Source: Spirochaetota bacterium
GTDB lineage: Bacteria; Spirochaetota; Brachyspiria; Brachyspirales; JACRPF01
Length of the DNA stretch: 64,000 nucleotides
NCBI GenBank assembly: GCA_016214035.1
Contig: JACRPF010000013.1
Location: forward strand, 62,001 to 126,000
Reading direction: 5' to 3'
Part shown: positions 1 to 64,000 of the stretch, in pieces
Layout: every line of letters starts with the position of its first letter
Numbering within the stretch: position 1 is the first letter of the stretch
Notes under the pieces: generated by a model
Database searches by the model: none
Told to the model about the DNA's origin: nothing
The model's input: only the letters and a program-made list of their open reading frames with translations
Position numbers and translations under genes: made by a program

Positions 1-60
1 TACGAGCCCGCGCGTGAAGCCGAAGCTGCCCGCTCCGATGAATGCGATCTTCTTGGCCAT
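1..60 (-). CDS. GH4 family glycosidase, N-terminal fragment
   Basis: The first 20 codons of a minus-strand gene that leaves the window. The N-terminus (start MAKKIAFIGAGSFGF) carries the GxGS dinucleotide-binding turn that opens GH4 enzymes, NAD+ and Mn2+ dependent glycosidases. The start is fixed by an AAGGAG ribosome site about seven bases upstream. It is the third tandem GH4 gene of the AraC-linked cluster at 1-4297, separated from the second by two hairpins. Substrate cannot be judged from this fragment. Confidence 0.85.
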   Translation of the reverse strand, partial: MAKKIAFIGAGSFGFTRGLV

Positions 61-82
61 GTGAAATCTCCTTGTGTTTATT

Positions 83-127
83 TCGGGGTCATGCCCCGAT
101 ATTTGTGCAAGGGAGTAAGCTCCCTTG
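83..127 (-). repeat. Two intercistronic hairpins between GH4 genes
   Basis: Two perfect stem-loops lie between the second and third GH4 genes. One has 6-bp arms TCGGGG/CCCCGA (83-88 with 94-99). The other has 8-bp arms CAAGGGAG/CTCCCTTG (108-115 with 120-127) and a 4-base loop. Neither is followed by a T-run in the direction of transcription, so they look like mRNA-processing or stabilising elements rather than terminators. That role is inferred. Confidence 0.7.
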
Positions 128-139
128 TTTCCTTTGATA

Positions 140-2050
140 CTACTTTTTCTTTTTTGCTGATTTCTTTCCCTTATGCGTTGCGCGGTCGGACATGGACGAC
201 ACAGCCGCTACGCCGCTTTCATAGTCCGTGCCGATGATGTGCGGCAATGCCGAGGGACTCAATCCTTTCACGAGTTCCTGCTTCGACACGTCCTTGCGTT
301 CATAGCGCAGGAATATGCCCCACGCATTGCCCGTGTTCGAATCGAGCGCGACGACGATCTCGTGCTCTCCTTTCGACGCGATGAACGGAATCTTCGCAGC
401 ATCTGCTTTTGCCGGATTCGTTCCGTTGGGATCGTAGAACGCCTCGCGTCCGTCTATCCACATCTTCACCGGTCCGTCATAACCGAACAGCACCGAGAGT
501 TCCATGCGTGACGCACATGTGATGCGGCTCACATAGTATACGAGCGCGGAACCGGCTTTGTTAAGCTCCTCGTGGCGGCTCATGAAATTACCGCTGAAGG
601 TATGTTTCTTGAGCCCGAGCATCGATTTTTTCGGATACGGGAGACCGCCCACATCGGCATGACGCAGTATCTTGCTCACCTGCGGCGTACGGACGTATGA
701 GGTTATCGGCGGGAGTCCGCCCGTTACGGTAACGGCTTTCGGTTTTGCGCACCAGGATGGTATGAAACGTTTTTCTGCTGCGAACAGTTCCTCTGCCATC
801 GAGCGTATCTCGGAAAGTGAACAGACAGCGGCAGACAGAGGATCCATCATCATCGCGTGTATGACGGCTTCGCGGTCATGGTTCATGACACCGTTCACGG
901 CGAGTTCGAACACCGCCATGTTCGAGCGGCAGAGCGCCGCGCACTGTTCGGGGAGGTCGCCGAAATGCGTGGGCATGAAACCGCGCGTGTCGACGAGTGT
1001 GGCGACTTCAACGACCCCCGTTTGCGGCAGGTTCGAGATCAAGCCGTCGTTCTTCACTGAGGCATAGATCACTTTTTTCCGGTCGAACATATGCGCTTCG
1101 ATGATGTCAGACGCGTATTCGTGCCCGCGCTTGAGCGGTATCTCGCGTTTGCCCATCGCCATCTCGTAGCGGCGCTTGTCGGTGGCCTTGCGCCATGACG
1201 GCCAGTTGTCCGCGTAGAAACTCGTGCCGCCTTTGTAGCCCTCGCGGCAATGGAGCTTGAGAAGGTCCTTCCGTTTGCGGTAATACGGCACATATTCTGA
1301 GTAGTGTCCGCAGCTTTCGGTGGAGAAATAGCCGAGGTTTGTGATGAGGTCGGTGCGTATCGGGAACGCCTCGATTACATCGGGGCGGAGTGCCGCTGCT
1401 CGGAGACGCGGATGCATATCCTCGCCTTTATAGGTGAGCGATGTGAACCACGCCATGTGATTGATGCCCGCGCACTGCCAGCGGAGTTCCTCGTAGGGAA
1501 CGCCGAGTATGTCGGAGACCTGACGCGAGTTGCCCTGCACGGAGTGGCAGAGACCTACGAACGGCTGATCGGTGGTGCGAACCGCGCCGAGCGTCATCAT
1601 CGACATGGGGTTCGTGTAGTTCATGATGAGCGCTTTGGGGCAGAGCTTCTTCGCGTCCTCGAGTATGCCGATAAACGGGGGCAGCGTGCGGAGCGTCTTC
1701 ATCACGCCGCCCGGTCCGATAGTGTCGCCGATGCACTGGTCGATGCCGTACTTGAGCGGTATGTCGTTGTCGTGCCGTACGCACTGCACGCCCGACACTT
1801 CGATGGTGCTGATGAGGTAATCGGTTCCGGGTAGTATCTTCTTTCTGTCGGTGGACGCCTCGATGCGCCATTTCGTTTTTTTGAGGAGCGTAAGTATGCG
1901 GTTGAGCAGTTTTACGTTTATCGCCAGACGATCCGCGTCGATATCCACAAGACCGATAACACCTTCATCAAGACCTTCGATGTTGAGGATGTCGGTGAAG
2001 AGCGGCTGGGTGAAACCCGAACCGGCTCCGAGGAGGGTGATTTTTGGCAT
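140..2050 (-). CDS. GH4 family alpha-galactosidase-like enzyme with C-terminal extension
   Basis: A 636-residue protein; a typical GH4 enzyme has about 430-480. Residues 1 to about 470 are GH4: N-terminal GAGSGF NAD turn, NYTNPMS, the metal-site motif CHSV within GLCHSVQG, and INHMAW. In GH4 the CHSV form is associated with alpha-galactosidases acting on unphosphorylated substrates, oxidising C3 of the sugar with NAD+ and Mn2+. The last 150 residues or so form a predicted beta-rich module (VKMWIDGREAF, GEHEIVVALD) resembling carbohydrate-binding sandwich domains, followed by a Lys-rich tail. No signal peptide, so cytoplasmic. Second gene of the GH4 cluster; exact substrate unknown. Confidence 0.88.
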   Translation of the reverse strand: MPKITLLGAGSGFTQPLFTDILNIEGLDEGVIGLVDIDADRLAINVKLLNRILTLLKKTKWRIEASTDRKKILPGTDYLISTIEVSGVQCVRHDNDIPLKYGIDQCIGDTIGPGGVMKTLRTLPPFIGILEDAKKLCPKALIMNYTNPMSMMTLGAVRTTDQPFVGLCHSVQGNSRQVSDILGVPYEELRWQCAGINHMAWFTSLTYKGEDMHPRLRAAALRPDVIEAFPIRTDLITNLGYFSTESCGHYSEYVPYYRKRKDLLKLHCREGYKGGTSFYADNWPSWRKATDKRRYEMAMGKREIPLKRGHEYASDIIEAHMFDRKKVIYASVKNDGLISNLPQTGVVEVATLVDTRGFMPTHFGDLPEQCAALCRSNMAVFELAVNGVMNHDREAVIHAMMMDPLSAAVCSLSEIRSMAEELFAAEKRFIPSWCAKPKAVTVTGGLPPITSYVRTPQVSKILRHADVGGLPYPKKSMLGLKKHTFSGNFMSRHEELNKAGSALVYYVSRITCASRMELSVLFGYDGPVKMWIDGREAFYDPNGTNPAKADAAKIPFIASKGEHEIVVALDSNTGNAWGIFLRYERKDVSKQELVKGLSPSALPHIIGTDYESGVAAVSSMSDRATHKGKKSAKKKK

Positions 2051-2063
2051 TGGTATTTCCTTA

Positions 2064-2107
2064 TTTGAACCGCAGGCGCGGATATATATCCGCGCCTGCG
2101 GTTCAAA
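2064..2107 (-). repeat. Perfect 44-bp palindrome between two GH4 genes
   Basis: Two 22-bp arms meet with no spacer; the left arm starts TTTGAACCGCAGGCGC and the right arm is its exact reverse complement. It begins directly after the TAG stop of the upstream GH4 gene (2108) and ends just before the AAGGAA ribosome site of the next one. The RNA would form a very stable hairpin with a few bases of AU loop and no T-run after it. A role in mRNA stability or unequal expression of the two cistrons is inferred. Confidence 0.9.
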
Positions 2108-3445
2108 CTATTTGTACTTCGGAAGCATCTTACCGTGCGCTTTGATGAGGTCGTCGCACAGCGAGCGTATCTGATCGAGCGTCAGTTCGCTTGAGGTATG
2201 CGGGTCCATCATCGCCGCATGATAGACGGCGTCTTTCTTGAGTGTGAGCGCCGCTTCGATGGCGAGGAGATGCACGTTGATGTTGCCCCGGTTGAGTCCC
2301 GCGAGCTGTTCGGGAAGCGGTCCCGCGTAGCAGCCCTGCACGCCGTTACGGTCAACGAGGCAGGCCACTTCCACCACGGCGTTCGACGGCAGATTCGGGA
2401 TGAAGCCCTTGTTGAGCACGTTCCCGCCGATGCGCGTGGGAATATCGGTCTCGATTGCTTCCATAATATACGAACCGTATTCATGCGAGCGTTTATGCGA
2501 GAGACTGCTGTTCTTCACGATCTCGTCGCGCTGACGTTTCCATCCGGCAATCTGGTTCACGCAGCGGCGCGGATATTCGTCGAGCGGGATATTGAACTCT
2601 TCGATGAGTTCGGGGAATTTATCCTTTATCCAGTACTGCGTATACTCGGCGTTATGTTCCGAAGATTCGGTCACATAGTAACCGAAATATTCCATAAGTG
2701 CGTGACGGACCATGTCGCCGTATTTCTGCGCGCCCTTTTTTCGCGCTGCGGCCAGTTTTTTCGCCGCGCGTCTTTTAATTTCAGGATAGAGGTCCTTTCC
2801 GCCATCGGTCACTTCAAGAAGCCACGCCATGTGATTGATACCGGCTATCTTCCACTGAAGTTTTTTCACGCTGTCGGTCATCTCAAGTCCGCGAAGGAGC
2901 CCCGCCGCGCAGCCCTGCACCGAGTGGCAGAGGCCTACGGTCTTGATGCTGCTGCCGCGGAGCATAGCACCGGTGAGCATGGACATGGGATTCGTGTAAT
3001 TGAGGAACCACGCATCCGGACATACCTTTTCCATGTCGTGCGCGAAATCGAGCATGACCGGAATGGTGCGGAGTGCGCGGAATATTCCGCCGATGCCGAG
3101 CGTGTCGGCTATGGTCTGGCGTAAGCCGTATTTCTTGGGTATTTCGAAGTCGATGACCGTTGACGGTTCATAGCCGCCCACCTGAATGGCGTTCACCACA
3201 TAATTCGCGCCGGAGAGCGCGGCTTTCCGCTGGGCCACGCCGAGGTGCGCGGTGATCTTCGCCCGTTTTTCATTGATGTTCGCGTTGAGCGTATCGAGCA
3301 TGAGCTTCGACTCTTTGAGCCGTACCGCGTCGATGTCGTACAGTGCGATGTGTGAATCCTGAAGCGCGGGGGTAAGCATCGAATCTCCGAGCACATTCTT
3401 TGCGAATATCGTGCTGCCTGCGCCCATGAATGTTATTTTCGGCAT
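2108..3445 (-). CDS. GH4 family alpha-galactosidase-like enzyme
   Basis: A 445-residue protein, normal length for GH4. Visible motifs are the N-terminal GAGSTIF NAD turn, NYTNPMSM, GLCHSVQG with the Cys and His that hold the catalytic Mn2+, and INHMAW. The CHSV motif matches the alpha-galactosidase group. No signal peptide, so it should act on imported oligosaccharides. The start has an AAAGGAG ribosome site. It is the first structural gene after the AraC regulator at 3545-4297. Its promoter region (3446-3544) has candidate regulator repeats and TATA-like -10 sequences around 3475-3486. No PTS or transporter gene is next to it in the window. Confidence 0.9.
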   Translation of the reverse strand: MPKITFMGAGSTIFAKNVLGDSMLTPALQDSHIALYDIDAVRLKESKLMLDTLNANINEKRAKITAHLGVAQRKAALSGANYVVNAIQVGGYEPSTVIDFEIPKKYGLRQTIADTLGIGGIFRALRTIPVMLDFAHDMEKVCPDAWFLNYTNPMSMLTGAMLRGSSIKTVGLCHSVQGCAAGLLRGLEMTDSVKKLQWKIAGINHMAWLLEVTDGGKDLYPEIKRRAAKKLAAARKKGAQKYGDMVRHALMEYFGYYVTESSEHNAEYTQYWIKDKFPELIEEFNIPLDEYPRRCVNQIAGWKRQRDEIVKNSSLSHKRSHEYGSYIMEAIETDIPTRIGGNVLNKGFIPNLPSNAVVEVACLVDRNGVQGCYAGPLPEQLAGLNRGNINVHLLAIEAALTLKKDAVYHAAMMDPHTSSELTLDQIRSLCDDLIKAHGKMLPKYK

Positions 3446-3503
3446 TGTTGTCTCCTTTTGCCGTGCGAGTATGAACTATAATATAACCCCGTGCGGATGA
3501 CGG

Positions 3504-3532
3504 TCTATGTCATTATGTTGTTTTTCTATGTC
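3504..3532 (-). promoter_or_regulatory. Candidate AraC-family operator of the GH4 operon
   Basis: Two identical 8-bp direct repeats, GACATAGA on the minus strand (3525-3532 and 3504-3511), lie exactly 21 bp apart, two helical turns. The proximal copy overlaps the -35 region if the -10 is TATATT at 3480-3485. This is the usual geometry for an AraC-family activator, and an AraC gene ends 13 bp away. Binding is inferred. Confidence 0.55.
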
Positions 3533-3544
3533 GGAATTTGACGG

Positions 3545-4297
3545 CTACCGGCGCCCGTCGGAAAGCTTCTTCCGGTATGCGCTCGGTGTCATGCCGGTAT
3601 GCGTCTTGAAATCGGCCGCGAAATGCTGCGATGTTGCATAGCCGCTTTCAAAGGCCACTGACGTGATATTCATCGTCCCCGCAAGCAGTTTGCATGCTTT
3701 CGCGATGCGTTCCTTCATCTGATATTCCTTGGGCGACATGCCGGTGAGCCGTTTGAACATGCGCGTGAAATGCTCGTGGCTGAACGGGATATCCCTGAAA
3801 ATATCGCCGAAATGACGGTTTTCATCGAGCGAACAGGATATGAGATTCTTGGCAAAATCAATCCAGAACGCGTCGTCACGCATTTCCGGTTTGTCGTCGC
3901 CGATATGCGCATATACCAATGCCGCAAGATAATTCCCCGCCGCTTGTACAATTTCACGATGCATTCCGGATGGGCGTCCGATAGCTTCACTTACCTGCCT
4001 GGCCGCAGCCGATATCGTCCCGTCCTCGGGGATGATCACCGATGCTGCGCGCTTTGCGGCGATGCGGACGTTCGGTTCAATTACATACACACCACGGTAG
4101 CTTCGTGAACGGGTGAACAGTTTGAACGCGGTATGCGGAAACAATACGAGCGTCGCTCCGGGGACGATGCGTCGCACAGCGGCCTCTTTAATGAAGAGTT
4201 CGCCCTCGGTGACGTGTATTATCTGCCGGATGTCATAGTCGTCCGATGAGAACGAATATCCTGCTTCCCGAATTTTCAATCCGACGTCGATGGGCAT
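3545..4297 (-). CDS. AraC family transcriptional regulator
   Basis: A 250-residue regulator. The N-terminal 140 residues or so are a cupin-like sensing domain. The C-terminal 100 contain two helix-turn-helix units ending in the AraC signature (FESGYATSQHFAADFKTHTG, then TPSAYRKK). It lies immediately upstream of, and in the same direction as, the GH4 genes, and the GH4 promoter carries 21-bp-spaced direct repeats, so it probably activates that cluster in response to a sugar. It is divergent from the URO-D-family gene at 4413. The effector is unknown. Confidence 0.9.
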   Translation of the reverse strand: MPIDVGLKIREAGYSFSSDDYDIRQIIHVTEGELFIKEAAVRRIVPGATLVLFPHTAFKLFTRSRSYRGVYVIEPNVRIAAKRAASVIIPEDGTISAAARQVSEAIGRPSGMHREIVQAAGNYLAALVYAHIGDDKPEMRDDAFWIDFAKNLISCSLDENRHFGDIFRDIPFSHEHFTRMFKRLTGMSPKEYQMKERIAKACKLLAGTMNITSVAFESGYATSQHFAADFKTHTGMTPSAYRKKLSDGRR

Positions 4298-4412
4298 TTG
4301 TTTTATGTTCCGGATGATATCAAATTTTCATACACGCCATGTCATTTCGCAGAACGCCGCTATGTGCTTTAAATAGTATATTCAAGTCATGTTATCGTCA
4401 AGGAGCACCACT

Positions 4413-5558
4413 ATGACACACGCAATGACGCAGCGGGAACGATATGTGAACGCACTATTGTATAAGGAAACCGATGTGCTGCCGTTGACGCCCGGCGGCG
4501 GACGTAAATCCACACGCGAAGCATGGTATGGCCAGGGCCTTCCGCGCAATGTGCGCGACATCACCGAATACGCGTACCGTTCCGCGGGCGGGACACGTGA
4601 ATGGCCGCGGCATAACGGTTACACGGATTTTCCGGTGCTTGAACGTATGATGCCGATGTTCGAGGAAAAGGTCATCGAGGTGAAGGAAGACTCGCATATC
4701 GTTCAGGACTGGAAGGGAAATATCTGCGAGATAGGAAAAGAGTTCGATGTGAGCTATCTTCGCAATGCCGTCGACTTCGTCACACGCCGCTGGATAAAAT
4801 GTCCGGTGGAAAACCGCGCCGACTGGGAAGACATGAAGCGCCGCTACAATCCCGATGACCCGGCGCGTCTTCCCGCTGACGCCGCCGCTCGCGCCGATAA
4901 ACTCCTGAGCCGCGACTGGTTCCTTGAATTCCATTTCTCGGGACCGTTCTGGCAATTGCGCGAATGGCTCGGTTTCGAAAATCTCTGCATGACGATGGCT
5001 AACGACCCGGATTTTGTACACGAGATGCTTTTCTTTTGGCAGGAATACATCGTGCAATTGATGGAAAACGCATTCCGGTATGTGACGCCCGACAGCGTGC
5101 ATATATCAGAAGACATGGCGTACAAATCATACTCGATGATATCGCCGGAGATGACGCGGGAATTTCTCATGCCGGTATGGCGCCGCTGGGGCGAGGTGAT
5201 ACGCGCTCACGGCATCAAACTTTTTGCCTGCGATTCCGACGGCTTCATCGGCGAACTGCTGCCGCTCTGGATAGAAGCTGGTATCAATGTCTGCGACCCC
5301 ATCGAGGTTGCCGCGGGGAACGACATTGTTGCGTTCAGCAAGCGGTTCGGAAAAAATATGGCGTATCGCGGCGGCGTTGACAAGCGGGCGATGGCGAAAG
5401 GCGGGCGCGTCATCGAGGCTGAGATGGAACGCATCGCACCGGCAATCGCGAACGGCGGATTTATACCCAGCTGTGACCACGGTGTTCCGCCTGATGTCTC
5501 ATGGCCGGACTTCGTGAACTATACAAAACTGTTGGCGCACAAGACCGGCTGGATGTGA
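4413..5558 (+). CDS. Uroporphyrinogen decarboxylase (URO-D) domain protein
   Basis: A 381-residue protein of the URO-D superfamily, which includes HemE and corrinoid methyltransferases of the MtaA/CmuA type. The opening MTQRERYVNALLYKETD and the closing GGFIPSCDHGVPPDVSW are typical of the environmental branch, not of haem-synthesis HemE. The start at 4413 is chosen because AAGGAG (4400-4405) sits seven bases upstream. An in-frame ATG at 4389 coincides with the transcription start predicted from a TATATT box at 4377-4382 and is less likely. Members of this branch often occur in carbohydrate clusters with unknown reactions. No corrinoid partner is nearby, so the substrate is open. Confidence 0.85.
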   Translation: MTHAMTQRERYVNALLYKETDVLPLTPGGGRKSTREAWYGQGLPRNVRDITEYAYRSAGGTREWPRHNGYTDFPVLERMMPMFEEKVIEVKEDSHIVQDWKGNICEIGKEFDVSYLRNAVDFVTRRWIKCPVENRADWEDMKRRYNPDDPARLPADAAARADKLLSRDWFLEFHFSGPFWQLREWLGFENLCMTMANDPDFVHEMLFFWQEYIVQLMENAFRYVTPDSVHISEDMAYKSYSMISPEMTREFLMPVWRRWGEVIRAHGIKLFACDSDGFIGELLPLWIEAGINVCDPIEVAAGNDIVAFSKRFGKNMAYRGGVDKRAMAKGGRVIEAEMERIAPAIANGGFIPSCDHGVPPDVSWPDFVNYTKLLAHKTGWM

Positions 5559-5592
5559 TGATACAATAAAGGATAGTGTCAAAAAACATACC

Positions 5593-5620
5593 TTGACGCG
5601 ACTCACAGACAGAATATACT
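5593..5620 (+). promoter_or_regulatory. Promoter of the Tat-protein/sulfatase pair
   Basis: TTGACG (5593-5598) and TATACT (5615-5620) with a 16-bp spacer. The predicted transcript start near 5627 leaves about 43 bases before the GTG start at 5670. Confidence 0.65.
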
Positions 5621-5669
5621 TACCGTCATCGGATACATCAGCTATGACGCCTGATGTGAGGATGTTTCT

Positions 5670-6506
5670 GTGAAGCGACGCGATTTTATCACTGAGAGCA
5701 TTGCTCTGCTTGCGGCAGCGGCAGCATCGCTGCCGGTATTCGGCGCATCGGCAAAGACTGCAAAGAAAAAAAGTTCCGAGCAGCACACGGATTCGGACAT
5801 CGCCTCGTCAGGCGGTCATTATTCGCTTCGCCCCGTTTCAGACCGTGTCGTCGGGTATAGGCCGCCGGCCGGCGCTATTGGAAACGGCACATGGTCGTTC
5901 ACCTATGCGATGGTGATCTGCATGCCGAACAGAGCGCCGAGCGGGAATCGCAAAGCCGTTGAACAGGGATCGCTCACGATAACGAAACGTGTGCGGGAGT
6001 ATACACAGCGGACCGAGGTGCGCACGGGAGCTACGGTCCATACCGGAGAATTCACGCTATCATGCGGAGCGGACGGTTCACTTAAAAGCTGGAAGGGTAT
6101 ATCGGCGTTCAAGGGCGGAGAAATGAATTCGACGATACCTGAGACCGGCACGCAGCGGGACTGCACGGTGATGATGAACGGCCGCTCTGCGATGTATGCG
6201 GTTCCGGCATCCGCAATGATACTGCCGTTACCCGCCGTCATCGACCGTATTATAACATCTGCAGACAAAGCCGCGGTGCGGCGGTTCACCTTTTTCGATG
6301 AAGCCTGCACACTGAAAGAATCGCATATGCTTTTGTATGAATCGGCTGTGACGCTGCCGCTTGCCGATGGACCGGTCACGTTCGACGTGTGGCGGCAGGA
6401 CGGCACCGGCATACACCCGCGGCATTACTGGGTTGATGCCGGCGGACGTGTTCTCTTCATCACTCAGGGGCTGCGGTCGTATCTCCTCACCGCATGCGGA
6501 AGCTGA
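5670..6506 (+). CDS. Tat-exported protein of unknown function
   Basis: A 278-residue protein starting with GTG. The N-terminus KRRDFITESIALLAAAAASL is a twin-arginine-type signal: an RR pair, then a hydrophobic stretch ending near FGASA. The mature part is predicted to be mostly beta (GEFTLSCGADGSL, VTFDVWRQDG) and I recognise no family. It ends one base before the sulfatase gene at 6508 and shares its promoter, so it probably works with that enzyme or its substrate outside the cytoplasm. The GTG start is supported by GAGG nine bases upstream. Confidence 0.7.
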   Translation: MKRRDFITESIALLAAAAASLPVFGASAKTAKKKSSEQHTDSDIASSGGHYSLRPVSDRVVGYRPPAGAIGNGTWSFTYAMVICMPNRAPSGNRKAVEQGSLTITKRVREYTQRTEVRTGATVHTGEFTLSCGADGSLKSWKGISAFKGGEMNSTIPETGTQRDCTVMMNGRSAMYAVPASAMILPLPAVIDRIITSADKAAVRRFTFFDEACTLKESHMLLYESAVTLPLADGPVTFDVWRQDGTGIHPRHYWVDAGGRVLFITQGLRSYLLTACGS

Positions 6507-6507
6507 T

Positions 6508-7761
6508 ATGAAACCGAACATCATCTTCATCCATGTCGATCAGCTGAATGCTCGTGCGATACGTGCACTCGGCTGCAGATATGTGAGCACGCCGAACCTC
6601 GATCATCTGTTCGAAAACGGGACGTCGTTCGATATCTCATATTCCGCGAATCCCGTATGCTGTCCCGCCAGAACAAGCTGGTACACCGGACGCATGTCGA
6701 GCGAGCACGGCGTCATCGACAATCAGTTCACGCTGCAGCGCGACCCGCCCGATCTCGGGCAGTGGCTGTCGGCGCGCGGGTATGACTGCTGCTACACGGG
6801 CAAGTGGCATGTGCCGGGAAGGCGTGTCGATCAGAGTTTCCGATTTCTCTACGGCGGAAGCGGCATGGGTGAATATACGGACGCCGCTGTGGCGCGCGCC
6901 GCCGAGTCGTTCCTTATCACGCGTGAAGGTGATACCCCGTTTTTTTTGAACGTCGGTTTTCTCAATCCGCATGACATATGCTACTGGCTGTTCGCGAAGA
7001 ATCCGGCGAAGTATGAATACGCAATGTTCATACGTGATGCGCTTCCGCCCTTGCCGAAAAGCTACGACCCGTCGCAGTCCACCGGTTTCAACAGCGAGGA
7101 TGAGATCAGGTTTTATATCTACTCATATTACCGCATGGTCGAGATGGTCGACCGCGAGATCGGACGCATACTCACCGCGCTCAGCTCATCGAGGTTCGCG
7201 AAAAACACGCTGGTGCTTTTCTCGGCGGATCACGGTGAGATGCTCGTTGAACACAATCAGTTTACCAAGGGAGTGCTCTATGAAGGCTCCGTACGGGTGC
7301 CGCTGGCAGCCTATTGGCCCGGTGTTGTCAAGCGCGGTACCATAGACCGCGACCACGCCGTTTCGGGCGTGGATATCACCGCAACCATACTCGACTACGC
7401 CGGAGCGCCGCTCATGCCGAAGATGACATTCGCGCGCAGTCTGCGTCCGTTCATTGAGGGCCGGAGCGCTGATTCATGGCGCGGTTTCATCGCCGCGGAG
7501 AACTACCGCCATGACCTTGAGACGATGATACGCGCGGGCACTATGAAAAGCATCCATTCGCCTGCGGGTATTTCGCTGTTCGATCTTGCGAAGGACCCGG
7601 ACGAATTGAGGGATGTCGCCGCGGATACGACGTATGCGCAGACGGCCGCACAGCATAAAAAAATGTACAGCGAATATCGCAGTATCATCGATCCGATTCC
7701 GGAACCGGCGGACGGATGGGGCAAAGCGGCGAAAAAGAAGGGCAAGGACGATTATGAATAG
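6508..7761 (+). CDS. Sulfatase (arylsulfatase superfamily)
   Basis: A 417-residue enzyme of the alkaline phosphatase-like fold. The formylglycine-forming motif CxPxR is at C51-C52-P53-A54-R55 within NPVCCPARTSWYTGR. Other landmarks are IIFIHVDQLNAR, TGKWHVPG and FSADHGEML. It hydrolyses sulfate esters, most likely of a sulfated polysaccharide or its fragments. Start ATG 6508 follows the previous stop by one base, so translation is coupled. No signal peptide of its own. The maturase that would convert C51 to formylglycine is not in this window. Confidence 0.9.
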   Translation: MKPNIIFIHVDQLNARAIRALGCRYVSTPNLDHLFENGTSFDISYSANPVCCPARTSWYTGRMSSEHGVIDNQFTLQRDPPDLGQWLSARGYDCCYTGKWHVPGRRVDQSFRFLYGGSGMGEYTDAAVARAAESFLITREGDTPFFLNVGFLNPHDICYWLFAKNPAKYEYAMFIRDALPPLPKSYDPSQSTGFNSEDEIRFYIYSYYRMVEMVDREIGRILTALSSSRFAKNTLVLFSADHGEMLVEHNQFTKGVLYEGSVRVPLAAYWPGVVKRGTIDRDHAVSGVDITATILDYAGAPLMPKMTFARSLRPFIEGRSADSWRGFIAAENYRHDLETMIRAGTMKSIHSPAGISLFDLAKDPDELRDVAADTTYAQTAAQHKKMYSEYRSIIDPIPEPADGWGKAAKKKGKDDYE

Positions 7762-7804
7762 TACTGCGACAGTGAAAAACGTGTATGATTTCAGCGCATA
7801 GCTG

Positions 7805-7833
7805 TTGACACCGGACGGTAAGACTCATATACT
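7805..7833 (+). promoter_or_regulatory. Promoter of the nfeD-SPFH operon
   Basis: TTGACA (7805-7810) and TATACT (7828-7833) with a 17-bp spacer, near consensus. The predicted start is near 7840, giving an 80-base leader before the NfeD gene. Confidence 0.75.
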
Positions 7834-7920
7834 GTTGCATATGAAACAGGAAACGGCACACGATCGATCTCGGGACACATCATTCCGGCATTACTGCATC
7901 GTGGCAGCGGAGCACCGCTG

Positions 7921-8388
7921 ATGGATTCCTTCGTCATCATCCTGCTCTGCACGGGCGGCGCCATCGTCATTGCGGAGGTATTCCTTCCCGGCGGCATAGC
8001 CGTAGCCATAGGACTCAGCCTCATCGCCGCAGCGCTGCTCCGTCATTTCGGTTTTGCCGTCACCTATACGAAACTTCTCGTCACGTGGCTTATCATCACA
8101 CCGGTGCTGCTCGCCATCTGTATGTTCATCGCCCGGCGGTTTTTCGGCGGTACCGTGAATAAAAAGCCGTACGATGAAGATGCCGCGCTTGCCGATGAGA
8201 CCTGCGAGGTCATCGTGCCGGTGACGGCGAAGGACGACAGCGGCCGGGTGAAATGGCGCGGCACCGACTGGTCGGCGCGGAGCACCGGAGCGGTACTTGC
8301 CGCAGGTACAAAGGCGCGCATTGTGAGACAGGATAACCTTACGCTCATCATAAAAACCATCCCGGAAAAAAAGGAGAGAAGGAAATGA
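7921..8388 (+). CDS. NfeD family membrane protein
   Basis: A 155-residue protein. Two or three hydrophobic helices fill residues 5-80, followed by a small OB-fold domain (GRVKWRGTDWSARS, then VLAAGTKARIVRQDNLTLII) that defines NfeD C-termini. NfeD proteins partner SPFH proteins in membrane microdomains, and the next two genes are SPFH proteins. The stop overlaps the next ATG by four bases (8385-8388), showing translational coupling. It lacks the ClpP-like protease domain of long NfeD forms. Ribosome site GGAG precedes the ATG. Confidence 0.88.
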   Translation: MDSFVIILLCTGGAIVIAEVFLPGGIAVAIGLSLIAAALLRHFGFAVTYTKLLVTWLIITPVLLAICMFIARRFFGGTVNKKPYDEDAALADETCEVIVPVTAKDDSGRVKWRGTDWSARSTGAVLAAGTKARIVRQDNLTLIIKTIPEKKERRK

Positions 8389-9305
8389 CCACATTGATAC
8401 TCGTACTGCTGCTCGTTGTTATCTTTGTTCTCGTGAAGATGTTCGTCGTCGTCCCCATGCGCTCAGAATGGATCAAGGAACGGCTGGGGAAATACTGCGC
8501 TACGCTCAAGCCGGGCTTTCATTTTCTCATACCCTTTGTCGACCGCGTCGCCTATCGCGTTGAGATGCGCGAACAGGTGCTTGATATCCCCCAGCAGTCC
8601 TGCATCACGAGCGATAATATTCAGGTCGAGGTCGACGGTATCGTCTACCTCAAGGTCATTGACGCATACAAGGCGTCATACGGCATCGGGAATTATTCCA
8701 CCGCCGCGGTGAATCTGGCGCAGACCACCATGCGTTCCGAGATCGGCAAGATCAATCTTGACAACACGTTCAGCGAACGCGAGAAGATCAACACCAGCAT
8801 CGTCCGTGAGATCGACGCCGCGTCGCAGTCGTGGGGCATCAAGGTGATGCGTTACGAGATCAAGAATATCGAACCGAGCGCGCGCGTCACGGAGACGATG
8901 GAAAAGCAGATGGAGGCGGAACGGGAGAAACGGGCCGAGATCACCATATCCACCGGTGAGAAAGAGGCGCGGGTGAACGTGAGCGAAGGTGAACGTCAGG
9001 CCGCCATTAATCTCAGTGAAGGCGAGAAACAGAAACGCATCAACGAAGCCGAGGGCCGCGCGAAAGAAATCACGCTGCTTGCACAGGCAACCTCGCGGGG
9101 TATTTCGCTTGTCGCAGAGTCCATCGCGAAACCAAACGGTTCGCTCGCGGTGAAGGCGCAGCTTACCGAGCAGTTCCTCAAGGAAGTGGGTAATATACTC
9201 ACCGCGGCGCAGCTTGATGTCATGCCGGTCGATCTTGCCAAGGTACGCGCGGTTATTGACGGACTTTCCGCACGCAGCGGACAGCCGACAACTGCGGCGA
9301 AATAA
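8385..9305 (+). CDS. SPFH/stomatin-like (paraslipin) protein
   Basis: A 306-residue protein with one N-terminal membrane helix (residues 2-20), then the SPFH/Band 7 domain (VPMRSEWIKERLGKY, LKPGFHFLIPFVDRV, QSCITSDNIQVEVDG). A charged coiled-coil region follows (KQMEAEREKRAEITISTGEK). Such proteins oligomerise at the membrane and are thought to form scaffolds that control proteases or membrane organisation. It is translationally coupled to NfeD and followed 11 bases later by a paralogue. Partner or client unknown. Confidence 0.9.
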   Translation: MTTLILVLLLVVIFVLVKMFVVVPMRSEWIKERLGKYCATLKPGFHFLIPFVDRVAYRVEMREQVLDIPQQSCITSDNIQVEVDGIVYLKVIDAYKASYGIGNYSTAAVNLAQTTMRSEIGKINLDNTFSEREKINTSIVREIDAASQSWGIKVMRYEIKNIEPSARVTETMEKQMEAEREKRAEITISTGEKEARVNVSEGERQAAINLSEGEKQKRINEAEGRAKEITLLAQATSRGISLVAESIAKPNGSLAVKAQLTEQFLKEVGNILTAAQLDVMPVDLAKVRAVIDGLSARSGQPTTAAK

Positions 9306-9316
9306 AGGAGCACAGC

Positions 9317-10249
9317 ATGTTACAGACACTGGATATCTTATCGAAATTCATCTTCATCGCGCTCGGCATCTATGTGGCGATTAAGCTCCTGCGTTCCATA
9401 CGCGTTGTTCCCAACATGACGGCGCTCATCGTTGAGCGTCTGGGCAAATATCACCGCACGCTGCAGCCGGGATTTCACATACTTGTGCCCTTTCTCGATA
9501 AGGTGGCATTCTCCCGCGACCTGAAGGAAGAGGCCATGACCGTCGAGCCGCAGTCGTGTTTTACCCGCGACAACGTTAAGGTAGAGGTGGACGGCATCAT
9601 CTATATGTCGGTCATCGATCCTGTCGCGGCGAGTTACGGCATCACCGATTACCGCATGGCGGCCATTCAGCTTACGCAGACCACCACGCGGTCGGTCATC
9701 GGCACCATCGATCTCGACAAGACATTTGAAGAGCGCGATCTCATCAACGCGACCGTTGTAAAAACACTCGGCGAAGCGGCCGCCGGCTGGGGTATGAAAG
9801 TGCATCGCTATGAAGTTAAGAATATCGTCCCGCCGACGAGCGTCAAGAACGCCATGGAAAAGATGATGACTGCAGAACGCGACCGCCGCGCCATGATCAG
9901 CCGCGCGCAGGGCCACAAGCAGGCGAAGATCAACGACAGCGAAGGGAAGCTCCGCGAACTGGTGAACCTGAGCGAAGGCGAAAAGATGAAGCGCATCAAC
10001 GAGGCTGAGGGGCGCGCGCGGGAGATCGAAGCCATCGCCGAAGCTACGGCGGAATCCATAGCAAAGATCGCCAACGCCATATCGCTGCCCAACGGCGATG
10101 AGGCCATACGGATGCGTCTGGCGCAGCAGCAGCTCGGCAACCTCATGCATGTGGCGCAGAAAGGCACGCGTGTGATCCTCCCGCTCGATATCACGAACAT
10201 GCAGCAGACACTTGAAGGACTGGCGCTCGAGTCATTTAAGAAGAAATAG
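9317..10249 (+). CDS. SPFH/stomatin-like (paraslipin) protein, second paralogue
   Basis: A 310-residue paralogue of the preceding gene: N-terminal helix (residues 8-25), SPFH domain (TALIVERLGKYHRTLQPGFH, QSCFTRDNVKVEVDG), then an Ala/Glu-rich coiled coil (GHKQAKINDSEGK). The two copies share most motifs but are clearly diverged, which suggests a hetero-oligomer. It is preceded by AAAGGAG (9304-9310) and belongs to the nfeD operon. No clear terminator follows it; the ABC exporter genes start 30 bases downstream. Confidence 0.9.
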   Translation: MLQTLDILSKFIFIALGIYVAIKLLRSIRVVPNMTALIVERLGKYHRTLQPGFHILVPFLDKVAFSRDLKEEAMTVEPQSCFTRDNVKVEVDGIIYMSVIDPVAASYGITDYRMAAIQLTQTTTRSVIGTIDLDKTFEERDLINATVVKTLGEAAAGWGMKVHRYEVKNIVPPTSVKNAMEKMMTAERDRRAMISRAQGHKQAKINDSEGKLRELVNLSEGEKMKRINEAEGRAREIEAIAEATAESIAKIANAISLPNGDEAIRMRLAQQQLGNLMHVAQKGTRVILPLDITNMQQTLEGLALESFKKK

Positions 10250-10278
10250 CGCGCACTGATACTTTTTTACATGTGCGC

Positions 10279-12000
10279 ATGAAATTCGTACGCGCCTATA
10301 TACCGAGATACGCGATCCCGTTCTGCGTTTCGCTGATGCTCCTGTCCGTTGAGGCGGCGTGTGATCTTCTGCAGCCGACGATTATGGCGCGCATCGTCGA
10401 TGTTGGTGTCGCGCAACGGGATTTATCCTACGTACTCTCGAAAGTGGGGCTCATGCTTATCGTGACGCTTATCGGCGCGGCGGGAGCGGTGGGCAGGAAC
10501 ATCGTTTCAAGCGTGGTGTCGATGAGTTTCGGCGCGGACATCCGCTCAGATCTGTTTAAGAAGATAACATCGTTCTCGTTCAAAAATATCGACCGTTTTG
10601 AGACAGCATCGCTCGTCACCCGCATGACGAACGATGTGACGCAGGTACAGCATTTCTTTCACGGCCTCATGCGCATCTTTGTCAAAGCTCCCATCATGGC
10701 CGCGGGAAGCATCGTCATGGCGGTGATGCTCAATCCGCGCATGTCGCTCATACTTGCCGCGGCGGTGCCGCTCATCGCCGTCATCATCACGGTCAACCTG
10801 AAGGTCGGATATCCCTTTTTCATGAAAGTGCAGCAGGCGCTTGACCGCGTCAACAGCGTGATGCGCGAATACCTGGCCGGCGTACGCGTGGTGAAGGCAT
10901 TCAACCGCTTCGATTTCGAGCAGAGCCGCTTCGGCACGGCGAACGAAGACCTCTCGTCGGTGAGCATGCGGGCGATGCGTACGATGGCGCTCTTCGGCCC
11001 GGTCATCGGGTTCACGCTCAATGTCGGCATCATCGCGGTGCTCTGGTTCGGAGGCGTCAGCGTGAACGCGGGCGGCATGCATGTTGGCGAGATAATAGCG
11101 CTCACGAATTACATGACGCATATACTTTTCTCGCTCATGATGGTGTCGTTCGTGTTCGTCACGTTCGCCCGCGCCCGCGCATCGGCCGAGCGCATCGACG
11201 AGGTGTTCGACGAGAAGAACGATATGCCGCAGGCAGTATCGCCGGCACCGGTCTCCGCAGCACAGTCCGTCGTCTTCGACAAGGTTTCGTTTTCATACGG
11301 CAGCAGCGGTACTCCGGTACTGCGCGATATTTCCATAGCCGCTTCTCCGGGCGATACCTTCGGCATCGTCGGCTCAACAGGCGCCGGCAAATCAACGCTG
11401 GTCAATCTTCTTGCGCGTTTTTATGATGTATCGAGCGGCCGCATCTCCATCGGCGGACTCGACATACGCGAAGCAGATACCAGGACACTCAGGGAACGCA
11501 TCGCCATAGTACCGCAGAAGACAACGCTTTTCACCGGGACCATCGGCGAGAACATACGCTGGGGAAATGAAAACGCATCGCGCGGAGATATCGAGCATGC
11601 GGCGAAAAGCGCGGCGGCACACGAGTTCATCATGTCATTCCCCGAAGGCTATGACACACTGCTCGGTCAGGGCGGCGTAAACCTTTCCGGCGGACAGAAA
11701 CAGCGGATATCGATAGCCCGGGCGCTCGTGCGGAATCCGTCGATACTGATACTCGACGACTGTGTCAGCGCCGTGGATGTCACCACCGAAGCGAAGATAC
11801 GTTCATCGCTTCGGGAATTCTCCAAAGGCCTCACCGTTTTCGTCATCGCACAGCGCATCACCTCGGTTATGCGCGCTGACCGCATACTCGTGCTCGACGA
11901 CGGTGCGGCTGCTGGTATCGGCACGCATGGGGAGCTCATGCGTACATGCGCGGTGTATCGCGATATTTTCAAATCGCAGATCGGCGAAGAAGAGCTATAG
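10279..12000 (+). CDS. ABC exporter half-transporter, degenerate catalytic site
   Basis: About 573 residues: six membrane helices (to about residue 310), then an ATPase domain with Walker A GSTGAGKST, signature LSGGQKQR and Walker B LILDD. The residue after the Walker B Asp is Asp (DDCVSAVD), not the catalytic Glu. That substitution marks the degenerate-site subunit of heterodimeric exporters such as TM287/288 and BmrCD. The partner gene starts two bases after this stop. Start could be GTG 10273 or ATG 10279; no ribosome site decides. Substrate is unknown: drug or lipid export is usual for the family. Confidence 0.9.
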   Translation: MKFVRAYIPRYAIPFCVSLMLLSVEAACDLLQPTIMARIVDVGVAQRDLSYVLSKVGLMLIVTLIGAAGAVGRNIVSSVVSMSFGADIRSDLFKKITSFSFKNIDRFETASLVTRMTNDVTQVQHFFHGLMRIFVKAPIMAAGSIVMAVMLNPRMSLILAAAVPLIAVIITVNLKVGYPFFMKVQQALDRVNSVMREYLAGVRVVKAFNRFDFEQSRFGTANEDLSSVSMRAMRTMALFGPVIGFTLNVGIIAVLWFGGVSVNAGGMHVGEIIALTNYMTHILFSLMMVSFVFVTFARARASAERIDEVFDEKNDMPQAVSPAPVSAAQSVVFDKVSFSYGSSGTPVLRDISIAASPGDTFGIVGSTGAGKSTLVNLLARFYDVSSGRISIGGLDIREADTRTLRERIAIVPQKTTLFTGTIGENIRWGNENASRGDIEHAAKSAAAHEFIMSFPEGYDTLLGQGGVNLSGGQKQRISIARALVRNPSILILDDCVSAVDVTTEAKIRSSLREFSKGLTVFVIAQRITSVMRADRILVLDDGAAAGIGTHGELMRTCAVYRDIFKSQIGEEEL

Positions 12001-12001
12001 C

Positions 12002-13915
12002 ATGGCGGATACAGCACAGCAGCGCAGACCGGAACCCGGCGGTCCGGGATTTCATCCGCCGGGACGGGGCGGATTCGGCGGCAGGGGCGGACATCATCAT
12101 CACGGTATGCCGGTGGAAAAACCGAAGGATTTCAGACGCACCGTTGGACGCCTGTGGAAATATTTCGGCGCAGAACGCGGCTATCTCATCTTTGTTTTCA
12201 TCTGCGTCCTCGCCGCGGCGGGATGCGGTCTTGCCGTACCGTTCATACTCGGCCGCGTCATCGATCTGCTGTCCGCGGGAAAGAACGCGGTCGATTTCAC
12301 GAAGCTTGCGTCGTTCATCGCCGTCCTTGCCGTCGTGTATCTTTCAGACGGTCTCGTGAACTTTCTGCAGGGATGGGTGATGGCGGGCGTTTCGCAGCGC
12401 ATCGTCAGACAGCTCCGGCGTACGCTTTTTGAAAAACTCGGACGGTTGCCGGTGTCGTTCTTCGATTCCCGCACCCACGGCGAGCTTATGAGCCGTCTCG
12501 CGAACGACGTTGAGAACGTGAGCGGCACGATATCACAGGCGACGGTGCAGCTCATGTCAGGGGTCATCGCGATCATCGGATCGTTTACGATGATGCTCAT
12601 CTTAAGCCCGCTCCTCACCCTCGCGAGCGTCGTCACGATACCGCTTGTGTTTCTTCTCATCAATGTGGTGACGAAAAAGACACTGCCGCTATTCAAGGAA
12701 CAGCAGGCAGTGCTCGGGCGGCTCAATGGCCATATCGAAGAGACGATGTCGGGACTTCACGTGGTGAAGGCGTTCAATCACGAGGCCGCGGCGATAGCGG
12801 ATTTCGAGCGGTACAACAATACGCTCCGCACGGTGGGCATCAAAGCGCAGATATGGTCCGGCTATATCATGCCGCTCATGAATGTCATCAACAATATCGG
12901 TTTCACGCTCATCGCGGGCGTGGGCGGCGTGCTTGCCGTCGGAGGCGCCATAACCGTGGGCGTCATCGCGAGTTTTCTCGGCTATTCGCGCCAGTTCACG
13001 CGTCCGCTCAACGAGCTGGCGAACATCTTCAACATGCTTCAGTCCGCGGTGGCGGGCGCCGAACGCGTTTTTGAGATTATCGATGAGCAGGAGGAACCGT
13101 CAGACCCGAAGGATGCAGTTTCGCTCACGACTCCGCGCGGCGATGTGGTATTCACCGATGTTTCATTCGGTTATCGCCCCGACGTTCCGGTGCTTAAGAA
13201 CATATCGTTTACCGCTCCATCCGGAAGCGATACGGCGCTTGTGGGACCCACCGGCGCCGGCAAGACGACGATCGTGAACCTGCTCGCCCGTTTTTACGAC
13301 GTCACCGAGGGAAGCATCTTCATCGACGGCAGGGATATACGCGACTACACGCGCGACAGTCTGCGGCGCTGCTTTGGCATCGTGCTCCAGGATACGTATC
13401 TTTTTTCAGGCACCGTCCGCGAGAATATCCGCTACGGACGGCTTGACGCCACCGACGCCGAGGTGGAACACGCCGCGTTGATGGCGAACGCCGATATTTT
13501 CATCCGCCGTCTCCCGAACGGATATGAGACTGCGCTTACCGAAAGCGGCGGCAGTTTAAGTCAGGGCCAGCGGCAGCTCATCACGATAGCCCGTGCGATA
13601 CTGGCGGACCCGTGCATACTGATACTCGACGAAGCCACGAGCAGCGTCGACACACGCACGGAACTTCATATTCAGGAAGCGATGCGCAAGCTCATGCGCG
13701 GACGCACGAGCTTCATCATCGCGCACCGGCTGTCGACTATACGTGATGCCGATGTCATCATGGTCATTGACAATGGAATTATCGTGGAGCGAGGCCATCA
13801 TGACGAGCTTATGAAAGAGCCCGGTGTCTATCAGACGATGTATCTGAGCCAGTATGCGAATACGGAATCTGAACAGGTATCAGACCGGGAGCTTGATCTC
13901 CACGATAGCCATTAA
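12002..13915 (+). CDS. ABC exporter half-transporter, catalytic partner
   Basis: 637 residues. A 50-residue Gly/Pro-rich leader with a histidine cluster (GGRGGHHHHGMP) precedes six membrane helices and the ATPase domain. Walker A is GPTGAGKTT and Walker B ILILDEATSSVD with the catalytic Glu; the signature is LSQGQRQ, a variant expected opposite the partner's degenerate Walker B. This is the canonical complement of the gene at 10279. ATG 12002 follows the previous stop by one base. The last 36 bases overlap the convergent gene 13880-14431. The His-rich leader may bind metal; that is only a guess. Confidence 0.92.
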   Translation: MADTAQQRRPEPGGPGFHPPGRGGFGGRGGHHHHGMPVEKPKDFRRTVGRLWKYFGAERGYLIFVFICVLAAAGCGLAVPFILGRVIDLLSAGKNAVDFTKLASFIAVLAVVYLSDGLVNFLQGWVMAGVSQRIVRQLRRTLFEKLGRLPVSFFDSRTHGELMSRLANDVENVSGTISQATVQLMSGVIAIIGSFTMMLILSPLLTLASVVTIPLVFLLINVVTKKTLPLFKEQQAVLGRLNGHIEETMSGLHVVKAFNHEAAAIADFERYNNTLRTVGIKAQIWSGYIMPLMNVINNIGFTLIAGVGGVLAVGGAITVGVIASFLGYSRQFTRPLNELANIFNMLQSAVAGAERVFEIIDEQEEPSDPKDAVSLTTPRGDVVFTDVSFGYRPDVPVLKNISFTAPSGSDTALVGPTGAGKTTIVNLLARFYDVTEGSIFIDGRDIRDYTRDSLRRCFGIVLQDTYLFSGTVRENIRYGRLDATDAEVEHAALMANADIFIRRLPNGYETALTESGGSLSQGQRQLITIARAILADPCILILDEATSSVDTRTELHIQEAMRKLMRGRTSFIIAHRLSTIRDADVIMVIDNGIIVERGHHDELMKEPGVYQTMYLSQYANTESEQVSDRELDLHDSH

Positions 13916-14431
13916 CGCGACAAGCAGTGAGAATGAGATCACGGTGGCGATAAGCCCGCCGAGAAAATTCCTGTTCTTGCTGTCCTGTATGGTGGATATG
14001 AGCACGATCGAGGTGACGAACTGCTCATAGATCTGTTTATGATTGGTGATATCCGTAAGCGCGTGCAGATAATTCTTGATGCGTCCCCGGCTTTCCTTGC
14101 CGAGATTGAGGATATCGCCGGACCAGAGCAGTCCCACGAACGACGATTTCTCGCCGATCTTTCCCTTGCGCGGTTTTAATACCTGAAAGATATAAAAACC
14201 CGATACGAGCAGCGAGACAACAACGCCGACGGTGAGTATTATCGTCGAGTACCGCATCTGCCGCTGGGCGATGAGTATGGCGACTTCGCGGCCGAGCACT
14301 GCGGCGATGACACCGCACCATGACAACAGTATTGAAATTTTCAGGTCCATCTGCTGTATCTGCTTGGTGATCGATTCATATACGTTCATGACAAAATCGA
14401 TCTTGACGTCGTCGATAGTGAGTTTTACCAT
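13880..14431 (-). CDS. Pycsar TM-effector-like (DUF5706) membrane protein
   Basis: A 183-residue protein with membrane helices at about 30-50 and 60-80 and a third near the C-terminus. The order of motifs matches the PycTM/DUF5706 family as I know it: a first helix after MDLKISILLSW, PRKG after the second helix, a central SGDI, then ISTIQDSKNRN before the last helix. Family members are pore-type effectors triggered by cyclic UMP or CMP in Pycsar antiphage defence. No nucleotidyl cyclase is adjacent. Start at 14431 is chosen over upstream codons because GCGGAG precedes it. It overlaps the ABC gene by 36 bases tail to tail. The family call is by eye. Confidence 0.6.
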   Translation of the reverse strand: MVKLTIDDVKIDFVMNVYESITKQIQQMDLKISILLSWCGVIAAVLGREVAILIAQRQMRYSTIILTVGVVVSLLVSGFYIFQVLKPRKGKIGEKSSFVGLLWSGDILNLGKESRGRIKNYLHALTDITNHKQIYEQFVTSIVLISTIQDSKNRNFLGGLIATVISFSLLVALMAIVEIKLPV

Positions 14432-14441
14432 GTGATCTCCG

Positions 14442-14462
14442 CTTGATGCTTCACTTGATGCT
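14442..14462. repeat. Short tandem direct repeat
   Basis: CTTGATGCT occurs at 14442-14450 and again at 14454-14462, a 12-bp period, just upstream of the DUF5706-like gene's ribosome site. No function is evident. Confidence 0.5.
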
Positions 14463-14549
14463 CTGCTGCATTCCATTATCGGCATCGTCACTGCCGATGT
14501 TGAGCCGGCCGGCGTTCGCAAGAGTGCTATAGATTTCGGAAAAGTTTCA

Positions 14550-14579
14550 TTGACAGAAACACATGCTTGCGGGTATACT
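14550..14579 (+). promoter_or_regulatory. Promoter of the large glycoside hydrolase gene
   Basis: Perfect TTGACA (14550-14555) and TATACT (14574-14579) with an 18-bp spacer. The predicted start near 14586 leaves a 24-base leader before ATG 14610. Confidence 0.75.
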
Positions 14580-14609
14580 GAACCGCAGAACATATTCACG
14601 AGGTGCTCT

Positions 14610-17600
14610 ATGCGTAGTGCTGTAATATTCGGTCTTATCGTCGCATGTTCGATCAGCGCACAGGAAATCATTCCGGGTTTCAAGGTGCTCCAGGACGGCG
14701 ATTTCAGCATCGGTTTCATCAAAGGCACCATCTACGCGGCGAAGGACTGGAACTCCGGACGTACCGTTACACCCGCTCCCGGCTTTCCGAAAAAAAGCGC
14801 CTCTTCATATGAATTGCAGGGCGAGTACCGGCTGCTCAAGGGCGGCGTGTTCTCCATCGCAGAAACGATACGGAAAACAGGCGACGCATCGGTGCACTAC
14901 GAAGTGGCGCTCAAAAGCGACATCGATATAACGCTTGACGCGCTTGCGGTGCGTCTGGAACTGCCCGCCGATCTCATCAAGGGAAAGACAATCACGTTCG
15001 ACGATAAGGCTGTTACGCCGCCGGTAGATTTTGCCGGTGAATTGGGCGTCTACAACGGCAGCGGCGTGAAGCGCATTGTCATCCCGTCACCGTCGGGGAA
15101 GCTTGTTGTCACGGGGCTGTTCGACGTATATATGCAGGACAGCAGAAAGTGGGGCCCGACGTTTGAAATACGGATCTATTTTGACAAGGCGAAAGGCCCT
15201 ATCTCGCAGGCTTCCGCCCGTGTCACGTTCACCGCAGGATCGTTCGAAAGTATGCCGATAAGCATCGCGTCCGCCGCGAACATGGCGTTCAAGGACGAGA
15301 CGGCCGACGATAAAAAGGGCGGCTGGACGGACCAGGGCAAGGAGAACGATCTCAGGTCGCTGCCGACGGGGAGGCAGACGTTCGGCGGTGTTGCATTCGA
15401 CATCGTCAATCCCGACAAGAATGACGGCAAATCATGCCTGTCGTTCGCCGGTCCCGCGCGCGATTATTTTCTCAAGGACGCGTATGTCGACGCGGGTGGA
15501 AAGGAATTCAATTATTTGTATGTACTCCATGCTATAGCCTGGGCACCGTCGACGAAAGAGACCGTGGGAAAGATAAAGGTCACGTACGCGGATGACACAT
15601 CGAGCGTTATCGATGTCGTCAAGGGCGTTGATGTGGGCAACTGGTGGGGGCCGGATGATGTGTCCAACGGCATGGTGGTGTGGACGGCTACCAACGCGAG
15701 TTCGTTTGTGGGATTGTTCATGTCGAAATATCCGGTTGATAAAAAACCGGTGAAGACGATAGGGTTCAAGAGCACCGGCAAAGCGGTGTGGATGGTGGCC
15801 GGAATAACCGGTTCTCCCGACAACGTTCCGTTCACCGCGTTCGCACCCGTGTACATCGTCGCCGGTGAAAAATGGCAGCCCATCGAGGGAAAGATAGACA
15901 CCGAGAAAGGAAGTATTCTCGATTTCTCGTCAACGCTCGACGCACCCGCGGGAAAATACGGCTTTGTCGTAGCAAAGAACGGTCATTTCGAATTTGAAAA
16001 TCGTCCGGGTGTAAAAGCCAGATTTTACGGATGCAACTTCTGCGGCACGGCGAACTATCTTGAAAAAGCCGAGGCGGAGGAATTTGCCGGGAGGATCGCA
16101 CGCGTGGGCTACAACGCGGTGCGGTATCATCATCACGACAATCCGCTCGTGGAGACACCGCGCGGTGAAACACCGAAAACCGATACCGTTACGCCCACAC
16201 CGGCGCAGTTTGACAAACTCGATTACCTGTTCTACTGCTTCAAGCAGAAAGGCATCTACGCCACCACCGACCTCTATGTGAGCCGCCGCGCGAAAAAGGG
16301 CGAGATACCCGAGGTTCCGCATACTATCGATATGAACGAATACAAGGCGCTCGTGCAGCTCCTGCCGTCGGCTATGGACAACTGGAAAAAATACACGAAG
16401 GCGTTCCTCGAGCATGTGAACCCGTACACGAAACTTGCGTGGAAGGACGATCCGTCGCTCATCAGTCTCAATGTCATCAACGAGGGCCAGCTCATCAACA
16501 CCTGGGACTCGACCCCGGACACGGCGCGCATCACGCTCGAGCAGTTCTCCGCGTGGTGCGTGAAGAAGGGCGTCACGGTTCCCGACAAGGGTCTTGAGCG
16601 GGAAAAGGAGTTCATGAAGTTCATCCTTGAGAAACAGATAGTCGCTTTTGAGGAAATGAAGCAGTTTGTGCGCAGTCTCGGTTGCAAGATGGTGCTTTCA
16701 GACGCGAACCATGTCTCATCGATATATCTGGCGATGTACCGCACGCATTTTGATTATGTCGACAATCACGGGTACTGGGATCATCCGAATTTTCCCGAAC
16801 AGCAGTGGCGGCTGCCGTATCAATTCCATAACAAGATGGCGACAGCGGAGCTTGCACCGCTGCCCCGCGGTTATCTCCCGTCGCGCGATTTCACCAAACC
16901 CATGATGTTCACCGAATTCCAGTATACATTCCCCAACCCCTATCGCGCCGAGGCGGGTCCCCTCATGGGCGCCTACTGCGCGATGCAGGACTGGGACGGC
17001 ATTTTTCGTTTCGCGTATTCACACAACCGCGACAAGATAATCAGCGATCAGCCCGCGTCCGGTTTTGACCATGCCGCGGACGTCATCGGCGCCTTGTCGG
17101 AAAAGATCATGCTGCTGCTCTTCCTCCGCGGTGACGTGAAACCGGCGGAGCGTTCGTTCGTGCTCGCGGCGAGCGGCGATTATGTTGCCAAAAGCGAAGG
17201 GCTCGACGCCAACCGCTGGGGCTCGTATCCGTCGTCGTTCTCCTATCTCGGCCTGCTCGGCAAAGTGGGCACGGTGGTGCTCAAGGACGGCGAAACGCTT
17301 GCCGGCAATTATGCGGCGGCCGTCGGCGTGCAGCCGAGTCTCAACGGCCGTACCGGAAATGTGAAATATTATCCCGGCGACGAAACGCTCATCGATGCGC
17401 TTGTGAAGGACGGCGTATTCGGCAAGGCGTCACTCGACGTCTCGAACAAAAAAGCGGTGAGCGACACCAAGGAGATATCGATCGACGGCTCGAACGGTAT
17501 TTTCCGCGTGGTAACCGAGAAGAGCGAAGCGTTCGTCGTTGCCGACAAGCAGTCCGTTTCCGGCGATGTCCTCTCGGTTACAAGCGAAGAAGGATTCTGC

Positions 17601-17942
17601 GTCGCATCGGCCTCGTCGATGGATGGAAAAAAGCTTACGGACAGCAGACGGATACTCGTACTGCACATCACTGATGCGCGGAATACCAAAATGCGCTTCG
17701 CCAACAAGAAGATGACGCTTCTCGCGGACAACGGAAGTCTTCCGAGGCTCATCGCCTACGTCAGGGCGTCCTTGTCGCTGAAACTCTCGACGCCTGATGT
17801 CACGGTATTCGGCTGCGATCACACCGGCAGACGCATTGCACCGGTAGCCGTCCGGAAGACTGCTGACGGTATTTCATTTACCGCCGAGACGATACAGGGA
17901 GGCAAGGCGAAGTATATGGTGTATGATATAGAAGGCCGCTGA
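14610..17942 (+). CDS. Secreted GH-A clan (GH5-like) glycoside hydrolase
   Basis: A 1110-residue protein with signal peptide (MRSAVIFGLIVACSISAQ). Residues 20 to about 450 are predicted beta-rich modules. About 450-840 is a TIM barrel with features of clan GH-A: the acid/base is likely E625 in NVINEGQLI and the nucleophile E769 in MMFTEFQYTF. The rest forms accessory beta domains. It should act outside the cytoplasm on a polysaccharide; GH5, GH39 or an unclassified family are all possible. ATG 14610 is used because it starts the signal peptide and follows the promoter by 24 bases; the TTG at 14550 is the -35 box itself. Confidence 0.8.
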   Translation: MRSAVIFGLIVACSISAQEIIPGFKVLQDGDFSIGFIKGTIYAAKDWNSGRTVTPAPGFPKKSASSYELQGEYRLLKGGVFSIAETIRKTGDASVHYEVALKSDIDITLDALAVRLELPADLIKGKTITFDDKAVTPPVDFAGELGVYNGSGVKRIVIPSPSGKLVVTGLFDVYMQDSRKWGPTFEIRIYFDKAKGPISQASARVTFTAGSFESMPISIASAANMAFKDETADDKKGGWTDQGKENDLRSLPTGRQTFGGVAFDIVNPDKNDGKSCLSFAGPARDYFLKDAYVDAGGKEFNYLYVLHAIAWAPSTKETVGKIKVTYADDTSSVIDVVKGVDVGNWWGPDDVSNGMVVWTATNASSFVGLFMSKYPVDKKPVKTIGFKSTGKAVWMVAGITGSPDNVPFTAFAPVYIVAGEKWQPIEGKIDTEKGSILDFSSTLDAPAGKYGFVVAKNGHFEFENRPGVKARFYGCNFCGTANYLEKAEAEEFAGRIARVGYNAVRYHHHDNPLVETPRGETPKTDTVTPTPAQFDKLDYLFYCFKQKGIYATTDLYVSRRAKKGEIPEVPHTIDMNEYKALVQLLPSAMDNWKKYTKAFLEHVNPYTKLAWKDDPSLISLNVINEGQLINTWDSTPDTARITLEQFSAWCVKKGVTVPDKGLEREKEFMKFILEKQIVAFEEMKQFVRSLGCKMVLSDANHVSSIYLAMYRTHFDYVDNHGYWDHPNFPEQQWRLPYQFHNKMATAELAPLPRGYLPSRDFTKPMMFTEFQYTFPNPYRAEAGPLMGAYCAMQDWDGIFRFAYSHNRDKIISDQPASGFDHAADVIGALSEKIMLLLFLRGDVKPAERSFVLAASGDYVAKSEGLDANRWGSYPSSFSYLGLLGKVGTVVLKDGETLAGNYAAAVGVQPSLNGRTGNVKYYPGDETLIDALVKDGVFGKASLDVSNKKAVSDTKEISIDGSNGIFRVVTEKSEAFVVADKQSVSGDVLSVTSEEGFCVASASSMDGKKLTDSRRILVLHITDARNTKMRFANKKMTLLADNGSLPRLIAYVRASLSLKLSTPDVTVFGCDHTGRRIAPVAVRKTADGISFTAETIQGGKAKYMVYDIEGR

Positions 17943-17979
17943 AGGCGGGGAAGTATGCTTTTTTCGTCACCTCGTGAAT

Positions 17980-18008
17980 TGACACCATAACGCGCGGGAA
18001 GTATACTA
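17980..18008 (+). promoter_or_regulatory. Promoter of the sensor kinase gene
   Basis: TTGACA (17980-17985) and TATACT (18003-18008) with a 17-bp spacer. The predicted start near 18015 lies 72 bases before ATG 18087. Confidence 0.75.
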
Positions 18009-18086
18009 TAGGTACGTTGTGCATGGTCAGCCAAACGGTTGTGCTCGGTATTTCAGCCGCACGAACGGGAACGAGGTGGTTCTTAT

Positions 18087-21000
18087 ATGCAAAGGCGTAT
18101 TCTTGCACTGAGCGCGGTGTTTGCCATCGCCCTATGTCCAATTCCAGGTCAGGTGCTGTCTACGCAGTCAAATGTGCTTCGCGTCGCCGCCGGCAATAAT
18201 TATCCGCCGCACGAGTTCACCGAGAACGGAAAACCGGCGGGATTCGATATCGATATCATACGCGCGGCCGCAGCAGAGATGGGCTATACGATACAGGTGA
18301 CGAACGGGCCATATGGTGAAATGGTCAAGGGCGTCATTGACGGCACCTATGACGTGCTCGCGGGCAGTTCGATAGTGCCGCATATGACCAATATCGCCGT
18401 CTTCTCGATACCCACCTGCGAGGTTTCCTTCGCGCTTTTCGTGAGGAAAAACGCATCCGTTCGTTCTCACGCCGATCTCTCAAACAGGAGCATCGTCATT
18501 CAGCACGGCAGCGCCATGGGTGAGCTGTTCCGCCAATCGATGCCGGGCTCCCGGTTTGTCAGCGTTCCCGACGATCTCGACAGTCTGCTCCTGGTGAACG
18601 ACGGCCAGTACGACGGCGCATTCCTTCCGAAACTGCAGGGGTTGTACTACATCAACCGGTATTCATTGCGGGACGTACGTCCGCTTTTCACGGCCGTGTA
18701 CGTACGCCCGTACGGATTTCTTGCCGCAAAAAGTAACGCCGCTGCCGTGCAGCTGCTCAACAACGGCCTCTCCATCATCAAGGGGAACGGAAAATATAGG
18801 GAGATCGTCAAGCGATGGTTCACGGCATACGAACGGCCGGTGTCCCGCGAACTCGTTACGGCTGTCATCGCGGGTATTGTCGTGCTGGTTATGCTGCTCC
18901 TGTTCGCGGCACTGTTCATCATCGTGCTGCGGCGGCAGGTGACCCGCGCCGTGCGGGATCTTGCCGAGCGCGAACAGAATCTCGCGACAACGCTTCACTC
19001 CATCGGAGATGCGGTCATCGTCGCGGATGCCGGCGGCAGCGTAACGAGGATGAATCCGGTGGCCGAACACCTTACCGGCTGGAAGGTAACGGAAGCCCGC
19101 GGCAGACCGCTCATCGAAATATTCCGTATCGTCAACGCCCACTCGCGCAAACCCGTTGCGGATCCGGTGGCACGGGTGGTGGCGACCGGCAATGTGGTGG
19201 GGCTCGCCAATCACACCGTGCTTATTGCCCGCGACGGCGTTGAGCGGCAGATCGCCGACAGCGGCGCACCGATACGCGATGCCGCCGGGAGCATTGTGGG
19301 TGTCGTGTTGGTGTTCCGCGACGTGACCGACGATTATGCCATGCTCGAACGGATAGCCGCGAGCGAGGAGCGCATGTCGTCGCTCTTCACGAATATGAGC
19401 GAAGGTGTGGCGCTGCACGATGTGATCCTTGATGACGCCGGAAAACCGGTCGAATACCGCATCGTCGATATCAATCCGCGATATGAAGCGATCCTCGGCG
19501 TGAAACGAGCGGACATCGTCGGCAAACTGAGTCGCGAAGCATACGGCACGCCTGCGCCGCCGTATCTCGAGGAGTTCACCGGTGTCGGCATTACGGGTAT
19601 TCCGTACCGGTTTGAGACCTATTTCCCGCCCATGGATAAGCATTTTTCGATCTCGGTTGCCCCGTGGGGAAAGAACGGATTCGCCACAATTTTTTCAGAT
19701 ATCTCCGAGCGTAAAAAGCAGGAAACGCTTCTGCGCGAGAAAGCGGAGGAACTCGACCGTTTCTTCACCACCAATCTCGACCTGCTCTGCATCGCCGATA
19801 CGGACGGTAATTTTCACCGCATCAATCCTGAGTGGGAAAAGGCGCTCGGATACACTATCGAGGAGCTCATGGGAAAGAAATTTCTTGAGCTCGTGCATCC
19901 CGACGATATGGAGGCGACGCTTGCCGCCGTTGCCAATCTCGCCGAACAGAAAACGGTAACCGATTTTGTCAACCGCTACCGCCGCAAGGACGGATCATAC
20001 CGGTACATTGAATGGCGGTCGTATCCATCGGGAAAATTCATCCATGCCGCCGCACGGGACATCACGGAGCGGCTGGCAGCGGAAGATGCGCTCAGGGTGA
20101 GCGAGGAACGCAATCGCTCGTTTCTCAAGGCGATACCCGATCTGATTTTCGTGATTGACAGGGATGGTGTGTTTCTCGACTACAATGCGGAACGTCAGGA
20201 CGATCTTTACACACGTCCCGAATACTTTCTCGGCAAACGCGTGCAGGATATACTTCCCCCCGACGTATCGTCCGGCCTCATGACGACAGCCGCGCAGGTC
20301 GGGCGCACCGGCATCATGGGTGTATATGAATATGAACTCGCCATGCCCACCGGCTCTGTGCGCAGTTTCGAGGCGCGTCTCACACCGTACGGACCCGGCC
20401 GCATTGCGGCACTCGTACGCGACATAACGGTACAGAAGAACGAGGAGGCGGAACGCAAACGGCGCGAGGAACGTTTCATGCAGACCGAAAAGCTCCTGTC
20501 GCTCGGGGAACTGACGGCCGGACTTGCGCATGAGATCAACCAGCCGCTCACGGCGATATCGCTCGGGCTGGCAAATACCATGCTCCTCGCATCGTCTGAG
20601 TGCATGGACAGCGTAAAGATTCGCGAAAAACTGTCGCGCCTGACCGATCACGTCAAGCGCATCACCACGCTGATGGATCATATCAGAACGTTTTCGCGCG
20701 ATCAGAAATCGGATGACGCCGACGTGTTCGACGTAGCCGCCGCTGTTGTCGGTGCCCTCGGTCTTGTCCGCGTGCAGTATGAAAACGACCTCATCACATT
20801 TTCCGTTTCACATGAGCAGAGCGGGCTCTTCGTGCGGGGGAACCGCTACCGGCTTGAACAGGTGATCCTCAATCTGCTCACCAATGCCAGGGATTCTCTT
20901 ACGGAAAAGAAACAGCGCGGCGTGCAGTTCAGAAAAACGATCGACATTCGGGTATTTTCGGATCGTCCCGCCGCGGCGTCGATAGCGGTACGTGACAATG

Positions 21001-21200
21001 GTGTTGGCATTGCGCCGGCAGTGCTCCACCGGATTTTCGAACCGTTCTTCACCACCAAGCCTGTCGGTAAAGGCACGGGACTCGGGCTTTCGGTAAGTTT
21101 CGGCATCATGCGGGATATGAACGGCACGATAGAAGCTGAGAGTACTGAAGGAGAGTACGCGGAGTTCATCCTGCGTCTTCCGACAGTGAAAGGAACATGA
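18087..21200 (+). CDS. Sensor histidine kinase with solute-binding and PAS domains
   Basis: 1037 residues. Signal peptide (1-25), family-3 solute-binding domain (about 28-250, LRVAAGNNYPPHEF), one membrane helix (about 255-282), then about four PAS domains (290-790, e.g. MNPVAEHLTGWK). The HisKA domain has the phospho-acceptor H815 in GLAHEINQPLTA, and the ATPase domain has NLLTNARDSL, DNGVGIA and GKGTGLGLS. It presumably binds an amino acid or other small solute in the periplasm and phosphorylates the receiver encoded two bases downstream. Start 18087 begins the signal peptide after GAGGTGG; the GTG at 18039 is upstream of that site. Confidence 0.92.
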   Translation: MQRRILALSAVFAIALCPIPGQVLSTQSNVLRVAAGNNYPPHEFTENGKPAGFDIDIIRAAAAEMGYTIQVTNGPYGEMVKGVIDGTYDVLAGSSIVPHMTNIAVFSIPTCEVSFALFVRKNASVRSHADLSNRSIVIQHGSAMGELFRQSMPGSRFVSVPDDLDSLLLVNDGQYDGAFLPKLQGLYYINRYSLRDVRPLFTAVYVRPYGFLAAKSNAAAVQLLNNGLSIIKGNGKYREIVKRWFTAYERPVSRELVTAVIAGIVVLVMLLLFAALFIIVLRRQVTRAVRDLAEREQNLATTLHSIGDAVIVADAGGSVTRMNPVAEHLTGWKVTEARGRPLIEIFRIVNAHSRKPVADPVARVVATGNVVGLANHTVLIARDGVERQIADSGAPIRDAAGSIVGVVLVFRDVTDDYAMLERIAASEERMSSLFTNMSEGVALHDVILDDAGKPVEYRIVDINPRYEAILGVKRADIVGKLSREAYGTPAPPYLEEFTGVGITGIPYRFETYFPPMDKHFSISVAPWGKNGFATIFSDISERKKQETLLREKAEELDRFFTTNLDLLCIADTDGNFHRINPEWEKALGYTIEELMGKKFLELVHPDDMEATLAAVANLAEQKTVTDFVNRYRRKDGSYRYIEWRSYPSGKFIHAAARDITERLAAEDALRVSEERNRSFLKAIPDLIFVIDRDGVFLDYNAERQDDLYTRPEYFLGKRVQDILPPDVSSGLMTTAAQVGRTGIMGVYEYELAMPTGSVRSFEARLTPYGPGRIAALVRDITVQKNEEAERKRREERFMQTEKLLSLGELTAGLAHEINQPLTAISLGLANTMLLASSECMDSVKIREKLSRLTDHVKRITTLMDHIRTFSRDQKSDDADVFDVAAAVVGALGLVRVQYENDLITFSVSHEQSGLFVRGNRYRLEQVILNLLTNARDSLTEKKQRGVQFRKTIDIRVFSDRPAAASIAVRDNGVGIAPAVLHRIFEPFFTTKPVGKGTGLGLSVSFGIMRDMNGTIEAESTEGEYAEFILRLPTVKGT

Positions 21201-21201
21201 G

Positions 21202-21576
21202 ATGAAACCGCTGTCCATCATGGTACTTGATGACAATGACGATGTCCGCGATGAGATCGTCGAATTCCTGTCGCTTAGCGGATTTTCCGCGCAGGGAATA
21301 CGCTGCGTATCGGATGCGCTTGCCGTAATCGGCAAAACCCCGCCGGATATTCTCATCCTCGACCTTCGCATGCCCGATATGGACGGCATGCAGGTGCTCG
21401 GAAAACTCAGGTCGATGGGCTCGACGGTCGATGTGATCATGGCGAGCGGATATGTCGATCAGGAAATGGAAGCGGCCGCGAAAGCGCTCGGCGCGTCCGC
21501 GGTGCTGCATAAACCGCTTGCCGTAGAGACTCTGATAGCGGCGATCGAGGCAACCGCGAGCTATAAGCGGGGATGA
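21202..21576 (+). CDS. Single-domain response regulator (CheY-like)
   Basis: A 124-residue receiver with no output domain: acidic pair D10-D11, phospho-acceptor D54 (LILDLRMPD), and a Lys in VLHKPLA. It starts two bases after the stop of the kinase gene, so it is the likely phosphate acceptor. Without a DNA-binding or enzymatic domain, the output must be a protein partner or a phosphorelay. No further relay protein is visible next to it. Confidence 0.92.
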   Translation: MKPLSIMVLDDNDDVRDEIVEFLSLSGFSAQGIRCVSDALAVIGKTPPDILILDLRMPDMDGMQVLGKLRSMGSTVDVIMASGYVDQEMEAAAKALGASAVLHKPLAVETLIAAIEATASYKRG

Positions 21577-21661
21577 GGCACACCCGCACATTCCGGAGCG
21601 CCGCGTCTATATGCACAGAATTCATACCGCACAGACATGCAGCCCGTTCATTGTACCGGTA

Positions 21662-21690
21662 GTGTCATTTTTCACCGCGCGATATATACT
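21662..21690 (+). promoter_or_regulatory. Leaderless promoter of the PRMT-like gene
   Basis: GTGTCA (21662-21667) and TATACT (21685-21690) with a 17-bp spacer. Six bases separate the -10 from ATG 21697, so position +1 is predicted to be the A of the start codon. No ribosome site is present. Confidence 0.65.
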
Positions 21691-21696
21691 CTGCGT

Positions 21697-22620
21697 ATGA
21701 TCGAACTCCATCGGAAACTCCTCGGCGATGCGGTACGTAACCGCGCGTTTCATGATGCGCTTCAGAAAACGGTGCGCCCCGGCGTGACGCTCCTCGACGT
21801 GGGTGCGGGAACGGGATTCTTAAGCTTCATCGCCTCGCGCATGGGTGCGAAGTGTCATCTTGTCGAGCAGGAGAACATCATAACGCTTGCCCGCAGTATT
21901 GGCGATCTGAATGGGATAAAGAACTGCACCTATCGCCACGAGCATTCCACGAAAGCGTCGTATAAAGGAAAAGTGGATATCATCGTCTCCGAGACGCTCG
22001 GGAATTATGCGTTCGAAGAAAATATCATCGAATCCATCGAAAGCGTGCGGCACATGCTCAAGCCCGGCGGTGTCATCATGCCGTCGTCGCTGCGCCAGTT
22101 CATCGCGCCGGTGATAACGCCGCGGCTCTACGACGGCATCAATATCTGGGACACTATCGGCTATGATCTCGACATGTCGCCGGCGAAGGCGATGTCGCTC
22201 AACAATATGTATGTGAAGACGGTGCTGCCGGATGATATCGGCGGCGAATCGAACGCCCGGCAGTGGGACGCGGTTGATTTCTACAAGAAAAGCAAAAGCG
22301 TGCGCAACGGCAACATACGCTGGAGCCTGAAAAGCGGGACGGTGTACGGTTTCGCGCTCTGGTGGGAGAGTACGCTCGCCGAGGGTGTAACGCTTTCAAC
22401 AAGCCCGTTCGCGCCGCTCACCCACTGGGAGCAGATATATCTTCCGCTGGTGACGCCGGTAACGCTCAAGCGTCCGTCGGTTATCGAGGCTACGCTTCTA
22501 TCCGACTCGCGGTTCTCCGTAGGCATAGACCTTTCATGGACACTGCGCGTATTTGAGGGCGAGAAGCAGACCGCCGAACAGGCGATGAGCATGGAACAGG
22601 GCATGTATCCGCGCACCTGA
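21697..22620 (+). CDS. Protein arginine methyltransferase (PRMT)-like SAM methyltransferase
   Basis: 307 residues. Motif I D34-V-G-A-G-T-G40, with E57 expected to bind the SAM ribose. The double-E loop has E99 and E108 nine residues apart (SETLGNYAFEE), the spacing of the PRMT catalytic pair. A THW motif lies at T242-H243-W244 in the C-terminal beta-barrel part. That combination is the hallmark of eukaryotic-type PRMTs rather than generic methyltransferases. The target is unknown; arginine methylation is an inference from motifs. It is transcribed alone from a leaderless promoter, between a response regulator and recA. Confidence 0.75.
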   Translation: MIELHRKLLGDAVRNRAFHDALQKTVRPGVTLLDVGAGTGFLSFIASRMGAKCHLVEQENIITLARSIGDLNGIKNCTYRHEHSTKASYKGKVDIIVSETLGNYAFEENIIESIESVRHMLKPGGVIMPSSLRQFIAPVITPRLYDGINIWDTIGYDLDMSPAKAMSLNNMYVKTVLPDDIGGESNARQWDAVDFYKKSKSVRNGNIRWSLKSGTVYGFALWWESTLAEGVTLSTSPFAPLTHWEQIYLPLVTPVTLKRPSVIEATLLSDSRFSVGIDLSWTLRVFEGEKQTAEQAMSMEQGMYPRT

Positions 22621-22758
22621 CCGGGGTCGCGAATAAAAAAGTACGATTTTCAGGCAGATTGCATACGGAAAATAGTGTTTATATAGATGTACGGATAGCG
22701 GTCCGGTATTATGTATACCTGGCATATCTGTTTGACTATCAATTTTTGAGCGATGCGG

Positions 22759-22764
22759 TATAAT
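22759..22764 (+). promoter_or_regulatory. -10 box of recA
   Basis: TATAAT at 22759-22764. The nearest good -35 (TTGACT, 22732-22737) has a 21-bp spacer, so it is weak or needs an activator. A dyad GGTAT-N5-ATACC lies further upstream near 22706-22720. I see no recognisable LexA box. Confidence 0.5.
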
Positions 22765-22793
22765 GCGCCGCAGCGTATGTAAGGAGATGCCCC

Positions 22794-23933
22794 ATGGCCG
22801 TTAAAAAAGACAAAAAAGACGAAGCAAAAGCGAAAGGCAAAGAAGAAGCCGTTGAGATGATAATGGACGTCATCAATAAAAAATACGGCGCCGGTTCGTT
22901 CATGAAACTCGGCACCGACAAGCACGTGAACGCCCCCGTGATACCCACCGGCGCGCTCACACTCGACGCGGCGCTCGGCGTGGGCGGCATTCCGCGTGGA
23001 CGTGTCAGTGAGATTTACGGACATGAAGCGTCGGGAAAGACCACGCTTACCCTCCACATCATCGCCGAAGCGCAGAAAATGGGCGGGAACGCCGCGTTCA
23101 TCGACGCCGAACACGCGCTCGATCCGGTATACGCCAAAGCGCTCGGGGTAGACACCGATAACCTCTATATATCACAGCCGGACAGCGCCGAAGAAGCGCT
23201 CGATATTCTCGAAAAGGTCGTTGCGTCAAGCGCGTTCGACGTCGTCGTGCTCGACTCGGTGGCGGCACTCGTATCGCGCGCGGAACTCGCCGGCGAGATG
23301 GGCGATGCGCACATCGCGCTTCAGGCACGGCTCATGAGCCATGCGCTCCGTAAACTCACCGCGCAGATCAGCACCACGAATACCGCGGTCATCTTCATCA
23401 ATCAGCTCAGGCAGAACATACAGGCGTCCGGTTACGGCGCAGGGCCCACCGAGATAACCACCGGCGGCAAGGCGCTCAAGTTCTACGCGTCCATCCGTCT
23501 CGATGTCCGCCGCACCGAATGGGTGAAAAAAGGCGAGGATACCATCGGGCACAAGATAAAGATCAAGGTAGTAAAGAACAAACTTTCAGCGCCGTTCAAG
23601 ATCGTCGAGCTTGAGATCATCTTCGGTAAAGGCATTTCAAAGGAAGGGCTTCTCATCGATATGGGTCTTGAGACGAAAGTCCTTTCACGGTCCGGTGCGT
23701 GGTTCTACCGCAACGGGGAACAGATCGCGCAGGGCAAAGAACGTCTGCGCGACATGCTCGAAGCGGATGAGAAATTCCGGGCCGATCTTGAGGCCGAAAT
23801 CCGCTCAAAACTTAATATCGGAAAAACCGCCGAAGTACCGGCTGCCGGTGCCGGGGAAACGGCTGATACGGCCGCCGGCGAAGGTACGGAACCCGAAGCG
23901 CTTTCCGAAGATACGGTCATCGAAAAGGCATAA
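22794..23933 (+). CDS. recA: Recombinase RecA
   Basis: 379 residues. The RecA core carries Walker A (GHEASGKTT), the VVVLDSVAAL Walker B strand, the L2 region (INQLRQNIQASGYG) and KFYASIRLDVRR. A Lys-rich N-terminus (MAVKKDKKDEAKAK) and an acidic Ala/Glu-rich C-terminal tail complete it. It catalyses homologous strand exchange and activates LexA self-cleavage where LexA is present. AAGGAG lies seven bases before ATG 22794. Transcribed from its own promoter. Confidence 0.98.
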   Translation: MAVKKDKKDEAKAKGKEEAVEMIMDVINKKYGAGSFMKLGTDKHVNAPVIPTGALTLDAALGVGGIPRGRVSEIYGHEASGKTTLTLHIIAEAQKMGGNAAFIDAEHALDPVYAKALGVDTDNLYISQPDSAEEALDILEKVVASSAFDVVVLDSVAALVSRAELAGEMGDAHIALQARLMSHALRKLTAQISTTNTAVIFINQLRQNIQASGYGAGPTEITTGGKALKFYASIRLDVRRTEWVKKGEDTIGHKIKIKVVKNKLSAPFKIVELEIIFGKGISKEGLLIDMGLETKVLSRSGAWFYRNGEQIAQGKERLRDMLEADEKFRADLEAEIRSKLNIGKTAEVPAAGAGETADTAAGEGTEPEALSEDTVIEKA

Positions 23934-23949
23934 CGCTGCGGGAATCAAG

Positions 23950-23977
23950 TTGCGGGTTTTCCGCGCTGTGATATAAT
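23950..23977 (+). promoter_or_regulatory. Near-leaderless promoter of the receiver-LpxC gene
   Basis: TTGCGG (23950-23955) and TATAAT (23972-23977) with a 16-bp spacer. The predicted start at 23984 leaves only four bases before ATG 23988 and no ribosome site. Confidence 0.65.
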
Positions 23978-23987
23978 CATCGCACCT

Positions 23988-25310
23988 ATGGCGCGTAAAA
24001 CAAAAAAAACAAAAGGCTCCGTCCTTATCATCGATGATCAGAAGCATATTCTCACATCGCTGCGTACGCTGTTCGAATCGGAAGGCTACAATGTCTACAC
24101 CGCCGATGACGGCGACAAAGGGCTTTTGTGCATAGAGAATCTGTCGCCCGACATCGTGCTGCTTGACGTCTGGCTTCCGCAGATAGACGGGCTTGCGCTG
24201 CTTGAGAAGATCGTCGCGAAGAACAGTGCAATACCGGTCATTATGATGAGCGGCCATGCGGGAATCGAGACCGCGGTACGCGCGACAAAAATGGGCGCGG
24301 TTGATTTTCTTGAAAAACCATTCACGCTTGATAATGTGCTCCGCCTTGTTGAAAAACATGTGCATAAGGCAGTATCGCCTTCACTGAAGAACACCCCGGA
24401 ATCGCGTGTGAAAAGGGTCGTTACGTCATCCGCGCCGTATCAGCGGAGCGCCAAGGGTCTCATCCGGCAGGCGACGATTGAAAAAAGCGTTGTGTTCAAC
24501 GGTTTCGGACTCATGAGCGGACGGCATCTTGGCATGCAGCTGCTCCCGGCACCCCCGGGAAGCGGCATACGGTTCATCGACATCGCCAGCAATACCGATA
24601 TTCCGCTGCATCCGGATTATCTTTCCGGCAAGAGCGGAGACCGGACACTGGTCAATTCGACAGCACTCGTATCCGGCAAGGCACGCGCGCGCACCATCGA
24701 GCACCTGCTTGCGGCCCTGCATATGTTTCGCATCACCAACATAACGGTGAAAATAGACGAGGAGATACCCAACGTCGACGGCTCGGCGATAGATTTCTGC
24801 CGGCTTATACGCGAGGCCGGCGTGTCGCAGCAGCGGGAGAAAACGGGCGAGCTGGTCATAGCGAAACGAATGGCGTTCGGGGAGATAAAGAACAGCAAGG
24901 CATACATGGTGATTACGCCGTATAACGGGTTTGCGATAGACCTTCGCATCGATTTTCCGAAGCCCATCGGCGTTCAGCGCTATTCATTCAAATTCACCTC
25001 GCCGCGGTCGTTCGAACGCGACGTAGCGCCGGCGCGTTCGTTCAACACTATCGAAAACATTGACAACGCGCAGAAAAACGGGAGCGTCGGCAGCGGTATG
25101 ATTGGAAGCCACATCATCATCTCGCGCGGCAAAGTGATCAATACCGAACTGCGGTTTCCCAATGAGTTCGTCCGGCATAAGATACTTGACATCATCGGTG
25201 ATCTCTATCTGCTCGGCAGACCCATCCGCGGCAGGATAAAAGCGAACCGGACATCACATAATTTCAATCATCTTGTGGTGAAGGAACTGGCAAAGGTTTT
25301 CGGGCTGTAG
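23988..25310 (+). CDS. lpxC: Receiver domain-LpxC fusion (UDP-3-O-acyl-GlcNAc deacetylase)
   Basis: 440 residues. Residues 10-125 are a complete receiver: D16-D17, phospho-acceptor D60, S88 and K110. Residues from about 160 to 440 are LpxC, the committed Zn2+ deacetylase of lipid A synthesis. The catalytic set is intact: E238-H239 (TIEHLLAAL), H397-K398 and D401 (FVRHKILD), and H424 near the C-terminus. The linker is about 35 residues. The fusion implies that phosphorylation could control lipid A synthesis directly. No kinase gene is adjacent. Transcribed from a near-leaderless promoter after recA. Confidence 0.92.
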   Translation: MARKTKKTKGSVLIIDDQKHILTSLRTLFESEGYNVYTADDGDKGLLCIENLSPDIVLLDVWLPQIDGLALLEKIVAKNSAIPVIMMSGHAGIETAVRATKMGAVDFLEKPFTLDNVLRLVEKHVHKAVSPSLKNTPESRVKRVVTSSAPYQRSAKGLIRQATIEKSVVFNGFGLMSGRHLGMQLLPAPPGSGIRFIDIASNTDIPLHPDYLSGKSGDRTLVNSTALVSGKARARTIEHLLAALHMFRITNITVKIDEEIPNVDGSAIDFCRLIREAGVSQQREKTGELVIAKRMAFGEIKNSKAYMVITPYNGFAIDLRIDFPKPIGVQRYSFKFTSPRSFERDVAPARSFNTIENIDNAQKNGSVGSGMIGSHIIISRGKVINTELRFPNEFVRHKILDIIGDLYLLGRPIRGRIKANRTSHNFNHLVVKELAKVFGL

Positions 25311-25347
25311 GCGACATTGCGCAATGCGCACGAAAATCACAGCCCCC

Positions 25348-26220
25348 CTACGGCACTACCTTGTTCAGCGGATATTCCACGATACCTTCGGCGCCCGCGG
25401 CCTTCAGCGTCTGTATGAGCGTACGCACCATCTGCTCATCGATGATGGTTTCAACCGCACACCAGCGTCCGTCGACGAGCGGTGAAACGGTGGGGTTCGT
25501 GAGTGACGGCAGCAGCTTCACCACCGCGTCGAGCTTATCGCGCTGCACGTTCATCTTGATGCCCACTTTACTTTCGGCGAGCAGAGCGGAACGCAGGAGC
25601 AGCGATATCTGTTCTATCTTGCTCCGTTTCCACGCATCCGCGGCGCTTTTTTTATTGGCGATGAAACGCGTTGTTGATTCGAGCACGGTGTCGATGATGC
25701 GCAGATTGTTCGCGCGAAGCGAGCTTCCCGTCTCGGTGATCTCGACGATGGCGTCCACGAGCGTGGGCGCCTTCACTTCGGTGGCGCCCCATGAATATTC
25801 CACGTCAACTGAGACATTTTTCGACGCGAAATACTTTTTTGAGATATTCACCACTTCCGTGGCGATACGTTTCCCGTTGAGGTCGGCGGCTGTTTTGTAT
25901 GGTGAGTCGTTGGGTACGGCGAGCACCCAGCGCACCGGCCGCATACCCTGTTTCGCGTAGATGAGTTCCGCGATCTCTTCGACAGCGCAATCCGTCTCGA
26001 TGAGCCAGTCCCTGCCGGTGATACCCGCATCCACGATGCCCTCGGTAACATACCGGCCTATCTCCTGCGCGCGGAGCAGAATGAGTTCGATTTCGGAATC
26101 GTTGATATACGGAAAATACGAGCGCGATGATGAAAGAGTTATTTCGAAACCCGCTTTCGCGAACAGCGCAAACGTGGTGTCCTGCAGGCTTCCTTTCGGT
26201 ATGGCAAGTTTGAGCTTCAT
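25348..26220 (-). CDS. hisG: ATP phosphoribosyltransferase, long form
   Basis: A 290-residue HisG that catalyses the first step of histidine synthesis (ATP + PRPP). The N-terminus [13 protein letters not shown], the PRPP-type segment [18 protein letters not shown] and a C-terminal regulatory domain (from about 210, [20 protein letters not shown]) show the long, His-feedback-inhibited form that needs no HisZ. It is not next to other his genes. AAGGAA precedes the ATG. Convergent with the receiver-LpxC gene. Confidence 0.95.
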
Positions 26221-26248
26221 TATGATTCCTTGTGAAGATGTTCGTACC

Positions 26249-26276
26249 GTTATACCCTATGCATCTCATTTTGCAA
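26249..26276 (-). promoter_or_regulatory. Promoter of hisG
   Basis: On the minus strand, TTGCAA (26271-26276) and TATAAC (26249-26254) with a 16-bp spacer. The predicted start at 26242 gives a 21-base leader, too short for His attenuation. Confidence 0.6.
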
Positions 26277-26301
26277 GCATAGCGCGGGATTTTCCGCAGC
26301 C

Positions 26302-26467
26302 GTACCTGAAAAGCAGGTCGCATCCATGAGCGCATGGATGCGCTGCTGAAACGAGGAGCATTCAAATACCCGCGCTAACGCCGAGCGCAAGCGGTGCAGG
26401 ACGCCGTTGCGGAGCCGTACTCGGCGACCACGCGAAAGCGACGATATGGTTCGTGGAATATTTCACG
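26302..26467. other. Structured 340-base intergenic region, possible ncRNA
   Basis: The only gene-free stretch above 300 bases (26221-26559). It holds a chain of stems. ACCTG/CAGGT is at 26304-26318. Perfect 10-bp arms CGCATCCATG/CATGGATGCG are at 26319-26342. A nested stem has CGCCGAG/CTCGGCG (26379-26385 with 26420-26426) enclosing an 8-bp helix with one bulge (26386-26394 with 26404-26411). CGC-GAAA-GCG is at 26431-26440 and CGTG/CACG at 26452-26467. The GAAA tetraloop favours the plus strand. No T-run terminator is visible and I match no known RNA family. Confidence 0.45.
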
Positions 26468-26525
26468 CGCATGAAGCAATATTTGTAGATACATAATATA
26501 ACGCGGGCGACCCCGAGCCCATCAC

Positions 26526-26553
26526 TTGTTGAATCGCATTTCTCTGATAGAAT
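26526..26553 (+). promoter_or_regulatory. Leaderless promoter of the helical-repeat membrane protein
   Basis: TTGTTG (26526-26531) and TAGAAT (26548-26553) with a 16-bp spacer. Six bases then precede ATG 26560, so +1 is the A of the start codon. No ribosome site. Confidence 0.6.
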
Positions 26554-26559
26554 AATAAC

Positions 26560-27882
26560 ATGAAAGAACCGCAACGAACGATTACGTATGCATTGCTCAC
26601 GGCGTATATTTTTATCGCCGTACTTTTCAGCGCCGCAATCGACACTGCTCAGTATCAGCGCGGCCTTGCGGCGCGGGATGCCGCCGGCGACTACACCAAC
26701 TATTGCATTCTCATCGTGCAGCGTATTGCAGCAGACCCCGCATATGCGCCCGACGCCGATCTCCAGCGCATACTCGACGCGGCGCGTGCCCCGGTGATAT
26801 CGCTGGTGTTCCACGACGCGATATCCCGTGTTGAATCCGGAAGCCCGGTGAATAAGGATGAGACAGCGCGTATTCTGCTTACGCTCTACCGGACGTTGTA
26901 TCAATCGCTTGCCGATACGCAGCACATGCCGCTCGCGTATACCGCCGGTGCGCGTTTCATGAAAAGCCCGGTGTTTGACGAGCATATCCTGGCGTCGCGG
27001 ATTGCGTATTTTTTCAATCAGCGGTTCTATCGCGAATATCTGTCGCTTTTTGCTTCGCTGAAAGACGAGACGCTGCTCTCCATGGAATACCGCCGTGCGG
27101 CGAAGGCATCCATGATCACGGGTGCGAACACGCGGGCTGTCGAGCTTTTTTTCCGGGCCTATACCAATGAACGGGTGATGCCGCAGGATGTGCTGTTCGA
27201 TGTCGGCGTGCTTCGGATACGTACCGGCAATTACAAAAAAAGTCTCGAGACGTTGTCGCACATCAGAGACCGGTCTCCGTCAGCAGTTGTTCACTACTAT
27301 GAAGGTATTGCGGGGATGATGAACGGCACGATGAATGCTGCAAAGTTTCTGACATCCGGGAACATATACGCGCCGATGCTTGCGGGGCACGCGGCTTTCA
27401 TCGCGCATGATTTTTCAAATGCCGCGCGCTATTACGAGCAGAGTGCTGCCGTCACCATGCCGCAGGCGCTGCATGTCGCAGCGCTCCGCCAGCTTGATAT
27501 GCTTTCTGATAACGGAACGGATGATGCCGCGCTCGCAGCGTTCATCCCGCTTTTTTCGGCCGCACTCTGCGAGAACGACGCAGCCGCCGTGGATGCGGTT
27601 ATTGCGCTTCTGCCGAACAACGGGGTGCCGATGCGTATGCGGCTCCTTGCAGCGACCATGTATCTTCAGACACTCGGCCCGCCGGCATTGAAAACGGCGC
27701 TGACACGCGTCACGGCTCTTGCGCCGACTGACGCATACTGCAAGAACGTGCGGCTGTATCTTCTCGGCAGGCTGATGCTTTCTGACGGGAATGCCGCCGG
27801 CAGGAAAATGCTTGAGGAATATCTCATGAATGAGCCGAACGGACTTTTCGCGTTCGAGATACGCGCACTTCTGAAAAATTGA
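26560..27882 (+). CDS. Membrane-anchored helical-repeat (TPR-like) protein
   Basis: A 440-residue protein with an N-terminal membrane anchor (ALLTAYIFIAVLFSAAI, residues 11-27). The remainder is almost wholly alpha-helical, with TPR-like stretches (ANTRAVELFFRAYTNE, DFSNAARYYEQSA). No enzymatic motif is seen. It probably sits on the outer face of the inner membrane as a scaffold. It is followed by a GT2 gene with its own promoter, so a functional link is uncertain. Function not recognised. Confidence 0.7.
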   Translation: MKEPQRTITYALLTAYIFIAVLFSAAIDTAQYQRGLAARDAAGDYTNYCILIVQRIAADPAYAPDADLQRILDAARAPVISLVFHDAISRVESGSPVNKDETARILLTLYRTLYQSLADTQHMPLAYTAGARFMKSPVFDEHILASRIAYFFNQRFYREYLSLFASLKDETLLSMEYRRAAKASMITGANTRAVELFFRAYTNERVMPQDVLFDVGVLRIRTGNYKKSLETLSHIRDRSPSAVVHYYEGIAGMMNGTMNAAKFLTSGNIYAPMLAGHAAFIAHDFSNAARYYEQSAAVTMPQALHVAALRQLDMLSDNGTDDAALAAFIPLFSAALCENDAAAVDAVIALLPNNGVPMRMRLLAATMYLQTLGPPALKTALTRVTALAPTDAYCKNVRLYLLGRLMLSDGNAAGRKMLEEYLMNEPNGLFAFEIRALLKN

Positions 27883-27907
27883 CATTTATTTTGCATGCTG
27901 ATATATT
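27879..27907 (+). promoter_or_regulatory. Promoter of the GT2 gene
   Basis: TTGACA (27879-27884), overlapping the previous stop, and TATATT (27902-27907) with a 17-bp spacer. An AAGGA site follows before ATG 27934. Confidence 0.7.
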
Positions 27908-27933
27908 TGCGTTAGAAAAAGCAAGGAACAATA

Positions 27934-28629
27934 ATGACACTCTCCATCGTAATACCGGTATTCAATGAAGCCGCTTCCATCGAAGCGCTTGTGGAACATG
28001 TACGGAAAGTTCCGCTGTCCATACAGAAAGAGATAATCATCGTCGACGACTGTTCGACCGACGGCACGCGCGACATCATTGATGAGAAGATAAAAAAGAA
28101 AGTGGCCAAGGTATTATACCACCACAAAAACCAGGGCAAGGGCGCCGCGCTTCGCGACGGTTTTGCGGCCGCAACGGGAGATATCATCATCGTGCAGGAC
28201 GCGGACATGGAATATGATCCGAACGAGTATGAAAAAGTGATCGCCCCCATTCTCGCGGGTAAAGCGGATGTGGTATACGGTTCGCGCTTCATGGGCGGCG
28301 AACCTCATCGCGTGCTTTATTTCTGGCACTCCGTGGGCAACAGAATGCTTACGACGATATCGAATATGTTTTCAAACCTCAACCTCACCGATATGGAGAC
28401 CTGCTATAAAGCGTTCCGCCGCGAGGTCATTCAGAAAATAAAAATAGAAGAAAACCGGTTCGGGATAGAACCCGAGATTACCGCAAAAGTTTCCAAGATG
28501 CATGTGCGCATCTATGAGGTTGGAATATCCTACAGTGGACGCACCTATGAGGAAGGCAAAAAGATCGGCCTGAAAGACGCGTTCCGTGCGCTTTTCTGCA
28601 TCATCCGTTACAGTCTGTTCTCGAAATAA
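27934..28629 (+). CDS. GT2 glycosyltransferase (polyprenyl-phosphate type)
   Basis: A 231-residue GT-A enzyme. [20 protein letters not shown] opens the nucleotide-sugar site, [11 protein letters not shown] and the metal-binding DAD in [10 protein letters not shown] follow, and it closes with [11 protein letters not shown]. It resembles dolichol/undecaprenyl-phosphate mannosyl- or glucosyltransferases (DPM1-like without the membrane domain). It likely loads a lipid-carrier sugar for envelope glycan assembly. It ends four bases from the convergent cysS. Confidence 0.9.
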
Positions 28630-28632
28630 ATA

Positions 28633-30036
28633 CTATCCGCCGATCTTTTTCCAGGTAACGCCGGCCGGCGTATCCATGATTTCAATGCCCATGGCTTTGA
28701 GCTTGTCGCGGATCTCATCCGATTTTTTATAATCTTTCGCCTTTCGCGCGGCGGTGCGGTCTGCGATGAGCCGTTCAACATCCTCGGCGAGCGATGCACC
28801 AGCATCGAAGGTGAAGCAGCCGATGACGCTGTCGACTTCCTTCAGGAACGCGAGAATCTCGTCGGCAAGCAAGCGGTCGATGCTGCTGAACGCATGGTTC
28901 GTCTCGCGGATGAAATCAAACAGCACGCCGAGAGAACCCGCGATATTAAGATCATTGAACAGATGTTGGCGGAAAGCGGAGCGTGCCGTGGCAAGCTTTT
29001 CGCGTACTGCCGCGTCACCCGTAGCTGCCGACGGGGTTTTGAGACGGAATATAAGATCGTTCACCCGTTCGATGGCCTTCGACGCCTGCGTGATGCCGTC
29101 GATGGTGAAGTTCAGCTGCTTGCGGTAATGCGAGGAGAGCAGCAGATACCGTATCGCGAGCGGGTCATATCCCTTCGCGGTGAGATCGCGGAGCGTGAAG
29201 AAATTCCCCTTCGACTTCGACATCTTCTCGCCGTCGACGATGAGGTGCTCGTTGTGCAGCCAGTAGTTGACGAATTTTCCGCCGAACGCGCACTCGCTCT
29301 GCGCAAGTTCGTTCTCGTGGTGCGGGAATTTATTATCCACGCCGCCGGTGTGAATATCAAAGTGGGTGCCGAGATACTTGCTCGACATCGCCGAACATTC
29401 GATATGCCAGCCCGGACGACCCTTGCCGAGTTCAGTCTCCCAGAACACGTCGCCGTCGTCGGGCGTGTAACCTTTCCAGAGCGCGAAGTCGGCTGCATTT
29501 TCCTTTTCATATTCGTCATTCGCCACGCGTCCGCTTTTACCGGCGATGAGCTTGTTCTCGGCGAGGTTCGCGAGCGCGCCGTAGCTTGTAAAGGTGTCGA
29601 TGCGGAAATAGATCGACCCGTCGGCCTCGTAGGTGTGTCCTTTGTCGCGGAGCTTTTTGATGATATCCACCATCTCGCTGATATGGTCGGTAGCAGCCGG
29701 GTATTTGAACGCCTTTTTTATCCGGAGCGTTTCCATGTCCTCGAAGAACATCTGCTTGTATTTCGCCGTGTATTCGGCAAGCGGCATGTTCGCGGCCTTC
29801 GCGCCTCTGATGGTCTTGTCGTCCACGTCCGTGAGATTCATCACGAGTTTCACGTTGTAGCCGGCAAGCATGAGCGTACGGTGGAGGAGATCGCTTACCA
29901 CATACGCGCGGAAATTGCCGATGTGCGCCGGATTATACACCGTGGGTCCGCAGGAATACACTTTCACTTCCTTCGGATCGATCGGGATGAATTCTTCCTC
30001 GCGGCGTGTCAGTGAGTTATGGAATGTAAGTTTCAT
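28633..30036 (-). CDS. cysS: Cysteinyl-tRNA synthetase
   Basis: 467 residues of a class I synthetase charging tRNA-Cys. The HIGH-type motif is HIGN in GPTVYNPAHIGNFRAY and the KMSKS loop is KMSKSKGNF. Zn-site residues include the Cys in YSCGPTVY. Start MKLTFHNSL at 30036 matches the family; longer frames run into the upstream gene. It begins five bases after the stop of the GH130 gene and probably shares its transcript, an odd pairing of a housekeeping and a catabolic gene. Confidence 0.97.
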   Translation of the reverse strand: MKLTFHNSLTRREEEFIPIDPKEVKVYSCGPTVYNPAHIGNFRAYVVSDLLHRTLMLAGYNVKLVMNLTDVDDKTIRGAKAANMPLAEYTAKYKQMFFEDMETLRIKKAFKYPAATDHISEMVDIIKKLRDKGHTYEADGSIYFRIDTFTSYGALANLAENKLIAGKSGRVANDEYEKENAADFALWKGYTPDDGDVFWETELGKGRPGWHIECSAMSSKYLGTHFDIHTGGVDNKFPHHENELAQSECAFGGKFVNYWLHNEHLIVDGEKMSKSKGNFFTLRDLTAKGYDPLAIRYLLLSSHYRKQLNFTIDGITQASKAIERVNDLIFRLKTPSAATGDAAVREKLATARSAFRQHLFNDLNIAGSLGVLFDFIRETNHAFSSIDRLLADEILAFLKEVDSVIGCFTFDAGASLAEDVERLIADRTAARKAKDYKKSDEIRDKLKAMGIEIMDTPAGVTWKKIGG

Positions 30037-30041
30037 GGATA

Positions 30042-31055
30042 TCAGCGGGCCTCGGTGCAGAGTTTTATAAGGTCGTCGACATGGGCGGTTGCAAGACACT
30101 CAACGGTGTCGGCAGCGCCGTAGTATATCTTTACTTCACCGTCGGGTTCGAGCACCATGCCGCCGGGGAAAATGACGTCATTGCGGTAACCGCCCGATGC
30201 TTCATACGGAGCTTCCGGCGCGATGAGCGGTTCTTTACTCATGCCTACTATTTTCGATGGGTCATTGAGATCGAGGAGCATGATGCCGCCGGTATAGCGT
30301 TTCGTCCACTTGGGTTCCCAGCCGTTTTTGCCGCGCGTTGCGTCGTCACGGTCAACGGCATGAAACGTGGTGAGCCAGCCCTTCTTTGTCTTTATCGGCG
30401 GTGCCGCCGGACCGATTTTGTCGTTCGCGTACGGTACGTCCTCGACGCCGAGCACGAGATGCGAGTCGCCCCAGTATTTCATGTCGGGGGAAGCAGACAT
30501 CCATATATCGAATCTGTCCTTGCCGCCGCGGCTGTATACCGGGAACGGTCGTTCAAGGCGCATATATCTGCCGCCAATCTTTTCGGGGAAGAGCACCATG
30601 TTGCGGTTGTCCGGTACGGTGAGATGGAGTACGTCGAACTTCTTGAAGTCATCGGTCACCGCGATGCCGCCGCGGAGGCCGTGGTTCGTATCAACGGCGA
30701 AACACATGTACACGCGCCCGTCAATGACGGTGAGCCGCGGATCATATGAACGGCGTATCTCTCCGTCGGGACTGGAGAGATCGAAACAGGGTTTCGGTTC
30801 TACTTTCCATTTTTTTCCGTCGTCGCTGAATGCAAGACCGATGTTCGTTTTGAGTTCCCACGGTTTCTTCGTGCCCGCATCAACCTCAGCCTGCGTATTG
30901 CCGTAATCGTTGCGGAACACCATGACATATTTTCCCTGATATTTCGTTATTCCCGCGTTGAACACAAGCGTTGCCGGATACGGAACGTCCTTGTCGCACA
31001 GTACGGGATTGTTCGCATAGCGTTTGATCACGCTGCTTGAGGTAAGTTTTGACAT
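30042..31055 (-). CDS. GH130 family glycoside phosphorylase
   Basis: A 337-residue five-bladed beta-propeller of GH130. Landmarks are NPVL near the start, the catalytic Asp region RRSYDPRLTVIDGRVYM, ERPFP, and the late HAVD and YYGAADT. Family members phosphorolyse or hydrolyse beta-mannosides and related linkages; DPRLT fits the phosphorylase type. Cytoplasmic (no signal peptide). A mannose-6-phosphate isomerase-like gene lies just upstream, consistent with mannoside use. Start has AGGAG. Confidence 0.88.
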   Translation of the reverse strand: MSKLTSSSVIKRYANNPVLCDKDVPYPATLVFNAGITKYQGKYVMVFRNDYGNTQAEVDAGTKKPWELKTNIGLAFSDDGKKWKVEPKPCFDLSSPDGEIRRSYDPRLTVIDGRVYMCFAVDTNHGLRGGIAVTDDFKKFDVLHLTVPDNRNMVLFPEKIGGRYMRLERPFPVYSRGGKDRFDIWMSASPDMKYWGDSHLVLGVEDVPYANDKIGPAAPPIKTKKGWLTTFHAVDRDDATRGKNGWEPKWTKRYTGGIMLLDLNDPSKIVGMSKEPLIAPEAPYEASGGYRNDVIFPGGMVLEPDGEVKIYYGAADTVECLATAHVDDLIKLCTEAR

Positions 31056-31094
31056 ACGGACTCCTGAAAACGTAGATGATATTCAATCGCAGGC

Positions 31095-31122
31095 AGTGTA
31101 ATGCATTCCTGTGAATTTTCAA
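31095..31122 (-). promoter_or_regulatory. Promoter of the GH130-cysS transcript
   Basis: On the minus strand, TTGAAA (31117-31122) and TACACT (31095-31100) with a 16-bp spacer, about 40 bases before the GH130 start. Confidence 0.55.
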
Positions 31123-31168
31123 GCAATGCGGGTTTTATCGATAAAAGGAGGCAAGGCGATGAGCACAA

Positions 31169-32269
31169 TCACTGTGCCGGTGGTGTAGCGATAAATACGG
31201 AAAGCGGCGAACCGTTGGCGGTGATTGAAAGCGAGCCCGCCGCAAACGGAAGGATGAAAGCGTCGCCTTTTTTGCACCATATCGACCGTGAGGTATCGAG
31301 ATATCCTTCGCCTTCCAGTATGATTGCAACAGCGAAACTGTTCAGCGTATATTCCATGTTGTGCGTTGTCGTAATAATATTGATACCGAAGAACTCGCGC
31401 CAGCTGCCGGCAAGCAGATCAACAGCACCTTCAACCGGGGCGTGGTGCGATGCAAGATTGCGGAGCAGTACGCCGCCTCTCTGACCGTCGAAGTCGAAAC
31501 TTTCGAACATGCGGTTGTCGCCGAGGCCCATGTGTACCTGCGCGGGCGTAAGGTCCCAGCATGGTCCTTTTTTATCAAGCTGGAAAACGAAATCGGTCGG
31601 CTCCTGCACTTCAATGCAGAACACGCCGCCGCCGATGGCATGCGGGACTTTTCCGGGAATGACGAAGAAATCATGCTCGCGTACATATACCTTATTGAGC
31701 ATCGAAAACATGCCGTTCACGTTCTGTTCGTCGTAGTGTCTCCGGAACAGCGTTTTATCGGCACGTTCATTGAAGCCGAGATATACATGCGGCGCATCGC
31801 CGTCGACCGTACGTCCGCCTGCGATATACCAAGTCTCCGTTTTGCCATATGACGAGTTGAGGTATTGTTTCGAGAATGCGCTGTCAGGATGCGACTGAAT
31901 CGGCAGACGGGTGAGCGAATCGAGTTCTTTCACGAGAATGCCGGTACGGTCGCCGATACGACTACGGTGTTCCGGCCCGAGCATGGCATCCGGATAATCG
32001 CGTATGAGTGATGCGATGCTGTACAAAGTCCCGTCGATAATGACCGATGCGATACCTTCATCGGGACGTTCGCCGCCGAGTGCCACGGTGTCCGATCCTA
32101 TCCAGTTCTCGGGATAGTAACCGTCCACGCTCGCTGATTTTCCGAGAAAGCAGTCGATGAGCGCGCCGCCGGTGTAGATGCGTGAGACGCGATTCTCGGT
32201 GAGCTGTAGCGGCATTGAGAGGACAAGGGGCTTCAGCCCCTTGTGCATTATAATTTTGTCCTCACTCAT
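31169..32269 (-). CDS. Class I mannose-6-phosphate isomerase-like protein
   Basis: A cupin-fold protein, 366 residues if started at 32269. The family motifs QSHPD, GKTETWYI and VPHAIGGGVFCIEVQ supply the Zn2+ ligands and active site. It should interconvert a ketose and an aldose 6-phosphate. It is the last gene of the radical-enzyme operon and overlaps the kinase gene by eight bases. The start is uncertain: ATG 32248 (MHKGLK) follows a GAGG site and is plausible, and homologues usually begin near MPLQLTENRV. A strong hairpin lies in this disputed N-terminal stretch. Confidence 0.85.
   Translation of the reverse strand: MSEDKIIMHKGLKPLVLSMPLQLTENRVSRIYTGGALIDCFLGKSASVDGYYPENWIGSDTVALGGERPDEGIASVIIDGTLYSIASLIRDYPDAMLGPEHRSRIGDRTGILVKELDSLTRLPIQSHPDSAFSKQYLNSSYGKTETWYIAGGRTVDGDAPHVYLGFNERADKTLFRRHYDEQNVNGMFSMLNKVYVREHDFFVIPGKVPHAIGGGVFCIEVQEPTDFVFQLDKKGPCWDLTPAQVHMGLGDNRMFESFDFDGQRGGVLLRNLASHHAPVEGAVDLLAGSWREFFGINIITTTHNMEYTLNSFAVAIILEGEGYLDTSRSIWCKKGDAFILPFAAGSLSITANGSPLSVFIATPPAQ
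32223..32244 (-). repeat. Hairpin at the 5' end of the PMI-like gene
   Basis: Perfect arms ACAAGGGGC/GCCCCTTGT around a 4-base loop. It resembles the hairpin at 108-127 (both CAAGGG...CCCTTG) with paired base changes inside the stem. It may lie in the intercistronic leader if PMI translation starts downstream. Confidence 0.6.
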
Positions 32270-33608
32270 ATCGTATCAGCTTTCCAATAGTTGCAAAATC
32301 TCCATGCCCCGTACCCACAGCAGCCGCCATCGCCGCGCCGACTGCCGCCTCCTCCACATGAGCGGGAAACCGCATCGCATAACCGAAACGCTTTTCAACG
32401 ATATGTTTGAGCAGTTGGTTCTTTCTCAGTCCGTTGCCGGAACCGGTAAGCGATTGCACGCGCGTTCGTACCCGCGCCGGGATGGCCCGATACATGTCTG
32501 CCAATTCGTTCACCATGCCGTCGAGAAATCCGGCGATCAGATGTTCCGGCGTCAGATTGTCCATGGACATATTGCTGATGCCGCCGCGCCGGGCGGGGTC
32601 TGTCCTCGTTCCCGCAAATCGTGTGTCAACGGCAAGTCTGTCGGTAAGCGAGTCGTAATCGATGTCGTTCATCGCCGCATAAATATCCGGCGGCTGCTGC
32701 ACACCGAAGCATGCGATTGTCTTTCTGAAAAAACGCTCAAGCAGCGCATATGATTTTCCGCCGCAGAGCGACGCGCCGACGAAAAGATAGCCGCCGCCGG
32801 GAAACGGCCGTGTGTCGAGTCCGTCAATGGCCGCGAACTTTTCCGTGAACGCCGAGACCTGCGCGCCGGTACCGAAATTTACCAGCGCAGTACGCTCGAT
32901 ATTCCGTACTGAACCGAGGAAACTCGCCTGATTGTCACCGAGTGCGGTGACAACGGGAATGCCGTGCCAGTGACCTGCGATGGAAGCCGACGGGACGACA
33001 TCGGGCAGCATCGTCGTGTCAATGCCCGATTGCGCCAATGCCTTTGTATCGAAGCAGCGTTTCCGAAGATCGAATACGCCGAAACTTGCCGCATTCGTTG
33101 CGTCGATTTTCGGCGAACGGTTTCCGGTAAGTTTCATGACGATATAATCCATTATGGTGCAGAACGACACTGTGCATGCAGGTACGATATTATTTTTCAG
33201 ATTGTAAAAGTGTGTCGCCAATCCGAAGCCCGGTGCGACAGGATATCCGGTGATCCGCGAAAATCGTTCCGCGTACGTGCCGTACCGGTGCGGCAGTCCG
33301 GCACGGGTGTCCTGCCATGTATAGAGCGGACTAACCACATCACCGTTGTCATCGACGTACACGATGCCGTGCATCTGACCGGTAACGCCGATACCGGCTA
33401 TCCCGGAATGCTTTGCTGTAAGTCCGGTAATGATACGCCGTGCCGCTGCAAGTATCTTCGCAGTATCCTGGATGCGTTCCCACGAATTCGATGTGCGTAT
33501 GAATGATCGGTTCTGCTGTGTAACAGCGGTGACGATACGCCGACTCGCGGTGTCCAGTACCGCTCCGCAGACTGACGTTGTGCCTATGTCGATGCCGATG
33601 TATTTCAT
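32262..33608 (-). CDS. FGGY-family carbohydrate kinase, sedoheptulokinase-like
   Basis: 448 residues of the FGGY kinase fold. The N-terminal phosphate loop GIDIGTTSV, GVTGQMHGIVY, TWQDTRAG and ALGDNQASFLG match sedoheptulokinases; LTGSGNGLRKNQL is the C-terminal ATP loop. It should phosphorylate a ketose or polyol. It overlaps the regulator upstream by four bases and the PMI-like gene downstream by eight, so the genes are translated as a coupled set. The start at 33608 matches the family N-terminus. The real substrate in this operon is unknown. Confidence 0.87.
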   Translation of the reverse strand: MKYIGIDIGTTSVCGAVLDTASRRIVTAVTQQNRSFIRTSNSWERIQDTAKILAAARRIITGLTAKHSGIAGIGVTGQMHGIVYVDDNGDVVSPLYTWQDTRAGLPHRYGTYAERFSRITGYPVAPGFGLATHFYNLKNNIVPACTVSFCTIMDYIVMKLTGNRSPKIDATNAASFGVFDLRKRCFDTKALAQSGIDTTMLPDVVPSASIAGHWHGIPVVTALGDNQASFLGSVRNIERTALVNFGTGAQVSAFTEKFAAIDGLDTRPFPGGGYLFVGASLCGGKSYALLERFFRKTIACFGVQQPPDIYAAMNDIDYDSLTDRLAVDTRFAGTRTDPARRGGISNMSMDNLTPEHLIAGFLDGMVNELADMYRAIPARVRTRVQSLTGSGNGLRKNQLLKHIVEKRFGYAMRFPAHVEEAAVGAAMAAAVGTGHGDFATIGKLIRYE

Positions 33609-34645
33609 GTTTTCCCCGGTGTCCGTGTCAGTACGTTGCCTTTTCGATAGATAACATCTGCTTTCCATTCATCCGCCTTCGAATTCTGTTGCATCAGCCG
33701 TTCATAGACCGTCATCGCGAGCGCTTCCATAGGCTGCTCATACACGGTAAGTCCGAGCGCTTCCGCACCGGGAAGGTCGTCAATGCAGACAACATCAATT
33801 GCCGACTTTTTTTCAATACAGTGGCGCTTCAGCGCAATGCCGATAACACCGTTGCCGCAGATGACGGCGTCGGTTTTTGACGGCAGCTCATTGAAAAGTT
33901 TTGCTGCAGCGGCATCGATATCACGCTCTCTGTTCCACGGCAGACGGAACACCGTTGTACCGGTGCGCATGAACGCCGCTTCACGTTCGGTATTGCTTGA
34001 GATGACGCTGTTTTCCCAGCCGATATATGCGATATTCCCGGCGCCGTTCCCGGTAAGATACGCAGTGAGTGCGGTTATCGCGTGCGTATTATCAACGCTC
34101 ACGCAATCCACGGCGGCAGATCTCATCACCCGGTCGAACAGCACCATGTTCATGCCGAGCCCCCGGAGACGCGTCAGCGCTTCGGAGTCAATCGTCTCGT
34201 CGTACGGCCAGATCACCGCATTGCGTATGCCGCGCTCGTAACAGCGGAAAAGATCTTCCGTGACAGGATGTTTACCCGCGGCTTTGAATACCACGAGCGC
34301 GTCATGCTGTTCGGCCGCCGCTTCGAACGTTCTCAGGAACGACGCGAAGAACGGGCTTTCCGAAGGAGCAAGCACTGCAATCAGGCTTTGATCGCACGCA
34401 TTCCCCCGGGAGTGCAGCGTAACCCGCGTCCCGTGACCCTGCCGCCGTGTTACGATGCCGTCATGCTCCAGTGCGGCAAGCGCGCTCCGTACGGTGACTC
34501 TGCTCATCTGATATTTTTCCGCAAGGTCGCGTTCCGTGGGAATGAGATCGCCGTCGCGGTACATACCATCGAATATCTTCCGTACAAGAATGGCGCGGAG
34601 CTTTATATGCAGGCGCTCGTCGGATTTTATTTTTTGTGTTTTCAT
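33605..34645 (-). CDS. GntR/LacI hybrid transcriptional regulator
   Basis: A 346-residue AraR-like regulator. A GntR winged-helix domain fills residues 10-80 (LIPTERDLAEKYQMSRVTVR). A LacI-type sugar-binding sensor follows from about 85 to 335 (LIAVLAPSESPFF, VDCVSVDNTHAITALTAYL). It presumably binds a sugar or sugar phosphate. The gene lies inside the operon it likely controls; the 21-bp palindrome at 37894-37914 over the operon promoter is the obvious candidate operator. It overlaps both neighbours by four bases. Confidence 0.9.
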   Translation of the reverse strand: MKTQKIKSDERLHIKLRAILVRKIFDGMYRDGDLIPTERDLAEKYQMSRVTVRSALAALEHDGIVTRRQGHGTRVTLHSRGNACDQSLIAVLAPSESPFFASFLRTFEAAAEQHDALVVFKAAGKHPVTEDLFRCYERGIRNAVIWPYDETIDSEALTRLRGLGMNMVLFDRVMRSAAVDCVSVDNTHAITALTAYLTGNGAGNIAYIGWENSVISSNTEREAAFMRTGTTVFRLPWNRERDIDAAAAKLFNELPSKTDAVICGNGVIGIALKRHCIEKKSAIDVVCIDDLPGAEALGLTVYEQPMEALAMTVYERLMQQNSKADEWKADVIYRKGNVLTRTPGKT

Positions 34646-37008
34646 ACCGCTGTCGACACCGGATCGAGACGTTTGATGATATCGTCCTGAATCGCCGGAG
34701 AAAGGTCGAGAAAGTTCACGAACGTACCGTGTATGCGCATGATGTAAATACCGTTCGGCGCATAGCGTTCAGGATGCGCGAGCACCTTCCTGAGCATAGC
34801 CGGCGTGTTCACATTCACATACAGATAAAACGGCGCGGCACCGTCACCCGAAAAAAAGAGAGGCGCGATCACACGATCGGCGAATGCCTGTCCTTTCTCC
34901 GCAAACGATGCTTCAGGAAAATACCGCGGGTCGATGCCGAAATGCGACGCATAGCCGCCGGTCATGAGCTCGAACGGCATTTTTTTCACCGAGAGCGTGC
35001 GAAAACCGAGTCCGGATACCGCTTCGCCGAAGAGCGGGTCAATACCGTACCCGAGCATTTCCCGTGCATGCCGTCCGTCGGGCGTTGCGCCGGTCCAGTA
35101 GCCGTAGAGCAGATGCGTCGACGGTGAGCTGAAATCCGGCCTGAACGGATTGCCGAGATAATTCTTCCGTGCGCTGATGCGCTCAGCGACATATACCGCG
35201 AGCTTGCGTGTTTCACCATCGGCTGCGGTGATATTGTTGCCGTATTTCGGGGCTGCCGCGAGGAACTGTCTGAGATCCTCGGCGTCGGCAAAATCATTCC
35301 TGAGTGCCGAAAGAAGTTTTCCGGCGTCTCCGGGACGTTCGTCCACGAGCGCATCGATGGCGGTGAATGAATCGGCGACTACGGAAAGTCCGTGGATGAG
35401 ACATCCGCAGCCGTTGTATACCGTACCCTGTTTCTCCGCATCACGCATATCAATGCCGCTGTCGATACCGCCCATGAGCGACGACAGAAATGGCACGCGA
35501 AGGAGTGATAACGCCTTTGCGCAGCCGTTCGCCGCACTTGTCATACGGCCGATGAAATGTTCAAGGTTATCCTTGAACGTCGACCGTATATTCTTTAAAT
35601 AAGTCAGCGGGTCATCGACAGCCCGCTCCGGACCGATATGTTCTCCGGTTATTGCCGATACGCCGCCGGAAAGCGTCAGCTCGAGCACTTTCGCGAGATT
35701 GAGCCAGCTTGCCGTAGTGTTCGCATTCTCTTTACCCATGATGAGAGGTTCCTGACAGCCGGCGATGGCGTAATCCTTCATGTGTCCGCGCTGAACTCCC
35801 GCGCGTGTCAGCACGGCGAATAGCGCATCGTCGTTAAAGAGCGACGGTGTGAGCATGCCGGGCGTAAAAAAGAATCTGCCGAGCGATTCATAGAGTTCCT
35901 TCGGTGTTTTGGAATGCAGCTTCACCGAGAGTATAGGCTGCGGATAATTGCATTCGAAATACGCATCAAGCACGGCGCTGCTCATGTTATTCGTCAGGTC
36001 GTTCCCGCCTTCGTCCCTGCCGCCGATCATGAGATTCTGCGAGATGGCCCAGCTCCGGTCGCCGACATTGAAGAACGTCAGCAGATGTTTCATGAGCGCC
36101 GCCGAATGTTCTCTGCCGCAGTTGTCCATGGCGCGAAACGGTTCGAGTATCCGGTCGATGTTCCCCACGGAGAATGCGTACGGGTTCGGTGATTGTTCGA
36201 GACACATGAGCTGCCAGAGCAGCATGAACGACTGTATCGCCTCATACAAATTCCGCGCGCCGTAGAGCGGCACATGCATGAGTGTTTCAGAGATAAGCAT
36301 CAGTTCCTGATGGCGCGGTTCATCTGCATTCTGCGCGAGCGTTTTTGCAAGTAAGCCGTAGCGGAAGGCGAGTTTCAAGACGGCTTCAAAGGATATTTTC
36401 ATTGCCGAAAGGACGGCACGTTTATCTGCATCGGTTTCATGCGAAAGCTTTTCATCGATGCGCTTCATCTCAGAAATAATACCGTTTGCCAGCACCGGAC
36501 GGAAATCGGCTATCGTGTGGCCGGTCACCTGTTCAACGAAATACGCGACTTCTTTCGTGTCTCCTTCGGCAGCGGCGTATACGCGCTTGAGCTCACGTAC
36601 ATACGGCGTCGAAGCAAAATATGATCTGACTTTTTCAATGCGCTCCGCGGTGAACTCGGCGTCCGGTTCGATGTCATTGTAAACGGCAAGCGGGTCGCAG
36701 TAGCCGGCGAACGATTCCATGGTGAACGCCGGATTGATGAGCGCATAACTTCGCGCAAACGCGTCACGCTGCGTTCCGGCAAAGACGGCGTCGCGGTGTA
36801 TGGATATCGGCAGTTCCTCGGCGATGCGGAGCAGTGTTTTCGCCGCTGCCGCTTCGGGATGTTCAGTGCGATATTCTTCAGCGCACCGCATGCGTATTTC
36901 CTGCACGATGAACCAGCCGTCAAGACGCGTGCGTTTGCGCTCGTCGGCGAATAGTGTTCTCGCTTTCTGTGTGAGCAGTGCAGCGTCATATACTTCCCGG
37001 TACGTCAT
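34642..37008 (-). CDS. Glycyl radical enzyme, C-x-E (eliminase) type
   Basis: A 788-residue glycyl radical enzyme. The thiyl-radical site is C418 with E420 in AGCQEP; C-x-E marks dehydratase/lyase-type members rather than pyruvate formate-lyase. The radical-storage site is G761 in RIHGTFVNF, 27 residues from the end; canonical enzymes have RVxGY, so the usual Tyr is Thr here. It is oxygen-sensitive and needs the activase encoded eight bases upstream. Neighbouring sugar kinase, isomerase and sugar-sensing regulator suggest a sugar or polyol substrate. The exact reaction cannot be assigned from sequence. Confidence 0.9.
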   Translation of the reverse strand: MTYREVYDAALLTQKARTLFADERKRTRLDGWFIVQEIRMRCAEEYRTEHPEAAAAKTLLRIAEELPISIHRDAVFAGTQRDAFARSYALINPAFTMESFAGYCDPLAVYNDIEPDAEFTAERIEKVRSYFASTPYVRELKRVYAAAEGDTKEVAYFVEQVTGHTIADFRPVLANGIISEMKRIDEKLSHETDADKRAVLSAMKISFEAVLKLAFRYGLLAKTLAQNADEPRHQELMLISETLMHVPLYGARNLYEAIQSFMLLWQLMCLEQSPNPYAFSVGNIDRILEPFRAMDNCGREHSAALMKHLLTFFNVGDRSWAISQNLMIGGRDEGGNDLTNNMSSAVLDAYFECNYPQPILSVKLHSKTPKELYESLGRFFFTPGMLTPSLFNDDALFAVLTRAGVQRGHMKDYAIAGCQEPLIMGKENANTTASWLNLAKVLELTLSGGVSAITGEHIGPERAVDDPLTYLKNIRSTFKDNLEHFIGRMTSAANGCAKALSLLRVPFLSSLMGGIDSGIDMRDAEKQGTVYNGCGCLIHGLSVVADSFTAIDALVDERPGDAGKLLSALRNDFADAEDLRQFLAAAPKYGNNITAADGETRKLAVYVAERISARKNYLGNPFRPDFSSPSTHLLYGYWTGATPDGRHAREMLGYGIDPLFGEAVSGLGFRTLSVKKMPFELMTGGYASHFGIDPRYFPEASFAEKGQAFADRVIAPLFFSGDGAAPFYLYVNVNTPAMLRKVLAHPERYAPNGIYIMRIHGTFVNFLDLSPAIQDDIIKRLDPVSTAV

Positions 37009-37016
37009 ATGTTCTC

Positions 37017-37892
37017 CTACGTGGTGATGACATTCAAACCGCGGTCACGGAATATAGTTTCAGCCTGCCGCAGCGGTATCGCTTCACCCGGTAAGCGTTC
37101 ATGATAGGCCATGCCGCATTGTTCCCATTTCACTTTTCCGTATTCATGATAGGCGAGTACTTCGAATTGAATATTCTGTATCGGTAAACAGCCGAGCACC
37201 CCGGCAAAACGGCGTATATCATCTGCACGGCTGTTGAATCCGGGTATCAACGTTATCCTTACCAGGACGGTCGTTTTCGTTCGCGCAGCTGCAGCAATAT
37301 TCGCAATAACCGCTGTCATCGGTGAACCGGTTACCGCCGCCGCTACATCATCGTCATAATGTTTCAGGTCGATGATGACGGTATCGATGAGCGGAAAAAG
37401 TTCGCTGAGATGCGGATGCGTGCCGTTCGTCTCGATTGCGGTGTTTATTTCCATTGCTTTCAGCGCTTCCAGAAATGTACGGACTCCATCGAACTGCATC
37501 GTCGGTTCGCCGCCGGACAATGTCACACCGCCGCCGCTGTGGAAAAGAGATTTTGCTCCGGTCACTTCTTTTATCAGTTCATTGATACTGCATGACGCGG
37601 CACTCAGCCGTATCCCTTCATTTCGATTGACGGTCACGCATTCTTTTGTCATGCAGCGGGAACATATCGTCCGGTTTATCGTGCCGGTAATCGCTCCGTG
37701 CGGGCAGACTGACGGTACAAGCTTCGCCTGATTGACCATAAGCGTTCCGGAAGCGTTCATCCCCTCGGGATTGGAGCACCATGAACAGCGGAGATTGCAT
37801 CCCTGCAGATGATAGACAAGCCGGTTTCCCGGTCCATACTGACTGAAATTCCAGCCTTTTTGAAAGATGCTCAGTGTATCGATTTGCGCCAT
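37017..37892 (-). CDS. Glycyl radical enzyme activating enzyme (radical SAM)
   Basis: A 291-residue radical SAM enzyme. The cluster motif CxxxCxxC is in QGCNLRCSWCSNPEG. A ferredoxin-like insert with extra Cys residues (VCPHGAITG, CSRCMTKEC) binds further Fe-S clusters, as in activases of eliminase-type enzymes. It abstracts hydrogen from the partner's glycine (G761 of the next gene). First gene of the operon. Start MAQIDTLSIF lies five bases after a TATAAT box, so the mRNA is probably leaderless. Confidence 0.92.
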   Translation of the reverse strand: MAQIDTLSIFQKGWNFSQYGPGNRLVYHLQGCNLRCSWCSNPEGMNASGTLMVNQAKLVPSVCPHGAITGTINRTICSRCMTKECVTVNRNEGIRLSAASCSINELIKEVTGAKSLFHSGGGVTLSGGEPTMQFDGVRTFLEALKAMEINTAIETNGTHPHLSELFPLIDTVIIDLKHYDDDVAAAVTGSPMTAVIANIAAAARTKTTVLVRITLIPGFNSRADDIRRFAGVLGCLPIQNIQFEVLAYHEYGKVKWEQCGMAYHERLPGEAIPLRQAETIFRDRGLNVITT

Positions 37893-37893
37893 A

Positions 37894-37914
37894 TGGTATT
37901 ATATAGTAATACCA
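37894..37914. promoter_or_regulatory. 21-bp palindromic operator over the radical-enzyme operon promoter
   Basis: Perfect 8-bp arms TGGTATTA/TAATACCA around a 5-bp centre. It covers the -10 of the minus-strand promoter (TATATAAT) and ends one base from the activase start codon. A -35-like TTGACT lies upstream with a long spacer of about 19-21 bp. Position and symmetry suit a repressor site for the operon's own GntR/LacI-type regulator. Binding is inferred. Confidence 0.6.
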
Positions 37915-37967
37915 ATTATTGAATAGTCAAATTCAATGAATTCCCGGAAGAATGTGTGATAAAATCG

Positions 37968-38525
37968 TTACGACTTACGCTTGACGAAAAATCGCCTGAT
38001 CAGGATATAGATCATTACCGGGATGAACAATAGATAGAAACCGGGTCCTGAAACGAATGCCCAGACCTTACGTGATGAAAAATACGCGGTATAGATGACC
38101 GCGCCAATATGAATTATCACATAGACGCTCATGCCGAGCAGCATGCGTTTCATGAGCGCGATGCCTTCCGGCGTCAGTTTGCGCCCCTGCATATAGCGGG
38201 ATATGTATGCGGTCAGAAAATCAGTCGGAGCGAATACGAGTACGAGCAGGAACACCAGCGCAATCGCTTCAATGAGTGCCGGTTTCATCTTGAAGAACAT
38301 GTCGTTTTTGAGCACCAGCGATACGACGCCCAGTGCGACGATCAGGCCGACATCCAGCAATATAAAATAATCGAATTGTTTCGTAGTGACGTAGAAGAAC
38401 ACCATCTGGCCGATGGAGAATACCACTGCCGCGATGATGGACACGATAGTATTGTTGAAAATAGCGTCGACGATGAGGAATACGAGCAGCGGCAGGAGTT
38501 GTACAAACAGAAAAGCAGCGTCCAT
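37968..38525 (-). CDS. YciB/IspZ family inner membrane protein
   Basis: A 185-residue protein with five or so membrane helices. The N-terminal pattern FVQLLPLLVFLIVDAIFNNT, then FFKMKPALIEAI, matches the intracellular septation protein A (YciB/IspZ) family, implicated in envelope synthesis and septation. Start 38525 is chosen because ACGGAG lies upstream and the longer start at 38567 falls inside the promoter -10. Not obviously linked to neighbours. Confidence 0.75.
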   Translation of the reverse strand: MDAAFLFVQLLPLLVFLIVDAIFNNTIVSIIAAVVFSIGQMVFFYVTTKQFDYFILLDVGLIVALGVVSLVLKNDMFFKMKPALIEAIALVFLLVLVFAPTDFLTAYISRYMQGRKLTPEGIALMKRMLLGMSVYVIIHIGAVIYTAYFSSRKVWAFVSGPGFYLLFIPVMIYILIRRFFVKRKS

Positions 38526-38564
38526 GGTGATGACTCCGTCAATGACGATTTTATCTGGCCGTAC

Positions 38565-38591
38565 CATATAACCGAATCAGGAGTATGTCAA
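38565..38591 (-). promoter_or_regulatory. Promoter of the YciB-like gene
   Basis: On the minus strand, TTGACA (38586-38591) and TATATG (38565-38570) with a short 15-bp spacer. Divergent from the sulfatase promoter at 38616. Confidence 0.5.
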
Positions 38592-38615
38592 ATGCGGTTT
38601 GACGATTCAATTTTC

Positions 38616-38643
38616 TTGACAGCGACCCGACGGATGATAGAAT
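38616..38643 (+). promoter_or_regulatory. Promoter of the second sulfatase gene
   Basis: TTGACA (38616-38621) and TAGAAT (38638-38643) with a 16-bp spacer; predicted start near 38650. Confidence 0.7.
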
Positions 38644-38678
38644 ACCGATAGTAGAAAATCAGCGGCGGGAGTACGGTA

Positions 38679-40262
38679 ATGAAACGCATTATAGCCCTGT
38701 GTGCTGCATTGCTCATCGTGGCGATGCTCTGGCTTTTCTGGCCGCTCGCCGATAAACGTCTGGCAATCACCATCGATGAACGCATGCGTGCACGCAGGAA
38801 CGATTATCTTTCCGGACTCACACACCGCACCGGACCGAATATCGTAATCATTGTTGCTGATGATCTCAGTGTCTATGATGTATCGCGGTACGGCGGCACC
38901 AATGTCCCGACACCGAACATCGATGCCATCGGTGCGGAAGGCGTCACCTTCACCTCGGCGTACTGCACGTCGCCCATCTGTGCACCGTCACGGTCGGCGC
39001 TGCTCACCGGACGGTATCATCAGCGGAGCGGCTTTGAATTTCAGCCCATGACGCGGTACGCGAAGAACCGGCTCGAGTATTATGTGTACAAGAACTTCAT
39101 CGTCGACCGCGCCGGTGACTGGCAGATAGCTCCGCTCGGTCCCGTGCCGCCTGAGAGCGAACTCGTCAAACAGGGGATGGCGGTGGAGGAAATAACGCTG
39201 CCGGAAATTCTTTCGCACTCGGGATATGTCACGGGCATCACCGGAAAATGGCATCTGGGCTTCGGGAACGAGCGCATCCCCAATGCCCGCGGCTTCATTG
39301 AGCAGTACGGCTTTTACGAGGCGTTTTCCCTCTATACGCCGGTACACGATACGAATATCGTTGAGTCGCGTCACCGGTATTTCTCAGACAAGCATATCTG
39401 GGCGCAGGGTCGCACCGGACTCTGCGCGATTCGCCGCAATGACGCAGTCGTCGATGAAAAGGAGTATCTTACGTTCGCGGTCGCGCGTGAAGCGAATGCG
39501 TTCATCACGTCGAATGCTGCTGCAAAACGTCCGTTCATGCTCTATGTGCCGTTCAACGCGCCGCACACACCGTTCCAGGTGCCGCGTTCGTATTATGAAA
39601 AGTTTCCGCGGGTGAACGACCATAACCGGCGCGTGTACTATGCGATGATAGCGGCGCTCGACGATGCGGTCGGCTCCATCATGAAAACGATACGCACGAA
39701 CGGTCTTGATGAGAACACGCTGATTTTTTTCGCGAGCGACAATGGTGCCGCCACCTATGCAGGCGTCGACAATTTCCCGCTCAAATTCGGCAAGTTCACC
39801 TTTTTCGAAGGCGGCATACGTGTGCCGTTCATGATGCGCTGGAAGGGAAAAGTTCCCGCAGCGCGCGTGCATACACCCGTTTCACTTATGGATGTATTCA
39901 TCACGGCGGCACAAGCGGCGGGTGTTACGCTTCCAACCGACCGCGTCTATGACGGGAAAGACCTTATGACGTTGAACCGTGATGTCGAGCGGCCGCTGTT
40001 CTGGCGTACACTGTACGTGAAAGCGGCGCGCGTTGGCACATGGAAGCTCATGGTGGATGAACGGGCAAAACGATCGTATCTGTTCGATATTGTTGCGGAT
40101 CCCGGCGAGCTGAACGATCTGTCCGCCGACCATCCTCGTGTCGTAAGCGATATTACGGCGAGACTTGCCGAATGGGAAAAGGGACTCGTGCCTCCGCGCT
40201 GGCCGAGAGTGATGGATTTTCGTTACTACAATGAAGGTGTTGCGCATTATTTCCCGTTATAA
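38679..40262 (+). CDS. Membrane-anchored or secreted sulfatase
   Basis: A 527-residue arylsulfatase A-type enzyme. An N-terminal hydrophobic segment (ALCAALLIVAMLWLFWPLA) is an anchor or signal. The formylglycine motif is C101-A-P-S-R within SPICAPSRSALLTGR. NIVIIVADDLS supplies metal-binding Asp residues, GKWHLGFG follows, and FFASDNGA completes the site. It likely removes sulfate from polysaccharide outside the cytoplasm. Transcribed alone from a strong promoter. Only distantly similar to the sulfatase at 6508. Confidence 0.92.
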   Translation: MKRIIALCAALLIVAMLWLFWPLADKRLAITIDERMRARRNDYLSGLTHRTGPNIVIIVADDLSVYDVSRYGGTNVPTPNIDAIGAEGVTFTSAYCTSPICAPSRSALLTGRYHQRSGFEFQPMTRYAKNRLEYYVYKNFIVDRAGDWQIAPLGPVPPESELVKQGMAVEEITLPEILSHSGYVTGITGKWHLGFGNERIPNARGFIEQYGFYEAFSLYTPVHDTNIVESRHRYFSDKHIWAQGRTGLCAIRRNDAVVDEKEYLTFAVAREANAFITSNAAAKRPFMLYVPFNAPHTPFQVPRSYYEKFPRVNDHNRRVYYAMIAALDDAVGSIMKTIRTNGLDENTLIFFASDNGAATYAGVDNFPLKFGKFTFFEGGIRVPFMMRWKGKVPAARVHTPVSLMDVFITAAQAAGVTLPTDRVYDGKDLMTLNRDVERPLFWRTLYVKAARVGTWKLMVDERAKRSYLFDIVADPGELNDLSADHPRVVSDITARLAEWEKGLVPPRWPRVMDFRYYNEGVAHYFPL

Positions 40263-40288
40263 GTACCGGGCAATACGCGTCACGCCGT

Positions 40289-42691
40289 TCATTCGGTGAA
40301 ATATGCCGGCCCGATAAGATCGATCGGCATGGTCGCCGTAACGGTGTTGGCATTCTTCAGGAAGAACGACGCCTGTTTTATCATGCGCTCAAGCGTCAGC
40401 ATCTCGGGCAGGTCGGCGGTGAGCATACGCCGCATCATGCCCATTGAGAACGGCATATCCTCATAATCAGTGAGCGGACAGATCTCCGACGGTCCGATGC
40501 CGGCGATCTTTTTCGCCGCTGCAACTGCCGTTTCCATGCCGCCGAGTTCATCCACAAGCCCTATGGCGAGCGCATCGCGTCCGCTGTAGATGCGGCCCCT
40601 CGCGATCTTCTCAACATCATCCGCGGACTTTCCGCGCGCCGCCGCCACCTTCGACACGAACACCTGATAGTACGATTTCATCTGTTTCATGAGGAGCTCG
40701 CGTTCATCCGCGTTGAGGTCGCGTGTGGGGAGTACCAGCATCGGCACATCGAGTGACGCGTGTTTTCCGGCGCTCGTTGAATCCACGGTGATACCGAGTT
40801 TTTCGCCTGCGCCCTTGTCGTAGAGCCAGCTGCCGATGACGCCGATGGAGCCGGTGATGGTGTCCGGCTGCGCGATAATGCGGTTCGCGTTCATCGATAT
40901 CCAATACCCGCCCGAACCGGCGACGGCACCCATGGAGACGACGACGGGTTTTTTCGCGCGGCATTTTTTCACCGCGTCGGCCACGATGTCCGACGGGATG
41001 ATGAGACCGCCCGGCGAATCCACGCGGAATACAACCGCCCGAATCGTCGTGTCGTTCATCGCGCGTTCGAACTGGCCGCGCAGCTTCAGCGCGTTGATGC
41101 CGCTTTCCATCTCGCAGGCACCGAGCGCGTAGATGACCGCTATCGACGGCTTTGCGCCCCATATCATCTCCTCGGCGGGTTTCTGTTTCAGGTGCATCCA
41201 TGCGGGGACTACCGCGAACGGACGTCCTTCAATGTTGCTCACGATATCCGCCGCGTCGGTGAAACGGCCGAGACGGTCGGCGAATTTATTCGACAGCGCC
41301 GTTTCCGGGCTCAGTATCCAGCCGTCATTGACGGCGGCGTCCACCGCTTCCGGCGTAATATGCCGCGCGGCGGCGATATCCTTTTTGATGTCCGCATACG
41401 CGCTTGCGACATACGCCGCACGCTGTTCGCGGTCGGCGTCGGACATGTTGGTGCGTACGAACGATTCCGCCGCGGATTTGTAGGCGAGAAAGCGCAGTTC
41501 ACTCACGCCGATGCCGAGTTTGTCGAGGAGCCCTTTGAAATAATTATTGCCGAGGACAACGCCCGGCAGATACATCTGTCCGCATGGGTCGATGACCACC
41601 GTATCCGCCGCCGAGGCGAGGAGATATCCCTGCAGGTCGACGGTGTCGAACGTGACGATGACGCGTTTACCGGCGTTTTTAACGGCTATGAACTTTTCGC
41701 GAAGCTCGCGATAGAATCCGCGCGACGCCGTCATGCCGCCGATGTTCACTACGACGCCCGCAACACGATCGTCCGCTCTGAGGTCGTCGAGACGTTCAAG
41801 GATATCCGATAGGCGCTTGGTGCGGTCGAACATCCATTCACGGCGGTACTGCAATTCTCCGCGAAGGTCGAGACTTACATACACCGAACGTCTCGACAGC
41901 GCGTCAACAAGCGCGCTTCGTTCTCCGCCGCCGATACGTACGGTATACAATTCACATTGATGCTTGAACGTATCGGCGTACTGTGCGTTTCCGCCGAAGG
42001 TTATCGCGCCAAGGTTCAGCATCGCTCCGAATGAGAATGTCCTGTCGCCCCGGTAGCGCGCCGTAAGCGAAATTCCGTCAAGCGGTTCAAGGATGACACC
42101 GGCGCTCCACGACTGCGACGGGAACGCGTCGGCGCTTGTGTAGGAGTAGTCGGCGAAGAGCGAAAGTATGCCGCTCCCGAACGGACGCACGGCAATGTCG
42201 AGTGCCGCGGTGTTCGTCAGAAATTTATTGCCGTAATCGAGAAAGCCCGACATGCCGAACGATACGAACGGCGCCGGTTTCGCCATGAAGCCGAGTGACA
42301 GTCCGCTGCCGAAACCGTAAAAGTCGGTGTTGCGCCAGTAGTAGCCGAAACCGAAACCCGCCCAGCCGATACGATACGAACTGCTGAGCGTATACTTCCA
42401 GTAGTCGCCGGCATATTCGATCGAGGCGCCGCTTCCGAATACCGACAGTGACAGGAGCTGATTGCCGGTTTTGTACGGAGAATAGTTTGAAACGATGAAC
42501 GCATATGACATGTCGGGGCGGAACAGAAATGCCGGCGATGCGGGATTCGCGAGACCGGAGAGACTGCTTTCAAACGCCGCGGGCGATATTCCGAGATAAT
42601 CCGATGCCTGACGATATAGGTCGCTTCCGTTCATGGCGTTAAGCGCCAGTGTCGCGAGCACAATGCAAAAGAGTTTTGACAGTGTTTTCAT
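40289..42691 (-). CDS. S49 peptidase (SppA-like) with N-terminal outer-membrane barrel domain
   Basis: 800 residues. Signal peptide (MKTLSKLFCIVLATLALNA), then to about residue 270 alternating Gly/aromatic beta strands (FGFGYYWRNTDFYGFGSG) typical of an outer-membrane barrel. Two S49 domains follow. The Ser-Lys dyad is K405 (AYKSAAESF) in the first and S593 (AVAGSGGYW) in the second, as in E. coli SppA. SppA digests signal peptides at the inner membrane; the barrel suggests a different site of action. Start 42691 has AGGAG; longer frames run into the promoter. Confidence 0.85.
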   Translation of the reverse strand: MKTLSKLFCIVLATLALNAMNGSDLYRQASDYLGISPAAFESSLSGLANPASPAFLFRPDMSYAFIVSNYSPYKTGNQLLSLSVFGSGASIEYAGDYWKYTLSSSYRIGWAGFGFGYYWRNTDFYGFGSGLSLGFMAKPAPFVSFGMSGFLDYGNKFLTNTAALDIAVRPFGSGILSLFADYSYTSADAFPSQSWSAGVILEPLDGISLTARYRGDRTFSFGAMLNLGAITFGGNAQYADTFKHQCELYTVRIGGGERSALVDALSRRSVYVSLDLRGELQYRREWMFDRTKRLSDILERLDDLRADDRVAGVVVNIGGMTASRGFYRELREKFIAVKNAGKRVIVTFDTVDLQGYLLASAADTVVIDPCGQMYLPGVVLGNNYFKGLLDKLGIGVSELRFLAYKSAAESFVRTNMSDADREQRAAYVASAYADIKKDIAAARHITPEAVDAAVNDGWILSPETALSNKFADRLGRFTDAADIVSNIEGRPFAVVPAWMHLKQKPAEEMIWGAKPSIAVIYALGACEMESGINALKLRGQFERAMNDTTIRAVVFRVDSPGGLIIPSDIVADAVKKCRAKKPVVVSMGAVAGSGGYWISMNANRIIAQPDTITGSIGVIGSWLYDKGAGEKLGITVDSTSAGKHASLDVPMLVLPTRDLNADERELLMKQMKSYYQVFVSKVAAARGKSADDVEKIARGRIYSGRDALAIGLVDELGGMETAVAAAKKIAGIGPSEICPLTDYEDMPFSMGMMRRMLTADLPEMLTLERMIKQASFFLKNANTVTATMPIDLIGPAYFTE

Positions 42692-42774
42692 GACAGCTCC
42701 TGTTCCTGTTCCTGTTGCTACGCGGGTAATAAAGTTCAGATATGCCGGCCGCACCGTTCCCGCACCGTAATTAA

Positions 42775-42803
42775 AGTATATCGTAAATGCCATCAATCGT
42801 CAA
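42775..42803 (-). promoter_or_regulatory. Promoter of the SppA-like gene
   Basis: On the minus strand, TTGACG (42798-42803) and TATACT (42775-42780) with a 17-bp spacer; predicted start 42768. Confidence 0.7.
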
Positions 42804-42919
42804 CAGAAATGCGTTAGAGAAATGCAGTGCAGATCGGCATGGTGCATCAAAGCACGCATGCATTGTTTTTCCTGCCCGGGATGATATAGTTTTGCATGAA
42901 TACTGCCGAAGGAACGCAT

Positions 42920-43417
42920 ATGGAGATATTAATACGTTCGGAAAGAATACTCCTGGCGGCGATATCGCCCGGTGACCTCGAACCGCTGCTGCAGCTTGCC
43001 GGCGACGAACGGGTTATGAAATTTTTTCCCAAAGTGCTTGACAGATCTGAAGCCGAAGCGATGCTGCGAAAGATAATCAATCAGTACGCATTGTATGGCC
43101 ACTCGTTCTGGAAAATAGTCGGTGCGCGCGGCACTGAGTTCATCGGCATTGCCGGTTTGCTCCATCAGGTGGTTGACGGGAACGAGGAGACGGAGATTTC
43201 GTATCGTGTGCTGCCGCAATTCTGGAAACAGGGATATGCGTCGGAAGCGGCGCTCCTCTGTAAAACGTATGCGCGCGATGTACTGAAGAAAACCAGGATC
43301 ATCTCGCTGATCAGGCCCGAGAATGTGCCGTCGCAGGGCGTTGCGAAAAAACTCGGCGCCGTAATTGAAAAGCGGGTGATGTTCGGCGGATATCCGCACG
43401 ACGTCTGGGTCTACTGA
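42920..43417 (+). CDS. GNAT acetyltransferase (RimJ/RimL type)
   Basis: A 165-residue GNAT protein. SERILLAAISPGDLEPLLQL opens the fold and RVLPQFWKQGYASEAALL is the acetyl-CoA pyrophosphate loop. RPENVPSQGVAKKLGAV is the typical C-terminal half. Start 42920 (MEILIRSERI) is preferred to ATG 42896 because AAGGA lies six bases upstream and the TATAGT box at 42885-42890 puts +1 at about 42897. Substrate unknown; likely a small molecule or protein N-terminus. Confidence 0.85.
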   Translation: MEILIRSERILLAAISPGDLEPLLQLAGDERVMKFFPKVLDRSEAEAMLRKIINQYALYGHSFWKIVGARGTEFIGIAGLLHQVVDGNEETEISYRVLPQFWKQGYASEAALLCKTYARDVLKKTRIISLIRPENVPSQGVAKKLGAVIEKRVMFGGYPHDVWVY

Positions 43418-43424
43418 ACCGTTA

Positions 43425-43452
43425 TTGAGATTCCGCTCCGGTACGATATACT
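43425..43452 (+). promoter_or_regulatory. Leaderless promoter of the AraC gene at 43460
   Basis: TTGAGA (43425-43430) and TATACT (43447-43452) with a 16-bp spacer. Seven bases precede ATG 43460, so the transcript starts at or beside the start codon. No ribosome site. Confidence 0.6.
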
Positions 43453-43459
43453 TTCCGGT

Positions 43460-44416
43460 ATGATACTCGATCCGTTTTTCAATCTCTACCGTATTGCCGA
43501 CCGGCCGCTTGAGGAATATCAGCGGTATCAGCGTGATACCTATTTCACACCGCTGAAAAAAGACGGGTCGATCGCATTCTCATCATCCGGACGCGACGTC
43601 GGCATCATCCCGCATGTCATGACGGTTGCCAGGGGCGTATGTTACGAATCGCCGTTTCACCGGCACGATCATCTTGAATTGATTCTGCTCTGCGGCGGAA
43701 GCGCCGTGTACGAGGAAGAATCTGCCGCATATCCGGTGGCAGAGGGCGGTGTTCTTTTCATCGATCATACGCGCAGACACCGGCTCAAAGGCACAGGGCC
43801 GTTCTCGTGGGCGAGCATCCGTTTCGCACCGCAGGCGGTTGAAAGCGTAGCCGCATCGATGACCGTGGACGCACTGGTGCAGTTCAAGGTGTTCACCCCG
43901 TTTGTGCGTATCGAAGGCGCTCCGGTCATCGTGCTTGAAAAAACGGATGCGCGGCGGATGCTCGTGCGGTTCCTGGAAATAGCGGATCAATTCATCGCGA
44001 CCGGCGGAGTTCCGTCTGAAGCGCTGCGCACATCATTTCTTGCGCTCATGCACGCGCTCATGTCTGCGGCAAAGATAACCGGAACGGGGCCGCTGGAACA
44101 TGTCATCACGTTCGTTCGTGAACATTATCAGCAGAAGATATCTCTTGCTGAAGTGTCGGGTTTCGCCGGCATGCCGAAAGCAGCCCTCTCGGCGTCGTTC
44201 ACAAAAGCCATGGGCATGTCGCTGCCGGAATATGTGAACAGGTTCCGCATCGAAAAGGCGAAGCATCTGTTATCTGCCAGCAGCATGCCGCTTACCGATA
44301 TCGCGCTTGCCGTGGGGTTTTACGACGCCGCGCACTTCACCAAGGAATTTGAAAAACGCAGCGGCTGTGCGCCGTCGATATACCGGAAGAAACAGAAACC
44401 GCGTCCGGGAAAATAA
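43460..44416 (+). CDS. AraC family transcriptional regulator
   Basis: A 318-residue regulator. A cupin-like effector domain (HRHDHLELILLCGGSAVYEE, about 65-150) precedes a C-terminal AraC DNA-binding domain (ISLAEVSGFAGMPKAALS, then DIALAVGFYDAAHFTKEFEK). It lies upstream of the secreted pair 44577-47754, whose promoter carries matching direct repeats, so it probably activates them. Transcribed from a leaderless promoter. Inducer unknown. Confidence 0.9.
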   Translation: MILDPFFNLYRIADRPLEEYQRYQRDTYFTPLKKDGSIAFSSSGRDVGIIPHVMTVARGVCYESPFHRHDHLELILLCGGSAVYEEESAAYPVAEGGVLFIDHTRRHRLKGTGPFSWASIRFAPQAVESVAASMTVDALVQFKVFTPFVRIEGAPVIVLEKTDARRMLVRFLEIADQFIATGGVPSEALRTSFLALMHALMSAAKITGTGPLEHVITFVREHYQQKISLAEVSGFAGMPKAALSASFTKAMGMSLPEYVNRFRIEKAKHLLSASSMPLTDIALAVGFYDAAHFTKEFEKRSGCAPSIYRKKQKPRPGK

Positions 44417-44443
44417 TCGCAGAATAGCCGTGGCGGCGATATA

Positions 44444-44483
44444 TTCCAAAAAGTATATCTTTCTTCCAAATATGTCATTGACA
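44444..44483 (+). promoter_or_regulatory. Candidate AraC operator and promoter of the secreted pair
   Basis: Direct repeats TTCCAAA at 44444-44450 and 44464-44470, 20 bp apart, followed by a perfect -35 TTGACA at 44478-44483. The -10 is weak (TAAACT 16 bp on, or TGTAAT further). A good -35 with a poor -10 next to spaced repeats fits an activator-dependent promoter. Confidence 0.5.
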
Positions 44484-44576
44484 AAGAGACCATACTGCAT
44501 AAACTGTAATGGTACGACACATGCCGGGTGATGTCTTCTGAATGTAATCACGGATAATCGCGCTGGAGGAAAGTAC

Positions 44577-45074
44577 ATGAAAACGGTCATTATGCTCTGC
44601 ATCACATGCGCCATGCTTCTCGGCGGCGAGAAATCGATATGGCAGCAGGATTTTCTGCGCGGCCTTGCCGGCTGGAGTCTTTCCGGGTCCGATCTGAAAC
44701 GCGAAGGACCAAGGCTGTATGTCCGCATCAATACACCGGAAACGTCCGATGTCGGTGCATTGAGCGCGCCGTCGCCCGTATTCGACGGAAGTGCACGCGA
44801 GCTTTCATTTTCCATAACGTATCGCACCGATGCCGACAAGTCAGCCATGCATTCGGGGGCATGGGTCATCTACTGTTTCACCGATGATAAGAATAAAAAT
44901 ATCGGCGAGTGGCGCGGAATACCGCTGAAAAAGGCGGATGTGTGGACGGAGACCAATACGACGCTCAGTGCTCCGGCCGGTGCTCGCGGTATATCGCTTG
45001 CCGTGCGCATGCAGAATCGCAAGGGCAGCACGCTCGATGTTGCAAAAATAACGTTGAAAGAAATCATTCCCTGA
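44577..45074 (+). CDS. Secreted beta-sandwich protein, possible carbohydrate-binding module
   Basis: A 165-residue protein with signal peptide (MKTVIMLCITCAMLLGG). The mature part opens WQQDFLRGLAGWSLSGSD and ends with a strand-rich stretch (GISLAVRMQNRKGSTLDVAKI), the layout of galactose-binding-like or CBM4/9-like folds. No catalytic motif. It lies ten bases before the beta-helix gene and shares its promoter, so it may bind the same polysaccharide. Family assignment is tentative. Confidence 0.6.
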   Translation: MKTVIMLCITCAMLLGGEKSIWQQDFLRGLAGWSLSGSDLKREGPRLYVRINTPETSDVGALSAPSPVFDGSARELSFSITYRTDADKSAMHSGAWVIYCFTDDKNKNIGEWRGIPLKKADVWTETNTTLSAPAGARGISLAVRMQNRKGSTLDVAKITLKEIIP

Positions 45075-45084
45075 GGATATGCCG

Positions 45085-47754
45085 ATGAAATATTTATTTA
45101 TACTGCTCATCGCGCTGCCGCTGTCCGCCATGGTCGAACTTTTTGTGTCACCTGCCGGGAATGACGCGTGGAGCGGGAAAACCGCAGACGTGAATGCCGC
45201 CAAGACCGACGGGCCGTTTGCATCGGTTGAACGCGCGCGGGATGAGATCCGTTCGCTGAAATCAAAAAGAACGTTTACCGGCGCGACCGTGTATCTGCGC
45301 GGCGGAAGATATGAACTTGCGCGCACAGTAACGTTTACGCCCTCCGATTCGGGGACAAAGGACACGCCTGTCGTATATGCCGCATACAAAAATGAAAAAC
45401 CGGTGCTGAGTGCCGGTAAGCGGCTCGCCCCTGTTGTGAAAAATGGACGTTGGGAAGTGCCGGTGCCGGAATCGTATACCGGCAACTGGGATTTTTCACA
45501 GCTCTTCGTCAACGGCGAACGTCGCAACCGTGTACGCATCCCCGAGACGGGATATTTTTACATCGGCGGAGCTGCTCCGGCGTCAACGCATCTGAAAGCG
45601 AAACAGTACGATGCGTTCCGCTACAGCGGCGACGAGTTCTCTTCATCGTGGGAAGGTCTTATCGATGTTGAGGTGCAGGTGTTTCATGTCTGGTCTACAT
45701 CGCGGCTGCGCGTGGCGGCAATCGACGGCAAATCGAAATCGGTCGCGTTTACGGGGCCTACGTTCAGAAATCTTTCGTTCGGTTCGCGGTATCAGATAGA
45801 GAACGTAAAATCGGAACTGAAAAAACCGGGCGCGTGGTGTCTGGACGCGTCGAGCGGCACGTTTCTGTATCTGCCGAAGCCCGGAGAAACGCCGGCGAAC
45901 ACCGAGATCATCGCTCCCCGTCTGGAGCGTGTCATCGAGATGAAAGGCGACCTGTCGAACAAGTCGTATGTGGAATTCGTTTCGTTCAAAGGTATTGTGT
46001 TTACGCATGCAAATTTTCAGACACCGCTGCAGGGCTGGGCTGTGTCGCAGGCTGAATTTTCGCTGCCATCGGGCGTAGTTCTCGAAGGTACACGCGATAT
46101 CTCTTTCGACGGCTGCCGTTTCACGCAGATGAGCGCCAACGGTCTCGACCTTGCCGCCGGCACAAAACGCTGCCGCGTGGAGCGCTGCGAATTCGTCGAC
46201 CTCGGCGGCGGCGGCGTGAAGCTCGGGCCGGTATTCGACAAGACGAATGACGAGAATATCACGAGCCACAATATCATCCGTGACTGCCTCATCGCACATA
46301 ACGGCAGACATTTCCCCGCGGCGTGCGGCATATTCCTGCGCTACGCACACGACAACGTCATCGAGCATAACGACATCTATGACAGCTACTACAGCGGCAT
46401 ATCCGCCGGCTGGACATGGGGCTCGGGTCCGTCGCCATCCAGCAACAATATCATAGCCTACAACCATATTTTCGATGTGATGCAGAATGTACTCACTGAC
46501 GGCGCGGGCATCTACACGCTCGGTTCGTCACCCGGCACCGTCATACGCGGTAATCACATTCACGACGTCGAAGGCGTACCGTGGGCGGTGGGGATATATC
46601 TCGATCAGGGAACAAGCCACACGCTTGCCGAGGATAATCTCGTCTACCGCATCACCACGCATGCGTACAATCTCAACGCGGACGGAGGGCGTTCGAACAT
46701 TGCGCGCAACAATATTTTCGGTCCCATACTCGACGAAAAAGCGCCGATGTTCCGTCGCGGGAAGAACGATCCATATTGGGGATTCCTCATCACTACGAAC
46801 ATCATCTACTGGGACAAGGGCGTGCTCGCGACCGAAGCGTGGACTACGGACAGTGTATACTTTAACGCGAACGTATACTGGAATTCCGCAGGTAATCCGT
46901 TCATGATGAAGGATAAGACCTTTGCCGAATGGCAGGGCGCGGGGTTCGACGCTCACTCGGTAGTGGCCGATCCGAAGTTCATGGATCCGGCGAAGGATGA
47001 CTGGCGGCTTCAGCCGTCATCGCCGGCGCTCGCGCTCGGATTCAAACCGTTCGACTATACGAAGGCCGGACGCATCACGAAGACCGCTGATGTAAAATAT
47101 CCCCGGCAGTATGATGAGCTTCCGCAGAATCCGCCGCTGCCGAAGATGACCTACGACTTTGACTTTGAGAACATGACGCCCGGGCAGATGCCGGTGGGCG
47201 ATGCGCGCGAGGAGGGCAACGGCGTAATCCGCGTCAACGACCGGTGCGGCGCGGGCGGGAGCTCCCGTTCACTCGCATTCGTCGATGCCGCGGGGATAAA
47301 ATCGTACAATCCGCATCTGATATTGCTGCAGAGCATGAAATACACGAATGGTAATTTCCGCATGGCGTTCGATATCATGAACGACCGCGAGAAACCGGGC
47401 GATATGCTCGTCGAATGCCGCGACTGGCAGGGCGGTCCCATCAACACGGGATGGAATATCTCGCTCAAGCCCGACGGCCGCATCATCATCAACGACGCAG
47501 GCGGGAAAAATATCGATGCGGGTCTCCTTCCGAACGGCACATGGGCGCACGTCGATATCCGTTTCAGTCTCGGCGCGTCAGCGAACGGATTGAGCGTTGA
47601 GATTTCATCGGCGGGAAAGCCGCTCATGCCGCGAAAGGCTATTCCGTATGCTTCAGCGGATTTCAAAACGATGACATGGCTCGGTATCATCGCCATGGGT
47701 ACGAACGAAGCGTATTCGTATATCGATAATCTGTACTTCGGAGATTCGAAATAA
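45085..47754 (+). CDS. Secreted right-handed beta-helix protein (GH141-like)
   Basis: 889 residues with signal peptide (MKYLFILLIALPLSAM). The start ELFVSPAGNDAWSG followed by VERARDEIRSLK and VYLRGGRYELARTVTF is typical of GH141-like and related polysaccharide-active beta-helix proteins. Parallel helix repeats rich in N and H (VIEHNDIYDSYYSGISAG) run to about 640. The last 200 residues resemble a concanavalin/LamG-type sandwich. It should cleave or bind a plant or algal polysaccharide. ATG 45085 is preferred to 45079 on spacing from GAGGA. Confidence 0.8.
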   Translation: MKYLFILLIALPLSAMVELFVSPAGNDAWSGKTADVNAAKTDGPFASVERARDEIRSLKSKRTFTGATVYLRGGRYELARTVTFTPSDSGTKDTPVVYAAYKNEKPVLSAGKRLAPVVKNGRWEVPVPESYTGNWDFSQLFVNGERRNRVRIPETGYFYIGGAAPASTHLKAKQYDAFRYSGDEFSSSWEGLIDVEVQVFHVWSTSRLRVAAIDGKSKSVAFTGPTFRNLSFGSRYQIENVKSELKKPGAWCLDASSGTFLYLPKPGETPANTEIIAPRLERVIEMKGDLSNKSYVEFVSFKGIVFTHANFQTPLQGWAVSQAEFSLPSGVVLEGTRDISFDGCRFTQMSANGLDLAAGTKRCRVERCEFVDLGGGGVKLGPVFDKTNDENITSHNIIRDCLIAHNGRHFPAACGIFLRYAHDNVIEHNDIYDSYYSGISAGWTWGSGPSPSSNNIIAYNHIFDVMQNVLTDGAGIYTLGSSPGTVIRGNHIHDVEGVPWAVGIYLDQGTSHTLAEDNLVYRITTHAYNLNADGGRSNIARNNIFGPILDEKAPMFRRGKNDPYWGFLITTNIIYWDKGVLATEAWTTDSVYFNANVYWNSAGNPFMMKDKTFAEWQGAGFDAHSVVADPKFMDPAKDDWRLQPSSPALALGFKPFDYTKAGRITKTADVKYPRQYDELPQNPPLPKMTYDFDFENMTPGQMPVGDAREEGNGVIRVNDRCGAGGSSRSLAFVDAAGIKSYNPHLILLQSMKYTNGNFRMAFDIMNDREKPGDMLVECRDWQGGPINTGWNISLKPDGRIIINDAGGKNIDAGLLPNGTWAHVDIRFSLGASANGLSVEISSAGKPLMPRKAIPYASADFKTMTWLGIIAMGTNEAYSYIDNLYFGDSK

Positions 47755-47791
47755 CTGCAATCCGTTGTTGTCTACGATCGAGCTTTTCCGG

Positions 47792-47818
47792 TTGACGCGC
47801 ACGTCTATAATGTATATT
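47792..47818 (+). promoter_or_regulatory. Near-leaderless promoter of the pirin gene
   Basis: TTGACG (47792-47797) and TATATT (47813-47818) with a 15-bp spacer. The predicted start at 47825 is two bases before ATG 47827. No ribosome site. Confidence 0.55.
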
Positions 47819-47826
47819 CTTTACGT

Positions 47827-48654
47827 ATGAAGAAAATACAATCGCTGACAGAATACCATGCCCGTACCGTACGCGAAGGCGCCGGGGTAAAACTCAGCCG
47901 CATCTTCGGTTTCAACGGCGATGCGCCGCTCGATCCGTTTCTGCTCCTCGATCATTTTCATTCCGACGACCCCGCGGACTATACCGCCGGTTTTCCCTGG
48001 CATCCGCATCGCGGCATCGAGACGGTGACGTATCTCCTCAAAGGGTCCGTGCGTCACGGGGACAGTCTCGGCAATAAGGGCGTGATTGGCGCGGGCGATA
48101 TTCAGTGGATGACGGCGGGCAGCGGCATCATCCACGAGGAGATGCCCGAGGCCGGCGACGGCATCAACGGGTTTCAGCTCTGGGTGAACCTCCCGGCAAA
48201 GCAGAAGATGATGGATCCGCGTTATCGCGGTATCACTGCTGAAGAGATCCCTGTAGTCACCGATGACAACGGCGTCACGGTCCGTGTCATCGCAGGGACA
48301 TACGGAAAGATCGCCGGTCCCGTCAAGGAACTTGTCATGCCGGTGAGCTACCTCGATGTGACGCTGGCCGCGGACACATCATACCCGCTTGATGTCACGG
48401 ACGGCGGGTTCTGCTACCTATTTGACGGGGATGCGCAAATTCTGGATGAGACTATTCCGACGCTTACCGCGGTACAGCTTTCGCAGACATGCACTATCAC
48501 CGCCGGGAAGAGCGGCGCACGTTTTCTTTTCATCTGCGGGAAACCTATCGGCGAGCCGGTCGCCTGGTACGGACCTATCGTGATGAACACGCAGGAGGAA
48601 CTGCGCATCGCGTTTGAAGAATATCAGAATGGAACCTTTATAAAAAAGAAATGA
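47827..48654 (+). CDS. Pirin family protein
   Basis: A 275-residue double-cupin protein. FLLLDHFHSDDP and FPWHPHRGIETVTYLLKGS supply the His metal ligands, and QWMTAGSGIIHEEMP completes the site. Bacterial pirins include quercetin dioxygenases and redox-related regulators. The start at 47827 matches the family N-terminus. No neighbour points to a specific role. Confidence 0.92.
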   Translation: MKKIQSLTEYHARTVREGAGVKLSRIFGFNGDAPLDPFLLLDHFHSDDPADYTAGFPWHPHRGIETVTYLLKGSVRHGDSLGNKGVIGAGDIQWMTAGSGIIHEEMPEAGDGINGFQLWVNLPAKQKMMDPRYRGITAEEIPVVTDDNGVTVRVIAGTYGKIAGPVKELVMPVSYLDVTLAADTSYPLDVTDGGFCYLFDGDAQILDETIPTLTAVQLSQTCTITAGKSGARFLFICGKPIGEPVAWYGPIVMNTQEELRIAFEEYQNGTFIKKK

Positions 48655-48778
48655 CCGTTCTGCGTGGCATTAACTCGCTCCGCGCTTGCATTTTACTGCT
48701 GCCGTTGTACTATCCCACTATCAAACGTATTTCGGGACAATACGCGGGATTAGTATAGATGCAGCGTGTTACGACAAT

Positions 48779-49429
48779 ATGAACGACATTGCAAAGACAA
48801 GCCCGCCGTACGTCGAAGTTGCCGTCAATTCGACCTATGATATCATCGGCAACCGGCATATCCGCGAGTACTCAAATCAGTATCAGAAGGTCGTCATACG
48901 GCATGATAATAATTTCATCGTTTCCGAAGTGCGGCTTGTCGGCTTTATAGAGAAACATCTGCAGATCGTCATTACGCGTGACCTTATGAACTGGTATTCC
49001 GTGGTGCCGGAGGATGCGGACGAGGATATGCCGGATTTCACCGATGTCCGTTTCGGCAGGACGTCGGTCTCGGAACTCTCGCGCGAGGATGTCATCCGTG
49101 AGCTTATGAAATACGTTACGGATGCTGCCGACGGCAGAAAAGTCGAACGGCTTTTGGCGGATATCATCACGCGCGGGTTCAGCAACGAGCCTCTGGACGC
49201 GGAGTTCATCGTCGATTTTTATCTGTCTATGGCCGACCGGTATTGTGCGTCCATCGGCAGCGAAAAGCGTACCGCATTTTTGAACTATCTCGAGTTGCAC
49301 AAAGCAGAACTTGAAACATATTTTACACGAAAATTCATTACGGCGGATTTCGATTTTTTTACGAAATTCGATACGCAGTATAGGGATGAGGGCGGTCCCC
49401 CGGCAGAAGAAGTTGAGAGGTTGTTATGA
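48779..49429 (+). CDS. Conserved-looking protein of unknown function
   Basis: A 216-residue soluble acidic protein I do not recognise. The first half is predicted beta-rich (KVVIRHDNNFIVSEVRLVG), the second half helical (RELMKYVTDAADGRKVERLL). The stop overlaps the ATG of the next gene by four bases (49426-49429), so the two products are made together. Start 48779 is a guess: the frame is open to 48686, and a TATAGA box near 48754 favours the shorter form. Confidence 0.55.
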   Translation: MNDIAKTSPPYVEVAVNSTYDIIGNRHIREYSNQYQKVVIRHDNNFIVSEVRLVGFIEKHLQIVITRDLMNWYSVVPEDADEDMPDFTDVRFGRTSVSELSREDVIRELMKYVTDAADGRKVERLLADIITRGFSNEPLDAEFIVDFYLSMADRYCASIGSEKRTAFLNYLELHKAELETYFTRKFITADFDFFTKFDTQYRDEGGPPAEEVERLL

Positions 49430-50562
49430 TACGCGGCATCCTGCAGATCATCGCATCGTTCATACCGGTTACAATCATGATATTCGTGCTTATGCAATGT
49501 CAGGAGCCGTACCGGATCTCGTTCGCGCCTCCCGCGGACATACAGGAAGCGCGTGCGTCATTCCCGCAGCAGATAGGCAAACGATACGCTGTCATCAGTT
49601 CGCCTGCACCGGGGTATCTCCGTGCCGATTACGGCGGCAGTAATTTTATACGTGTGCGTCTGTTTGCCGACATGCACGAGGCGAGTAACGCGCTTTTCAT
49701 CACCGTTACACGGACGAACGGGACAAGCGTCACGAGATCACACACGATTCGTGCCGCGACGATAACCGAAAGCAGACTGTTCTCATTTTCAACCGGGACG
49801 CAGAGCGCCTATACCACAACGGACGGACGACGCGGCTATTACTGGATATGCAGTAATGCGGTTTATTCCATCGAAGGCAGAAGCAGTGCGGTTGTCGATG
49901 CGCTTGCCCGCGCGTATCCGTTTATCGAACCGCTTGCCGAAGATGAAAAGACGATTACGACGAAGCTTGCCGACATCTCGCCCGCCATACCGGCAGGTAT
50001 CTGTGTGCTGTGTTTTCTGCTCTGCGCGGTATTTTTTTCATTAGGCATTTTCAGTTTCGGCGAAGCGATGCTGATACGGCGTCCGGGCGGCGGCGTGATG
50101 TCCGTTTCCCGCGATGTCCTGATGCAGCGGATTCGGGAACTTTCCGGATTACCTCTGGAGATAATCCCGGAGAAAAACGACATCATCCTCCGGTGGAATT
50201 TACTGGACGCACACTGGTTCAGTCCGGCGGATCTTGCCGGTGAGCGGAAGGTGTGGGAGATGCATCTGCGTTTCGACGACATCCGCCACGCGGTGTATGT
50301 GAGCGATGTAAAACGTACAGCGCGCATTGCCGTGGGGGCGGACGGTACGGCTGCGGTTACTTTTTCGGCGGCGTTTACGCTTTTCAAGGGCATCATCAGC
50401 GAGAGCGAGCACGGATTCGGGATTGGCAGTGGTGTCGATGGAGTCCCGGAAAAGAAGATGATTCTTGAATATGGTTTCAGTACCGGTATAATAAAACGCC
50501 CGGTGCGCGAGATCATTCTTGCCGCAGGCTGGACGTGGGAGCCGCGGGTATTTCTGCCGTAA
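49426..50562 (+). CDS. Membrane protein of unknown function
   Basis: 378 residues with an N-terminal hydrophobic segment (GILQIIASFIPVTIMIFVLM) ending in a Cys, then an extracytoplasmic domain of about 150 residues. A second membrane helix (GICVLCFLLCAVFFSLGIF, about 185-205) precedes a C-terminal cytoplasmic domain with many beta strands. No family recognised. It is translationally coupled to the unknown gene upstream; the pair may form a two-protein membrane module. Confidence 0.6.
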   Translation: MIRGILQIIASFIPVTIMIFVLMQCQEPYRISFAPPADIQEARASFPQQIGKRYAVISSPAPGYLRADYGGSNFIRVRLFADMHEASNALFITVTRTNGTSVTRSHTIRAATITESRLFSFSTGTQSAYTTTDGRRGYYWICSNAVYSIEGRSSAVVDALARAYPFIEPLAEDEKTITTKLADISPAIPAGICVLCFLLCAVFFSLGIFSFGEAMLIRRPGGGVMSVSRDVLMQRIRELSGLPLEIIPEKNDIILRWNLLDAHWFSPADLAGERKVWEMHLRFDDIRHAVYVSDVKRTARIAVGADGTAAVTFSAAFTLFKGIISESEHGFGIGSGVDGVPEKKMILEYGFSTGIIKRPVREIILAAGWTWEPRVFLP

Positions 50563-50583
50563 TAACATGCGGCCGCACGGCGG

Positions 50584-51249
50584 TTATGCAAGTATCCCTA
50601 CAAGTTCCCGCAGGTCGGTAATCTCATAGTCCGGCCTTTCAGCATCGCTCGTACAGACGTAGTCCCTGTAGTTGCCGTGCAGATAGCGTACCGTTTTCCA
50701 GCCGCGTTTTTTTGCCGGCACGATATCATTGTCAACACGGTCGCCGATCATCCAGAACGTCGTATCGCTTTCATGTACGAGCGATTCGGCATGGCGGAAT
50801 ATGCCGTCGTCAGGTTTCTGCATGCCGACATCGCAGGAACATATCACAATATCAAAATATCCGCGTATGCCGTATTGCGAAAGACGCTTTTCGAAGTTCG
50901 ACGACTGATTCGCGATGATGCCAAGCTGATAACGGCCGTCGATGGCCGTAAGCAGATGGTGAGCACCCGGATCTGCGGAGAGCATTTCTTTGTTCCAGCG
51001 GACGTGCTCTTGTATCCGCATACGCGTATCAGTGTCTATTACAAGACCGGCAAGTGCGGAACTGAAACACGATACCGCACCGGATGTCCCGGCATCGTGC
51101 TGGCGCTGCAGGAAATATGCTTCTGTTATCTGCGGATACTGCTCTCTGCAGATCTCCGCCGCAATACGCGCACGTTCCTGATGACACCGTGATTCATCTT
51201 CGAGCGTATCACCAAGATCGAAAAATACGACGGTTCCTCTTTTCTTCAT
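50584..51249 (-). CDS. HAD superfamily hydrolase
   Basis: A 221-residue HAD enzyme. Motif I is FFDLGDTLED (nucleophile D11), motif II the SNF-type ANQSSNFEKRL, motif III around K in QKPDDGIF, and motif IV IGDRVDNDI. A phosphatase or phosphotransferase for a small molecule; substrate unknown. Start 51249 lies six bases after a TAAGAT box, so a leaderless mRNA is predicted. Unlike the HAD protein at 51907 it is not in an operon. Confidence 0.88.
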   Translation of the reverse strand: MKKRGTVVFFDLGDTLEDESRCHQERARIAAEICREQYPQITEAYFLQRQHDAGTSGAVSCFSSALAGLVIDTDTRMRIQEHVRWNKEMLSADPGAHHLLTAIDGRYQLGIIANQSSNFEKRLSQYGIRGYFDIVICSCDVGMQKPDDGIFRHAESLVHESDTTFWMIGDRVDNDIVPAKKRGWKTVRYLHGNYRDYVCTSDAERPDYEITDLRELVGILA

Positions 51250-51255
51250 GTGAGA

Positions 51256-51283
51256 ATCTTAGCATCACGGTGCACGGTGTCAA
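51256..51283 (-). promoter_or_regulatory. Leaderless promoter of the HAD gene
   Basis: On the minus strand, a perfect TTGACA (51278-51283) and TAAGAT (51256-51261) with a 16-bp spacer. Six bases precede the ATG, placing +1 on its A. Confidence 0.65.
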
Positions 51284-51361
51284 GCACATGAGGTATCGCA
51301 ACCCCGACATTCAGTACGCTTGTTTTTTGCGGATGAATGCTGTATCTTTTAAACGCCGGAT

Positions 51362-51910
51362 ATGAAATCTTTACCGTGCACATTTGCGGTTCGTATATAC
51401 AATCCGGACGGAATGCATGAAATGACAATTCGCGATTTTTTACCGGCTGATGCGCCTGATATATCGGCGCTCATCATAAAGAACCTTCGTGACGTGAACA
51501 GTAAAGACTATCCGCACGACACCATAGAACGTCTGGTGGACCGGTTTACACCGGAGAACATCATCGGCGAATCTTCATGGCGGCATATCATCGTCGCCGA
51601 AGACAACCGGACGGTGATAGGGACGGCGAGTATCGGCAAAAAGACGATCGATAATACCGCCGACCGGTTTGTACTTACCGTTTTTGTACATCCGGCGTTT
51701 CACGGCAGGGATGTCGGGACGCTCTTGATGCGCGAGATCGAACGCATTGCGGCGAAATGGTGCACACACATGCTCGTCGTACCGGCAAGTATTACCGCGA
51801 AGTCGTTCTATCTGAAGCTCGGGTACCGCTTTCACGACGGCCGGGAACAGGTCACCGAACACGGAACATATACAATGACCAAGGTAATCAGTCATGAGGC
51901 CTGTACATGA
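51362..51910 (+). CDS. GNAT acetyltransferase
   Basis: A GNAT protein of up to 182 residues. MTIRDFLPADAPDISALI is the family start; VFVHPAFHGRDVGTLLMREI is the acetyl-CoA loop; ASITAKSFYLKLGYRF the C-terminal half. The annotated start 51362 is seven bases after a predicted transcript start (TTGTTT 51320, TATCTT 51343). ATG 51413 or 51422 would match homologues better. First of three genes joined by 4-base overlaps. Confidence 0.82.
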   Translation: MKSLPCTFAVRIYNPDGMHEMTIRDFLPADAPDISALIIKNLRDVNSKDYPHDTIERLVDRFTPENIIGESSWRHIIVAEDNRTVIGTASIGKKTIDNTADRFVLTVFVHPAFHGRDVGTLLMREIERIAAKWCTHMLVVPASITAKSFYLKLGYRFHDGREQVTEHGTYTMTKVISHEACT

Positions 51911-52566
51911 GCAGCAAGCTCCGTGCACAACGCGGAATCAAAGCAGTCATATTCGATGCCGACGGCGTGCTGCAGACCTACGGTGATTTTCCTGAATACG
52001 CCGAGAAGAAATACGGATGGGATGCGAAAAATTATTTTGACACACTGCATTCGCTGTTCCATGATTCGCGGGATTATGACCGCACGCTGACCGGCAAAGG
52101 CGATGCGGTGAGCGTGCTGCGCGGGATTTTGCCGTCATTCGGATGGAACCATTCGGCGGCACTGTTTCTCAGGGAATGGGTCTCGCGGAACATCGTCGTC
52201 CGTCAGCGGATGGTGGAAAGCGTTGCGCGCATAAGGAAATGCAGTATACGCTGCTATATGGCGACGAATCAGGAGCGGCATCGTGCACGGCATATGATGC
52301 GCATGGCTGCGTATAAAGACGCGTTTGACGCCATGTTCTTTTCCTGTGATCTCGGCACAAAGAAACCGGCGGAACGCTATTTCAGAAAAGTGGTACACGC
52401 CATAGCGCTCGATCCGGAGAATATACTCTTCTTCGATGACCATGAAGGCAATATTTCAGCCGCACGCCGTATAGGCATGCACGCAGAACTGTACACCGAT
52501 TACAGAACGTATTGCGGTCACGTGAAAAAATATATTCCTTCATTAGTCAGGAGCAGCAAACGATGA
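51907..52566 (+). CDS. HAD superfamily hydrolase (subfamily IA)
   Basis: A 219-residue HAD protein. Motif I is AVIFDADGVLQTYGDF, the motif II Thr is in MATNQERHRARHM, the motif III Lys in KKPAERYF, and motif IV LFFDDHEGN. Overlaps both neighbours by four bases (ATGA), so GNAT, HAD and GNAT are made as a coupled set. Substrate unknown; phosphoglycolate- or sugar-phosphate-type phosphatases are the usual relatives. Confidence 0.9.
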   Translation: MSSKLRAQRGIKAVIFDADGVLQTYGDFPEYAEKKYGWDAKNYFDTLHSLFHDSRDYDRTLTGKGDAVSVLRGILPSFGWNHSAALFLREWVSRNIVVRQRMVESVARIRKCSIRCYMATNQERHRARHMMRMAAYKDAFDAMFFSCDLGTKKPAERYFRKVVHAIALDPENILFFDDHEGNISAARRIGMHAELYTDYRTYCGHVKKYIPSLVRSSKR

Positions 52567-53288
52567 CAGCGCGGGAGCAACAATATACATCGCAGCAGTC
52601 GATTTTTTTCAGGAGCAGCAGCGAGCTCTTTTTTTTCACGGGGACGTATAAAGATGATTGCTTTACGTTCGGTATTCCCGATCACTACCGGGACAGGATA
52701 ATACCGCTGTTTGAGGGTATATCGCCTGAGGATATCATGTCCGAGCGTGCGGATGTTGGTATCATCAGCGCAGCGGCGGCTATCACCGGAAGACCCGCCG
52801 ATACGATACGCATCACCCATTCAGTTGATTATTATTTTACACCCGGCCAGGGCACGGCTGAGGATATTCAGAACGATGCTGTTTTTACACATGAGGATGC
52901 CGGCATATTAACAGGTAAACTCGGCGATGACAAACTGCTCAAATATCTCATCGCCGCAAATAAATATTATGCGGTGTATCTTGCCGACGGGAAGATCGCG
53001 GCATTCTGCATGGATAACAGCAACGGCTGCATCACGGTTCAGGCGGAACCGCAGTACCGGGGACGCGGGTACACGACGCTCTGTCTGAAGAAGGTCACCG
53101 CGATGATAGCGCGCGACAGGGCTTATCCGGAGATCGCATATCCCACGGACCGGAAGAACATCGCGGCCTGCCGTGTTGCGGAACATGCGGGATACGTGAG
53201 ACGGAGCGAAGGGATATGGGTGATCGTGAAAGCGAAACTGGAACTGCTTGACGGCGAGTTTGTGAAAACCAGCGTCCGTATTGTTTGA
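52563..53288 (+). CDS. GNAT acetyltransferase, two-domain
   Basis: 241 residues. The C-terminal 110 residues or so are a GNAT domain (VQAEPQYRGRGYTTLCLKKV, then YPTDRKNIAACRVAEHAGY). The N-terminal half is a divergent, GNAT-like region (FTGTYKDDCFTFGIPDHY). Start 52563 overlaps the HAD stop by four bases; the frame upstream at 52512 lies wholly inside the HAD gene. Last gene of the coupled trio. Acceptor unknown. Confidence 0.8.
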   Translation: MTAREQQYTSQQSIFFRSSSELFFFTGTYKDDCFTFGIPDHYRDRIIPLFEGISPEDIMSERADVGIISAAAAITGRPADTIRITHSVDYYFTPGQGTAEDIQNDAVFTHEDAGILTGKLGDDKLLKYLIAANKYYAVYLADGKIAAFCMDNSNGCITVQAEPQYRGRGYTTLCLKKVTAMIARDRAYPEIAYPTDRKNIAACRVAEHAGYVRRSEGIWVIVKAKLELLDGEFVKTSVRIV

Positions 53289-53344
53289 TTTTTTAGCCGA
53301 TCTTATATACACTGAGTTTACATAATATCAGGAGCGTTACCCTC

Positions 53345-54292
53345 GTGCTGAAAGCCCTCGTCACCGACGACCGTTACCGGCAGTACAAGATAGAACGTGA
53401 CATACTTACACCCGCGGGTATCGAGCTTGTGGTAAATGAGAACGGCGCAGATCTCGCCGAGCTTGCCGCCGATATGGACGCGCTTCTGGTGAATCTCGCC
53501 AAAGTGGACGCGCCGGTAATACAAAAACTCAACCGCTGCAAAGTGATATCGCGCTACGGCGTGGGATATGACAACGTTGACCTTATCGCAGCCCGCGCGA
53601 AAGGCATTTCAGTCACCAATGTGCCCGACTACTGCAAGAACGACAGCGCCGAACATACGCTCGCGCTCATGCTCACCGCCTCGCGGCGCATATCCATACA
53701 CGACCGGCATGTGCGCGCGGGGGAATGGAACATCACCGCGGGAAATCCGGTGTACCGCATGACGGGACGCACGTACGGCATCATCGGCTACGGACGGACG
53801 GGAAAGAACGTTCACCGGCTCATCAAGGGATTCAATTTCAGGGAAATATTCGTCTGCTCGCCGTCAACCGATGAACAGGAACTGAGAAAGAACGGCGCCC
53901 GCAAGGCGGACCTGCATACGCTCCTGCGGGAAAGCGATTTTATAAGCTGTCATGTGCCGCTTAACCCCGCCACTGAGCGGATGATCGGCGCAAAGGAATT
54001 CGCGCTGATGAAACCCAATGCCGTGTTCGTGAACACCGCGCGCGGCAAGGTCATCGACGAGACGGCGCTCATCGCGGCGCTTACGGAGAAAAGAATAGCG
54101 ATGGCCGGACTCGATGTGTTCGAGAACGAGCCCATTGCCAAAGACAATCCGCTGCGAACGCTTGAGAACGTGGTCCTCACCGATCATCAGGCGTGGTACA
54201 GCGAGGAATCGATCGTGGAACTGAAACGGCGCGTTGCCGAGAATGTGAAAGCGGTACTCACCGGCGAAGGCGCTGCGTCCATTGTCAACTGA
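53345..54292 (+). CDS. D-isomer 2-hydroxyacid dehydrogenase
   Basis: A 315-residue NAD-dependent dehydrogenase. The NAD motif is YGIIGYGRTGKNV; the catalytic Arg lies in NTARGKVIDE, the Glu in LDVFENEP and the His in LTDHQAWYS. It resembles phosphoglycerate and C-terminal-binding-protein-like dehydrogenases. Starts with GTG at 53345 after AGGAG. The next gene starts eight bases after its stop. Substrate uncertain. Confidence 0.9.
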   Translation: MLKALVTDDRYRQYKIERDILTPAGIELVVNENGADLAELAADMDALLVNLAKVDAPVIQKLNRCKVISRYGVGYDNVDLIAARAKGISVTNVPDYCKNDSAEHTLALMLTASRRISIHDRHVRAGEWNITAGNPVYRMTGRTYGIIGYGRTGKNVHRLIKGFNFREIFVCSPSTDEQELRKNGARKADLHTLLRESDFISCHVPLNPATERMIGAKEFALMKPNAVFVNTARGKVIDETALIAALTEKRIAMAGLDVFENEPIAKDNPLRTLENVVLTDHQAWYSEESIVELKRRVAENVKAVLTGEGAASIVN

Positions 54293-54299
54293 AAACGGC

Positions 54300-55367
54300 A
54301 TGAACGACCTGTTTAATATGGATGATATCCCGGACGGCACCGAGCCGGAGCGCCGTGTCCTCATCGTCGGCATGAACTACATCGGCGATACGCTGTTCAC
54401 CACGCCGCTCATCCGCGCCATGCATAAATCGCACCGGCGTACGGCGGTTGATGTCCTCAACGGTCCGCGCGGAACGGCCATGCTCGAGAACAATCCGTAT
54501 ATACGTACCGTGATATCCAAACCGCCCGCCGGTGACCGTGCGGCGTTCGACGCGCTTATCGCACGTATCGTGCAGGAACGGTATGATATCGCCATTGCGG
54601 CGTCAACGTCGTTCGAGAGCGCCCGTATCCCGTATCTCGCAAAGATTCCCGTACGTGCCGGTTTACGGACAGAACTCCGTTCGTTCATGTTCACGCATTC
54701 AGCGCCGCGCGACATGCGTACGAACATCATCCTGCAGATGCTCGATATCCTTAAGCCGCTCGGTATCGCGCATGACGACAGCCGCATGGATCTGTTTATC
54801 TCGGACGATGAACACAAAGAGGCGCTGGCTGTGCTCGCTAAAAAGCGCATCGCCAAAGAACATACGCTTATCGTGCATCCCGGCGCCACACGCGCGCAGA
54901 AGCGCTGGCCTGTTGAATACTTCGTGAAGCTCATCCGTCAATTCAATGACGACCAGGGATTTCCCGTGATACTCATCGGCGGCAAAGAGGATGAAGCGCG
55001 CAATGCGATAATCGCCGCGGACTGCGGCAGGGCCATCACGCTCGATCTCACCGGACAGCTTTCGCTCAGAACGCTTGCCGCGGTCATACGCACCGCGTGG
55101 GCGTTCGTGGGCAACGACAGCGCGCCGCTGCATATGGCGTCGGCGTTGAACGTGCATACAGTAGGTCTCTTCGGCCAGACCGATCCGGTCACCTACGGGA
55201 CGCTGCACGACGGCGGGTACAACCTTTCCATGAGGCGTGCGTGCCATCCGATACGCCGTTTCGCCTGCGCCCGCATCACCCGGGGCTGCGGCGACAATGT
55301 ATGCATGCGTCTTGTCACGGTGGATATGGTGATGGAAAAGCTCCGCGATATATTCCGCTGGGCGTGA
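54300..55367 (+). CDS. GT9 glycosyltransferase (heptosyltransferase family)
   Basis: About 355 residues of a GT-B enzyme. LIVGMNYIGDTLFTTPLIRAM is the N-terminal signature; VHPGATRAQKRWP and VGNDSAPLHMASALNV carry the nucleotide-sugar site. Family members transfer heptose from ADP-heptose to the LPS inner core. The start may be ATG 54300 or TTG 54282; neither has a strong ribosome site. Consistent with an LPS-bearing envelope, as is the LpxC domain at 23988. Confidence 0.9.
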   Translation: MNDLFNMDDIPDGTEPERRVLIVGMNYIGDTLFTTPLIRAMHKSHRRTAVDVLNGPRGTAMLENNPYIRTVISKPPAGDRAAFDALIARIVQERYDIAIAASTSFESARIPYLAKIPVRAGLRTELRSFMFTHSAPRDMRTNIILQMLDILKPLGIAHDDSRMDLFISDDEHKEALAVLAKKRIAKEHTLIVHPGATRAQKRWPVEYFVKLIRQFNDDQGFPVILIGGKEDEARNAIIAADCGRAITLDLTGQLSLRTLAAVIRTAWAFVGNDSAPLHMASALNVHTVGLFGQTDPVTYGTLHDGGYNLSMRRACHPIRRFACARITRGCGDNVCMRLVTVDMVMEKLRDIFRWA

Positions 55368-55383
55368 AAATAACGCGGTATAT

Positions 55384-55412
55384 TTGTGAAAAATACCGTT
55401 TCGCTGTATAGT
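55384..55412 (+). promoter_or_regulatory. Leaderless promoter of the GH57 gene
   Basis: TTGTGA (55384-55389) and TATAGT (55407-55412) with a 17-bp spacer. Six bases precede ATG 55419, so +1 is the A of the start codon. No ribosome site. Confidence 0.65.
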
Positions 55413-55418
55413 ACCGTC

Positions 55419-57740
55419 ATGAGCCGTTCAGTCATTATACACGGACATTTCTATCAGCCTCCGCGTGAAAACCCGTGGCTTTCGGTGATAACCGACCAGG
55501 ACGTGCACCCCTATCACGACTGGAATGAACGCATCACCGCCGAATGTTATCAGCCTAACGCAAGCTCGCGCATACTCGACTCCATCGGACGCATCGTCAA
55601 AGTGGTGAACAACTACGCGCACATGAGTTTTAATTTCGGGCCCACCCTTCTTGATTATCTTGCCGATATGGATGTCCCCACCGCGCGCAAGATCGTTCAC
55701 GCAGACCGTCAAAGCCGCGAACGGCTTGGCGGACACGGCAACGCCATCGCGCAGGTGTATAACCACATAATACTTCCGCTCGCTCGGTACGAGGACAAGA
55801 CCGTACAGGTGCGCTGGGGCATACGGCATTTTCAGCGCTTTTTCGGCCGTGCACCGGAAGGCATGTGGCTTTCTGAAACGGCGATAGACCCCGAAACGGT
55901 TGACGTACTCGCCGACTGCGGCATCAAATATACGATTCTCTCCCCGTTTCAGGCGGCACGCGTCATCGGCGAACACGGCGAAAAAAGTGTTGACGGCGGA
56001 ACGATAGACACATCACACCCGTATATACTGCACGGAAAACGAAACCGCATCGCGGTGTTCTTCTATCATGCGCAGCTCTCGCAGGCAATCGCGTTCGAAC
56101 ATCTTCTGCGGGACGCAAACGCATTCGGGAAGCGGATACGTGAAACGTTCAGCGACCACATGCGTCTGGTAAACATCGCCACCGACGGCGAATCGTACGG
56201 CCACCATGAACCGTTCGCGGACATGTGTCTCGCGAAATATCTCGCCGATATAGCCCCGTCCGACGGCCTTACCGTTACCAATTACGGCCATTTCCTTGCG
56301 CATCATCCGGCGACAAATACCGTGGTACTGCATGACGGCGAAGGAAAACGGGGCACATCATGGAGCTGCTCGCACGGTGTGGAACGATGGCGCTCCGACT
56401 GCGGCTGCTCCACCGGCGCTCACCCCGGATGGAACCAGCGGTGGCGCACACCGCTGCGCGAGGCGTTCGACATCGTCCGCGATGCCGTGGAAACGGCGAT
56501 GACCCCGCTCGGTCATTCAGCCGAAGAGCTTGCCGCACTCCGTGACGAATATTTCAGCGTGCTGTATGACCCCGATGCCGTAGAAAAACTGCATAAACGG
56601 TTTGCCGGAACTATGCCGCTCACCGCATTCCTCAAGCTCATGGCCGCATACCGCTTTTCACTCTTCTCCTACACATCCTGCGGCTGGTTCTTCGCCGATG
56701 TGTCGGGGATAGAACCGGTACAAAACATGAAGTACGCCGACATCGCGCTGGAACTCATGCGCGGCGTACCGACGGTACCTTCGAACGATATTCAAGAACG
56801 CTTCAGAAACAAACTCGCGGAAGCCGCAAGCAATATCGCGGCACACGGCACGGGCCAGTCCTGTTACGAGCAATGGGTGCTGCCCGACCGCTACCCGCCG
56901 GAACGCATGATATACCATTTCATCGCGTGCGCATATCATCACGATTTCGCACCCGCATCCATGAAAAACTGCATGCGGTTCGGATATACGTTCACGGTGA
57001 CCAAACGCACCAAGAAGACCATAACCGGCACGCTTACCGATCCGTTCACCGAGACATTCCGTTTCAACGCCGACATCACTGAAGAAAAGCACGATATCAT
57101 CGCGTATATTGCGCTCGGCGACAACGGCGGCAAAAAACGTTTCTCGCTCGCCGATGTCGTTATCGATGAACGCATACCGCTCAGCCGCGAACTGCTCTCG
57201 CACGAGATCAGTTCGGTGCGCACATCGGTGGCGTCGGCGTTCGCTCACGCCCGCGTGATCCTTACCGAGAGCGGCAAACACGGCCTCCCGGTTCCGCGTG
57301 AGTTCATGCACCTGTTCAGCGCCTTTTTCACGCTCCGTATGGAGGCGCTCATTCATCACAACGACGGAAAGTTCTTCGTCGGCAAATATCAGGAAATCGA
57401 AGAGCTCATCGCGCTCGCGCAGGAACGACACATCCCCGTATCCGCCGACATCTTCGGCGCTATGGTTGAAAAGAGTATCCGCACAAAGCTTGAATCGATG
57501 CTGGGTACGTTCTCGGTTGAAACGTTCAACGCGGTGATGACGGAAATGTATCTGGTGGACCGCATCAAACTGCCGATACGGCGCCACGCGCTCGAAAATA
57601 TCGTCTACGGCATCATCGAAAAATATCTGCTCGACAGGAATTTCCCGCTCACCGAACATGCGTCGCTCATTATGCTCGGGCAGTGGTTCAATTTCAATAT
57701 GGACGAGATAGGATCATCGATCACCGCTCATGACGTATGA
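55419..57740 (+). CDS. GH57 family glycoside hydrolase with DUF3536
   Basis: 773 residues. The N-terminal barrel opens with the GH57 signature HGHFYQPPRENPW and continues with GMWLSETAIDPETVDVL and IATDGESYGHHEPF, typical of the GH57/DUF3536 group. The C-terminal 400 residues are the helical DUF3536 part (MGTF-type segments such as ESMLGTFSVETFNAVM). Members act on alpha-glucans; no signal peptide, so likely glycogen metabolism in the cytoplasm. Start 55419 is set by the leaderless promoter and the family N-terminus. Confidence 0.92.
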   Translation: MSRSVIIHGHFYQPPRENPWLSVITDQDVHPYHDWNERITAECYQPNASSRILDSIGRIVKVVNNYAHMSFNFGPTLLDYLADMDVPTARKIVHADRQSRERLGGHGNAIAQVYNHIILPLARYEDKTVQVRWGIRHFQRFFGRAPEGMWLSETAIDPETVDVLADCGIKYTILSPFQAARVIGEHGEKSVDGGTIDTSHPYILHGKRNRIAVFFYHAQLSQAIAFEHLLRDANAFGKRIRETFSDHMRLVNIATDGESYGHHEPFADMCLAKYLADIAPSDGLTVTNYGHFLAHHPATNTVVLHDGEGKRGTSWSCSHGVERWRSDCGCSTGAHPGWNQRWRTPLREAFDIVRDAVETAMTPLGHSAEELAALRDEYFSVLYDPDAVEKLHKRFAGTMPLTAFLKLMAAYRFSLFSYTSCGWFFADVSGIEPVQNMKYADIALELMRGVPTVPSNDIQERFRNKLAEAASNIAAHGTGQSCYEQWVLPDRYPPERMIYHFIACAYHHDFAPASMKNCMRFGYTFTVTKRTKKTITGTLTDPFTETFRFNADITEEKHDIIAYIALGDNGGKKRFSLADVVIDERIPLSRELLSHEISSVRTSVASAFAHARVILTESGKHGLPVPREFMHLFSAFFTLRMEALIHHNDGKFFVGKYQEIEELIALAQERHIPVSADIFGAMVEKSIRTKLESMLGTFSVETFNAVMTEMYLVDRIKLPIRRHALENIVYGIIEKYLLDRNFPLTEHASLIMLGQWFNFNMDEIGSSITAHDV

Positions 57741-58474
57741 TCACGCCGCAGTGATTTCCGGTATGCCGCCGGCGACTTGCCGGTCTTTTTTTTGAAAATC
57801 CTCGAGAAATAGTAGGGATCGCGAAAACCCGTCTGCCGGGCGATCTCACGCAGTGAAAGCCCGTTGACGCCGAGAAGCATCCTGCTTTCTTTTATCCGCA
57901 GATCGAGTAGAAACTGCTGCGGCGACCTGCCGGTATTCTTTTTGAACAGAAGATGCTGCGTGATATACGGCGCGCCCGTCTCATCGAGCGCTTTTGTTAT
58001 CTGAAAATCCGGATTGGTGATATTGTCGATGAGCATATGCTCGATCGTCTTCACGCGGGCATCGCTGCGTGAATATCTGTTCTGACGGATGATATAACCG
58101 ACAAGCGGATCAAGCAGATCACGGCACAGGTCATGAAGACCGGCATCAAACACATATTCGTGATAGATAAGTCCGACAAGCTTGGCGAGGGGCCGGTGCG
58201 CCGGGTCGTGCATCATATACAGCCCCTCCGGCGTGAGCGAATCATCGCGGAACCGTATCCAGGTGCTGGCATAACCAGCTGCAGAACGTTCACCGTGCGC
58301 CATGCCCGGCGGAAAACAGAACAGATCGTTCGCGGAAAAGGCGCATTCCTCTCCGGACAGCAGCAGTATACCCTTCCCTTTTGTATAAAAGACGATCTCC
58401 CAGAAATCGTGTTCATGCACGGGATTCAGTCTCGGCGGGGATATAGAGCGTTGAACGTCGATGATGCGCTTCAT
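57728..58474 (-). CDS. AraC family transcriptional regulator
   Basis: A 248-residue regulator: N-terminal cupin-like sensor (VHEHDFWEIVFYTKGKGIL), C-terminal AraC DNA-binding domain (LREIARQTGFRDPYYFSRIF, KKKTGKSPAAYRK). It is divergent from the DUF4832 pair and the shared region carries 21-bp-spaced repeats. Start 58474 is set by a TATAGT box six bases upstream; the frame further up (to 58546) lies in the promoter. Its 3' end overlaps the GH57 gene by 13 bases. Confidence 0.9.
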   Translation of the reverse strand: MKRIIDVQRSISPPRLNPVHEHDFWEIVFYTKGKGILLLSGEECAFSANDLFCFPPGMAHGERSAAGYASTWIRFRDDSLTPEGLYMMHDPAHRPLAKLVGLIYHEYVFDAGLHDLCRDLLDPLVGYIIRQNRYSRSDARVKTIEHMLIDNITNPDFQITKALDETGAPYITQHLLFKKNTGRSPQQFLLDLRIKESRMLLGVNGLSLREIARQTGFRDPYYFSRIFKKKTGKSPAAYRKSLRRDHTS

Positions 58475-58480
58475 GCGCAT

Positions 58481-58508
58481 ACTATACTGCGCCATATAGA
58501 TTTGTCCA
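58481..58508 (-). promoter_or_regulatory. Leaderless promoter of the AraC gene at 58474
   Basis: On the minus strand, TGGACA (58503-58508) and TATAGT (58481-58486) with a 16-bp spacer. Six bases precede the ATG, so +1 is its A. Confidence 0.6.
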
Positions 58509-58530
58509 TCATATTTAAAGATGTATCCAT
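58503..58530. promoter_or_regulatory. Candidate AraC operator between divergent promoters
   Basis: Direct repeats TGTCCAT (58503-58509) and TATCCAT (58524-58530), exactly 21 bp apart. One overlaps the regulator's own -35 and the other abuts the DUF4832 -35. This suits joint autoregulation and activation. Inferred. Confidence 0.5.
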
Positions 58531-58559
58531 TGTCAGAACGCCGCATTCTTCCCTATACT
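58530..58559 (+). promoter_or_regulatory. Promoter of the first DUF4832 gene
   Basis: TTGTCA (58530-58535) and TATACT (58554-58559) with an 18-bp spacer; predicted start 58566, then CGGAGG before ATG 58588. Confidence 0.65.
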
Positions 58560-58587
58560 TACTGCAGAATGTGTCGGAGGCATTGAT

Positions 58588-60375
58588 ATGCGACGGCCGG
58601 TCTTTCACGGCATCATATTCCTCATACTGTCATTGTCCGCGCACGGCATCGTAACGACATTCACGGCACTGCCGTTTTCGGCACCGGAGATCGGCAATCC
58701 GATGCGGGGACTCTACGGCTGGGGCGGCGGGACCGGCGGCGGCAGCATCGTCGACGCACCGATGCTCGACCGCTACAGACGCTTTACCTGGAACGAGCTT
58801 GAAAGCGGCAGCACACCCGGCGCATACGATTTCAGGGTGATCGATGACGCGATTACGGCCGCGTCAAACGCCGGCGCCTGTTTCAATTTCCGCGTCCGCT
58901 GTTATGTGCCGTCAGGAAGCGTGCCCTGCGGTGTTCCAGCATACGTTTCGAATGCCTCCGGGGGATTCAAGGACATAGACGGGATCTATGTACCCGACTG
59001 GAACAATGCCTATTTTCTTGAACGCGCGGACCGACTGATCGAGGCGCTCGGCGCCCGGTATAACAGTCATCCCTATATATCGTTCATCGACATCGGCATC
59101 TACGGCATGTGGGGAGAATGGCATATGTCCGGGTTCCCGTATCCGGGCCCACACGGAGAGCAGCGCATCACCTCGAACAATGCATACCGCATCATCGACA
59201 CTTATGCGCGATGCTTCAGTAATGTCCGGCTTGTGTTCCGGGTGAATAACGACTACACACGGTATGCGATGGAGAAATATCCGCGCATGGGATGCCGTGC
59301 CGACTCAGTGGCGAATCCGGGATTCGACAGTGAACGGACCAGAACGCCATGGATGACGGACCGGTGGAAGCGTGCGCCGTTCATCTGCGAGACATGGAGC
59401 CCGGATGACCCCGGCACCAGTGTATATCTTGCAGCGGAGGATATTACGAATTACCACATTGCCATGCTCGGCAACGGCAATCTTGACCTGCGCACGACTG
59501 CGGATACAAATGAATTCATCCGCGCCGGCAAACTGCTCGGCCACCGTTTCGAAGCGGTATCCGCTGCATTCCCGTCGGTGATCACGCAATGCACCGCCAC
59601 ATCGATATCATCGCTTTGGAAAAATTCAGGCGTAACGCCGGCGTATATACCGTGGGCGGTGAAATGGCGGCTCCGGACGTCGTTTGATGCAATTGCGTTC
59701 GAATGCACTTCAGCACTCGACCTCACCCGGCTCATGCCGACGGTCACCGGACCCGTATGCATCAACGACTGTATGGTGCTGCCGTCAACGGTGCCGCCCG
59801 GAACATATACGCTCGAGCTCATCATCGCTGACCCGGCACTCGTCAGAAAACCGCTGACGCTTGCGGTCGCTGACACGAGATCATCTGACGGCAGTTACCG
59901 TATCGGCTCGATTACGGTCGCCGCATTCCCGGGAACCGCGGCGGAACGATCGTCATCATACGCGTTTGCCTCCGGCGTGTCGGCGAGCAACAGCGCGTAC
60001 TTCGCGTCACTGCAGGAGAATGCGCTTGAGCAGCATCCGGCTGCCGCCGGCCCCCTGTTCGACACCGGTGCCGTACATGCCTTCCCGGAGTACAAGCCGC
60101 ATATCCCCGCCGGAGCCGGTGCATTTGAACATGCGGTTGCGCTGTACCGTCTTCGCGGCGCAGCAGTCACCTTCATGAACATACCCGAGGACACAGGAGC
60201 TGACGTATACTCGCTGTCCGGATGCTGCATTGCGAAACGCGAAAAGACGCCGGACGGAACTCTTGCCTGGGATTTTACCGCTGATTCAGGCAGACGTGTA
60301 ACCGCGGGTGTATATCTGTGCCGGCTGAGATCGGCCTCGGGCAGCAAGGTCATTAAGATAATGGTGCTGGAATGA
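58588..60375 (+). CDS. Secreted DUF4832 protein with C-terminal sorting-like domain
   Basis: 595 residues with signal peptide (ILSLSAHG). The barrel-like part opens with PEIGNPMRGLYGWGGG. YGMWGEWHMSG contains the probable catalytic acid, and AMLGNGNLDLRT and YIPWAVKWRL lead to a beta domain. This is the DUF4832 family, thought to be glycoside-hydrolase-like. The C-terminal 80 residues (GVYLCRLRSASGSKVIKIMVLE at the very end minus its last strand) resemble FlgD-Ig/T9SS-type tails. It is paralogous to the next gene, which lacks this tail. Confidence 0.82.
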   Translation: MRRPVFHGIIFLILSLSAHGIVTTFTALPFSAPEIGNPMRGLYGWGGGTGGGSIVDAPMLDRYRRFTWNELESGSTPGAYDFRVIDDAITAASNAGACFNFRVRCYVPSGSVPCGVPAYVSNASGGFKDIDGIYVPDWNNAYFLERADRLIEALGARYNSHPYISFIDIGIYGMWGEWHMSGFPYPGPHGEQRITSNNAYRIIDTYARCFSNVRLVFRVNNDYTRYAMEKYPRMGCRADSVANPGFDSERTRTPWMTDRWKRAPFICETWSPDDPGTSVYLAAEDITNYHIAMLGNGNLDLRTTADTNEFIRAGKLLGHRFEAVSAAFPSVITQCTATSISSLWKNSGVTPAYIPWAVKWRLRTSFDAIAFECTSALDLTRLMPTVTGPVCINDCMVLPSTVPPGTYTLELIIADPALVRKPLTLAVADTRSSDGSYRIGSITVAAFPGTAAERSSSYAFASGVSASNSAYFASLQENALEQHPAAAGPLFDTGAVHAFPEYKPHIPAGAGAFEHAVALYRLRGAAVTFMNIPEDTGADVYSLSGCCIAKREKTPDGTLAWDFTADSGRRVTAGVYLCRLRSASGSKVIKIMVLE

Positions 60376-60421
60376 AGCTGAACATCGTACCAATAATATT
60401 ATCTCGTACCGCCACTGCCGC

Positions 60422-60449
60422 TTGCAAAGCGTACCGCCTGCTGTACAGT
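60422..60449 (+). promoter_or_regulatory. Possible promoter of the second DUF4832 gene
   Basis: TTGCAA (60422-60427) and TACAGT (60444-60449) with a 16-bp spacer, giving a predicted start near 60456, 32 bases before ATG 60488. Confidence 0.45.
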
Positions 60450-60487
60450 GCCGAAATGATGGATCGAAAAAATTGAGGAGTTTCCCT

Positions 60488-62593
60488 ATGCATCCGATTG
60501 TCTACCGCCGAACGGCTCCAGTGAGCGGACGCGCAATTCGAAAGCTCATGCACGCTGCCGTGCTTCTGGTGTCGCTGGCGGCACTCCTGCTGAGTGCAGG
60601 CGAACAGACTGCAGAAAATTTCCGTGAAAGTCTTGCGCAATTCGGCACCATAAAAACATTTGACCCGGTTCCGCTGTCGGCACCGGAGATAGGCAATCCG
60701 ATGCGCGGCCTGTACGGCTGGGGCGGCAACGGCACCGGCATGATGGTCGAGGCGCCGATGTTCGACGCGTACCGGCGATTCGAATGGAGCGCGCTCGAAG
60801 ACGGCGATACGCCCGGCACCTATAATTTTTCGGCAATCGATGATGCGATGCGCATTGCATCGAATGCCGGCGCCTGCTTCGGATTCCGCGTACGTGCGTA
60901 TGTCCCCGGGACAAAAACAAAATGCGCCGTACCCGCATATCTGAAAGAGCGGATACGCGGATTCACCGACCAGGCGGGGCTCTATGTGCCGGACTGGAAC
61001 GACCCGTACTTCATCGAACGTGTCGATGCGTTCATCGCTGCGCTCGGTGCCCGGTATAATAAACATCCGCATATCGCGTTCGTTGACATCGGCATCTACG
61101 GCGCGTGGGGGGAATGGCATATGTCGGGAGTGCCGTATCCCGGTCCGCACGGCGAACAGAAGATAAGCGCCGCCAACGCCGCCCGCATCATCGACATCTA
61201 CGCGAAATATTTTCCGGACACCTGGCTGGTGTTCCGTGCCGGCAACGAGCATACACAGTACGCGATGGAAACCTATCCGCGCATGGGCTGCCGATCGGAC
61301 GCCGTGGCGAATCCCGGGTTCGACGCAGAACGCTCGGCGACGCCGTGGATGGCCGACCGGTGGAAACGCGCGCCGTTCATCACCGAGACGTGGGACACAC
61401 ACAATCCGCTGACGTCCGTTGATCTTGCCGCCGGCCATGTGACGAAATTCCATATCGCCATGCTCGGGAACGGCAACATGAATGCACGCATCACGAACGA
61501 TGCGCAGCGGGCGGAGTTTCAGCGCGCGGGAAAACTCTGCGGCTACCGGATCGAGCTTGCCGCCGTTGGAATACCGTCACCGCTGACACCCGGAAAGCTC
61601 ACGTCGATGGTCTCGAAATGGCGCAATGCCGGCGTGACGCCGTCGTATATCCCCTGGACGGTCACCTGGCAGCTGCGCACTCCGGACAACGCCGTTGCGG
61701 CGGCATGGCGCTCGGCATATGATCTTACCAAAGCAATGCCATCCCGTTCCGGGTCATTATCGATCGAAGACAGATTCATCCTGCCTGCATCACTGCCGGC
61801 GGGTACGTATACACTCGCCCTCATTATCGAAGACCCTGCGCAGGTACGCAAACCGATGACGCTCGCGATCACCGAAGAGAAAAATGCCGACGGCAGTTAC
61901 CGCATCGCCACCGTCACCGTTGAACGGTCTGCATCGGAGAACGTGACCGCTGATGACCGGACGGCGGTGGAAAAGAACTTCGCGGCACTGGCGGCACTCC
62001 AGGAATCACTGGTCGTGAGTTACCGTGACCCGTCGGTCTTCGACCTGTCCGAGGGTACGGGTCCCGGGATCTTTGAATGTGCGGCGGAAGCGAACGCGTT
62101 CATACGCGGCGGAAAGAACGGCGATACCGCATACGGCGCAGCACCGGTATTCCTCATCAAAAAAGGCGGCGGCGATTATGAACGCCAGATGGTCATCTGC
62201 TTCGACTTCTCTTCGCTTCCCGCAGATGTGAAATCGGTATCCGGCGCGAAAGTGAAACTGTACGCGACACGCATGGGGCAGGACAACGGCGTTGCCGATA
62301 CTGCTGTTGTCATCGGCAATGACTGGGCGGAAAAGACCGTCACCTATAACAGCGTTCCCGGTACGTCAACTGACATCACCGGCCGTTGGGAACCGACAAA
62401 GCAGAGCCCCGCCGCCGTCATCGATGTGACCGCTGCCGTCAACAGAATACTGGAAAGCGGCGGTGAGCGGAGGCTGTCGCTCCGTATCTCGGGCGAGACC
62501 CCGGCGAAGAACAGCTTCGGCGAGATCGAATATGCCGGCAGGTCGCATGCCGATCCCGGCATCACCCCGCGGCTGATCATCAGGACGAAGTAA
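60488..62593 (+). CDS. Secreted DUF4832 protein with DNRLRE/CBM96-like domain
   Basis: 701 residues. An N-terminal hydrophobic segment (LMHAAVLLVSLAALLLSAG) is the signal. The DUF4832 part repeats the paralogue's motifs (PEIGNPMRGLYGWGGN, YGAWGEWHMSG, YIPWTVTWQLRTP). After about residue 510 the C-terminus is a DNRLRE/CBM96-like module (FDFSSLPADVKSV, VKLYATRMGQDNG, WAEKTVTYNSVPG), a carbohydrate-binding type. ATG 60488 follows GAGGAG. A tandem duplicate that kept the barrel and swapped its C-terminal domain. Confidence 0.83.
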   Translation: MHPIVYRRTAPVSGRAIRKLMHAAVLLVSLAALLLSAGEQTAENFRESLAQFGTIKTFDPVPLSAPEIGNPMRGLYGWGGNGTGMMVEAPMFDAYRRFEWSALEDGDTPGTYNFSAIDDAMRIASNAGACFGFRVRAYVPGTKTKCAVPAYLKERIRGFTDQAGLYVPDWNDPYFIERVDAFIAALGARYNKHPHIAFVDIGIYGAWGEWHMSGVPYPGPHGEQKISAANAARIIDIYAKYFPDTWLVFRAGNEHTQYAMETYPRMGCRSDAVANPGFDAERSATPWMADRWKRAPFITETWDTHNPLTSVDLAAGHVTKFHIAMLGNGNMNARITNDAQRAEFQRAGKLCGYRIELAAVGIPSPLTPGKLTSMVSKWRNAGVTPSYIPWTVTWQLRTPDNAVAAAWRSAYDLTKAMPSRSGSLSIEDRFILPASLPAGTYTLALIIEDPAQVRKPMTLAITEEKNADGSYRIATVTVERSASENVTADDRTAVEKNFAALAALQESLVVSYRDPSVFDLSEGTGPGIFECAAEANAFIRGGKNGDTAYGAAPVFLIKKGGGDYERQMVICFDFSSLPADVKSVSGAKVKLYATRMGQDNGVADTAVVIGNDWAEKTVTYNSVPGTSTDITGRWEPTKQSPAAVIDVTAAVNRILESGGERRLSLRISGETPAKNSFGEIEYAGRSHADPGITPRLIIRTK

Positions 62594-62616
62594 AATATTC
62601 TTTGTCCATCGAGCAT

Positions 62617-62645
62617 TTGCATTTTTATCACCTCCATGCTATATT
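62617..62645 (+). promoter_or_regulatory. Promoter of the trpS leader
   Basis: TTGCAT (62617-62622) and TATATT (62640-62645) with a 17-bp spacer. The predicted +1 is 62652, the A of the leader-peptide ATG. Confidence 0.7.
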
Positions 62646-62651
62646 CTCGCT

Positions 62652-62723
62652 ATGATCAACAATCGCGAAATAATCACATCCTCATGGTGCACGTCATCCC
62701 GCCGGGAGTGGCGTATCTCGTAA
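62652..62723 (+). CDS. Probable trpS leader peptide
   Basis: A 23-codon frame with Trp codons at positions 12 (62685-62687) and 20 (62709-62711), ending TAA at 62721. Trp normally makes up about one residue in 80. The ATG sits on the predicted transcript start, so translation would be leaderless. A terminator follows 25 bases after the stop, directly before trpS. Placement and codons fit a ribosome-mediated Trp attenuator; expression is not proven. Confidence 0.6.
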   Translation: MINNREIITSSWCTSSRREWRIS

Positions 62724-62756
62724 CGCGATAACAAGTTCGCATACAGTACCCGCTCC
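62705..62756 (+). promoter_or_regulatory. Candidate antiterminator pairing of the trpS leader
   Basis: GGAGTGG (62705-62711) can pair with CCGCTCC (62750-62756) through seven pairs including one G-U. The second segment is the 5' arm of the terminator, so the two structures exclude each other. The first contains the second Trp codon. A ribosome stalled at the first Trp codon would leave it free; one at the stop codon would cover it. Confidence 0.55.
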
Positions 62757-62772
62757 TCTGAGCGGGTTTTTT
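62749..62772 (+). terminator. Intrinsic terminator (attenuator) before trpS
   Basis: A perfect 7-bp stem CCCGCTC/GAGCGGG with a CTCT loop is followed by six T (62767-62772) and a T-rich tail. It stands 24 bases before the trpS ATG, so it would stop trpS transcription unless disrupted. The clearest intrinsic terminator in the window. Confidence 0.9.
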
Positions 62773-62796
62773 ATTTATTGACCCAGGAGCACATTT

Positions 62797-63822
62797 ATGG
62801 AAAACAAAATATTCTCAAGAGTCCTTACCGGCGACCGCCCCACGGGGCAGCTGCATATCGGCCACTATTTCGGCGCGCTGAAGCAGCGTGTGTCATTGCA
62901 GGGATCGCATGAGACATACGTAATCATCGCCGACGTGCAGGTTCTCACCGATAATTTTCAATTCCCCGAAAAGGTGCGGTCGAATGTATATGAAGTGGCG
63001 CTCGATAATCTTGCCGTCGGTATCGATCCGGAACGGTCGGTCATGTTCATACAATCGATGATACCCGAGATAGCGGAACTCACCGTGTTTTTTTCAAATC
63101 TGGTGACGATAGCACGGCTGGAACGAAACCCGACGGTAAAGGAGGAGTTCGCGCAGAAAGAAACGGTATTCGGTAAGAATATTACGTTCGGTTTTCTGGG
63201 ATATCCCGTCAGTCAGGCTGCCGATATACTGGCGTTCGAGGCAGCAATCGTTCCCGTGGGTGAGGATCAGCTCCCGCAGATAGAACAGACACGCGAGATC
63301 GTCCGCAAGTTTAACGGCATTTACGGTGAAACGTTCATTGAACCCGAACCGGTGCTGAGTTCATCGCCGCGCATCAAAGGACTTGACGGACGCGCGAAAA
63401 TGGGCAAGAGCATCGACAATGCGATCTATCTCGCGGACAATCATGAGACTACGGAACGCAAGATCATGAACGCCGTCACCGATGTGAATAAGATCAGAAA
63501 AAACGACCCCGGCAATCCGGCAGTCTGCGTCGTATTCGAATATCATCTGTTATTTGAGAACGGACATGCGGAGCATATCCGCAGTGAATGCTGCTCGGGG
63601 ACCCGCGGATGTGTTGTATGCAAAAAAGAGCTCGCGGCGCTTGTGAACGGTGCATTATTACCGATACGTGAACGCAGGATCCATTTCTCCGAACATATCA
63701 GCGATGTTCAGAATATTCTGCATGAGGGAACTGAAAAGGCGCGGCTGACAGCATCGGCTACGATGGAAAAAGTGCGCGAACGGATGCATATAGATTATCG
63801 AAGAACGGAGGTACGTTCATGA
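62797..63822 (+). CDS. trpS: Tryptophanyl-tRNA synthetase
   Basis: 341 residues of a class I synthetase charging tRNA-Trp. TGDRPTGQLHIGHYFGAL holds the HIGH motif, and KMGKS (in GRAKMGKSIDN) is the KMSKS loop. GEDQLPQIEQTREI is a conserved Trp-binding segment. The insert EHIRSECCSGTRGCVVCKKE has four Cys and could bind metal. An AGGAG site lies before the ATG. Controlled by the upstream leader and terminator. The stop overlaps the next ATG by four bases. Confidence 0.96.
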   Translation: MENKIFSRVLTGDRPTGQLHIGHYFGALKQRVSLQGSHETYVIIADVQVLTDNFQFPEKVRSNVYEVALDNLAVGIDPERSVMFIQSMIPEIAELTVFFSNLVTIARLERNPTVKEEFAQKETVFGKNITFGFLGYPVSQAADILAFEAAIVPVGEDQLPQIEQTREIVRKFNGIYGETFIEPEPVLSSSPRIKGLDGRAKMGKSIDNAIYLADNHETTERKIMNAVTDVNKIRKNDPGNPAVCVVFEYHLLFENGHAEHIRSECCSGTRGCVVCKKELAALVNGALLPIRERRIHFSEHISDVQNILHEGTEKARLTASATMEKVRERMHIDYRRTEVRS

Positions 63823-64000
63823 ACGCAGTTTGTGAAAAAGAAAAAACCGGATTCATTCTCGATGATGTAGTGCTCATCGGACGGACATTCGATGAATACT
63901 TCAGAATGTTCCGCCTGTCGGAAATCAGCACCGAAGACCGCATCCTCGACGCCGGCGGCGGTGTAAGTGCGTTCGCGGCGGACGCAACGCGATTAGGCTA
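63819..64000 (+). CDS. Class I SAM methyltransferase, N-terminal part
   Basis: The first 60 residues of a gene that runs off the window. ILDAGGGVSAFAADATRLG is SAM-binding motif I. ATG 63819 overlaps the trpS stop (ATGA) and has GGAGG upstream, so it is co-translated with trpS. The substrate cannot be judged from this fragment. Confidence 0.75.
   Translation, partial: MNAVCEKEKTGFILDDVVLIGRTFDEYFRMFRLSEISTEDRILDAGGGVSAFAADATRLG

Follow-up and report, generated by a model that had tools for sequence, protein, structure and literature searches.

An NtrX-type phospho-receiver fused to the only LpxC of a Brachyspirales genome: a candidate two-component switch on lipid A synthesis

We analysed a window of 64,000 nucleotides from the genome of a Spirochaetota bacterium of the Brachyspirales (contig JACRPF010000013.1), in which one gene encodes a response-regulator receiver joined to the lipid A enzyme LpxC. 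The gene is preceded by recA and is convergent with hisG. A TATAAT hexamer ahead of it can be made out by eye at 23972-23977, but a promoter scan gave none above its threshold. Farther upstream, 18039-21576 encodes a sensor kinase, whose sensor domain is of the solute-binding-protein type and which also has several PAS domains, and directly after it a single receiver. A methyltransferase at 21637-22620 matches the PRMT oligomerisation domain (PF22528, E 1.6e-11) and resembles protein arginine methyltransferases, which are unusual in bacteria. The fusion gene and its parts are:

23988-25310, + strand: REC-LpxC fusion gene, 440 aa from ATG, the sole LpxC of the genome
24021..24350, + strand: NtrX-type phospho-receiver domain, residues 12-121 (PF00072, 106.7 bits, E 9e-31)
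24165..24167, + strand: D60, predicted phosphorylation site, which with D16, D17, S88 and K110 completes the receiver active site (D/D/D/[ST]/K in 67/67 distinct fused proteins)
24363..24461, + strand: inter-domain linker, residues 126-158 (about 35), disordered, not conserved in sequence, narrowly conserved in length
24468..25292, + strand: LpxC deacetylase domain, residues 161-435 (PF03331, 240.6 bits, E 3e-71)
24513..24515, + strand: M176 at the H19 position (Met in 30/30 Brachyspirales, His in 20/20 other fused and 81/81 solo LpxCs)
24699..24704, + strand: E238-H239, equivalent to E. coli E78-H79, catalytic base and zinc ligand, invariant
25038..25049, + strand: S351...T354 at the T191...F194 positions (LpxC alignment)
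25176..25202, + strand: H397, K398, D401 and D405, equivalent to E. coli H238, K239, D242 and D246, zinc-binding and active-site residues kept unchanged in every fused protein
25257..25259, + strand: H424, equivalent to E. coli H265, followed by 16 residues and no long C-terminal tail

Both Pfam matches are near full profile length. The LpxC domain passes the NCBIfam equivalog model for lpxC (TIGR00325, 195.9 bits against a cut-off of 187.25). Over the receiver, the best-scoring response-regulator model is that of NtrX (NF051870), which matches at 110 bits in its receiver part only and does not reach the cut-off of 600 bits set for the full-length receiver-AAA+-HTH protein. Judged from these scores, the protein is derived from NtrX but is not a member of that family. 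In an AlphaFold2 model, both domains fold with high confidence (mean pLDDT 86, pTM 0.69), and a Foldseek search with this model retrieves solved LpxC structures from Pseudomonas aeruginosa, E. coli and Aquifex (E 2e-30). Linker residues 128-155 have pLDDT values below 50; a disordered linker together with a pTM of 0.69 means that the model contains no defined contact between the domains.

The first-pass annotation of this locus had described a complete receiver on the basis of D60 and K110. This is correct, and the remaining active-site residues D16, D17 and S88 are present as well. All five are unchanged in every aligned Brachyspirales protein, and the wider set of 67 fused proteins, comprising 30 from Brachyspirales, 17 from Acidobacteriota and 20 further fusions, covers four phyla. 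The distance from K110 to T163, which spans the linker, varies only between 46 and 53 residues across 30 Brachyspirales. Pairwise comparison within Brachyspira gives median dN/dS values of 0.075 (receiver), 0.050 (LpxC domain) and about 1.07 (linker, where the value is noisy because the segment is short). By this measure, both the receiver and the LpxC domain are under selection, which is strongly purifying on the receiver.

The LpxC domain had been called 'CATALYTICALLY intact', which is correct as regards its zinc ligands and the pair E78/H265 but not for three other positions. Ligands H79, H238 and D242 and catalytic residues E78 and H265 of LpxC are all matched, by H239, H397, D401, E238 and H424, respectively; these five residues, K398 and D405 are found in 38/38 aligned rows. 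T191, F194 and H19 (the latter numbered after the aligned P. aeruginosa sequence) are replaced by Ser351, Thr354 and Met176. The changes at T191 and H19 occur in 30/30 Brachyspirales and in none of 101 other LpxCs compared, and the F194 position holds Thr in the 30 Brachyspirales (Ser in one) and Phe in nearly all of the 101 others. T191 is counted among the residues critical for catalysis (2026 review, PMC13333357), and F194 lines the hexose pocket of LpxC (PMC10254716). Going by the alignment, the three substitutions are a class-wide remodelling of the active-site pocket in Brachyspirales. We treat the T191 and F194 changes as pocket tuning rather than as a family-defining loss; the hydroxyl is retained with serine. 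Deacetylase activity is likely, because this protein is the sole LpxC of its genome, and the substrate preference or inhibitor response of the Brachyspirales enzymes may differ from the standard.

The genome (5.2 Mb, 98.2% complete) encodes exactly one LpxC. LpxA and LpxB are encoded side by side, and WaaA and an LpxD-like protein are also present, which makes the fused protein the only candidate for the committed step of the pathway. Across the class, dominated in our sample by the genus Brachyspira, 31/31 genomes contain exactly one LpxC; in 30 of them it is fused, in a frame of 427-458 aa, and in the last it is cut by a contig end. Among the outcomes that the first-pass annotation had named as refuting were an assembly artefact and a separate standalone lpxC. 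Neither outcome occurred: a fusion that is fixed across the class and has homologues in three other phyla is not an assembly artefact, and a search for a standalone lpxC found none, either here or elsewhere among the 31 genomes. Not anticipated there were the link to NtrX/NtrY, the spread over four phyla and the pocket substitutions. Lipid A genes and a lipooligosaccharide have been published for Brachyspira hyodysenteriae (PMC2650404), with no mention of the fusion in the searched text of that article. Separately, spirochaetes of family f31 encode a second, very divergent LpxC-like protein, which scores 40-68 bits and keeps several zinc-site residues (L145:3150-4157, L146:2775-4031, L147:3118-4239).

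A survey of proteins combining a receiver with LpxC gave a wider taxonomic spread than had been guessed: fused LpxCs were found in Spirochaetota, Nitrospinota, Thermodesulfobacteriota and Acidobacteriota. In a further class of spirochaetes, 4/4 genomes have the fusion. In Nitrospinota, LpxC is fused in 15/15 genomes with a full-length LpxC domain, in frames of 718-730 aa (nine), 432-525 aa (five) or cut by a contig end (one). The Thermodesulfobacteriota relatives likewise have a fused LpxC, and in the sampled class of Acidobacteriota the two-domain form was confirmed in 18/81 genomes. The long form places an AAA+ domain of the sigma-54 activator type, and in some proteins an HTH domain, between the receiver and LpxC. 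The NtrX model matches the first 420 residues of this form at 240 bits; no GAFTGA loop could be recognised by eye in its AAA+ domain. Nine non-spirochaete genomes with a fused LpxC have no other LpxC in them. At least three sampled Acidobacteriota genomes carry both a solo and a receiver-fused LpxC (G481, G469 and G433; L239, L240 and L241), where paralogues or bin contamination are possible, and the fused protein need thus not be the essential enzyme outside Brachyspirales. Apparent tblastn fusions in Halobacteriovorax (L080) and Helicobacter (L082, L083) were discarded, since on reading the receiver and LpxC proved to be separate genes.

In a tree of LpxC domains, the fused proteins form one clade of 25 rows (SH-aLRT 100) against 84 solo sequences, and after addition of Acidobacteriota and Nitrospinota the fused clade comprises 49 rows (SH-aLRT 99). 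A supposedly solo LpxC inside this clade (L259) was rejected as such: its receiver is encoded in a frame that overlaps and is interrupted by an ambiguous base. A receiver-domain tree unites the fused receivers with an NtrX receiver from Neisseria (85/75) and separates them from other Brachyspirales receivers; monophyly of the fused receivers is not rejected in an AU test (p 0.16). Because both LpxC trees were made by a quick method and the retrieved solo sequences were biased in favour of the query's relatives, we read the trees as consistent with a single fusion origin of all fused LpxCs, not as proof. In the sampled Acidobacteriota class, an unfused lpxC-ntrY-ntrX cluster (L257:2-5645) may represent the arrangement before fusion. 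One record among our sequences, titled as a N. gonorrhoeae plasmid (NZ_CP119140.1, L213), has the size of a chromosome (2.17 Mb) and looks mislabelled.

The neighbourhood of the homologous fusions points to a kinase partner. In Nitrospinota and relatives, a gene for an NtrY-type kinase (NtrY_N, HAMP, PAS, HisKA and HATPase domains) usually lies directly upstream of the fusion. Five two-domain REC-LpxC genes of Nitrospinota (L219-L223), which have exactly the layout of the window protein, begin within or beside the end of the NtrY gene, the open reading frames often overlapping; the longer NtrX-LpxC genes occupy the same NtrY-adjacent position. Overall, a gene with the NtrY H-box is found at 14/43 fused loci versus 1/104 solo loci, some of the latter having only 1.5 kb of flank and hence a lower chance of showing it; the one solo case is the L257 cluster.

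Brachyspirales genomes also encode an NtrY-like kinase, in a frame of about 590-720 aa in 30/31 genomes and as a partial frame in the last, although it is not adjacent to the fusion. Eight of these kinases were read over their whole length. Each has the NtrY H-box HEIKNPL[TM]PI, they group with NtrY and not with PAS kinases (90/89), and among the neighbours checked no intact response regulator was found, unrelated genes lying there instead. LptFG, suspected beside the NtrY gene from gene lengths, was ruled out by Pfam. The other conserved kinase of the class (about 400 aa, PAS) adjoins its own NtrC-type regulator. With kinase and fused regulator apart in Brachyspirales, their pairing is drawn from homology and from both being unpaired: an NtrY lacking a regulator and an NtrX-type receiver carried on LpxC would be natural partners. 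In Brachyspiraceae, but not in the family to which the window genome belongs, a receiver-like protein of about 120 aa is encoded convergently beside the NtrY-like kinase (L167:6093-6449, L170:7133-7501, L173:6180-6527, L176:2173-2541 and L177:6208-6606). Asn replaces its phospho-Asp, and it was therefore rejected as the regulator of the adjoining NtrY; it is possibly a modulator of the kinase.

We consider it probable that these components form a switch running from NtrY through the NtrX-type receiver to LpxC, with the enzyme in place of the transcriptional output and D60 as the predicted phosphorylation site. A membrane-bound kinase of the NtrY type, here most likely the one encoded at G000:C18, about 299.6-301.4 kb, would sense the state of the envelope and phosphorylate D60. 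The receiver would then self-associate or dock on or off the LpxC domain through the flexible linker of fixed length, and deacetylation of UDP-3-O-acyl-GlcNAc would be raised or lowered, the sign of the effect being possible either way. Flux into lipid A would thereby be altered without a step of transcription or proteolysis. What the analysis shows is the architecture with its conservation and single copy, domain trees that both agree with one origin, NtrY-adjacent homologues of the same layout, and the selection on the receiver. We infer the NtrY-like kinase as partner, the phosphorylation of D60, the physical mechanism, and activity rather than amount or place as the target. Lacking any DNA-binding part, the two-domain form is unlikely to act on transcription, which leaves LpxC as its sole output. 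A linker that is flexible and limited in length suggests a receiver that associates with itself or docks on LpxC, not one that works as a rigid lever. The invariant phosphorylation site, the purifying selection on the receiver and the NtrY genes upstream of homologous two-domain fusions together favour a working phospho-switch.

Phosphorylation could instead set the amount of LpxC, with the receiver serving as a conditional degron or adaptor-binding module and the proteolytic logic moved from the C to the N terminus. In E. coli, the amount of LpxC is set by proteolysis (FtsH, LapB, YejM) through a C-terminal degron (PMC12444477). Fused LpxCs lack the long tail of solo LpxCs, the region that FtsH degradation requires in E. 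coli, a median of 15-16 residues following the H265 equivalent compared with 43 in solo enzymes, and the window protein, with 16 residues past H424, has no E. coli-type degron tail. The short tail where E. coli carries its degron keeps amount control through the receiver as a rival, which the flexible linker of fixed length would suit equally well. We nevertheless judge it unlikely: an adaptor or degron sequence was not identified, and receivers fused to enzymes, such as that of CheB, usually act on activity.

It is rather improbable that the receiver serves solely for docking or dimerisation, for example by holding LpxC at a membrane kinase, with phosphorylation irrelevant. Such a role would agree with the disordered linker and with the partner-driven membrane placement of LpxC reported in Neisseria meningitidis (PMC12444477), yet it does not account for five phosphorylation-site residues that are invariant (Ser/Thr at one position) in 67 proteins from four phyla. 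The Asn-bearing receiver-like protein of Brachyspiraceae, which lost its Asp beside a kinase, further indicates that unused sites decay in these lineages. We give as little credence to a phosphate source other than an NtrY-type signal, be it acetyl phosphate, a CheA- or NtrB-like kinase or the window sensor kinase at 18039-21200. The genome holds many kinases, at least 34 matching the NtrY query, so that other donors are possible, and the window kinase lies 2.8 kb upstream of the fusion. That kinase, however, is an unlikely partner: its H-box is not of the NtrY type, and the gene immediately after it (21202-21576) encodes a receiver of its own. The conserved PAS kinase already has its NtrC-type regulator, and homologous fusions adjoin NtrY.

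As for its origin, an NtrX-type regulator would have been joined to LpxC and would later have lost the NtrX AAA+ ATPase and DNA-binding parts. We lean, by a modest degree, towards the broader proposal that the fusions form a transcription-bypassing two-component gate on the committed step of lipid A synthesis in at least four phyla, having arisen from a linked lpxC-ntrY-ntrX cluster by way of an NtrX-LpxC fusion. The extant series of lpxC-ntrY-ntrX, NtrX-LpxC and REC-LpxC illustrates how a transcription regulator can become a post-translational enzyme switch. Lipopolysaccharide synthesis is controlled mainly at LpxC, which is also a drug target, and very little is known of LpxC control outside Proteobacteria (2025 review, PMC12444477). 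For Brachyspirales, Nitrospinota and part of Acidobacteriota, a candidate answer is that the enzyme itself would be the kinase output, whereby an envelope-sensing kinase could switch lipid A synthesis directly.

We compared the window protein with known systems. It shares with LpxC (TIGR00325/PF03331) the fold, the zinc ligands, the catalytic Glu and His and the single copy amid lipid A genes, but differs in its N-terminal receiver, its short tail and, as in other Brachyspirales, the changed T191, F194 and H19 positions. With NtrX/NtrY it has in common the type of receiver, the NtrY gene beside homologous fusions and relatives that keep AAA+ and HTH domains before LpxC; unlike NtrX, it lacks both the AAA+ and the DNA-binding domain. 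Enzymatic outputs are known among response regulators, CheB being an example in which a receiver is directly coupled to an enzyme, as here; LpxC, or any lipid A enzyme, as the output was not found described. A full-text literature search of open-licence papers returned no published description of a receiver-fused LpxC, in agreement with the earlier statement that no characterised example was known, though domain databases may list the architecture; two recent reviews of LpxC control (including PMC12444477) do not mention it. In Rhodobacter sphaeroides, NtrYX acts on the lpxC transcript level, apparently indirectly, and loss of NtrYX raises both lpxC transcript and LPS (PMC7240162). By analogy, these data would fit a restraining role, though at a different level of control. 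The FtsH/LapB/YejM system of E. coli has the same enzyme as its control point, whereas in the window protein the candidate regulatory module is a receiver at the N terminus, and the C-terminal tail is short. Finally, the LpxC-FabZ fusion (PRK13188) known in Bacteroidetes, Chlorobi and Verrucomicrobia (PMC3087551) is also an LpxC fusion, but its partner is FabZ, a C-terminal, non-signalling domain from fatty acid synthesis. Pfam finds no hotdog domain in the window protein, which scores 167.9 against the PRK13188 cut-off of 465. An LpxC-FabZ of the Verrucomicrobia type is encoded in a record titled as a Klebsiella pneumoniae MAG (L124), which looks mislabelled.
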